Shown piece after piece: positions 1-35,384 of a stretch of DNA of 35,384 nt. The translations under genes were made by a program, and so were the position numbers. Numbering within the stretch: the first letter of the stretch is position 1; each line of letters begins with the position of its first letter. The notes under the pieces were generated by a model that did no database searches, had not been told where the DNA came from, and saw only the letters and a program-made list of their open reading frames with translations. This DNA comes from an uncultured Agathobacter sp. (GTDB lineage: Bacteria > Bacillota > Clostridia > Lachnospirales > Lachnospiraceae): the NCBI GenBank assembly GCA_945910395.1, contig CAMDYX010000023.1, forward strand, positions 1 through 35,384, read 5' to 3'.

Positions 1-77
1 GTACTAAATTCGCAATAAATTGCTCATTAAGTGCCGACGCTTTTTAAACGTTCTAATTCAAATAGCAAAATTCATTC
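1..77 (-). repeat. Palindromic intergenic repeat, copy A (cut by window edge)
   Basis: This is one half of the long palindromic repeat described for copy B, in the opposite orientation and truncated by the window start. It contains the central GCAATAAATTGC loop region (about 12-23), the CGACGCTTTTTAAACG arm (about 36-50) and the outer arm ending in GCAAAATTCATTC at 77. It lies upstream of the LysR gene. The outermost flank seen in other copies (GGGACACA...) is not conserved here. Confidence 0.8.
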
Positions 78-170
78 TCTGCAACCCGAATCCGAAGGAG
101 AAATAAATACGAAAAAAGATATATTTCTAAATGGAAGAATTACAGATGGAATTACGTACCAAATTTTTAT

Positions 171-177
171 GAGGGGG
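171..177 (+). promoter_or_regulatory. Ribosome binding site deciding a TTG start
   Basis: GAGGGGG ends eight bases before the TTG at 186. No ATG fits this position, so the LysR gene most likely starts with TTG. Confidence 0.7.
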
Positions 178-185
178 TAAGCGTA

Positions 186-1091
186 TTGAATCAGAATTTA
201 TCATCGTACTGGATCTTTTATACCGTTGCTAATGCCGGAAATATCTCGAAGGCTGCAAAGGAATTGTATATCAGTCAGCCTGCCATCAGTAAATCCATTC
301 AAAAGCTGGAGGAAAGCTTAAATTGCAAGCTCTTTTTAAGAAGCTCCCGGGGTGTGCTCCTGACAGAAGAAGGCTTTCTGCTGTATGATCACGTCCGGGA
401 AGCCTTTGAGTCGCTTTCCGAGGGGGAAGAAAAATTAAAGCGTTCCATTGAGCTTGGTGTTGGTCATTTGCAGATTGGAGTAAGCACTACCCTTTGCAAA
501 TATCTTCTTCTTCCCTATTTGAAGGAATTTATCCACCAGAATCCCCATGTAAATATTTCCATCAAATGTCAGTCTACCTATGAAACCTTAAAGCTTTTGG
601 ATGAAAATAAAATTGACATCGGATTAATCGGAAAAACAGAGAACCTGAAGGGAATTTCCTTTTATCCCCTCGAAACCATCGAGGATATCTTCGTGGCAAA
701 CAATGAATATCTTGATAACCTGAAAGCCCGTGGAATTAACAGAGATCTGATATTGGAAAATTCCACTCTGATGCTTTTGGATAAAAATAATATTACCCGG
801 CAGTATATTGATGACTATTTTCAGGAAAATCACATTACTGTCGCCGATTCCATTGATGTATCAAATATGGATCTGCTGATTGACTTTGCAAAAATTGGTG
901 TTGGATGTGCCTGCGTGATTAAGAATTTTGTGGAAACCGAACTGGCGGATGGCACACTTTTGGAAATTCCACTCCCCATTGATATTCCAAAACGTGAGGT
1001 TGGTTTTGCTTTTAAAGAACACATCATGCCAACCAAGACACTTGCATCCTTTATTGATTTTTGCCAGAACTATAAACCGGAGGAAGCCTAA
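186..1091 (+). CDS. LysR-family transcriptional regulator
   Basis: A 301-residue protein with the standard LysR plan. An N-terminal winged helix-turn-helix covers roughly residues 5-65 (GNISKAAKELYISQPAISKS is a typical LysR recognition helix). An effector-binding domain of the periplasmic-binding-protein type follows from about 90 to 295. LysR proteins usually act as tetramers, sensing a small ligand through the C-terminal domain; the ligand here is unknown. The TTG start is chosen because of the GAGGGGG ribosome site eight bases upstream. The stop codon directly abuts the ATG of the next gene, whose ribosome site GGAGG lies inside the last codons of this one, so the two are translated together. 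LysR regulators often control a divergent neighbour; any such gene would lie left of the window. Confidence 0.93.
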   Translation: MNQNLSSYWIFYTVANAGNISKAAKELYISQPAISKSIQKLEESLNCKLFLRSSRGVLLTEEGFLLYDHVREAFESLSEGEEKLKRSIELGVGHLQIGVSTTLCKYLLLPYLKEFIHQNPHVNISIKCQSTYETLKLLDENKIDIGLIGKTENLKGISFYPLETIEDIFVANNEYLDNLKARGINRDLILENSTLMLLDKNNITRQYIDDYFQENHITVADSIDVSNMDLLIDFAKIGVGCACVIKNFVETELADGTLLEIPLPIDIPKREVGFAFKEHIMPTKTLASFIDFCQNYKPEEA

Positions 1092-1856
1092 ATGAAAGAG
1101 CAATTACATACCATACCAATTTCCGATGCAATGGAAAACGCAGGAGAATGTCCTTTTTGCTATATCGAGCGAAAAACAGAAGAACATGCCATGAATTACG
1201 TGTTAGGTCATGGTGCTTCCTATATGGAAGCCGATATCCGGGACATGACAGACCGTGAAGGCTTCTGCCGTGCTCATTTTAAGAAAATGTACGATTATGG
1301 AAATTCTCTTGGAAATGCCTGGATTCTAAAAACACTTACCCTTCGCCATATCAAGGAGATGCAAAAGGAATTTAAGGATTTCAAGCCCTCTTTCTCCGGG
1401 AAAAAGGGAGGACTGTTTAAGTCATCCTCCGGCAGCAGCAATTCCATCGTGGACTGGATCGATGAGCGGGAATCCTCCTGCTTTATATGCAACATGGTAA
1501 AAAATACCTTCCAGGCTTACATGAAAACCTTTTTCAATATGTATAAAAAAGATGCCGATTTCCGAAAACAGGTAGCCGAAACAAAAGGCTTCTGCCTCTC
1601 TCATTTTAAAGTATTGTGCCAGGGAGCCGATGAAGCGTTAAACGAAAAGGAACGAACGGAATTCTACGAAATGGTTCTCCCACTTATGGAGAAGAACTTA
1701 GACAGAATCTACGAGGATGTTGCCTGGTTTATTGAAAAGTATGACTACAAGAACAAGGATGCAGATTGGAAAAATTCCAAAGATGCCATTCAAAGAACGA
1801 TGCAGAAGCTGCGTGGCGGAGATCCTTCTCTTCCACCATTCCAATTAAAAAAATGA
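1092..1856 (+). CDS. DUF6062-type protein with two CxxC/CxxH sites
   Basis: A 254-residue soluble protein of unknown function that I recognise as a DUF6062-like family of clostridia. The sequence shows an internal duplication. CPFC at residues 20-23 is followed by GFCRAH with C59 and H62. CFIC at 130-133 is followed by GFCLSH with C168 and H171. Each half therefore offers three cysteines and a histidine with nearly equal spacing (35 and 34 residues between the inner cysteines), which suggests two matching metal sites, probably zinc or an Fe-S cluster (inference). No signal peptide or membrane segment is seen. A low-complexity Lys/Gly/Ser linker (about 103-118) separates the halves. It starts directly after the LysR stop codon, so it is probably co-expressed with that regulator and may be its partner. 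The family name is from memory; the metal-site reading is from the sequence. Confidence 0.75.
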   Translation: MKEQLHTIPISDAMENAGECPFCYIERKTEEHAMNYVLGHGASYMEADIRDMTDREGFCRAHFKKMYDYGNSLGNAWILKTLTLRHIKEMQKEFKDFKPSFSGKKGGLFKSSSGSSNSIVDWIDERESSCFICNMVKNTFQAYMKTFFNMYKKDADFRKQVAETKGFCLSHFKVLCQGADEALNEKERTEFYEMVLPLMEKNLDRIYEDVAWFIEKYDYKNKDADWKNSKDAIQRTMQKLRGGDPSLPPFQLKK

Positions 1857-1862
1857 TTTTCT

Positions 1863-2036
1863 TTTCAGAAATGTTTTTTTTGAATGAATTTTGCTATTTG
1901 AAATCAGAACGTTTAAAAAGCGTCGGCACTTAATGAGCAATTTATTGCGAATTTAGTACCGTTACGCTTTTTACAAGCGAAAGCGGGTTCTGATTCAAAT
2001 ATGCAAATTCATTCAAGGACACATTTCAAAAATGAA
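1863..2036 (+). repeat. Palindromic intergenic repeat, copy B (full length)
   Basis: A full copy lying between two convergent genes. The core runs 1882-2014 from GAATGAATTTTGC to GCAAATTCATTC, whose arms are near-perfect inverted repeats of about 28 bases. Inside, CGTTTAAAAAGCG pairs with CGCTTTTTACAAGCG, then CGGCACTTAAT with ATTTAGTACCG, and the tip is GCAAT-TT-ATTGC at 1937-1948. The whole element can fold as one long hairpin, and the flanks (GAAATGT left, ACATTTC right) extend the stem. It has no coding capacity. Its position suggests it could end transcription from both sides. The design resembles ERIC-type enterobacterial repeats, but the sequence is unrelated to any I know. Confidence 0.88.
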
Positions 2037-2048
2037 AGTTAAATATCG

Positions 2049-3587
2049 CTACTCTTCTCCATTTGCCACCAGTCTTGCATGTTCTCTTTGAATATCCGGA
2101 TCATTGGAAAGAATCGGTTCGATATCCTCTCCCTTAATCTTCCGGGCCACATAGTTATTGGTAATCTTCACAACCACCGGAGTAAGCGCAAGAACACCAA
2201 TTAAGTTCGGGATCATCATCAGTCCGTTGAAGGTATCTGAAATATCCCAGGCAAGGGAAGAAGTCATTACCGCACCGGAAATCATCATAAAAACAAATAC
2301 AAATCTGTAAATCTTTGCACCCTTCATACCAAAGAGATACTCAACAGCCTTTGAGCCATAATGAGACCAGCCCATTACCGTGGTAAATGCAAACAGCAGC
2401 ACCGCAACTGCAACAAACCATTCTCCCGGCTTACCGAACACCATACCAAAGGTACGTGCAACTAAGGTCGCATCATCTGTTCCTTCTACCACAAGTCCGG
2501 TATTCAAATCAATGGCTCCGGAGGAAAGCACTACGATAGCAGTCATGGTACATACCACAATCGTATCCGCAAACACTTCGAAAATACCCCAGAGTCCCTG
2601 CTTTACAGGTTCTTTTACGTTTGAATTACTATGTACCATAACAGAGGAACCAAGTCCGGCTTCATTGGAAAATACACCTCGCTTGCAGCCATTCTTCATG
2701 GTATTTAACCACAATGCAATGGCGCTTCCTGCAGCTCCTCCGGCTACTGCCTTCGGTCCAAATGCAAACTTAAAAATCGATAAGAGCATCGGTCCAAGGT
2801 TTCGGATGTTCACAAGAACAATAATTAAAGCACCGACCACATACACACAGGCCATGAACGGAACTACCTTTTCCGCAAAGGCTGCGATACGCTGCAGTCC
2901 ACCGATAATGATGAAGCCGCCTACAATCATAAGTGCAATTCCGATCAGCCAGTTTACGATGGATACCCCTAAAAATTCCGGCACAACAAGGGAGGAAAAG
3001 AAGGCGGATTCAATGTTTAAGGTAATCTTATTGATCTGACCCATATTTCCGATTCCAAAGGACGCAAGAATTGCAAATACCGAAAATATAACTGCCAGTG
3101 CCTTACCAAGTCCGGCACAGCCCTCATAGGAGCCAAGTCCATCTCTCAAATAGTACATGGCGCCACCGGACCATTCGCCATCCGGATTTTTCTTTCGATA
3201 GTAGATACCAAGTACATTTTCTGAAAAGTTCGTCATCATTCCAAGAAATGCTGCAATCCACATCCAAAATACTGCTCCCGGTCCTCCAATGCAGATAGCT
3301 GCACTGACGCCCGCGATATTTCCGGTACCAATGGTTGCTGCCAGTGCCGTACAAAGAGCCTGAAACTGTGAAACAGAACCTTTGTCCTGCTTTTTATGTG
3401 TATCCTTTTTTAATACAGATCCGATGGTTTTCCCCCACCAGTGGGAAAAATGAGTAATCTGAAAGCACCTTGTAATAACCGTACAAATCAGTCCTGTTCC
3501 AAGAAGAAGGATCAGTCCAAACCATCCCCAGGCAAAACTGTTTACCGTGTTATTAATCTCCGTGATATTCTTAATAAACTGCTCCAT
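2049..3587 (-). CDS. Sodium:alanine/glycine symporter (AGCS family)
   Basis: A 512-residue integral membrane protein with about ten or eleven hydrophobic segments. The family signature ATIGTGNIAGVSAAICIGGP lies near residues 85-104 and is followed by further conserved AGCS stretches (FSNEAGLGSS near 305). AGCS carriers import alanine or glycine with Na+ or H+ across the cytoplasmic membrane. Length matches the family (450-540). The ATG has AAGGGA nine bases upstream. It starts 23 bases after the leuS stop, so it probably lies in the same transcript. Downstream, palindromic repeat B separates it from the convergent LysR/DUF6062 pair. The exact amino-acid substrate cannot be read from sequence. 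Confidence 0.93.
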   Translation of the reverse strand: MEQFIKNITEINNTVNSFAWGWFGLILLLGTGLICTVITRCFQITHFSHWWGKTIGSVLKKDTHKKQDKGSVSQFQALCTALAATIGTGNIAGVSAAICIGGPGAVFWMWIAAFLGMMTNFSENVLGIYYRKKNPDGEWSGGAMYYLRDGLGSYEGCAGLGKALAVIFSVFAILASFGIGNMGQINKITLNIESAFFSSLVVPEFLGVSIVNWLIGIALMIVGGFIIIGGLQRIAAFAEKVVPFMACVYVVGALIIVLVNIRNLGPMLLSIFKFAFGPKAVAGGAAGSAIALWLNTMKNGCKRGVFSNEAGLGSSVMVHSNSNVKEPVKQGLWGIFEVFADTIVVCTMTAIVVLSSGAIDLNTGLVVEGTDDATLVARTFGMVFGKPGEWFVAVAVLLFAFTTVMGWSHYGSKAVEYLFGMKGAKIYRFVFVFMMISGAVMTSSLAWDISDTFNGLMMIPNLIGVLALTPVVVKITNNYVARKIKGEDIEPILSNDPDIQREHARLVANGEE

Positions 3588-3610
3588 AACTATGAGTCCC
3601 TTACATTAAC

Positions 3611-6031
3611 CTATTTTACTACAATATTTACAATTCTTCCCGGAACATAAATCTCTTTTACAATATTACCGGTAAGCTTATCTCCTAAGACTTCCTTTGC
3701 CTTTGCAATAACCTCATCCTTTGGATCATCTTTTCCGATTGCAAGAGTTCCCTTAATTTTTCCGTTGATCTGAATTGCAATTTCCACCGTATCCTCTACG
3801 CATTTTGCTTCGTCATAGGTCGGCCAGTTCTCAAATGCGATGGTATCATCATGGCCTAAAATCTGCCATACCTCTTCTCCCATATGAGGGCAGATGCAGG
3901 AAAGCATCTTAATCAGCCCTTCCGCATATTCTCTCGGACATTTTCCTGCCTTATAAACTTCATTGACAAAGATCATCATCTGACTGATAGCCGTATTGAA
4001 TGCAAGCTGCTCAAAGTCGTTGGTCACCTTCTTTACGGTCTGGTGATATACCTTTGTAAGGGTATCGTCATTCTCCTCGGTAATATTATCCGGATTCGTA
4101 AAGAAATTCCATACACGTGTAATGAATTTTCTTGCTCCCACTACACCGGTGGAGCTCCATGGCTTAGAAACCTCAAGAGGTCCCATAAACATCTCATAAA
4201 GGCGAAGGGTATCAGCACCATACTCTTCTACCACATCACTTGGATTTACCACAAATTCCGGGAATCTCTTTCCCATCTTAATGCCGTTCTCACCGAGAAT
4301 CATTCCCTGATGTACCAGCTTCTGGAAGGGCTCCTTTACCGGTGATAAACCGTTGTCATATAAAAACCGGTTCCAGATTCTCGAATAAATCAAGTGTCCG
4401 ACTGCATGCTCCGGACCACCTACATATAAGTCAACCGGAAGCCAATGCTTTAAGAGCTCCTGATTTGCAAATTCTTCGTTGTTATCCGGATCAATATATC
4501 TCATATAATACCAGGAGGATCCGGCAGAACCCGGCATGGTAGAGGTCTCTCTTACACCCTTAATGCCGTTCTTGTCGTACTGCTTCCACTCCGTTGCATT
4601 TTCAAGAGGAGCCTTTCCGTTCTTACCCTTATAATCCTCAAGCTCCGGTAAGATGAGCGGAAGCTCTTCATCCGGAAGGAAGTAGATAGAACCATCCTCC
4701 TTGTATACGCAGGGAACCGGCTCGCCCCAGTATCTCTGGCGGGCAAAAATCCACTCACGGAAGTGATAATTTACTTTACGTCTTGCAACGCCCATCTTTT
4801 CCAGCTTAACGGTAATTGCTTCCTTAGCATCCTCCACAACATATCCGGTAAACTCTTCGGAATTAATCAGCTTAAAGCCTTTTCCCAGATAATCGTGCTT
4901 TTCAAGAGCCTGCTGTGACACATCCACGCCCTCTCCATCGATAACCTGGATCATATCAACACCATGAACCTGTGCATACTCAAAGTCACGCTGGTCATGA
5001 CTGGGAACTGCCATAACGGCACCGGTACCATAGCTTGCAAGAACAAAGTCGCCAATGAAAAGCGGAACCTCTTTTCCGTTTACCGGGTTAATTGCATAAA
5101 GTCCCTCTAATCTGCATCCGGACTTGGTCTTGTTTAACTCGGTTCTGTCCATGTCATTCTTTTTTAGCGTTTCTTCAATATATGCTAAAACTTCTTCTTT
5201 ATTCTCAACACGATCCATAAGCCCCTTTACAATTTCTCCGTCCGGAGCAAGAACCATGAAGGTAATACCGTAAATGGTTTCAATACAGGTGGTATAAATC
5301 GAAAATTCTCCGCCACCGACAATCTTAAAATCCACCTCTACACCGGTGCTCTTACCGATCCAGTTGCGCTGGATTTCCTTTGTGGATACAGGCCAGTCGA
5401 TTTCCTCTAAGCCCTCCAGCAGCTTCTCCGCAAAAGCAGGCTGGTCGATTACCCACTGCTTCATATTCTTACGAACAACAGGGTATCCTCCACGCTCTGA
5501 TTTACCGTCAATGACCTCATCATTGGAAAGAACGGTTCCAAGCTCTTCGCACCAGTTAACCGGCATGTCGATATACTTTGCATAGCCGGCCTCGTAGAGC
5601 TTTTTAAAAATCCACTGCGTCCACTTATAGAACTTCGGATCAGAGGTTGCCACCATCTTTGACCAGTCATAATCAAATCCCAATTCCTTCAACTGCTTGG
5701 AAAAGGTCTTTATATTCTCCTGGGTAAATCCGTTTGGATGATTACCGGTGGTTACCGCATACTGCTCTGCCGGAAGTCCAAAGGAATCATATCCCATTGG
5801 ATGAAGAACATTATAGCCCTGCATTCTCTTCATACGTGACATAATATCCGTTGCCGTATATCCTTCCGGATGACCGGCATGAAGTCCTACTCCTGATGGA
5901 TATGGGAACATATCAAGTACATAATATTTCGGTTTTGAAAAATCCCAGACATCTGTCTTGAAGGTCTCGTGCTCCTCCCAGTATTTCTGCCATTTTGGCT
6001 CCACTACCTTGTGGTTGTAAATTTCTGCCAT
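3611..6031 (-). CDS. leuS: Leucyl-tRNA synthetase
   Basis: An 806-residue cytoplasmic class I aminoacyl-tRNA synthetase that charges tRNA-Leu. The HIGH motif appears as HAGH (in YPSGVGLHAGHPEGY, near residue 50). The KMSKS loop appears as KMGKR (in GIKMGKRFPEF), a variant I have seen in clostridial LeuRS. The CP1 editing domain lies between them, and the anticodon-binding and C-terminal domains complete the usual bacterial length. The ATG follows an AGAGG site. The gene sits 82 bases after the EAL gene, and this gap shows no T-box leader, so regulation by uncharged tRNA is not indicated. A small dyad, GCGGAA...TTCCGC, lies in the gap without a U-tract. The Na+/alanine symporter follows 23 bases downstream. 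Confidence 0.97.
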   Translation of the reverse strand: MAEIYNHKVVEPKWQKYWEEHETFKTDVWDFSKPKYYVLDMFPYPSGVGLHAGHPEGYTATDIMSRMKRMQGYNVLHPMGYDSFGLPAEQYAVTTGNHPNGFTQENIKTFSKQLKELGFDYDWSKMVATSDPKFYKWTQWIFKKLYEAGYAKYIDMPVNWCEELGTVLSNDEVIDGKSERGGYPVVRKNMKQWVIDQPAFAEKLLEGLEEIDWPVSTKEIQRNWIGKSTGVEVDFKIVGGGEFSIYTTCIETIYGITFMVLAPDGEIVKGLMDRVENKEEVLAYIEETLKKNDMDRTELNKTKSGCRLEGLYAINPVNGKEVPLFIGDFVLASYGTGAVMAVPSHDQRDFEYAQVHGVDMIQVIDGEGVDVSQQALEKHDYLGKGFKLINSEEFTGYVVEDAKEAITVKLEKMGVARRKVNYHFREWIFARQRYWGEPVPCVYKEDGSIYFLPDEELPLILPELEDYKGKNGKAPLENATEWKQYDKNGIKGVRETSTMPGSAGSSWYYMRYIDPDNNEEFANQELLKHWLPVDLYVGGPEHAVGHLIYSRIWNRFLYDNGLSPVKEPFQKLVHQGMILGENGIKMGKRFPEFVVNPSDVVEEYGADTLRLYEMFMGPLEVSKPWSSTGVVGARKFITRVWNFFTNPDNITEENDDTLTKVYHQTVKKVTNDFEQLAFNTAISQMMIFVNEVYKAGKCPREYAEGLIKMLSCICPHMGEEVWQILGHDDTIAFENWPTYDEAKCVEDTVEIAIQINGKIKGTLAIGKDDPKDEVIAKAKEVLGDKLTGNIVKEIYVPGRIVNIVVK

Positions 6032-6113
6032 ATTTTCGCCTCTTCTATAATTATTTGCGGAAAATCACATGTTCCGCCTATTTACACACAATAAATTTAT
6101 TCTACACATTGAC

Positions 6114-8045
6114 CTATATTTTGTCAATAAAACTGCCCGGTTCCTGATATTTCTTAACAAAAGTAAGGAACTCGTGTACCGATAGTGGCTTTGAGAAGAA
6201 ATATCCCTGAATGTAATCCACACCGACGCTACTCATCTCATCCAGCTGCTCTTTTGTCTCCACACCCTCTGCAACAACGAGCATTTCCATCTCATGCGCC
6301 AGCTTGATGGTGGACTGAACCACATATTTTGCCTTATAGTTTTCAAAGTAGGCACGGGTCATGTTCATATCAAATTTCATAATAGAAACCGGCATATCAA
6401 TCATGTAATCCAGATTCGACTGACCGTTTCCAAAATCATCTAGAGAAAAGGTCACGCCATACCGGATCAGCTGATTCATATTTTCGAGAAGTGTATTTTT
6501 AATCTGAACCGAGCCGGTCTCCGTAATTTCAAGATTGATCCACCAGGGCTTTACGGAATGCTTCTCCATCAGCTTTATGTAGCGGTCCGCCAGACTTTTC
6601 TGTTCGCACTGTACCACCGACAAATTGACTTCCACATATTCAATTCCCAGACTTTCCATTTGATGGGAATTCAAAAAAGCACAGGTCTTCTCGAAAATAC
6701 GATCCCCAATCCGAACAATCAGGCCACTCTCTTCTGCCACCGGAATAAAAACGCCCGGGCTTAAAATAGAACCGTCCCGATTACGAATCCGGGCCAGAAC
6801 CTCCGCAGACGAGAACTTACGCTTTTTGGTTGAATAAATCGGCTGAAGGAAGATTTCCACACGGTCCTCCTCCAAGGCATCAATGATTTCCTGCCTGGTA
6901 TCCTCATTCATTCTCAGTGCAGACAGCACATTCTCATTCACATAGCAGACCATGGTCTTATTCTTCTGCTGATTCTCTATCTTTACATACTGGAATACCT
7001 GAAGCAGCTCCTCCGGTGACGAAACAATCTGGCTGTCCGTTACCAGTACAAATAAAGTCTTTGGAAAACGATTTACCTTCTGAGATTTATTCTCATCTGC
7101 ATAAAAATAATCCGCATAAAATGTATCCTGTATTTCCTGAAAGGCAAGATTCATTTCATTAATATCCGGGAAGAGAATCAACAGCTCCTGGTCAATGTTT
7201 TTAAACACCTTCGCCTTCTTAAACTTTTCGCAAAAATGTACCAATTTGATAATGCATTCATTCACATAATCTGTCGGAACATTTTTCGTCTGAAAACAAG
7301 ACATGGAAATCAGCAGAATGCTCTTGGATTCTTTTCGCGCAAAACACTGCTTTAGATATTCCATCAACGCATGGGTGTGGAAGCAGCCCAGACGCTTGTC
7401 CATATTGTTTTCCGGATTTTCCAAAGAACAATACAAAATCAGCATACCAAGAGAGGAAGCAAATCCCACAATTAAAATCTGATTATAAAAGAACTGAATC
7501 AATGCAGCGGCAAACCAGATTGCCATCCATATTACAACCATACTGCTTCTTCTCTTATTTACAGATACTCTATGAACACCGATATTGATTAAAGTAGCCA
7601 ATACAAAAACAATTGCAAATAGATAGGTTATAAACACAGCAGGTCCATAGGTATATACATCTTCCCCATCCGAATAAATATAAATTGGAAGGCAAAAGAT
7701 AATGATAACTTCAATGATTGAAACAATGCTTGCATACAAAAATTTCTTATAGAAAATTCTCTCCTCGTAGATATCATTCAGTACATAAATAAAAGCTGCA
7801 TATCCCACCAGAACAACGGTTGCAATATAGCTCTTACATACAATTTTTACAAAAAGCTCCGGAAGTTCATTCTGAAAATGAATCGCAATTAAGGAGCACA
7901 TGTCCAAAAACACGCTTACATAGGTAATGCACATTACATGTAAAAACACATTCTCTGAATGTAAACCTACCTTTTTTTGATTAAAATAACTAATTAGAAG
8001 AATCGTTAAAACAATTAACCCACATAACTGAGTCGATATATTCAT
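6114..8045 (-). CDS. Membrane EAL-domain cyclic-di-GMP phosphodiesterase
   Basis: A 643-residue protein. The N-terminal 215 residues hold about seven hydrophobic segments, a probable membrane sensor. A poorly conserved middle region (about 225-375) may be a degenerate GGDEF-like domain, with no GGDEF motif visible. A C-terminal EAL domain runs from about 385 to 640. The catalytic signature looks complete: AEVLARI for EAL, VNLS, EITE, LDDFGNGQSNLDY for DDFGTGYS, KFD, VAEGVET and IQGYFFSKPL. It should therefore hydrolyse cyclic-di-GMP to pGpG. It starts 18 bases after the preceding small membrane gene, with a strong AGGAGGAAGGAGG ribosome region that contains that gene's stop. The cell also has an HD-GYP protein at 33552. 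Signal and output are unknown. Confidence 0.92.
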   Translation of the reverse strand: MNISTQLCGLIVLTILLISYFNQKKVGLHSENVFLHVMCITYVSVFLDMCSLIAIHFQNELPELFVKIVCKSYIATVVLVGYAAFIYVLNDIYEERIFYKKFLYASIVSIIEVIIIFCLPIYIYSDGEDVYTYGPAVFITYLFAIVFVLATLINIGVHRVSVNKRRSSMVVIWMAIWFAAALIQFFYNQILIVGFASSLGMLILYCSLENPENNMDKRLGCFHTHALMEYLKQCFARKESKSILLISMSCFQTKNVPTDYVNECIIKLVHFCEKFKKAKVFKNIDQELLILFPDINEMNLAFQEIQDTFYADYFYADENKSQKVNRFPKTLFVLVTDSQIVSSPEELLQVFQYVKIENQQKNKTMVCYVNENVLSALRMNEDTRQEIIDALEEDRVEIFLQPIYSTKKRKFSSAEVLARIRNRDGSILSPGVFIPVAEESGLIVRIGDRIFEKTCAFLNSHQMESLGIEYVEVNLSVVQCEQKSLADRYIKLMEKHSVKPWWINLEITETGSVQIKNTLLENMNQLIRYGVTFSLDDFGNGQSNLDYMIDMPVSIMKFDMNMTRAYFENYKAKYVVQSTIKLAHEMEMLVVAEGVETKEQLDEMSSVGVDYIQGYFFSKPLSVHEFLTFVKKYQEPGSFIDKI

Positions 8046-8063
8046 AGAATGCCCTCCTTCCTC

Positions 8064-8540
8064 CTATTCTTCCAAAACAAAATCCTTGTATCCATTCAGT
8101 AATCTCTGATTTTTTTCGAACTCACACTGATTGGCATTCTGACACACCTTATCACGGAAGCTTTGCATATTCTCCTCTGCCCCGTCAAGTTCTCCGTTTT
8201 CATATGCCCCTTTCCATATGCGATACTGTAGGTAATCCCAGTATCCGTCCACAGCCTCCCAATAGGGATCAAATTCCTCATCATACAGATCATACAGACA
8301 AAGCTCATCATATAAACCTTCGAAATCCCGGTCATAATAGTAACGGTCACAATATTCAAGGCGCTGCTCTTTGCTGTAAAACTTAGAGTCTTCCCAGGCT
8401 TCTTCAATCTTCATGGTCACCATCTGGTAAATGACAAAGATAATTATAAAAGCTGCAAAGAGCTTAATTAGAAATGGGATTATGTTTACCTGCGCATGAT
8501 CATTTTTATCCCAGTCCCAAAATTTAATCGACTTCACGAA
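8064..8540 (-). CDS. Small membrane protein, third member of a paralogous trio
   Basis: About 158 residues if translation starts at GTG 8540. The open frame also contains ATGs at 8561 and 8582. I prefer GTG because GGGATGGGAG lies just upstream and the overlap with the preceding gene then shrinks to 17 bases. One transmembrane helix (NIIPFLIKLFAAFIIIFVIY, about residues 14-33) is followed by a very acidic and aromatic domain rich in Asp, Glu, Tyr and Trp, presumably outside the membrane. That domain repeats the pattern of the two upstream proteins (a DF..LYDEL segment, then D.EF..Y......Y), so all three look paralogous. This one lacks the N-terminal zinc ribbon. Function unknown. It is tightly linked to the zinc-ribbon genes and to the EAL gene downstream. 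Confidence 0.7.
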   Translation of the reverse strand, partial: FVKSIKFWDWDKNDHAQVNIIPFLIKLFAAFIIIFVIYQMVTMKIEEAWEDSKFYSKEQRLEYCDRYYYDRDFEGLYDELCLYDLYDEEFDPYWEAVDGYWDYLQYRIWKGAYENGELDGAEENMQSFRDKVCQNANQCEFEKNQRLLNGYKDFVLEE

Positions 8541-9294
8541 TCTCCCATCCCTTTCTCTCATAGATTCTTCTGAGCCACTCATCCTGCTCCTCCGAGGACA
8601 TATAAGACACCTCTGAGATTTCCTTCACTTCTTCCTCGGTTAAAAGAAGCTCTCCAATCAGAAATGCCCGGACCATATCTTCATACTCTTCAACGATCGG
8701 TTGATTTTCCTCACATTCGCATTCATAATAATATACGGAATGACTCAAAAATTTCTGGCAATTTTCAAACACATTTCTTACAGCTCCGTACGAAAAATGT
8801 GTCTCGATCTCTTCTACAGATGAATCATAATACCATATAATATCCCCCTGTATCCGTTCCAAGCCGGTAGACAGCGTAGCCATATCCCTGTACTTTTCAT
8901 ATTCGTCAAATTCATCATAGTACCAGACATTGTGCTCCGTAAGATAATCGTATAGCTTTACATAATCTTTGCTCTGATAAATCGCCTCCGCTTCTTCTAA
9001 AGAAGCAGTCTTAAAGGAATGCTTATCCATCTGTTCCTCAATAAAATACCATATGCCTAACACCACGAACAGAATCACCAAAAGTACAACAGCAACTCCG
9101 ATAATTGTATTTAAAATACGATTTATAATATAAAGAGGCATGGAAGCAGTCACAAAGCTTTTTGTCTGATCCTTCTGTTTTCTCGCCCTCTGTTCTTCAT
9201 TCATCCACTCCTGTCCGGTGGCATTTTTCGTGCCGCAATACGGACATATTAGTGCACTTGCCTTATAATCTGCACCACAATTTTCACATTTCAT
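8524..9294 (-). CDS. Zinc-ribbon single-pass membrane protein (paralogue 2)
   Basis: A 256-residue protein of unknown function. It opens with a zinc ribbon, CENCG...CPYCG (Cys 3, 6, 17, 20), then a charged linker, then one strong transmembrane helix (about residues 58-86). A C-terminal domain of about 165 residues is rich in Tyr, Glu and Asp and is probably extracytoplasmic. The segment YVKLYDYLTEHN...YDEFDEYEKY resembles equivalent stretches in both neighbours. It starts 11 bases after the preceding paralogue ends. The final codons overlap the start of the third member. Zinc-ribbon/transmembrane architecture is common in Firmicutes membrane proteins of unknown role, so no reaction can be assigned. 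Confidence 0.8.
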   Translation of the reverse strand: MKCENCGADYKASALICPYCGTKNATGQEWMNEEQRARKQKDQTKSFVTASMPLYIINRILNTIIGVAVVLLVILFVVLGIWYFIEEQMDKHSFKTASLEEAEAIYQSKDYVKLYDYLTEHNVWYYDEFDEYEKYRDMATLSTGLERIQGDIIWYYDSSVEEIETHFSYGAVRNVFENCQKFLSHSVYYYECECEENQPIVEEYEDMVRAFLIGELLLTEEEVKEISEVSYMSSEEQDEWLRRIYERKGWEIREVD

Positions 9295-9305
9295 ATATCT
9301 ATCCC

Positions 9306-10094
9306 TTACTCGTTCTCCACTAATCTCTCGTAAATCAGAATCCCGGACTCAAGATTGATTGCATTGTAATCATCCCTATACATACTGAAGCTGTAGTCTC
9401 TATCGTCCTCATATCTCTTCTCTATGGAAGCATACCTTTCAAAAAAAGTATTGATTTCCTCCTCTGTGAGACACATATTCTCCTTTAAAAAAGTTGTCGC
9501 CGCGTCTCTAAAATAGTACACGGCTACATCCTCATCATAGACAAAGCCCTTTTCTTCTAATACCTCGCAAATATATAAAATAGAAAGGAAATATGTAACT
9601 GACTGCAGATACTCCGGTTTTTCGAACAGTTTTGCAGCCTCAAGATCCGATTTAAATTGCTCAGAGCCATATTGATATTTTTGATAAAGGGTTCCCACAG
9701 AAGTATATTTTCCAAGACTCCGGTTCGTGGAAGAGACCTCCTTTGTCAGCTCATAGATTTCCTCATAATCACCATTCTGGTAAAGCTCTTCCAGCTTTAC
9801 AGCCAGTGCTGCATCACTCTTATATTCTCCTTTTATCTGTAGCTTCCCGATTACAGATGCCAAAAAGGCAATCAGCATTCCCACAACAATAAAAGCCAAA
9901 ACCACAAAAACCACAAGCTTTGTCGTTTTATTCGCAACCCTCTTCGGAAGTGACCTGATTCTTTGCTCTTCCTCCCTAAGCTTTGAAACCGTCTGCTCAT
10001 GCTCCTGTTTGGACTTTACAAAATTGTCTGCCCCGCAAAAAGGACAGGCACGAGCATTTTCCTCAAATTCCGCACCACAATTTTCACAAATCAT
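9306..10094 (-). CDS. Zinc-ribbon single-pass membrane protein (paralogue 1)
   Basis: About 262 residues from the ATG at 10094. An upstream in-frame ATG at 10121 adds nine residues, but only the inner start gives the same MxCENCG opening as the next gene, and AAGGGA lies about ten bases before it. The zinc ribbon CENCG...CPFCG (Cys 3, 6, 18, 21) is followed by a basic linker, a transmembrane helix (LVVFVVLAFIVVGMLIAFLA, about residues 60-79) and a tyrosine- and glutamate-rich domain that is probably outside the cell. The YEEIYELTKE stretch aligns with similar stretches in the two downstream genes. It is first in a run with two paralogues and an EAL phosphodiesterase. Function unknown. The ilvC terminator lies about 90 bases upstream, so this run needs its own promoter; I see no strong one. 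Confidence 0.8.
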   Translation of the reverse strand: MICENCGAEFEENARACPFCGADNFVKSKQEHEQTVSKLREEEQRIRSLPKRVANKTTKLVVFVVLAFIVVGMLIAFLASVIGKLQIKGEYKSDAALAVKLEELYQNGDYEEIYELTKEVSSTNRSLGKYTSVGTLYQKYQYGSEQFKSDLEAAKLFEKPEYLQSVTYFLSILYICEVLEEKGFVYDEDVAVYYFRDAATTFLKENMCLTEEEINTFFERYASIEKRYEDDRDYSFSMYRDDYNAINLESGILIYERLVENE

Positions 10095-10180
10095 ACCTGC
10101 TTTTCCCTTAATAAAATCCATAAATTTCCAAAAAACCTGATATTTTATTCTACCATAGAAGAAAAAATAAAAAAAGAATA

Positions 10181-10215
10181 AAAAAATCTCCGAACATCAT
10201 TTTGTCCGGAGATTT
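10181..10215 (-). terminator. Intrinsic terminator after ilvC
   Basis: On the minus strand AAATCTCCGGAC pairs with GTTCGGAGATTT around a short loop and is followed by a T-run that continues A/T-rich. It lies about 17 bases after the ilvC stop and should end the ilvN-ilvC transcript. Confidence 0.9.
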
Positions 10216-10232
10216 CTAAATACATATGTAAA

Positions 10233-11808
<1,576 letters not shown>

Positions 11809-11838
11809 CTTTCTAAATAATTCACTCACACACAGGTT

Positions 11839-11867
11839 ATGATAGCACTTGATACTTTTAGCGTCAA
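11839..11867 (-). promoter_or_regulatory. Sigma-A-type promoter of ilvN-ilvC
   Basis: TTGACG at 11867-11862 and TATCAT at 11844-11839 are 17 bases apart on the minus strand. The predicted start near 11832 gives a leader of about 24 bases to ATG 11808, with no room for a T-box or leader peptide. Confidence 0.7.
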
Positions 11868-11930
11868 GAAATGAGGATATACCGAAAAGTTGTCAAACGT
11901 ATAACCTGAAGTTCTGATACCCCTCTCTTA

Positions 11931-12341
11931 TTATTCCTTTAACGGATTACCCTTTGCATCAACTGAAATACTTCCGGTAAGGATCATTATACCTTCAATC
12001 AATCCCCAGATTTCAGAAACAATAGCCAAGGTAAAGCAGGATAATACAGAAATTAAAAGCTGTGCAATTGCTTTTCCTGTGTATCCAAGATAAAAGTTAT
12101 GTACTCCAAATGCTCCAAGGAAAATTCCAAGAAGTCCAGCTGCCATCTTTGACTTTGCATCCGCTGCTGCAACTACACCGGTTGTAGGTACTCCACAGCC
12201 TAAGCATACAGCACTGTTCGGCTGAACCGGCTGGCCGCAGTTATGACAGAAATTTGTTCCTGTTCCCTTTGCGCATCCACACTGTACACACATTACAGCA
12301 TCATCTGATACATACTTTGCTCCACAATTTTTACAAAACTT
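11931..12341 (-). CDS. TM2-domain zinc-ribbon membrane protein with anomalous start
   Basis: A TM2-domain protein (two transmembrane helices with the GAFGVHNFYLGY signature) preceded by zinc-ribbon cysteine pairs. The only in-frame ATG (12293, 120 residues) lies after the first pair FCKNCG and has no ribosome site. Reading upstream, the frame stays open to a stop near 12362. It encodes FCKNCGAKYVSDDAVMCVQC, the normal N-terminus of this family. A strong GGAGG (12354-12350) sits eight bases before codon AAG at 12341. An ATG in place of that AAG would give the usual MFCKNCG opening. So the start codon appears mutated, or a one-base deletion in the A-run has shifted it out of frame from the ATG at 12349. 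The gene may be weakly expressed or inactive. Repeat C lies immediately upstream. Confidence 0.65.
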   Translation of the reverse strand, partial: KFCKNCGAKYVSDDAVMCVQCGCAKGTGTNFCHNCGQPVQPNSAVCLGCGVPTTGVVAAADAKSKMAAGLLGIFLGAFGVHNFYLGYTGKAIAQLLISVLSCFTLAIVSEIWGLIEGIMILTGSISVDAKGNPLKE

Positions 12342-12365
12342 TTTCTCATCCTCCGTTTTTTTGTT

Positions 12366-12556
12366 TCTCCCATTTTACAATTGTGTGTCTGAATGAATTT
12401 GCATATTTGAATCAGAACTCACTCTCGTTTGTAAAAAGCGTAGCGGTACTAAATTCGCAATAAATTGCTCATTAAGTGCCGACGCTTTTTAAACGTTCTG
12501 ATTCAAATAGCAAAATTCATTCATAGACACACAACAATAAAAAGGGAATTTTGTTT
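12366..12556 (-). repeat. Palindromic intergenic repeat, copy C (full length)
   Basis: The core is 12391-12522, with outer arms extending to CTCCCATTTT on the left and about AAAAGGGAATTTT on the right. It matches copy B in reverse orientation nearly base for base. It can fold into one hairpin with tip GCAATAAATTGC. It lies directly upstream of the TM2 gene's ribosome site, so it has replaced or become that gene's leader. On the other side it lies beyond the end of the aguB transcript. Confidence 0.88.
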
Positions 12557-12572
12557 CTCATTTCCATTCATT

Positions 12573-12598
12573 ATATGCCGGTTACAGAACCTGCATAT
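12573..12598. other. 26-bp palindrome downstream of aguB
   Basis: ATATGC, one mismatch, GGTT, four-base loop, AACC, one mismatch, GCATAT form a near-perfect dyad about 30 bases after the aguB stop. There is no T-run on either side, so it is not a classical intrinsic terminator. It may protect the 3' end of the polyamine transcript or bind a protein. Confidence 0.5.
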
Positions 12599-12628
12599 AG
12601 AAGCATTTTAGCATAATAAGGAAAATAA

Positions 12629-13513
12629 TCAAATACTATTTAGTCCAATTTCTTCATAGCATTCCGGTCTGCGGTCCCGGAAAATTCCCCAGCTGAGTCT
12701 GTTTTTTGCAATCTCATCCAGATCAAAGGTTGCAATAAGAATTTCCTCCTGGTCTCTGCATCCATCCGCAACAATTTCTCCGGTTTCATCCGTAATAAAG
12801 GAAGAACCATAGAAGCTTAAGCTTGAGCTTTGCATTCCGTTTTCCTTACATGGTGTCACTTCCTCTAAGCCGATTCGATTTGCGGCAGCCACAGGAAGAA
12901 GGTTGCTTGCCGCATGTCCCTGCATACATCTGCGCCAATGAGGCATACTGTCACATTCTAGGATCGGCTCACTTCCGATGGCCGTAGGATACAGGATCAT
13001 TTCGGCCCCCATCACCGCAAGGGAACGTGCCGTCTCCGGGAACCACTGGTCCCAGCAGATTCCGATGCCGATTTTTCCGAATAGGGTATCCCAGACTTTA
13101 AAACCGGTATCACCGGGACTAAAATAGAATTTTTCCTGATAGTAGTGATCGTCCGGAATATGGGTTTTACGGTAGACTCCAAGAAGTGCTCCGTCTGCAT
13201 CAATAACTGCAATACTGTTATACAGGCGGTTTTTGTCCTTTTCATAGAAACTGATGGGAAGTACGACACCTAATTCCTTTGCAATTTTGGTAAAATGCCG
13301 TACAGCATCATTCTCTTCTGTACTTTTTGCGAAGTCGTAGTATTCGTATCGTCTTTCCTGACAAAAATATGGTCTTTCAAACAGCTCCGGAAGCAGAATG
13401 ACATTCGCACCCTTTTGAGCTGCCTTTCTTACCATGGCTTCCGCTTTTTTTATATTCTCTGTCACCTCATTTGTGCACTTCATTTGAATTGTTGCAATCG
13501 TAACCTGACGCAT
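12629..13513 (-). CDS. aguB: N-carbamoylputrescine amidase
   Basis: A 294-residue carbon-nitrogen hydrolase of the nitrilase superfamily. It hydrolyses N-carbamoylputrescine to putrescine, CO2 and ammonia. The catalytic triad is visible: Glu43 (LLPELFE), Lys116 (YRKTHIPD) and Cys153 (GICWDQWFPE). Length and motifs match AguB closely. The ATG follows AAGGAAG. It is the last gene of the polyamine operon, after agmatine deiminase, which makes its substrate; between them lies half-copy E of the palindromic repeat. In the pathway encoded here it yields the putrescine used by carboxyspermidine dehydrogenase and possibly SpeE. Confidence 0.95.
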   Translation of the reverse strand: MRQVTIATIQMKCTNEVTENIKKAEAMVRKAAQKGANVILLPELFERPYFCQERRYEYYDFAKSTEENDAVRHFTKIAKELGVVLPISFYEKDKNRLYNSIAVIDADGALLGVYRKTHIPDDHYYQEKFYFSPGDTGFKVWDTLFGKIGIGICWDQWFPETARSLAVMGAEMILYPTAIGSEPILECDSMPHWRRCMQGHAASNLLPVAAANRIGLEEVTPCKENGMQSSSLSFYGSSFITDETGEIVADGCRDQEEILIATFDLDEIAKNRLSWGIFRDRRPECYEEIGLNSI

Positions 13514-13536
13514 CTTCCTTGAAATCCTTTCTTAAT

Positions 13537-13622
13537 CATTGCGAATTTAGTACCACTACGCTTTTTACAAACGAGAGTGGGTTCTGATTCAAATATGCAA
13601 ATTCATTTAGGGACACAATTTT
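13537..13622 (+). repeat. Palindromic intergenic repeat, half-copy E
   Basis: Only the right half of the element is present. It begins at the central ATTGCGAATTTAG and runs through ACGCTTTTTACAAACGAGAG to GCAAATTCATTTAGGGACACA. The left edge coincides with the hairpin tip of full copies. The right end overlaps the last codons and stop of aguA (TAA at 13609-13607). Confidence 0.85.
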
Positions 13623-14755
13623 GGAATCTGTTGTGTGATGCAATGAATATTTCCACCGCCAACGATGATCGGTCTTGCATAGATTGGACAAACCTCCCGA
13701 TCCGGAAAAAGCTTTTGCAGCATTTCTACTGCGATTCCATCATTTTCATCACCAAACTGCGGTACCAAAACTCCGCCATTTGATATATAAAAATTCACAT
13801 AGCTGGCGGCAAGGCGCTCTCCAACCTCACGAACATCCTCTCCCTCTTCAAATACAAAGCCCTCCAGCTCTTCTTCTGTAATGCACACCGGCTTCTTTGG
13901 AATCGGAAGCTTATGGACCATGAATTTTCTGCCCTTTGCATCGGTCTCCCGCTCTAATATTGCAAGATCTTTACAGCTTAGCAGAAACTGCGGGTCATTT
14001 ACATCCTCCGTCCATGCAAGAACCACCTCTCCCGGTTTTACAAAGGCGCAGACATTATCCACATGTTCATTGGTTTCATCGTTATAAATTCCATTGGGAA
14101 GCCAGATAATCTTTTCTGCTCCAAGGTATTCCTTTAATTCGTTCTCAATGTCTGCCTTGGACATCTTCGGATTTCTGCCCTTGCTTAAAAGACAAGCCTC
14201 CGTTACAATCACGGTTCCCTCTCCATCCGAATGAATGGATCCTCCCTCCAGCACGAAATCCCGTGCATCATAGCAGTCTATTCCAAGGGCATCGCAGATC
14301 TTTGCTGCTGCGGCATTATCCTTATCCCAATGTGCATAAAGTCCGTCTGTTTCTCCGCCCCAGGCATTGAAGCACCAGTCAATGCCACGAACCGCTTGTC
14401 CTTTTTTTACCACACAGGTAGGGCCTACGTCTCTCGCCCAGGCATCATCGGTTTCGATTTCAAGGATCTGTGCATTTGTAATTTTTGCTTTTTCAAAGGC
14501 GGTCCGTACTTCATTCACATGGTCATGATTGCACAGCATCCAGACCTTTTCGCTCTGGGAAATTGCATAGGCAATCCGGCAAAACGCCTCCTTTGCCTCT
14601 GCTCCCCCATTCGGCCAGGAGCCCGGTCGCACCGGCCAGATCATGACACAGCCTTCATGGGGTTCGAATTCCCCGGGCATATGGTACCCGTCGATAGATG
14701 GTGTAATTAAATTTTTTGTCAATTGCTTGGTTAATCTGTTATCCATGTTTTTCAA
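13607..14755 (-). CDS. aguA: Agmatine deiminase
   Basis: About 382 residues, a guanidine-group hydrolase of the pentein fold. It converts agmatine to N-carbamoylputrescine and ammonia. The nucleophile is Cys372 in GGGNIHCITQQ. Other family motifs are DDAWARDVGPT (about 102-112), LEGGSIHSDGEG and NEHVDN. Start choice is TTG 14755 or ATG 14746; GGGAG upstream favours the TTG slightly, and only three residues differ. The last codons (PKLCP) and the stop lie in sequence shared with the palindromic repeats, so the natural C-terminus was probably changed by an insertion, outside the catalytic core. It sits between nspC and aguB in the polyamine operon and acts after the arginine decarboxylase. Confidence 0.96.
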   Translation of the reverse strand: MKNMDNRLTKQLTKNLITPSIDGYHMPGEFEPHEGCVMIWPVRPGSWPNGGAEAKEAFCRIAYAISQSEKVWMLCNHDHVNEVRTAFEKAKITNAQILEIETDDAWARDVGPTCVVKKGQAVRGIDWCFNAWGGETDGLYAHWDKDNAAAAKICDALGIDCYDARDFVLEGGSIHSDGEGTVIVTEACLLSKGRNPKMSKADIENELKEYLGAEKIIWLPNGIYNDETNEHVDNVCAFVKPGEVVLAWTEDVNDPQFLLSCKDLAILERETDAKGRKFMVHKLPIPKKPVCITEEELEGFVFEEGEDVREVGERLAASYVNFYISNGGVLVPQFGDENDGIAVEMLQKLFPDREVCPIYARPIIVGGGNIHCITQQIPKLCP

Positions 14756-14766
14756 TTATTATCTTT

Positions 14767-14799
14767 CTCCCATTCAGGAACACAATTCCAAAATGGGAT
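14767..14799. repeat. Short remnant F of the palindromic repeat
   Basis: CTCCCATTCAGGAACACAA followed by TTCCAAAATGGGA is the fused outer ends of the element, as in copy D but with almost everything between them deleted. On the minus strand its GGGAG forms the likely ribosome site of aguA. Confidence 0.6.
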
Positions 14800-14825
14800 T
14801 TATCTTGTAATTTTTCCGGTGGATT

Positions 14826-16010
14826 CTATAATCTCTTCTTAAAGTCTTCATATCCGAACTGTCTTACCAGCTCACAATCACCATTTTCTCTCATCACATA
14901 GATGGATGGAAGCCCAATTCCATTGAAGGTATTATTTTTTACCATGGAATAGATGGCCATATCCATAAAATACAGCTTGTCCTTGGGTTTCTTTTCCTCA
15001 TCAAAGGAATAGTCCCCTATAATATCCCCCGCCAGGCAGGTACAGGAGGAAAGGCGGTAGGTGTATTTCTTTTCCCCAGCCTCCCCGCTGTCCATAAGCG
15101 GTGGTCGATAGGGCATTTCCAGCACGTCAGGCATATGACATGCTGCTGAGGCATCTAAAATCAAGGTTCTGATGCCATTGTCAACCACATCCATAATTTC
15201 GGTGACAAGATATCCCGCATTTAAAGCAATGGCCTCTCCGGGCTCCAAATAGATTTCCAGCTCATAGGCTTCTTTCAAATGCCTTATGATGGAGATGAGC
15301 TTTTCGATATCATAGTCTTCTCTTGTAATATGGTGGCCTCCGCCCATATTCAGCCACTTCATCTGATGCAGATACTTTCCGAATTTTTCTTCCACCGCAG
15401 CTACTGTTGTCTCAAGATCATCTGAATTCTGCTCACACAGGGTGTGAAAATGCAGGCCCTCTATCAGATCCAGTGCATGGGGATCCTCCTTCAAGGCTTT
15501 TTCAAAATTCGAAAGAGTCACTCCAAGCCTTGATCCCGGTGCGCAGGGATCATAGATGGCGTGCTCCCCCTGGGTGGAGCATTCCGGATTGATGCGAAGT
15601 CCGAGGCTTGGTGGCGAATTGTATTCGTCATTTCTTCCGACTGTATTGCAGGTCTTGACGCTTCTGCATGTTAAAGCAAACCTCTTTATCTGGGAAAATG
15701 AATTAAAGATGATGTGGTCGCAGATGCCCGCAAGCTCATGGATTTCATTCTCGTGATAAGCCGGAGCAAACACATGATTTTCCTTGCCCATCTCTTCTTT
15801 TCCAAGCCTTGCCTCATACAGACCGCTGGCCGTGGTTCCGGCAAGATACTGCCCGATGAGGGGATACTCGCTGTACATGGAAAAAGCCTTCTGGGCAAGA
15901 AGGATCTTACATCCCGCCTCCTTTTGTACACGCTCTAGTATTTTTAAATTGTCGATTAGTTTACCCTCATCTATGACATAAGAAGGGGTTAAAACCTCAT
16001 GAAGCTGCAT
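14826..16010 (-). CDS. nspC: Carboxynorspermidine/carboxyspermidine decarboxylase
   Basis: A 394-residue PLP enzyme of the alanine-racemase-fold decarboxylases. It removes CO2 from carboxyspermidine (or carboxynorspermidine), giving spermidine (or norspermidine). Lys41 in LLAQKAF should bind PLP. MGGGHHITREDYD and the LEPGEAIALNAGY stretch are family signatures. A TTG at 16040 would extend the frame, but AGAGGAAG seven bases before ATG 16010 and the 22-base gap to the upstream stop favour the shorter form, which begins MQLHEVLTPSYV like its homologues. It follows its partner dehydrogenase. With agmatine deiminase and amidase next door, putrescine is the likely amine and spermidine the likely product. 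Confidence 0.95.
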   Translation of the reverse strand: MQLHEVLTPSYVIDEGKLIDNLKILERVQKEAGCKILLAQKAFSMYSEYPLIGQYLAGTTASGLYEARLGKEEMGKENHVFAPAYHENEIHELAGICDHIIFNSFSQIKRFALTCRSVKTCNTVGRNDEYNSPPSLGLRINPECSTQGEHAIYDPCAPGSRLGVTLSNFEKALKEDPHALDLIEGLHFHTLCEQNSDDLETTVAAVEEKFGKYLHQMKWLNMGGGHHITREDYDIEKLISIIRHLKEAYELEIYLEPGEAIALNAGYLVTEIMDVVDNGIRTLILDASAACHMPDVLEMPYRPPLMDSGEAGEKKYTYRLSSCTCLAGDIIGDYSFDEEKKPKDKLYFMDMAIYSMVKNNTFNGIGLPSIYVMRENGDCELVRQFGYEDFKKRL

Positions 16011-16032
16011 GTTTCTTCCTCTGTGCTTGTAT

Positions 16033-17292
16033 TTAGTCAACTAAAACCGGATTTTCTTCTACGACCCATGGAAGCCCCCACTTATTTAGCGCTTCCATAT
16101 ATGGATCCGGGTCAAACTCATCTGTAGTATACACTCCCGGCTTTTTCCATTGTCCGGTCACAACCATCATTGCACCGATCATTGCCGGTACACCTGTGGT
16201 ATAGGAAATCGCCTGGGACTCCACTTCCCTGTAGCATTCCTGATGGTCACATACATTGTAGATGTAGATGCTTCTTTCTTTTCCGTCCTTAATTCCGGTA
16301 AAGATACATCCGATGTTTGTCTTTCCGACGGTTCTTGGTCCAAGGGATGCCGGATCAGGAAGAAGTGCCTTTAAAAACTGAATCGGAACAATCTGCTGAC
16401 CATTGAATTCAACGGGTGTAGTGCCCAGCATTCCCACATTTTCCAGACATTTCATATGTGTTAAGTAGCTCTGTCCAAAGGTCATGAAGAAACGAATCCT
16501 CTTAACATTTGGGATATTTCTTGCAAGAGCTTCGATTTCTTCATGGTGAAGAAGATACATATCCTTTTGTCCGACCCCTTCAAAATTGTACTCTCTCTTA
16601 ATGCTCATGGCCGGGATTTCAATCCATTTTCCATTTTCCCAGTAGGAGCCCGGTGCGGAAACCTCCCGAAGATTGATTTCCGGATTAAAGTTTGTAGCAA
16701 ATGGATAGCCATGATCACCGCCGTTACAATCCAAGATATCAATAGTATGGATTTCATCGAAGTAATGCTTTTGTGCATAAGCGGTAAATACACTTGTTAC
16801 ACCGGGATCAAATCCGGTTCCAAGAAGTGCGGTAAGTCCGGCCTTCTCATACTTTTCCTGATATGCCCACTGCCAGGAATAATCAAAATATGCCGAAAAA
16901 CCAAGCTCCTTGCAGCGCTTTTCATAGACTGCTCTCCACTCCGGGTCGTTGGTATCCTCCGCTTCGTAGTTTGCAGTATCGATATAATGTACGCCGGTTT
17001 CCAGGCAGGCATCCATGATGGTAAGGTCCTGATACGGAAGTGCCACATTCAGCAACGCATCCGGCTTGTAGGAACGAATCAGTTCCACCAGCTCTGCAAC
17101 ATTGTCCGCGTCAACCTTTGCAGTTGTAATCTTTGTTTTTGTGGTTGGCTGCAGTTTTTCCTTCAACGCATCACATTTGCTTACGGTACGGCTTGCAATC
17201 ATAATTTCATCAAATACATCACTGTTCTGGCAGCATTTGTGAATTGCTACGGATGCTACTCCACCGCATCCAATAATCATTAATCTACTCAT
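16033..17292 (-). CDS. Carboxyspermidine (carboxynorspermidine) dehydrogenase
   Basis: A 419-residue oxidoreductase of the saccharopine dehydrogenase family. Proteins of this type condense L-aspartate beta-semialdehyde with putrescine (or diaminopropane) and reduce the imine with NADPH to carboxyspermidine. The Rossmann motif MIIGCGGVASVAIHKC is at the N-terminus. The central domain contains TGFDPGVTSVFTAYAQ, typical of this subfamily. Length matches. AGGAGGG lies five bases before ATG. Its context with nspC, 22 bases downstream, decides this role over saccharopine dehydrogenase. Upstream is the 600-bp phased dyad array that separates it from speE. An aspartate-semialdehyde dehydrogenase, source of its co-substrate, is at the right edge of the window. 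Confidence 0.93.
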   Translation of the reverse strand: MSRLMIIGCGGVASVAIHKCCQNSDVFDEIMIASRTVSKCDALKEKLQPTTKTKITTAKVDADNVAELVELIRSYKPDALLNVALPYQDLTIMDACLETGVHYIDTANYEAEDTNDPEWRAVYEKRCKELGFSAYFDYSWQWAYQEKYEKAGLTALLGTGFDPGVTSVFTAYAQKHYFDEIHTIDILDCNGGDHGYPFATNFNPEINLREVSAPGSYWENGKWIEIPAMSIKREYNFEGVGQKDMYLLHHEEIEALARNIPNVKRIRFFMTFGQSYLTHMKCLENVGMLGTTPVEFNGQQIVPIQFLKALLPDPASLGPRTVGKTNIGCIFTGIKDGKERSIYIYNVCDHQECYREVESQAISYTTGVPAMIGAMMVVTGQWKKPGVYTTDEFDPDPYMEALNKWGLPWVVEENPVLVD

Positions 17293-17356
17293 TTTTTCCC
17301 TCCTGAAGTTCTTGTTCTTTCATTGTTATCATGCAGCTATTTACTTTTATTAATTT

Positions 17357-17957
17357 AGTAGATATGGTCTTGGAGAGACCATCATACTTTTTTGTTCTCC
17401 CTTTTCGGATTTCAAATATGCAAATTCATTCAGGAACACATTTCCGAAATGGGAGTTTTTATTTTGGTATGTACCATTTTAGTAGCATACATACCTTTTT
17501 ACTTTTTTACCAATTCTGGTATGTACCTTCTCGTAAGGCATGCATACTATTTTTCTTTCTTATTGTTTTTGGTATGCATACTTCAAGTAGCACTACATAC
17601 AACTTTTCTTTTTCTTCTAATTTAGTATGTATATTTTCTAAAAATGTTGGAAGTCCGCAGGAAAATTACATACTTTTTTCTTTATTTTTTTCATTTGGTA
17701 TGTACGCCCACTTAAAACCTGAATACAATTTTTCGCTTTATTCTATTTTAGTATGTATGCACTCGAAAAACCTACATACCGGCTTACATATTTCCATATT
17801 TTGGTATGTATGCACTCGAAAAACCTACATACTGTTTTCATCTTTTACATAGTTTAGTAGGTATCCCAGGAAAAACATACATACCATTTTCCCTTTTCTT
17901 CTAATTTGGGATGTTCACTTCCCGAAAAAATAGAAGCTCCAGGCAAATTTACATACT
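17357..17957. repeat. Phased tandem array of ten dyads, 53-bp period
   Basis: This fills the 664-bp gap between speE and the dehydrogenase. Ten units run from RGTATGT to ACATACY, at 17357, 17466, 17518, 17571, 17624, 17697, 17750, 17803, 17856 and 17908. From the second unit the start-to-start steps are 52, 53, 53, 73, 53, 53, 53 and 52. The interval from one unit's end 7-mer to the next unit's start 7-mer is exactly 22 bases in all eight intact cases, and is T/C-rich on the plus strand. The interiors are 16-17 bases, except two of 36-37 (units 5 and 10). Units 7 and 8 have identical interiors. Units 5 and 10 and their leading 22-mers resemble each other, suggesting block duplication. The array begins at the speE stop codon. 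Copy D of the palindromic repeat interrupts it between units 1 and 2. Confidence 0.9.
17397..17455 (+). repeat. Palindromic repeat, internally deleted copy D
   Basis: CTCCC-TTTCGGA on the left pairs with CCGAAA-GGGAG on the right, around AAATATGCAAATTCATTCAGG, the right-end sequence of full copies. The middle is missing. It lies inside a 22-bp spacer of the dyad array: removing about 55 bases restores the normal spacing, so it looks like an insertion into a pre-existing array. Confidence 0.8.
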
Positions 17958-18826
17958 TATTCTGTGTGTTTTTTCCCCTCTTCTTCTTCCAGAAGATCCT
18001 CCACATACTTCGGAAGCATGAATGCGCCCCTGTGAAGATTGGTGGTATAGTACCAGGTTTTTATATTTCTCGCTTTCCAGCGGGCTGGGTCAAAATCATT
18101 GAGCGGATGGTACTTTTTCGATGCAAACCCAAACATCCAGATGCCTGCCGGGCAGGTGGGAATGCTGGCCTGATATACACGGCTGATTGGAAAGCTGCGG
18201 TATACCTTTCGATGCATTGCCCGAAAAGCCGCCTCGTCCTCATCGTAGAACGGGCTTCCGTGCTGATACACCATGATTCCGTCATCATGGAGCGCACGAT
18301 AACAGCTTCCGTAAAATTCCTTTGTAAACAGACCTTCCGTATATCCAAAGGGATCGGTGGAATCGTTGATAATCAGGTCATATTTATCAGTGCATCTTCG
18401 CAGGAAACGAAGGCCATCCATATTGGTTACGGTGACCCGGGGATCCTCAAAACCCTTTGCGGTTTCCGGGAAAAACTCCTTACTCACGGACACAAACATC
18501 TCATCCGGCTCCACCACATCGATATGCTCGATCTCCGGATATTCAATACAGGTGCGGGCAACTCCTCCATCGCCTCCACCGATAATCAGAACATCCTTGA
18601 CATGGGGATGAACTGCCATCGGGACATGAACCACCATTTCGTTATAGATAAATTCATCTGCCTCGGAAAAAATAATATCCCCATCCAAAACGATCATTTT
18701 TCCGAATTCCTTCGACTCAAATACGTCAATGCGCTGATAGTCATTTTCCTGGGAAAACAGCTGCTTATCCACACGGACGCTGGTCTTGACATTATCGGTG
18801 TCCATCTGTGAAAACCAGATATCCAT
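17957..18826 (-). CDS. speE: Spermidine synthase (aminopropyltransferase)
   Basis: A 289-residue Rossmann-fold aminopropyltransferase. Family members move an aminopropyl group from decarboxylated S-adenosylmethionine to putrescine. Visible motifs are EADEFIYNEMVVHVPM (54-69), GGGDGG (83-88), VVEPDEMFV (usual VEID, here with Pro), NDSTDPFG (from 154, with the catalytic Asp155) and CPAGIWMFGFASKK. Length matches Gram-positive SpeE. The gene starts two bases after the speA stop, and its GGAGG ribosome site lies within the last codons of speA, so the two are coupled. No S-adenosylmethionine decarboxylase (speD) is visible in the window, and the operon also carries the alternative carboxyspermidine route, so the true substrate is open. 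The stop codon touches the first repeat of the dyad array. Confidence 0.93.
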   Translation of the reverse strand: MDIWFSQMDTDNVKTSVRVDKQLFSQENDYQRIDVFESKEFGKMIVLDGDIIFSEADEFIYNEMVVHVPMAVHPHVKDVLIIGGGDGGVARTCIEYPEIEHIDVVEPDEMFVSVSKEFFPETAKGFEDPRVTVTNMDGLRFLRRCTDKYDLIINDSTDPFGYTEGLFTKEFYGSCYRALHDDGIMVYQHGSPFYDEDEAAFRAMHRKVYRSFPISRVYQASIPTCPAGIWMFGFASKKYHPLNDFDPARWKARNIKTWYYTTNLHRGAFMLPKYVEDLLEEEEGKKHTE

Positions 18827-18828
18827 CT

Positions 18829-20277
18829 TTAGACCTCCTTATCAATCACACATAAATGCAGGACCTCCGGGTCAAGGGTTCCCTGAAGTGAACAGCCCTT
18901 TTCTCTTGCATACTGTATGTATTCAATAATTTCATCTGTAATTCTCTCTCCCGGTGTAAGAATCGGTATTCCTGGCGGATAACACATCACAAGCTCCCCA
19001 CAAATCATTCCTGAGGATTCTTCAATGGGAACCTGTTTTTTCTTCGCATAAAAGGCCTGATTCGGTGTCAGAACCACCTCCGGCTGAATGAACTCTCCAC
19101 AATACAGGTCATTGGTATTCTTTCCGTACACTCGCTTGATGTCTTCTAAGGCTCCCACAAGGCGCTCAATATCCTGAATACGGTCTCCGATGGAAATATA
19201 CGCTAAGATATTTCCGATATCTCCAAACTCAATCTGTATGTCATACTCATCCCGGAGCAGGTCATATACCTCGATTCCTGTCAGACCGATTCCCTGAGTA
19301 TAAACGGAAAGCTTTGTCACATCATAATCAAATACGCTGTCCCCGTCGATCAATTCTTTTCCATATGCATAATATCCGCCGATGGCATTAATCTCACTTC
19401 TGGCATATTCCGCCATACGGCTCACCTTTGCAAAGGACTCTTCTCCGCGCAATGCAAGATTTCGCCTTGAAATATCCAGACTGGACAGCAAAAGGTAGGA
19501 AGCGCTGGTGGTCTGCGTAAGATTGATGATCTGTCTTACATAATCTGCATCTACATGCTCACCGCAAAGCAGAATGGAGCTCTGTGTCAGACTTCCTCCG
19601 GATTTGTGCATGGATACCGCAGCAAGATCCGCTCCCGCAGCAATTCCCGAAATCGGAAGCTCCTCATTGAAATACAAATGCGTTCCGTGTGCCTCGTCTG
19701 CAAGAACCTTCATTCCTTTTTCATGGGCCATTCTTACAATTTCAACCATATTGGAGCAGATACCATAATAGGTAGGATTATTTATAAATACGGCAACCGC
19801 ATCCGGATTTTCCCCAATGACGCGGCGCATTTCCTCCACCTCTACGCCAAGGGCAATGCCGATTTTCGGGTTTACCTTTACCTCGACATACACCGGAATT
19901 CCGCCGCAAAGCACAAGAGCATTGATCACACTCTTATGCACATTTCTTGGAAGTATAATCTTGTCTCCGGCCTTGCAGACAGCCAGAATCATGGTCTGTA
20001 CTGCGCTGGTGGTTCCGTTTACCATGAAAAAAGCATGGCTTGCACCGAAGGCTTCGGCGGTAAGGTCCTCCGCTTCCTTGATGACGGAAACCGGATGTCC
20101 CAGATTGTCCAGAGGCTTCATGGAATTGACATCCAGACCAACACATTTTTCTCCGAGAAGCTCCACAAGCTCCGGGTTTCCTCTTCCTCTTTTATGTCCC
20201 GGCACGTCAAACGGAACCACTCTTTTTTTACGGAAATGCTCTAATGCTTCATATATTGGTGCTGATTTTTGGTTCAT
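18829..20277 (-). CDS. speA: Arginine decarboxylase (fold type I, SpeA-like)
   Basis: A 482-residue PLP enzyme of the Orn/Lys/Arg decarboxylase family, aspartate-aminotransferase fold, close in length to Bacillus SpeA. The PLP lysine is in SMHKSGGSLTQSS. DEAHGTH, FMVNGTTSAVQTM and the C-terminal CYPPGIPILTPGE loop are family hallmarks. It should decarboxylate arginine to agmatine. Lysine or ornithine cannot be excluded by sequence alone, but agmatine deiminase and N-carbamoylputrescine amidase in the same operon make arginine the logical substrate. The ATG has AAGGGAAGAG upstream. It is the first gene of the polyamine operon, behind a consensus promoter and a leader ending in an intrinsic terminator. 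Confidence 0.94.
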   Translation of the reverse strand: MNQKSAPIYEALEHFRKKRVVPFDVPGHKRGRGNPELVELLGEKCVGLDVNSMKPLDNLGHPVSVIKEAEDLTAEAFGASHAFFMVNGTTSAVQTMILAVCKAGDKIILPRNVHKSVINALVLCGGIPVYVEVKVNPKIGIALGVEVEEMRRVIGENPDAVAVFINNPTYYGICSNMVEIVRMAHEKGMKVLADEAHGTHLYFNEELPISGIAAGADLAAVSMHKSGGSLTQSSILLCGEHVDADYVRQIINLTQTTSASYLLLSSLDISRRNLALRGEESFAKVSRMAEYARSEINAIGGYYAYGKELIDGDSVFDYDVTKLSVYTQGIGLTGIEVYDLLRDEYDIQIEFGDIGNILAYISIGDRIQDIERLVGALEDIKRVYGKNTNDLYCGEFIQPEVVLTPNQAFYAKKKQVPIEESSGMICGELVMCYPPGIPILTPGERITDEIIEYIQYAREKGCSLQGTLDPEVLHLCVIDKEV

Positions 20278-20303
20278 TTCATTCTCTTCCCTTTAGTTTC
20301 ATT

Positions 20304-20336
20304 AAAAAAAGCAAGTGGCAACACACCACCTGCTTT
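20304..20336 (-). terminator. Intrinsic terminator / attenuator before speA
   Basis: On the minus strand AAAGCAGGTGG pairs with CCACTTGCTTT around a seven-base loop and is followed by seven Ts. It lies only about 27 bases before the speA ATG, too close for a promoter in between. It therefore either ends cheY-side transcripts with read-through into speA, or acts as an attenuator for the promoter at 20522-20550. Confidence 0.85.
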
Positions 20337-20515
20337 CAACGACAAAATAAGCTATCCCATATAAGAGTATTTCTGCAAATAAATGCTACTCATATTGACC
20401 GTTTCACAAGATGATGTGCCCATGCACTGATTATAAAGTAATCAACTTATAAAATTTGAGCTTTTAACTCAATCAATAATTCGCTTTGCAAAACAAATAC
20501 TCTGTTTTACTCACA
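20337..20515 (-). promoter_or_regulatory. speA leader with candidate antiterminator
   Basis: This is the transcribed leader between the predicted start and the terminator. GGCACATCATCT (20420-20409) can pair over 12 bases, four of them G-U, with AGGTGGTGTGTT (20331-20320), which covers most of the terminator's 5' arm and loop. The two structures exclude each other. A local hairpin GTGC-ATGG-GCAC overlaps the same segment and could compete. It matches no riboswitch class I can recognise (no T-box, S-box or ykkC core). A sensing role is inference. Confidence 0.5.
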
Positions 20516-20521
20516 ACTTGG

Positions 20522-20550
20522 ATTATATATCCAGATAAGAATAATGTCAA
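20522..20550 (-). promoter_or_regulatory. Consensus sigma-A promoter of the polyamine operon
   Basis: TTGACA at 20550-20545 and TATAAT at 20527-20522, exactly 17 bases apart on the minus strand, match the vegetative consensus at all twelve positions. It starts 13 bases after the cheY-like stop. The predicted transcript start near 20515 gives a leader of about 238 bases before speA. Confidence 0.9.
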
Positions 20551-20562
20551 ATAGCTTTTATA

Positions 20563-20922
20563 CTACTGACCCAGACAAATTTCCATTGCCTCTTTCACTT
20601 CATTCATTCCAAATGGCTTACGGATACAGGTAACTGCGCCCTTTTCCTTTGCAGTGTCTATAATGTGCTGCTGTCCGCCGATGGATGAGCAGATGACAAC
20701 CTTTGCCTTCGGATCCATTGACCTCAATTTATCTAAGGTTTCAATCCCATTATCCTCCATGATAATATCCAGAAATACAACATCCGGCTTTTCTTTTTCG
20801 TAAATCTCCAATAATTCTTCTCCGGATTTGGTTCCGATTACAGTATGCCCAAGCTCCTCCAAAAATTCTCCAAGGAAATCACGCATCATGGCTGCATCGT
20901 CTGTTACGATCACTTTTGCCAT
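20563..20922 (-). CDS. Stand-alone response-regulator receiver (CheY-like)
   Basis: A 119-residue single receiver domain with no output domain. The acidic pair Asp8-Asp9, phospho-acceptor Asp52 (VVFLDIIM), Ser79/Ser80 and Lys102 (IRKPFG) are all present, so it should accept phosphate. Such domains act by protein-protein contact, for example at the flagellar switch or as phosphate relays. It starts 50 bases after the hydrogenase-like chemotaxis sensor and downstream of the hybrid kinase, so these are its likely partners (inference from position). A GAAAGTGAG site precedes ATG. It may equally serve the main chemotaxis system. Confidence 0.92.
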   Translation of the reverse strand: MAKVIVTDDAAMMRDFLGEFLEELGHTVIGTKSGEELLEIYEKEKPDVVFLDIIMEDNGIETLDKLRSMDPKAKVVICSSIGGQQHIIDTAKEKGAVTCIRKPFGMNEVKEAMEICLGQ

Positions 20923-20972
20923 ACTAAAATCTCACTTTCTTTTGTATATTTTTCTAAGAAAAAGTTTTTCAT

Positions 20973-22886
20973 CTAGTTCTTCAGCTGCTCTAAAGCATCC
21001 CTGACATTTTTGGAAACCTCACCTACGGTATCGGTTGCTGCACTGATTTCCTCGGTCCGGGCTGCAAGGTCTGTCATATGGTCACTTACTGCATTCACAA
21101 GATTCTTTAGCTCGCTTGCTTTTTCTGTCAGCTCTTCTATGGTTGAAGAAATCTGCTCTTTGTTTGTAATACTGTCTGCAGAGGCTACTTCACAGGAAGC
21201 AGACAGCTCCCGCATCTCTGCTGCAACAACGGAAAATCCTTTACCGGATTCTCCTGCCCTTACCGCCTCCACCGCAGCGTTCAGTGACAAAAGGCCGGTC
21301 TGCTTGGAAATCTTAGAGATATTCTTATTATTCCGCTCCAACTCCAGCAGAAGCGCGGAAATACTCGTAAAAGAATCTACCATCTGATTGCAGAATTCAC
21401 GGACCTCCTCCATGGCCTCCTGAATCTGGCAGGTTTCCTGAGCGGTCTGCTCATTTCCCTGAGCCACTTCTGAGATGGATATATCCAGCTTATCAAAATC
21501 ATTTTCCACAAAAGCTGCAATCTGCTCACTTTTTTCTCTTGCATGGTCGGATAAAGCCAGAATCTTTCTGCTCTCTTCTTCTACCTTCTTTTTCTCAAAC
21601 TGTATACAGCTCTCCGGCACATTGCAGCCGTTGTATATGGCAACAGCCATATCCTTACAGTTTCCGTAACCGCAGGCCCCGCAGTTGATGCTGCGCTCTG
21701 CATCGGTATGCTTTTCCATGGACAAATAAATCTTGTTCAGCTCCTGTTCAGATGGCAGCTTGATTCCACACTGGGCGGATCGATCTGTATAGTGCCGCAC
21801 AAAATCCTCCAGCTTCAGTCTGGAGAATTTTCGGTTCAAACGGCGCAGCCGCCGCTTCGGTGATAATTTTTCCTCAATTCGTCCAAGCCCTTTCTTTCTT
21901 CCGCGAAGCTTGGCACGAATCTGGTTCATCTCAAAATAGATGTCATCCGAAGCTGTAATAGCCGAGTCCGTCGCCGTGCCGTACAGACATCCCTGGGAAC
22001 AGTTTAAGGCATCCACCATGAAGGGAAGCTCCTTGCCCTTCTCCAGCTGTTCTTTGTACAGCTCTAAGAACTCGTATACATGCTTTTCTCCCTCGATCTG
22101 GCGAATAAACATGTCCTCCCCGCAGAACCAGTAGACATTTTCCTTTAATCCACCCGGCATCGGGTAAATGGCTCCCATACCATACTCAATTTCATCAGAG
22201 GCATCTGCTCCGAATAAATTGTGCCTTTGCATATATTCGATCAGATGCTTGAAGGTCACATTATACTGGATATTTCCCTCGGTATTGGGGTCCTCAATCT
22301 CGTTTTTCTTAGCAATACAAGGACTGATAAAGGCAAGCTTATCCGTAACCTTTAAATATTTTCTGGCATAGACTGCCATACACATCATAGGACTGTGAAT
22401 TGGGAAAAGCTGCGGAATCAGCTGTGGAATATACTTTTCAATATATCCTACTACCGCAGGACATGGCTGGGAGATTCCGCCATAAAAATTGTATTTTGTA
22501 ATATAACGAATATATGCCCATGTGGTAATATCCGCACCTGCAGCAACATTAAAAATCCGGTTTACGCCAAGCTTTTTTAATCCACCTAAAATCCTACCAT
22601 ACTCCTTTGGATAATTAGCCATAAAAGCCGGCGCCACCAGTAACGATATCCTCTCTCCACGCTTCAAATCTGCGAAAAACCGTTCTGTGTCATCCTCGTA
22701 AGAACGGGCCTGATGCTCGCAGGCATCAAAGCAGGAACCGCACCCGATACATTGTGTTGGATTCACATCAATCCGCTGTCTGCCATTTTCTACCGTCGAA
22801 CGGTTCGCTGTAATAACGGGGCATACTGAAATACACCGGTTACATCCCACACATTTTTCATTTGTAAAAATCAAGCCCTGATTCAT
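20973..22886 (-). CDS. Cytosolic FeFe-hydrogenase-like sensor with chemotaxis signalling domain
   Basis: About 637 residues from ATG 22886, preceded by AAGGAG; an upstream in-frame ATG at 22973 lacks a ribosome site and overlaps the promoter. Order: two [4Fe-4S] ferredoxin motifs (Cys 12, 15, 18, 22 and 46, 49, 52, 56); an iron-hydrogenase large-subunit domain (about 80-365); a second Fe-S module CGACGYGNC...CIQFEK (about 410-440); a methyl-accepting-chemotaxis-type coiled coil (about 470-637, hairpin NAAVEAVRAGESGKGFSVVA). The four H-cluster ligand cysteines are all seen: QPCP, SPCIAKKNE and NCSQGC. The proton-relay cysteine of catalytic enzymes (SCCP) is Pro here, as in putative sensory hydrogenases. 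No transmembrane segment. It probably senses H2 or redox state and signals to a histidine kinase (inference). Confidence 0.88.
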   Translation of the reverse strand: MNQGLIFTNEKCVGCNRCISVCPVITANRSTVENGRQRIDVNPTQCIGCGSCFDACEHQARSYEDDTERFFADLKRGERISLLVAPAFMANYPKEYGRILGGLKKLGVNRIFNVAAGADITTWAYIRYITKYNFYGGISQPCPAVVGYIEKYIPQLIPQLFPIHSPMMCMAVYARKYLKVTDKLAFISPCIAKKNEIEDPNTEGNIQYNVTFKHLIEYMQRHNLFGADASDEIEYGMGAIYPMPGGLKENVYWFCGEDMFIRQIEGEKHVYEFLELYKEQLEKGKELPFMVDALNCSQGCLYGTATDSAITASDDIYFEMNQIRAKLRGRKKGLGRIEEKLSPKRRLRRLNRKFSRLKLEDFVRHYTDRSAQCGIKLPSEQELNKIYLSMEKHTDAERSINCGACGYGNCKDMAVAIYNGCNVPESCIQFEKKKVEEESRKILALSDHAREKSEQIAAFVENDFDKLDISISEVAQGNEQTAQETCQIQEAMEEVREFCNQMVDSFTSISALLLELERNNKNISKISKQTGLLSLNAAVEAVRAGESGKGFSVVAAEMRELSASCEVASADSITNKEQISSTIEELTEKASELKNLVNAVSDHMTDLAARTEEISAATDTVGEVSKNVRDALEQLKN

Positions 22887-22944
22887 TCGTAAACTCCTTC
22901 TGTCGCGTAACGGGCACTCCCCAATACCCCGCATACATATGTAA

Positions 22945-22973
22945 AGTATATCAAATGTGCATACGAAAAACAA
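22945..22973 (-). promoter_or_regulatory. Likely promoter of the hydrogenase-like sensor gene
   Basis: TTGTTT at 22973-22968 and TATACT at 22950-22945 are 17 bases apart on the minus strand. The predicted start lies about 50 bases before ATG 22886. It would let the sensor and cheY-like gene be expressed apart from the upstream kinase. Confidence 0.55.
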
Positions 22974-23007
22974 CTAACAAAAAAGACGTGTGGAGCCTGT
23001 TGGTTCA

Positions 23008-25773
23008 TTAATCAACGACTTCTATCTTATCTGCCGGCAGCCACTTTCGAAGAACCTTGTATGCAACCTTTAGTACAATCGGCTTGGTAATGTAATCATC
23101 CAGGCCCTCTCGCAACATTTCCTCCTTCACACCTGCAACCGCATCTGCAGTCAGTGCAATAACCGGAATGTTCTGGTTTGGATTTCCGCGAAGCTCACGA
23201 ATACGTTTGGTAGTCTCCACTCCATCCATCTCCGGCATAAAGTAATCCATAAAGATTAAATCATAGGTATCACTTTCCAGCTTTTGCAGGGCTTCCTTAC
23301 CACTCTCTGCCGTATCAATCTGCATTCCTATTGTCATTAACAGCTCCTCGGCAACTAAAAGATTAATGATGGTATCATCAACAATGAGCACCTTTGCCTT
23401 TGGCGCAAGAAATGGCTTCTCGTCCTTTGAAACGCCGTTTTCTTCTTGTTGGTAGTCATAGTCCTCCAGCTTTCCGGCAGACTTCCAATCCAATACCTCC
23501 ACGGGAACTTCAAAAGAAAATGTGCTTCCCTTACCATACTCACTTTCTACAGACACACTACCTTTCATAAGATTTACCAGCTGCTTACTGATAGCAAGTC
23601 CCAATCCTGCGCCTTCCTTATGATGGTTTACAGAAGTATCCACCTGCCCATAGTTCTTGAAAAGCTTGGGTAAATCTTCTTTCTTAATGCCAATACCGGT
23701 ATCTACCACAGTAAAGCGGAAATTTCCGTGGCAATCATCCTTCTTCTCCATTTGCACTTCCATGGTAACGGAGCCCTTATCCGTGTACTTGATGGCGTTT
23801 GTCGTAAAATTAATCATAACCTGCTTCAGTCTTACGACATCTCCATTAACAAAGCTTGGAAGGTCCTTTTGTATGTTCATTTCAAGAGTAAGCTTCCCAT
23901 TATTCCGGGCCTTTGCAATCTCATATACATCATTCATCAGTGACATGGTTGCAAATCGTTCCGGGATAATCTCAAACTTACCGGCTTCAATCTTGGAAAA
24001 ATCCAAAACATCATTGATCAAGGTTAAAAGTCCAAATGCAGAGGATTTCACGATCGAAAGATTCTTGCGAACCGCTTCCGGCAATTCCTCGCGAAGCGAA
24101 ACCTCTGTCAAACCGATAATCGCATTCATAGGCGTACGGATTTCATGGGACATGGTAGATAAGAAGTTACTCTTTGCCTTATTTGCCTCTTCTGCATTTA
24201 TTTTCTCAATACAAGTTGAAATCGTATTAACCAGCTCCGACAATAGAAATTTTTCCACAGTCATGTAAGGAGTCGTATCATAACGGTCAAACATAATTGC
24301 GCCGGTATAAGCACCATCTGACATCATTGGAATCCACAACTGATTGCCCAATAAAACGGGAAGAACCACCTTCGACTTCAGACTATGAATGTTTGCCACT
24401 ACATTATCAATATTTTCAGATGGATTTACTTCTATATAGCCACAATGATCATAGGTAGCTATAGTATTTTCAATCTGTTCCCTTGTCATATACGGGAAAT
24501 ACTCTTTTAACTCATTTTCAGGTCTGGAATTCCACTGGAAGTTCAGCTGATTGTTTCCATCGATCATATCCGTTTCAACGATAACGATACGATCCATGTG
24601 GAAATAATTCCCGATATCCTTTAATACCTCATGAATTCCTTCCGATAAATCCGGAACATACTTTAACTGCTCTACCACTCTTGCAATAAACTGATGTCCA
24701 CTTGCCAGTCGTGTAAAATCCTCTTCCTTGAATTTATTTACCTCACGCATAACCTGCTGATATACGGAATTCTTTTTTTGCTCGGAATTCTCAGCTAACG
24801 CTGCAGACACACGTTGTCTGTTGAGATTCTCCTGATTTAACTTACTCTGGGTAATATCATGCAGCTTACCGATCACACTGACCGGCACACCGTGATCCTC
24901 TACCACAAAGCATTCACACCAGAAACATAAGGGGATTTTTCTTCCGTCTACCTCATGGGTAAGCTCTACCTCAATGCCCTTGACAGTATTGTCTTCAAAT
25001 TGCTTCTGGATCACATTTAAAAGGTCCCGAAGCTCCGGTTTCTCTTCTAAAACCTCATAAAGATCCTCAAATTCTACATTTTCATTCTTTTGGCCATTTT
25101 CGCGGTAAAGAGAACGATTGGCGCGGTAGTAATGATTTTGTGGATAGTATTCAAAAATAATATCATCCATTCCCTCTACCAAAAGCTTATATCGATATTC
25201 CTGCGCCTTTTCCTGTAATAAGGCCTTGTGCTGAAGCTCCAATACCTCCTTTGCGCGCTTCATGAGCCCCATCAGAAAAACCGTACACACGATATATTCC
25301 AAGGTAAAACCAATGACGTAAGCGCGGAAGGTCTGCATATGAGACCAATTCCTGTACTGTACCTCCATCTTGCCGGCACAATTTATATACACAGCTCCCA
25401 CCATAACCAGATAAGAGATACACGTCGTAATCGCAGTAAATTTTGGATCAAAATACAGGCAGCTGGCAATGGGGGCTAAGATAAAGGTGATATAAATTCC
25501 CACATCATTAAAGCATCCCAGCGTTCCAATGAGAATGGAAATAGCAATTGTCATATAATATTTTAGGAACTCATCCGGCACCTTAAGATAATACAAAAGA
25601 AGCGGAGATAAGGTTGTTCCAAATCCTAAAATGCGAATATTCCACAAAAGTCTCGCATTAAACCTAAAAATATTCAAATGATACGTGATCAGAAGCGCGA
25701 AAATCGCCAGTGCACAAACTGCCAGACACCGCATTACCAATCGGTTCATTTTCCGTGTGTTGTCCTCTAACAT
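23008..25773 (-). CDS. Hybrid sensor histidine kinase
   Basis: About 921 residues from ATG 25773, preceded by AAGGAG; the longer frame to 25821 crosses a terminator hairpin and is unlikely. About six hydrophobic helices (about 10-195) anchor it in the membrane. Then come a PAS-like region (about 210-320), a GAF-like region (about 370-520), a dimerisation/phosphoacceptor domain with His in MSHEIRTPMNAI, an ATPase domain (VDTGIGIKKEDL and GAGLGLAISKQL) and a C-terminal receiver with the phospho-Asp in LIFMDYFMPEMDG. It should autophosphorylate and pass phosphate to its own receiver, then to a partner. It is followed by the hydrogenase-like sensor and a lone receiver. The stimulus is unknown. 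Confidence 0.94.
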   Translation of the reverse strand: MLEDNTRKMNRLVMRCLAVCALAIFALLITYHLNIFRFNARLLWNIRILGFGTTLSPLLLYYLKVPDEFLKYYMTIAISILIGTLGCFNDVGIYITFILAPIASCLYFDPKFTAITTCISYLVMVGAVYINCAGKMEVQYRNWSHMQTFRAYVIGFTLEYIVCTVFLMGLMKRAKEVLELQHKALLQEKAQEYRYKLLVEGMDDIIFEYYPQNHYYRANRSLYRENGQKNENVEFEDLYEVLEEKPELRDLLNVIQKQFEDNTVKGIEVELTHEVDGRKIPLCFWCECFVVEDHGVPVSVIGKLHDITQSKLNQENLNRQRVSAALAENSEQKKNSVYQQVMREVNKFKEEDFTRLASGHQFIARVVEQLKYVPDLSEGIHEVLKDIGNYFHMDRIVIVETDMIDGNNQLNFQWNSRPENELKEYFPYMTREQIENTIATYDHCGYIEVNPSENIDNVVANIHSLKSKVVLPVLLGNQLWIPMMSDGAYTGAIMFDRYDTTPYMTVEKFLLSELVNTISTCIEKINAEEANKAKSNFLSTMSHEIRTPMNAIIGLTEVSLREELPEAVRKNLSIVKSSAFGLLTLINDVLDFSKIEAGKFEIIPERFATMSLMNDVYEIAKARNNGKLTLEMNIQKDLPSFVNGDVVRLKQVMINFTTNAIKYTDKGSVTMEVQMEKKDDCHGNFRFTVVDTGIGIKKEDLPKLFKNYGQVDTSVNHHKEGAGLGLAISKQLVNLMKGSVSVESEYGKGSTFSFEVPVEVLDWKSAGKLEDYDYQQEENGVSKDEKPFLAPKAKVLIVDDTIINLLVAEELLMTIGMQIDTAESGKEALQKLESDTYDLIFMDYFMPEMDGVETTKRIRELRGNPNQNIPVIALTADAVAGVKEEMLREGLDDYITKPIVLKVAYKVLRKWLPADKIEVVD

Positions 25774-25794
25774 GTAAAACTCCTTTATTACAAA

Positions 25795-25820
25795 AAAGGC
25801 ACCCCATGGAGTGCCTTTCA
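25795..25820 (-). terminator. Intrinsic terminator after the GGGtGRT gene
   Basis: On the minus strand AAAGGCACTCC pairs with GGGGTGCCTTT and is followed by Ts. It lies about 55 bases after the GGGtGRT stop and only about 20 bases before the kinase ATG. No promoter fits between, so kinase expression depends on read-through or on a promoter just upstream of the hairpin. Confidence 0.85.
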
Positions 25821-25875
25821 TATTTCGTAATTTAGTTGTAGAAATGCTGTTATCTAAATATACGTACTGGGTTTC

Positions 25876-26886
25876 TTAGAACTTACCAGCTCTTGCTGCT
25901 TCCTCAACAGAAACTGCAACTGCTACGGTAGCGCCTACCATCGGGTTGTTACCCATTCCGATAAGACCCATCATCTCAACGTGTGCCGGAACAGATGAAG
26001 ATCCTGCAAACTGAGCATCTGAGTGCATACGTCCTAAGGTATCGGTCATACCATAAGAAGCAGGACCGGCAGCCATGTTATCCGGGTGAAGGGTACGTCC
26101 TGTACCACCGCCGGATGCTACGGAGAAGTACTTCTTACCCTGCTCAATGCATTCCTTCTTGTAGGTACCTGCTACCGGATGCTGGAAACGAGTCGGGTTG
26201 GTTGAGTTACCGGTGATGGATACACCAACGTTCTCATGGTGCATGATTGCAACACCTTCCTGAACATCGTCTGCGCCGTAGCACTTAACAGTTGCACGAA
26301 GTCCATCAGAATATGCCTTCTCATATACAATGTTAAGCTTTGCTTCTTTATAATCATATTTTGTCTCAACATATGTAAATCCGTTGATACGAGAGATAAT
26401 CTGTGCTGCGTCTTTTCCAAGACCATTTAAAATAACACGAAGTGGAGTCTTACGAACCTTGTTTGCCTTCTCTGCGATACCGATTGCACCTTCAGCAGCT
26501 GCAAATGACTCATGTCCTGCTAAAAAGCAGAAGCACTCGGTCTCCTCCTCTAATAACATCTTTCCGAGGTTACCATGTCCAAGACCTACCTTACGATGGT
26601 CAGCAACGGAACCCGGAATACAGAATGCCTGAAGACCCTCGCCGATTGCTGCAGCAGCATCAGCGGCTCTCTTACATCCCTTCTTAATTGCAATAGCTGC
26701 ACCTACGGTGTAAGCCCAGCATGCATTCTCAAAACAGATCGGCTGGATTTTCTTAACCTGCTCATATACGTCAAGTCCAGCATCCTTTGTAATCTTCTCA
26801 GCTTCTTCGATAGAGCTGATACCATAGCTGTTTAATACAGCATTAATCTGGTCAATTCTTCTTTCATATGATTCAAATAAAGCCAT
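25876..26886 (-). CDS. GGGtGRT protein (uncharacterised, clostridial)
   Basis: A 336-residue soluble protein of the family named after its SGGGTGRTLHPDN motif (about residues 257-269). It is well conserved in anaerobic Firmicutes, but I know of no assigned reaction. It is Gly/Ala-rich, with several conserved cysteines (PICFENACWAY, ECFCFLAGHES) and histidines (GLGHGNLG, MHHENVG), which could bind a metal or cofactor. There is no signal peptide or membrane helix. AAAGGAG lies 11 bases before ATG. It starts 22 bases after an Fe-S scaffold-like gene, a pairing seen repeatedly in clostridia as far as I recall, which suggests a joint role in Fe-S handling or a redox enzyme. Function should be treated as unknown. 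Confidence 0.88.
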   Translation of the reverse strand: MALFESYERRIDQINAVLNSYGISSIEEAEKITKDAGLDVYEQVKKIQPICFENACWAYTVGAAIAIKKGCKRAADAAAAIGEGLQAFCIPGSVADHRKVGLGHGNLGKMLLEEETECFCFLAGHESFAAAEGAIGIAEKANKVRKTPLRVILNGLGKDAAQIISRINGFTYVETKYDYKEAKLNIVYEKAYSDGLRATVKCYGADDVQEGVAIMHHENVGVSITGNSTNPTRFQHPVAGTYKKECIEQGKKYFSVASGGGTGRTLHPDNMAAGPASYGMTDTLGRMHSDAQFAGSSSVPAHVEMMGLIGMGNNPMVGATVAVAVSVEEAARAGKF

Positions 26887-26908
26887 TTTATCCTGTTCTC
26901 CTTTCCTC

Positions 26909-27601
26909 TTATTCCTGACGTGGATCGATAATCTTAACAGCGTCAGCTACACGGCCATACTGACCCTTTGCCTTTTCCCATGCGGTGTTAGGATCATCAC
27001 CCTTCTTGATAAAGTCAGTCATCTTTCCAAGAGAAACGAACTGATATCCGATAACTTCATTGTTCTCATCTAATGCGATTCCGGTTACATAACCTTCAGC
27101 CATCTCAAGGTAACGAACACCCTTCTCCTTGGTTGCATACATGGTACCAACCTGAGAACGAAGTCCCTTTCCTAAATCCTCAAGACCAGCTCCTACAGCA
27201 AGTCCATCATCAGAGAATGCACTCTGCGTACGTCCATAGACGATCTGTAAGAATAACTCTCTCATAGCTGTATTGATAGCATCACATACTAAGTCGGTGT
27301 TTAATGCTTCAAGAATTGTCTTTCCCTGTAAAATTTCTGCTGCCATAGCTGCTGAGTGAGTCATACCGGAACATCCGATGGTCTCAACCAAAGCCTCTAC
27401 AATAACACCATCCTTAACATTCAGTGAAAGCTTGCAGGCACCCTGCTGTGGTGCACACCAGCCTACACCATGTGTAAAGCCTGAAATGTCCTCAATTTTT
27501 TTTGCATGGACCCATTTGCCCTCTTCTGGAATTGGAGCTGGCTCATGCTTTGCGCCCTTAGCAACAGGACACATGTTTTCAACTTCCTTTGTGTAAATCA
27601 T
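26909..27601 (-). CDS. NifU/IscU-like Fe-S cluster scaffold protein
   Basis: About 230 residues from ATG 27601 (AAAGGAG seven bases upstream; the extra nine residues of the longer frame lack a site). The central part resembles the U-type scaffold fold: TIGCSGMTHSAAMAAEIL corresponds to the GC-A-A-S motif of IscU/NifU, and DLVCDAINTAM supplies a further cysteine. Additional cysteines lie in MCPVAK and GWCAPQQGAC. It is longer than IscU, with a C-terminal extension (YLEMAEGYVTGIALDENNE) not typical of the core scaffold. It should assemble or carry an Fe-S cluster, but a specialised role with the adjacent GGGtGRT protein is likely. A promoter with a dyad between its boxes lies about 95 bases upstream. 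Confidence 0.85.
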   Translation of the reverse strand: MIYTKEVENMCPVAKGAKHEPAPIPEEGKWVHAKKIEDISGFTHGVGWCAPQQGACKLSLNVKDGVIVEALVETIGCSGMTHSAAMAAEILQGKTILEALNTDLVCDAINTAMRELFLQIVYGRTQSAFSDDGLAVGAGLEDLGKGLRSQVGTMYATKEKGVRYLEMAEGYVTGIALDENNEVIGYQFVSLGKMTDFIKKGDDPNTAWEKAKGQYGRVADAVKIIDPRQE

Positions 27602-27693
27602 TGTTTGACTCCTTTCGTTTCGTGTCATGATTCAAATGTCCGGCGAAAAACAACCCGACATACTGCAACTATTTTCGCACATTTTTTCTCATA

Positions 27694-27723
27694 AGTCTAG
27701 TAGGTAAGACCTATTTTTGTGAA
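27694..27723 (-). promoter_or_regulatory. Promoter with central dyad upstream of the Fe-S scaffold gene
   Basis: TTCACA (27723-27718) and TAGACT (27699-27694) are 18 bases apart on the minus strand. The spacer contains the perfect dyad TAGGT-CTT-ACCTA (27713-27701), placed as an operator that would block polymerase when bound. The regulator is unknown. Confidence 0.5.
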
Positions 27724-27749
27724 AAAAATATCATTCTTAGAATTTCACC

Positions 27750-28427
27750 CTACTCATGCTTTGCAACCACATGATCCGGATCCTTAAAAATGGAATTTCC
27801 CGGAATGACACCTCTCACTCTTGATAAAGGATAGACGTTGGAATGTGGGCCAATCACGGTTCCCGGATTTAATACCGAGTTGCAGCCAACCTCCACATAG
27901 TCTCCCAGCATTGCACCGAATTTCTTTAGTCCGGTCGCGATTTCTTCCTTAGAAGCATAGGAGTCCTTCACCACCACCAGAGTCTTATCCGATTTCACAT
28001 TGGAGGTAATGGAGCCTGCTCCCATGTGGGATTTGTAGCCTAAAATGGAATCTCCCACATAATTGTAATGTGGAACCTGAACGCTGTTGAAAATGATGAC
28101 GTTCTTTAATTCTGTGGAATTACCCACAACGGAGCCTTTTCCTACGATGGCATTCCCACGGATAAAAGCGCAGTGGCGCACTTCTGCTTCCTCATCGATA
28201 ATGAGAGGGCCATTTAAGCATGCAGAGGGATACACCTTGGCATTCTTTGCCACCCACACCTCTTCCCCTCTCTGTTCATATTTCGAAGGGTCAAGAGTCG
28301 GTCCAAGCTTTTTGATGAAATCACCGATTCCTTTCAACGCCTCCCAGGGATATGTAAATTGTGCAAGATATTCTCCTGCTATGGTTTCTTCTAAATTGTA
28401 GAGATTACAAATCTTCGCTGTTTCCAT
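27750..28427 (-). CDS. Left-handed beta-helix (hexapeptide-repeat) protein, GlmU-C-like
   Basis: A 225-residue protein made mostly of imperfect hexapeptide repeats (about 60-210, e.g. AIVGKGSVVGNSTELKNVII and PGTVIGPHSNVYP), the left-handed parallel beta-helix of acyltransferases and of the C-terminal half of sugar-nucleotide pyrophosphorylases. The N-terminal uridylyltransferase domain of GlmU is absent, so UDP-GlcNAc pyrophosphorylase activity is not expected despite common database naming. It may acylate a sugar or act as a subunit. It overlaps the 3' end of the topoisomerase gene by 23 bases, with ribosome site AAGGAAAGGAAG inside that gene. Substrate unknown. Confidence 0.8.
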   Translation of the reverse strand: METAKICNLYNLEETIAGEYLAQFTYPWEALKGIGDFIKKLGPTLDPSKYEQRGEEVWVAKNAKVYPSACLNGPLIIDEEAEVRHCAFIRGNAIVGKGSVVGNSTELKNVIIFNSVQVPHYNYVGDSILGYKSHMGAGSITSNVKSDKTLVVVKDSYASKEEIATGLKKFGAMLGDYVEVGCNSVLNPGTVIGPHSNVYPLSRVRGVIPGNSIFKDPDHVVAKHE

Positions 28428-31400
28428 TTTCTTCCTTTCCTTCCGGATTCATATTTTCGGATTCTTTTAAGTTTGCTTCAAACATCTCCCTTTCCTCCGG
28501 GGTCAGATTGATGTTGTTGTAGATGGCATTCGGGTCTGTCTCTCCCGGATTGTTAAAATCAAATTTAATCTGATCATCCTCAAATTTCAAACAGGTGTCA
28601 AAGACATTCCCTGCCTTGGAGGTAAATCCGGAAATCTTATTTCTCGTCTTTCCCGTGGTAAGAAGCTCCTTCATGGTTTCTTCGGAAAGCTCCACCTTCG
28701 CAATGGTGTGTGTTACCTTGAAGCCGCATTCGCATTCATAATTCCACTGGGCCTTCTTCATGAGCTTTTTGCATTTCGGACATTCTAACGTCGAATCCAC
28801 CGGCTTTGGTTTCTCCGGGAAATCAAATTCCACTCTTCCCTCCTCCGTCAATTTTAAGGGAGCGTCAAACATCATTCCGGTCCTTGCAACAAAGCCCTTG
28901 ATGGGTCCGGTTTTCTTTCGAAGCAGAAGCTCCTTCACCTGATCTTCTTTTAAAGTAACTCCTGCAATCTTTCCTATTAAAAAACGGCAGCTGTTCTCAT
29001 CATCCTTTTTGTAATTTGTGCAGCCGTATCCAAAAGGCGTCTTTGCGATCTTTCCTCCACATAACGGACAGGATACATCCTTTAGGGTAACAGGCTCTAA
29101 ATTGTTAAAATCAAATTTAATTCCTTTGACTTTACCGGTCTCATCCTTATCCAGTGCCACCCTTGCATCAAATTTCTTGCCGGTTTTTGACTTAAAGCCC
29201 CGCAGCGTATCGGTGATTCCTTCCGTAAGAAGCTGCTTAACATTCGCCTCTGTAAGGCTCTTGTCCGCAAGCTTTCCTATGGAGAACCGGCAGCTGTTTG
29301 GATCGTCCTTTACAAAGCTTTTGCAGCCATATCCGAACGGAGTTACCACAATCTCTCCACCACAGAGCGGACAGCTTACATCCTTTAACACCTTCGCTTC
29401 CACATTTTCAAAATCAAACTGAATCGTGGGCTTTCCGTTCTCATCCTCTTTTAAAACGAGACATGCATCAAATTTCTTACCGTTTTTTGACTTAAAGCCA
29501 CGAAGGGTTTCCGTCTTTTTCTCTTTTAAAAGCTGCGTCACATTTGCTGCGCTTAAATTTTTCCCGGCGATTTGCCCGATGGAAAAACGGCAGCTGTCTG
29601 GATCATCCTGTTTGTAATTCACACAGCCATAGCCAAAGGAGGTCTTTTTGATCTGTCCTCCACAGACCGGGCAGACTACATCCGCTAATATTTCCGGCTC
29701 CACATCCGCGAAATCAAATTTGATAGTATAATTGAAGGATGTCTCCGGATTTTCTTCCTTACTTTCTGTGCGCTCAAACCGGAGCATTGCGGAAAACTTT
29801 TTTCCTGCCTTTGACTTAAAGCCCTTGATAGTTTCTGTGTGTCCTTGTGTAAGAAGCATTTTTACCTGTTCCTCCGTTAAAGAGACACCGGCAATCTCCC
29901 TGATATTAAAATTACATCCTGATTTATCTTTTTTATAATTTGCACATCCTACGCCAAAAGGCGTGGTTACCAGTTCTCCTCCGCAAACCGGGCATGCTAC
30001 ACCGATCTTACGTCTGGCCCCGATACCCTTCGCATTCTTTCCAGCGAATTCACTGATTTTTTCCGCAAGTGGAATTCGAATATTCTGCTCCATCATGGAA
30101 AGCGTCTCTTTTCGGATGAAGTCCTCTAGCTTTTCCCGATAATCATAGTAATCCACGGTTCCCTGGGTAATTCCCTCTAGGCCTTTCTCCCAGGATGCTG
30201 TCATCTTTGGATTTAAGAGGGCCGGAACCGTCATGTTCACGACCTCATAGACCATCTCTCCAAGATTTTCGGGAGAAAGAATCTGTGTTTTTTTATTCAG
30301 ATTCAGATACCCGATACGAACCAGCTTCTGAATAATCTCCGCTCTTGTTGCAGAGGTTCCGATTCCGGAGCCCTTGATCTGTTCCCGGAGCTCTTCCTCC
30401 TCGATCAGCTGACCTGCATTTTCCATTGCAAGCACCATAGAACCTGAGGTATACCGTTTTGGCGGAGAGGTTTTTCCGAACTTGATTTCATAGCCCTTCA
30501 CGGAAATTTCGTCTCCGTTATGCAGCTGCTCTGCAAGCTCTAAAAGTACCTTCGGATTAGCAACTGACGCCTCTTCCCCGTTGTTTTCCGAATCTCCATC
30601 CCCTGACAGGGTCTGCCCTCCTAAAATACGGGCATTCTCCTCCTCAAAGGATTTCTTTTTTGGCGTAGTTGCAATTTCCAGATATCCAGGCGTCTTTAAG
30701 ACCTTTGCCGAGGCGAAAAACTGTTCCGTTTCTACTCCCACAACCAGTTTTACATTCTGATACTCCGCCGGCGGATAAAAAATACTTAAGAATCGGCGCA
30801 CAATCAAATCAAATACTGCCTGTTGCAGATGATTTAAAGACTGATATTCCGTAAGCTGTCCCGTCGGAATAATTGCATAATGGTCCGTCACCTTACTGTC
30901 ATCGGTATAGGCTGTCTTTGCAATATTTGCGTATAGCTGCTTTTTCATGATTTCTTCCACAAATTCATGGGTGGGCTCATAGCCTCGCAGCTTATTGATA
31001 TTTTTTGAAATTTCCTTTGCGATTGCGGTAGAAAGCACTCTCGCATCGGTTCTCGGATATGTAGTAAGCTTTTTCTCGTAAAGCTCCTGGGCAATGGCAA
31101 GGGTCTCATCCGGACTGATCTTAAAGCGTTTTGCACATTCCGCCTGTAGCTCTGCAAGATTAAACAAAAGCGGTGCTCTTTTTTTGGTGGTTCCCTTCTC
31201 TATGGAAACAACCTTTGCCTTTTCCCCGGTAAGCTCATCGATTAGCTCTTTCGCATCCTTTTCTTCCTTAAAACCGTTTTCCTTATAAAGAAGAGGCGAA
31301 TTCAAATATTTCGAGCCTTCGACGGTCTTCCATTCTCCTTCAATCTCGGCGCCTCCAAAGCTTCCCACTACCCGGTAAAAGGGCGTTTCCTTAAAATTCC

Positions 31401-32061
31401 GGATTTCCCGTTCCCGGATGACCACCATTCCCAGTACACAGGTCATAACACGTCCGACCGCAATAGCAGTGTAGGATTTTGTCCCCGCCGTGTCATTTAA
31501 CAAATTTCCGTATTTTATGGACATGACCCTGGAAAAATTAATTCCCATGGCATAATCCTCGATCGTACGCATGATTCCGGATTTTCCAAGATTTTCATAG
31601 GCAGACATAGGCTTTGCTTCACGAATCCCCCGAAGAATTTCCTCCTCGGTCTGGGAATCAATCCAGACACGAAGCTCCTCCATGCCTTCCCGCACACCAC
31701 CAAACCGGCGGATATTCTCTTCAATGGTCTGTCCTTCTTTTCCGGCATCTCCTGCCCAATATACACGGTCGACATCTTCTCTCTGCAGCATTCCGTGCAC
31801 AATATCGTACTGGCCTCTTACCTCTTTAATCACATCATATTTGTAGTCCTTCGGCAAAAAAGGCAGGTCTTCCAATTTCCATTTTTTATATTTGATATCG
31901 TAGGCTTCCGGATATACAAGCCCCACCAGGTGTCCCACACACCAGGTAATTACGTACTCCGAATTCTCGATATATCCATTCTGTCGACCACTCACATGTA
32001 ACACATTGGCAAACTCCCTGGCAACAGATGGTTTCTCTGTAATGATTAACGATTTTCCCAT
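28405..32061 (-). CDS. topB: Type IA DNA topoisomerase (TopB-like) with five C-terminal zinc repeats
   Basis: A 1218-residue topoisomerase III-type enzyme that cuts one DNA strand, passes another and reseals. The Toprim domain begins LIITEKPSVAREF. The acidic motif near 105-111 reads DAGKEGQ where classical enzymes have DxDREGE, so the second Asp and final Glu are missing. The active-site Tyr335 lies in TTYPRTDARVLS. After about residue 690 come five repeats of CPxCGG-TPFGxGC plus GFKSKxGKKF, four strongly alike and the last diverged (CPKCKKLMK). These probably bind zinc and single-stranded DNA. This makes the protein about 500 residues longer than E. coli TopB. It starts seven bases after the ATPase stop, so they are co-transcribed. 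Confidence 0.93.
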   Translation of the reverse strand: MGKSLIITEKPSVAREFANVLHVSGRQNGYIENSEYVITWCVGHLVGLVYPEAYDIKYKKWKLEDLPFLPKDYKYDVIKEVRGQYDIVHGMLQREDVDRVYWAGDAGKEGQTIEENIRRFGGVREGMEELRVWIDSQTEEEILRGIREAKPMSAYENLGKSGIMRTIEDYAMGINFSRVMSIKYGNLLNDTAGTKSYTAIAVGRVMTCVLGMVVIREREIRNFKETPFYRVVGSFGGAEIEGEWKTVEGSKYLNSPLLYKENGFKEEKDAKELIDELTGEKAKVVSIEKGTTKKRAPLLFNLAELQAECAKRFKISPDETLAIAQELYEKKLTTYPRTDARVLSTAIAKEISKNINKLRGYEPTHEFVEEIMKKQLYANIAKTAYTDDSKVTDHYAIIPTGQLTEYQSLNHLQQAVFDLIVRRFLSIFYPPAEYQNVKLVVGVETEQFFASAKVLKTPGYLEIATTPKKKSFEEENARILGGQTLSGDGDSENNGEEASVANPKVLLELAEQLHNGDEISVKGYEIKFGKTSPPKRYTSGSMVLAMENAGQLIEEEELREQIKGSGIGTSATRAEIIQKLVRIGYLNLNKKTQILSPENLGEMVYEVVNMTVPALLNPKMTASWEKGLEGITQGTVDYYDYREKLEDFIRKETLSMMEQNIRIPLAEKISEFAGKNAKGIGARRKIGVACPVCGGELVTTPFGVGCANYKKDKSGCNFNIREIAGVSLTEEQVKMLLTQGHTETIKGFKSKAGKKFSAMLRFERTESKEENPETSFNYTIKFDFADVEPEILADVVCPVCGGQIKKTSFGYGCVNYKQDDPDSCRFSIGQIAGKNLSAANVTQLLKEKKTETLRGFKSKNGKKFDACLVLKEDENGKPTIQFDFENVEAKVLKDVSCPLCGGEIVVTPFGYGCKSFVKDDPNSCRFSIGKLADKSLTEANVKQLLTEGITDTLRGFKSKTGKKFDARVALDKDETGKVKGIKFDFNNLEPVTLKDVSCPLCGGKIAKTPFGYGCTNYKKDDENSCRFLIGKIAGVTLKEDQVKELLLRKKTGPIKGFVARTGMMFDAPLKLTEEGRVEFDFPEKPKPVDSTLECPKCKKLMKKAQWNYECECGFKVTHTIAKVELSEETMKELLTTGKTRNKISGFTSKAGNVFDTCLKFEDDQIKFDFNNPGETDPNAIYNNINLTPEEREMFEANLKESENMNPEGKEENGNSEDL

Positions 32062-32068
32062 AGAAAAA

Positions 32069-33430
32069 TTACAATTCCTTCATATCTATTAAAATAAAGC
32101 TTGGATCGCGAAGCACATACTGCTTTAATGCAGGCTCAAAATCCGTTGCAGAAAACAGGTAATAATGCTCCGAAGTAATCTTTGCCTTAGACATTGCAGT
32201 TGCCATATCCTCACACATTGCCATCGTCATCAAAGGCTCATTCCAATTGCAGAATCCGATAATGTTCTGCCGGTCGCTACTCTGTGCGATAATGTCAATG
32301 CTTCCGGTTTTTCCAACCCAGGTTCCCATTTTATGAATCTTAAACGGAAGCCGATGCATCTGATTCAAGATCATCAGATATTCCATGCAGACATTGCGGA
32401 AATACCGCTCCAAATACTGATCCAGTTCTTCTGCAATATAGGTATCATAGAATTCCTCCGCAGTCATCAAAAACAGATCGGACAAATGGGGATACACAAA
32501 CTTAAACCAGAAATTAACAAATGTGTTCTGAATCTGATAAACACCCTTCTTGGCATTCTCCCATCCCCCGGTTTCAAAGGAAACCAGCTTTTCCACAATA
32601 TCAAATTCCGCAAGATTTTTCATATACACACTAATTTTTGCTCTTGAAAAACCGGTCTCATGATACAGATCATTCAGTTTATTTTTTCCTGCGGCAATCG
32701 TGGCAAGAATGGTATTGTAAACGGACAGTTCCCGAAGCTCGCCGGCAATTAAGCGCTCTGCCTCATCATAAAGATATCCATCCTTAGATAATACAAGATT
32801 GCAAATGTTGGTCTTAAAGTCCGCTTTCCGGTCCCAGTGATCCAGATAATCCGGCACTCCACCCAGGGAGCCGTAGATCTTTATGCTTTCCGCCACACTG
32901 TATTCCGGAAACGAACGCACAACCTCTAGGAAATTCAGATTCTCCACAGGGTAAAATGCATCTACGTGTCTGATATCCTCCCCAAACAGCTCCGGCGCAT
33001 CCTTCATTGCCCAGACAATGGAGGAAGACACCAGAAGAATCATGACCGGTCCCGGATACAACCGTTTCATCCGAAGCTTGATTAAGCTCTTTACAAATTC
33101 CGGGTCTTTTTTCATCAGATACTGTGCCTCGTCAATAATTAAGACAAGCTTAGACGGATCTCCTGTTTTGATACGATTAAAATATTCGTCATAAGTAAAT
33201 TTGGTAAGCTTCGCATCAAAGTTCCGGGCAATCTCCTCCCCAAACATTTTATTCTGAAGCTCTGCAGAAGCCTGACGACAGCGGTAATAAAAGTACTTTT
33301 TCCCTTCGGAAAACTCTTTTACCAATTGCTGCAGCTGAGCCCCTTTTTGACCATACAGGACAATCAGCTGATTGCCGGTCTCCTTGTACATCTCCTCTAG
33401 TTTCTTTAAATCCGTACCTTTTGCGTTCAT
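32069..33430 (-). CDS. Archaeal-type AAA ATPase/DUF234-like protein with degenerate P-loop
   Basis: About 453 residues from ATG 33430 (GGGAG seven bases upstream; a longer frame to 33499 runs through the leader). The layout is that of archaeal-type ATPases: N-terminal nucleotide-binding region, GGVPDYL segment (about 215), winged helix (about 265-320), and a C-terminal nuclease-like DUF234 part (VGKTGSIDIIAQ, about 390). Walker B (LVLIIDEAQ, Asp100-Glu101) is intact. The Walker A region reads LYGQKGAQLQQL at 25-36, lacking the GKT/GKS lysine and hydroxyl residue, so ATP binding is doubtful. It starts a transcript with the topoisomerase and the beta-helix gene. Function unknown; relatives are sometimes linked to DNA or defence functions. 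Confidence 0.82.
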   Translation of the reverse strand: MNAKGTDLKKLEEMYKETGNQLIVLYGQKGAQLQQLVKEFSEGKKYFYYRCRQASAELQNKMFGEEIARNFDAKLTKFTYDEYFNRIKTGDPSKLVLIIDEAQYLMKKDPEFVKSLIKLRMKRLYPGPVMILLVSSSIVWAMKDAPELFGEDIRHVDAFYPVENLNFLEVVRSFPEYSVAESIKIYGSLGGVPDYLDHWDRKADFKTNICNLVLSKDGYLYDEAERLIAGELRELSVYNTILATIAAGKNKLNDLYHETGFSRAKISVYMKNLAEFDIVEKLVSFETGGWENAKKGVYQIQNTFVNFWFKFVYPHLSDLFLMTAEEFYDTYIAEELDQYLERYFRNVCMEYLMILNQMHRLPFKIHKMGTWVGKTGSIDIIAQSSDRQNIIGFCNWNEPLMTMAMCEDMATAMSKAKITSEHYYLFSATDFEPALKQYVLRDPSFILIDMKEL

Positions 33431-33519
33431 GCCTTTTCTCCCACCCCGTGCAGGCACGAGGAACATTTTTCTTGTCGTATGAAAATAGCGGATATCCAAA
33501 ATTCGGAAATTCGCTACTT

Positions 33520-33548
33520 ATTATATCATTTTTTAATTTTACTTACAA
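33520..33548 (-). promoter_or_regulatory. Sigma-A-type promoter of ATPase-topoisomerase operon
   Basis: TTGTAA (33548-33543) and TATAAT (33525-33520) are 17 bases apart on the minus strand. The predicted leader of about 83 bases contains two small hairpins, AGCG...CGCT and CGTGC-CT-GCACG; the second sits just before the ribosome site and may modulate translation. Confidence 0.75.
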
Positions 33549-33551
33549 CAA

Positions 33552-34793
33552 TTAGTGGAAATCCTCCATAACTTTTATGGTTCCATCTGCAATCATATCA
33601 ATCATATGCTGGGCAATGATCGGATCAAACTGAAGACCTTTATTCTTTTCTAATTCTTCCAATATGGTATCCTTTGATAAATGCTTTCGATAGCATCGGT
33701 CGCTATTCATTGCATCAAAAGCATCCGCCACACAGATAATTCTGGCAAATATCGGAATGTTTTCTCCGACTAAGCCTTCCGGATATCCCTTTCCATCATA
33801 GCGCTCATGATGATATCTGGCACCATCCTGAATTCCTTCGATTGTATTAAAGTTTTCAAGTACTTTCCCACCCATGGTGGTATGGGATTCAATTACCTTG
33901 CGTTCGGAATCGGACAAATGATCCGGTTTCTTCAGAACCAGGTCCGGGATTCCCATTTTTCCACAATCATGCATAAGTGCAATGTATCCCAGATTCCTGA
34001 GTTGTTCTTCTGTCATTCCCATTCGCTTTGCCAAAGCCTTCGAATACTGGGCCACACGAACCGAATGACCTTTTGTATAGGAATCCTTCGCATCAATCAA
34101 CCCTGCAAAGGTCATCATGGTCTGAGAAATAATTTCTTCATCCCGTTTTCTCCGGTCGTCTAAGGATTGAATCTGAAGCAGCATGAACACATAAACAACA
34201 AGTGCCGCAATCCATGCAATAATTGCAATCCACAAACCCCAATAGAGCAGGTAATTATGAATATCCTTCTGCACATATCCTTCAAAAGAGAAATCAGATA
34301 TTTCAATGGTTTTATCCGTCATAATGACAAACCCGAAGGTCTTTTCTCCATGTGCAGGGATTGTTTCAAGATTTTCATCTGGATGAAAAACAATCTCTGT
34401 CTCATTTATGAATTCATATTCCCCATTCCAGGAGCTGTCAATTTTTCCTTTCACCGGGAGGTGTATGATCATGGACCAGTTATGTATATTGTCATCTGTC
34501 TGATTGCAGATTGTACCGTCGAACTCTGCTCCAACGACTCCAACCAGTCTTCCGCCTGATTCTGAGTTTGAATCCTGCTGATAAATACGATCCTCCCAGC
34601 TTTGTGTCATTTCCATAGAGATGGTCATCTGGGCATCCTGAGAATCCATATTCTCTCCATTATGAATTTCCAGCTTTACAGGAATCCGGTTATAATTCTC
34701 CACTTTAAACATCAAAACTAGGAATAATAAAACTATTATTCCTAGCGTAATTGCAAAAAATGTAACTATACGTTCCTGTCTGACCGTCCTCAT
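33552..34793 (-). CDS. Membrane HD-GYP domain phosphodiesterase
   Basis: A 413-residue protein. A transmembrane helix near the N-terminus (about 10-28), an extracytoplasmic domain of about 150 residues, a second helix (about 183-206) and a cytoplasmic HD-GYP domain (about 225-410). Catalytic motifs are complete: HSVRVAQYSKALA, MHDCGKMGIPD, HHERYDGKGYPEG and CVADAFDAM. HD-GYP enzymes degrade cyclic-di-GMP, some also cGAMP. With the EAL protein at 6114 it shows active cyclic-dinucleotide turnover in this organism. GAGGGGAG lies just before ATG. It follows asd by 42 bases, with no terminator seen. The outer domain probably senses an unknown signal. Confidence 0.93.
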   Translation of the reverse strand: MRTVRQERIVTFFAITLGIIVLLFLVLMFKVENYNRIPVKLEIHNGENMDSQDAQMTISMEMTQSWEDRIYQQDSNSESGGRLVGVVGAEFDGTICNQTDDNIHNWSMIIHLPVKGKIDSSWNGEYEFINETEIVFHPDENLETIPAHGEKTFGFVIMTDKTIEISDFSFEGYVQKDIHNYLLYWGLWIAIIAWIAALVVYVFMLLQIQSLDDRRKRDEEIISQTMMTFAGLIDAKDSYTKGHSVRVAQYSKALAKRMGMTEEQLRNLGYIALMHDCGKMGIPDLVLKKPDHLSDSERKVIESHTTMGGKVLENFNTIEGIQDGARYHHERYDGKGYPEGLVGENIPIFARIICVADAFDAMNSDRCYRKHLSKDTILEELEKNKGLQFDPIIAQHMIDMIADGTIKVMEDFH

Positions 34794-34835
34794 CTGCTCC
34801 CCTCACATCTAAAACGTCCTACTACTTTTGCAATC

Positions 34836-35384
34836 TTATTTCTTTGTGATATATCCCTGTGCCTTTAACAGCTCTGCGCAAAGAACCGCGCCACCTGCAG
34901 CACCACGAACCGTGTTGTGGGAAAGTCCTACGAACTTCCAGTCATATACTGTATCCTTGCGAAGTCGTCCAACAGAAATACCCATACCATTCTCATAGTT
35001 TACATCCAGTGCAATCTGAGGGCGGTTATCCTCTTCTAAGTACTGGATAAACTGCTTTGGAGCACTCGGAAGCTCCAGTTCCTGAGGAACTCCGCTGAAA
35101 TCTTTAAGTGCCTGAATCAGCTGTTCCTTTGTAGGATTCTTTTTAAACTTCACGAAAACAGCAGCGGTATGTCCGTTTAATACCGGAACACGGATACACT
35201 GTGCAGTAATAACCGGTGATTCTACCGGAACGATTTCCTTCTTCTCGTCATCTACATATCCCCATACACGAAGCGGCTCCTTCTCAGATTTTTCCTCTTC
35301 TCCGCCGATGTATGGAATAATATTTCCAACCATCTCCGGCCAATCCTTGAAGGTCTTTCCTGCTCCGGAAATTGCCTGATAGGT
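34836..35384 (-). CDS. asd: Aspartate-semialdehyde dehydrogenase, C-terminal part (5' end outside window)
   Basis: The last 182 codons of an Asd gene whose start lies beyond the right edge; the frame is open to the final base. It reduces aspartyl phosphate to L-aspartate beta-semialdehyde with NADPH, feeding lysine, threonine and methionine synthesis. PYIGGEEEKSEKEP, the RVPVLNGHTAAVFV strand with its catalytic-region histidine, and SVGRLRKDTVYDWKFVGLSH followed by NTVRGAAGGAVL mark the archaeal/fungal-type branch rather than the E. coli type. The catalytic cysteine would lie upstream and is not visible. Aspartate semialdehyde is also the co-substrate of the carboxyspermidine dehydrogenase at 16033. 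Confidence 0.93.
   Translation of the reverse strand, partial: TYQAISGAGKTFKDWPEMVGNIIPYIGGEEEKSEKEPLRVWGYVDDEKKEIVPVESPVITAQCIRVPVLNGHTAAVFVKFKKNPTKEQLIQALKDFSGVPQELELPSAPKQFIQYLEEDNRPQIALDVNYENGMGISVGRLRKDTVYDWKFVGLSHNTVRGAAGGAVLCAELLKAQGYITKK

Follow-up and report, generated by a model that had tools for sequence, protein, structure and literature searches.

What is the array of short complementary motifs that separates two polyamine genes in an uncultured Agathobacter sp., and does it serve those genes? The window, by which we mean the whole stretch of 35,384 nucleotides that was analyzed, belongs to a 3.14-Mb assembly that is 89% complete (G000), and the array lies in it between speE and the carboxynorspermidine synthase gene. 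The array is real and not a product of chance. A preliminary description had it begin at position 17357, which is about 100 bases too early; it spans 17466-17957. The features of the locus are as follows, the mismatch counts of the units coming from a scan with ACATACY-N22-RGTATGT unless noted otherwise.

16033..17292, minus strand: carboxynorspermidine synthase gene (CANSDH), flank; NF043000, E 3e-125, 419 bits, which does not reach the model cut-off of 800
17466..17957, no strand: phased array of up to nine ~36-bp units ACATACY-N22-RGTATGT, with steps of 52-53 and one of 73
17489..17524, no strand: array unit, 0 mismatches
17542..17577, no strand: array unit, 2 mismatches
17595..17630, no strand: array unit, 1 mismatch (ACATACA)
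17668..17703, no strand: array unit, 0 mismatches, 73 from the preceding unit
17721..17756, no strand: decayed array unit, 2 mismatches to the hexamer pair
17774..17809, no strand: array unit, 0 mismatches
17827..17862, no strand: array unit, 1 mismatch
17879..17914, no strand: array unit, 1 mismatch
17957..18826, minus strand: speE, spermidine synthase, flank; its stop codon is abutted by the last half-site of the array

With up to two mismatches allowed, the scan found seven units, against 0.18 expected from dinucleotide shuffles, and none of 100 shuffles reached seven. The 22-base interval, described earlier as fixed, is constant in all seven of these units and varies in sequence. The inner interval, given as 17 bases, is usually 16-17, but 36-37 in two cases. 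The start-to-start steps of the RGTATGT-type half-sites are 52, 53, 53, 73, 53, 53, 53 and 52. The count of ten units was too generous: the stretch holds six exact RGTATGT and six exact ACATACY 7-mers, the others being variants with one or two mismatches, and nine units at most can be drawn, one of them 37 bp long. A CRISPR array was rejected, as only short half-sites recur here and the 22-base interiors vary.

Next to the array, and abutting it, is the end fragment of a palindromic dispersed element of ~185 bp (17411-17457; 89% identity over 47 bases). This imperfect palindrome occurs within 150 bp of 10 of the 27 G000 arrays that were checked; copies are found at L030 (4410-4591 and 5670-5854) and L034 (3676-3845), and at L181 fragments lie on both sides of the array.

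The polyamine setting, to which the preliminary description had tied the array, appears to be incidental. The comparison covers 15 same-genus loci with speE next to the same gene: none carries the array, and 0-184 bp separate the two genes except in G012 (805 bp). No unit with one mismatch or fewer was found in 25 loci of relatives. Like arrays adjoin genes for L19, EF-P, HypF, AcrB, a sulfate permease and other unrelated proteins, and no common function was evident in the 30 array-flanking proteins scanned. The link to polyamines is thus unsupported, and regulation of the operon was rejected on the absence of the array from the 15 loci. Loss of the array in relatives had been put forward as a sign of neutral local tandem duplication; the array is indeed absent, but that origin does not follow, as the array belongs to a family scattered over many sites. 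In the closest relative found (L129, of G012), the 805-bp gap between speE and CANSDH contains a 726-bp imperfect palindrome that is 79% self-complementary, and three further same-genus loci (L140, L144 and L145) have, by eye, another open stretch in the region between speE and the same gene.

The search of the genome for further arrays, proposed in the preliminary description, was productive. The pattern ACATACN{23,25}GTATGT has 25 exact matches in G000, against none for the reversed control, and 0-3 matches in each of 35 same-genus genomes, where the controls gave 0-2. The G000 units occupy 12 intergenic sites: TACATAC arrays on contigs C1 (two), C3, C8, C10 (two), C23 (the window) and C110, and one or two units each on C2, C9, C14 and C18. 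With a stricter pattern, more than two matches were found among 295 genomes of the order only in G000 (19) and in G250 (6, of a different long palindrome). The six places in G250, of which five are near the form given, carry palindromes TACATACTATTGCAG...CTGCAATAGTATGTA, another dispersed type. A scan of assembled-genome contigs returned 12 stretches with the unit, of which six are arrays: Pseudobutyrivibrio sp. 49, Lachnospiraceae RUG170 (two stretches), Tb.RUG.8, SIG316 and a Fibrobacter MAG. The other six (L017, L019-L022 and L027) were taken as isolated or chance occurrences, L019 and L022 being counted uninspected. We consider the window array to be probably one dispersed copy, in trans, of a larger class of element.

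The TACATAC arrays of G060, G061, G063 and G064 adjoin a gene for a protein of 262-278 aa, the G060 copy being internally deleted to 180 aa. Neither Pfam nor NCBIfam has a family that matches these proteins at cut-off (for Pfam, four proteins were tested), and the search for a solved relative by sequence gave no convincing match (best E 0.24). The C-terminal region matches PDC-S68 of PADLOC (E 2.6e-27), and a second match is to HEAT_CxxC_PDDEXK (E 9.4e-07); by these matches the partner protein, of ~270 aa, appears to be PD-(D/E)XK-like. The alignment used here (A5) comprises 47 of 50 candidate rows, L075, L116 and L118 being excluded. The residues RSKSE...YE...PDF...EHxG are invariant in all 47 aligned proteins. 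So are E174, D205 and E220, the putative acidic residues of a PD-(D/E)XK core by our own motif assignment. Between the G064 protein and the Fibrobacter copies, identity is 31% over 268 aa. Two degraded forms were seen beside arrays. In G060 (L016, 2931-3473), the nuclease derivative lacks the catalytic middle, and at a second site in G064 (L056, 1459-1617) the gene is reduced to remnants.

Family matches, some of them fragments, are present in 17 of the 22 chosen genomes, with seven at six places in G000, 14 in G064 and nine in G250 (fragments included). In a phylum sample of 398 genomes (E 1e-15), full-length members were found in five genomes, all from the family of the window's organism, and seven others had the C-terminal domain only, mostly inside larger proteins. 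Synteny within the genus was seen for three or more sets of nuclease loci, so the genes are not freely mobile. An earlier reading of free mobility, in which L186 and L108 served as unlinked flanks, was withdrawn, both adjoining a comEC-like gene; the gene names in this synteny comparison were assigned by eye. On viral contigs, a search limited to close relatives of two peptide patterns gave no confirmed relative of the nuclease. Plasmids matched in the C-terminal domain only (7 records), and among phages three small unannotated fecal records matched the nuclease. One of these, MT839528.1 (434-1117), is a 4.2-kb unannotated fecal "bacteriophage" that matches over 83% of the nuclease, with 31% identity. 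The window array had no blastn match, and on these results a phage or plasmid origin was rejected.

The association between array and nuclease was measured with a detector that presupposed neither word nor step, applied to the 1-kb flanks of 62 loci; its gap range of 20-27 was fixed after gaps of 22-24 had been seen, and steps were free above 25. Four or more units of one word were detected in 46 of 123 flank regions, against 1 of 615 shuffles. At least three units are adjacent to 49 of 61 family loci, the other 12 having no array within 1 kb; duplicates (L079, L082 and L087), a weak match (L124) and low-complexity or off-lattice calls (L068_3, L108_3 and L123_5) were dropped before these locus counts. 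The flanks of an unrelated control gene had arrays in 0 of 47 cases. Full-length loci that were found later carry arrays of three or more units in eight of nine cases, the ninth being at a contig end, and the seven loci with the C-terminal domain only have no lattice array, two of them giving low-complexity or 33-bp direct-repeat calls. The array is 5' of the gene at 36 loci and 3' at 20, seven of them having both; in six of these seven the two sides share the same or nearly the same word, and L112 has two different words.

The half-site word is mostly private to a nuclease lineage, and the geometry is shared, with units mostly of 34-37 bp. Word distance correlates with protein distance among 38 proteins (Mantel r 0.28, 0/5000), a test which, like the tree, omits pseudogene, fragment and short-array loci. 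Between genomes, a pair at 81% (G000/G012) has a near-same word and a pair at 71% (G250/G060) the same word; paralogues of G061 that are 60-67% identical differ in their words. The TACATAC-linked proteins of G060, G061, G063 and G064 do not form one clade, so that TACATAC has arisen, or been retained, on more than one occasion. The sharing of TACATAC may be convergence, and the genomes were chosen by that very word. In G000, at 89% completeness, a TACATAC nuclease was not found: none of its family matches is beside a TACATAC array, and no nuclease remnants were detected beside those arrays at E below 0.05. Neither was a nuclease found adjacent to the TACATAC arrays of G062. The family genes of G000 on C51 and C1, which have no detected array, are candidate TACATAC nucleases by elimination only.

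Dispersal in trans was examined with a word other than TACATAC. The word of the array beside the nuclease on C48 of G000 was used as a prediction, and GGGTGT-N23-ACACCC gave 59 units in G000 (those in cis included) on at least 12 contigs, with one for the reversed control; 32 of 35 genus relatives had none, and three had one. Of the 39 steps, 37 are 61-62 or 82.5-83, matching the array in cis. Seven of the ten other GGGTGT arrays that were compared align to the C48 array at 67-93%, and three (L175, L179 and L183) do not align to it beyond the word. The best contig-internal copy in trans (L176, on C4) is 86% identical to the cis array over 227 bp. The array on C53 (L180), at 93%, was not used as evidence, since it and the C48 array are both at contig ends and may be one broken array; the same caution applies to other arrays at contig ends. 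An insertion event, a target duplication or defined ends were not identified. By their sequence, these arrays are dispersed in trans and match the array in cis.

The geometry common to the arrays is that of the DNA helix, the units being spaced on a lattice of ~10.5 bp. Unit centers are separated by steps near 42-44, 53, 62-64, 73-74, 84, 105-106, 114-116, 126, 135-136 and 146 bp, and tandem arrays reach 13 units. For 139 consecutive unit pairs from six genomes, a free scan returned a best period of 10.4 bp (R = 0.92). With each step value taken once per array and the steps of ~53 removed, R was 0.80 (n = 34), a value equaled by none of 5000 uniform random draws. The 41 family-gene arrays that are not at TACATAC loci gave 82 distinct steps with R = 0.70 at 10.6-10.7 bp (0/2000), and the modal steps of 46 arrays gave R = 0.79 near 10.6 bp (0/2000); these Rayleigh tests treat steps within an array and arrays within a genome as independent, which they are not. 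Steps off the lattice, such as 49 and 66, do occur. In one array (G064:C20, L101) the steps alternate between 50 and 65-66, singly off the simple lattice, and their sums of 115-116 correspond to eleven turns. The helical phasing first noticed in the window was thus borne out well outside it, in arrays of six genomes and beside the family genes.

Selection on geometry, also proposed at the outset, gains support from the distribution of differences within units. Four close copies of a Fibrobacter cassette differ least in the 12-bp half-sites (2-6%) and more in loops (8-23%) and linkers (17-22%); including a more distant fifth copy raises these figures to 7-10%, 33-39% and 40-46%, respectively. 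The sites were defined on one copy, which biases the figures slightly toward site conservation. For G061, the count covered 46 units from six arrays, all keeping the 53-bp register; departures from the consensus of the respective array were 4.7% in half-sites, 21.5% in loops and 32% in the inner interval. Five of 51 units were omitted (two each of L053 and L054, and one of L026 at step 49). Half-sites and lengths are kept and loops are free, and by these comparisons the array geometry is under selection. Across 42 family-gene arrays, the AT fraction starts from 0.89 on the dyad, falls to ~0.5 at 4-6.5 bp, returns to ~0.8 at 8-10 bp and is low within the half-site, in a profile that mixes related arrays and has no null comparison; such a profile would be expected of DNA bent around a protein. 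Of the readings in the preliminary description, that of a helically phased, multi-site protein-binding array is the best physical interpretation. As to the binder, a YtrA-type GntR regulator was considered, its gene adjoining arrays in G000 (L037) and G061 (L026), and was judged a coincidence because the G063 GntR matches are weak (best 1.5e-7) and both promoters seem, by eye, to carry another inverted repeat.

The array class, its lattice, the conservation of half-sites and lengths, the linkage in cis, the mostly private words and the trans copies that match cis arrays can all be read directly from the sequences. We think it rather probable that the class consists of a PD-(D/E)XK-like nuclease and its cognate phased array, the latter also spreading in trans. 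We infer that the arrays are bound by the nuclease, and that the enzyme cuts and thereby spreads them. Each nuclease lineage tends to have a half-site word of its own. A nuclease dimer or larger oligomer probably grips two half-sites, ~15 bp to either side of the A/T-rich dyad, and bends the DNA. Such oligomers would stack along one helix face and bind cooperatively, which on this proposal is why the units lie near whole turns apart (~4 to 13). The nuclease activity, directly or through break repair, may then copy arrays into further intergenic positions, in the way proposed for REPINs and their RAYTs. The chances appear evenly poised that this amounts to a new class of intragenomic replicator, in which nuclease filaments on one DNA face spread their own arrays and paralogues diversify to orthogonal words.

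Other explanations were weighed against this nuclease-driven spread. The arrays could be a DNA antidote or sponge, on which a toxic or defensive nuclease is held inactive, with dispersed arrays that tune or protect and that spread by ordinary duplication. The C-terminal domain in common with candidate defense proteins, the preference of arrays for the 5' side and the many paralogues per genome speak for it; yet no partner gene recurs, no neighbor cluster being present in more than three loci, and with roughly a dozen trans arrays private to the species for each word there seem, in our judgement, to be more than a sponge would require, so we regard this possibility as unlikely. Chromosome-organizing sites, where an architectural protein loops or anchors DNA on the arrays and the nuclease-like protein is a structural binder, would account for the helix-face alignment, the AT modulation around the dyad and the intergenic, dispersed positions. 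Against it, residues of catalytic type are invariant in all 47 aligned proteins, and the words turn over between species, as sites of host architecture would not be expected to do; we regard this account as distinctly improbable. An RNA element, either the repeat RNA of a type III toxin-antitoxin system or an operon mRNA switch, is very improbable. Its stems can pair in RNA, and ToxIN has a similar layout, with a repeat array upstream of the gene for a small nuclease. Against it are the 10.4-10.7-bp lattice of steps, the gene-less arrays in trans, the free loop sequence, the lack of an Rfam match in the window and of a Pfam family at cut-off for the four proteins tested. The chained RNA switch of the preliminary description fares no better, as the steps track the B-DNA repeat and, by eye, gene direction does not decide which strand of the 22-base interval is rich in pyrimidines (plus in the window, with genes on minus, and plus in L033, with genes on plus).

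Movement of REP, BIME or REPIN elements by a RAYT (Y1) transposase is scarcely credible here, for all that inverted doublets, fixed spacing, intergenic dispersal, clustering beside the enzyme gene and several types per genome are features described in PMC3116915. PF01797 has no match in the array-bearing genomes G000 (89% complete) and G064, some matches being present in 14 of 20 searched genomes; the half-sites are not themselves palindromes, and the steps follow the double-stranded helix. Least credible is neutral tandem duplication. The 53-bp steps within one array could be inherited by copying, but differing steps share one lattice, half-sites are spared and arrays are tied to one protein family, and from these patterns, together with the genome-wide GGGTGT units, we judge it already refuted.

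The nuclease-array system has its closest parallel in RAYT/REPIN. There, according to PMC3116915, distinct enzyme copies each have their own intergenic family of inverted doublets, clustered beside the gene and dispersed, and the enzyme is largely vertical at the species level; the repeat populations persist in genomes, as described in PMC8049555. A GTAG or CGTC tag next to the palindrome is a further RAYT/REPIN feature (PMC3733652). The arrays reported here are likewise inverted doublets of fixed spacing, intergenic, clustered beside an enzyme gene and present in trans. The enzyme, in contrast, is PD-(D/E)XK-like and not Y1, and the units follow double-stranded helical phase, with free loops and in tandem up to 13, unlike the single-stranded DNA hairpins of REPINs. 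Our best reading is that the system would work like RAYT/REPIN but is not a member. MITEs and autonomous transposons also have gene-bearing and gene-less copies, and L056 (compared with L058) has nuclease-gene remnants beside its array; here, no target duplication or defined ends were identified, and some nuclease loci are syntenic within the genus. PDC-S68 and other PD-(D/E)XK candidate defense proteins of PADLOC share the C-terminal nuclease domain, whereas the proteins with the C-terminal domain only lack the N-terminal ~150 aa, and the seven such proteins have no comparable array. ToxIN differs from the DNA-helix lattice, inverted units and trans arrays seen here, and the proteins have no Pfam family at cut-off, their weak matches including no ToxN-like toxin.

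The literature that was searched, with bioRxiv preprints and most subscription papers outside its scope, contained nothing on such arrays or on this nuclease family. The phased arrays seem to be undescribed, and the nuclease genes tied to many of them suggest a new sort of enzyme-plus-repeat system. If the proposal is true, it would be a second, unrelated system of this kind in bacteria, an independently evolved counterpart of RAYT/REPIN that acts on double-stranded DNA. The dozens of nuclease/word pairs form a natural set in which DNA specificity changes and site geometry stays fixed, and with them one could test directly how specificity is encoded, how filaments assemble cooperatively and how selfish repeats persist.
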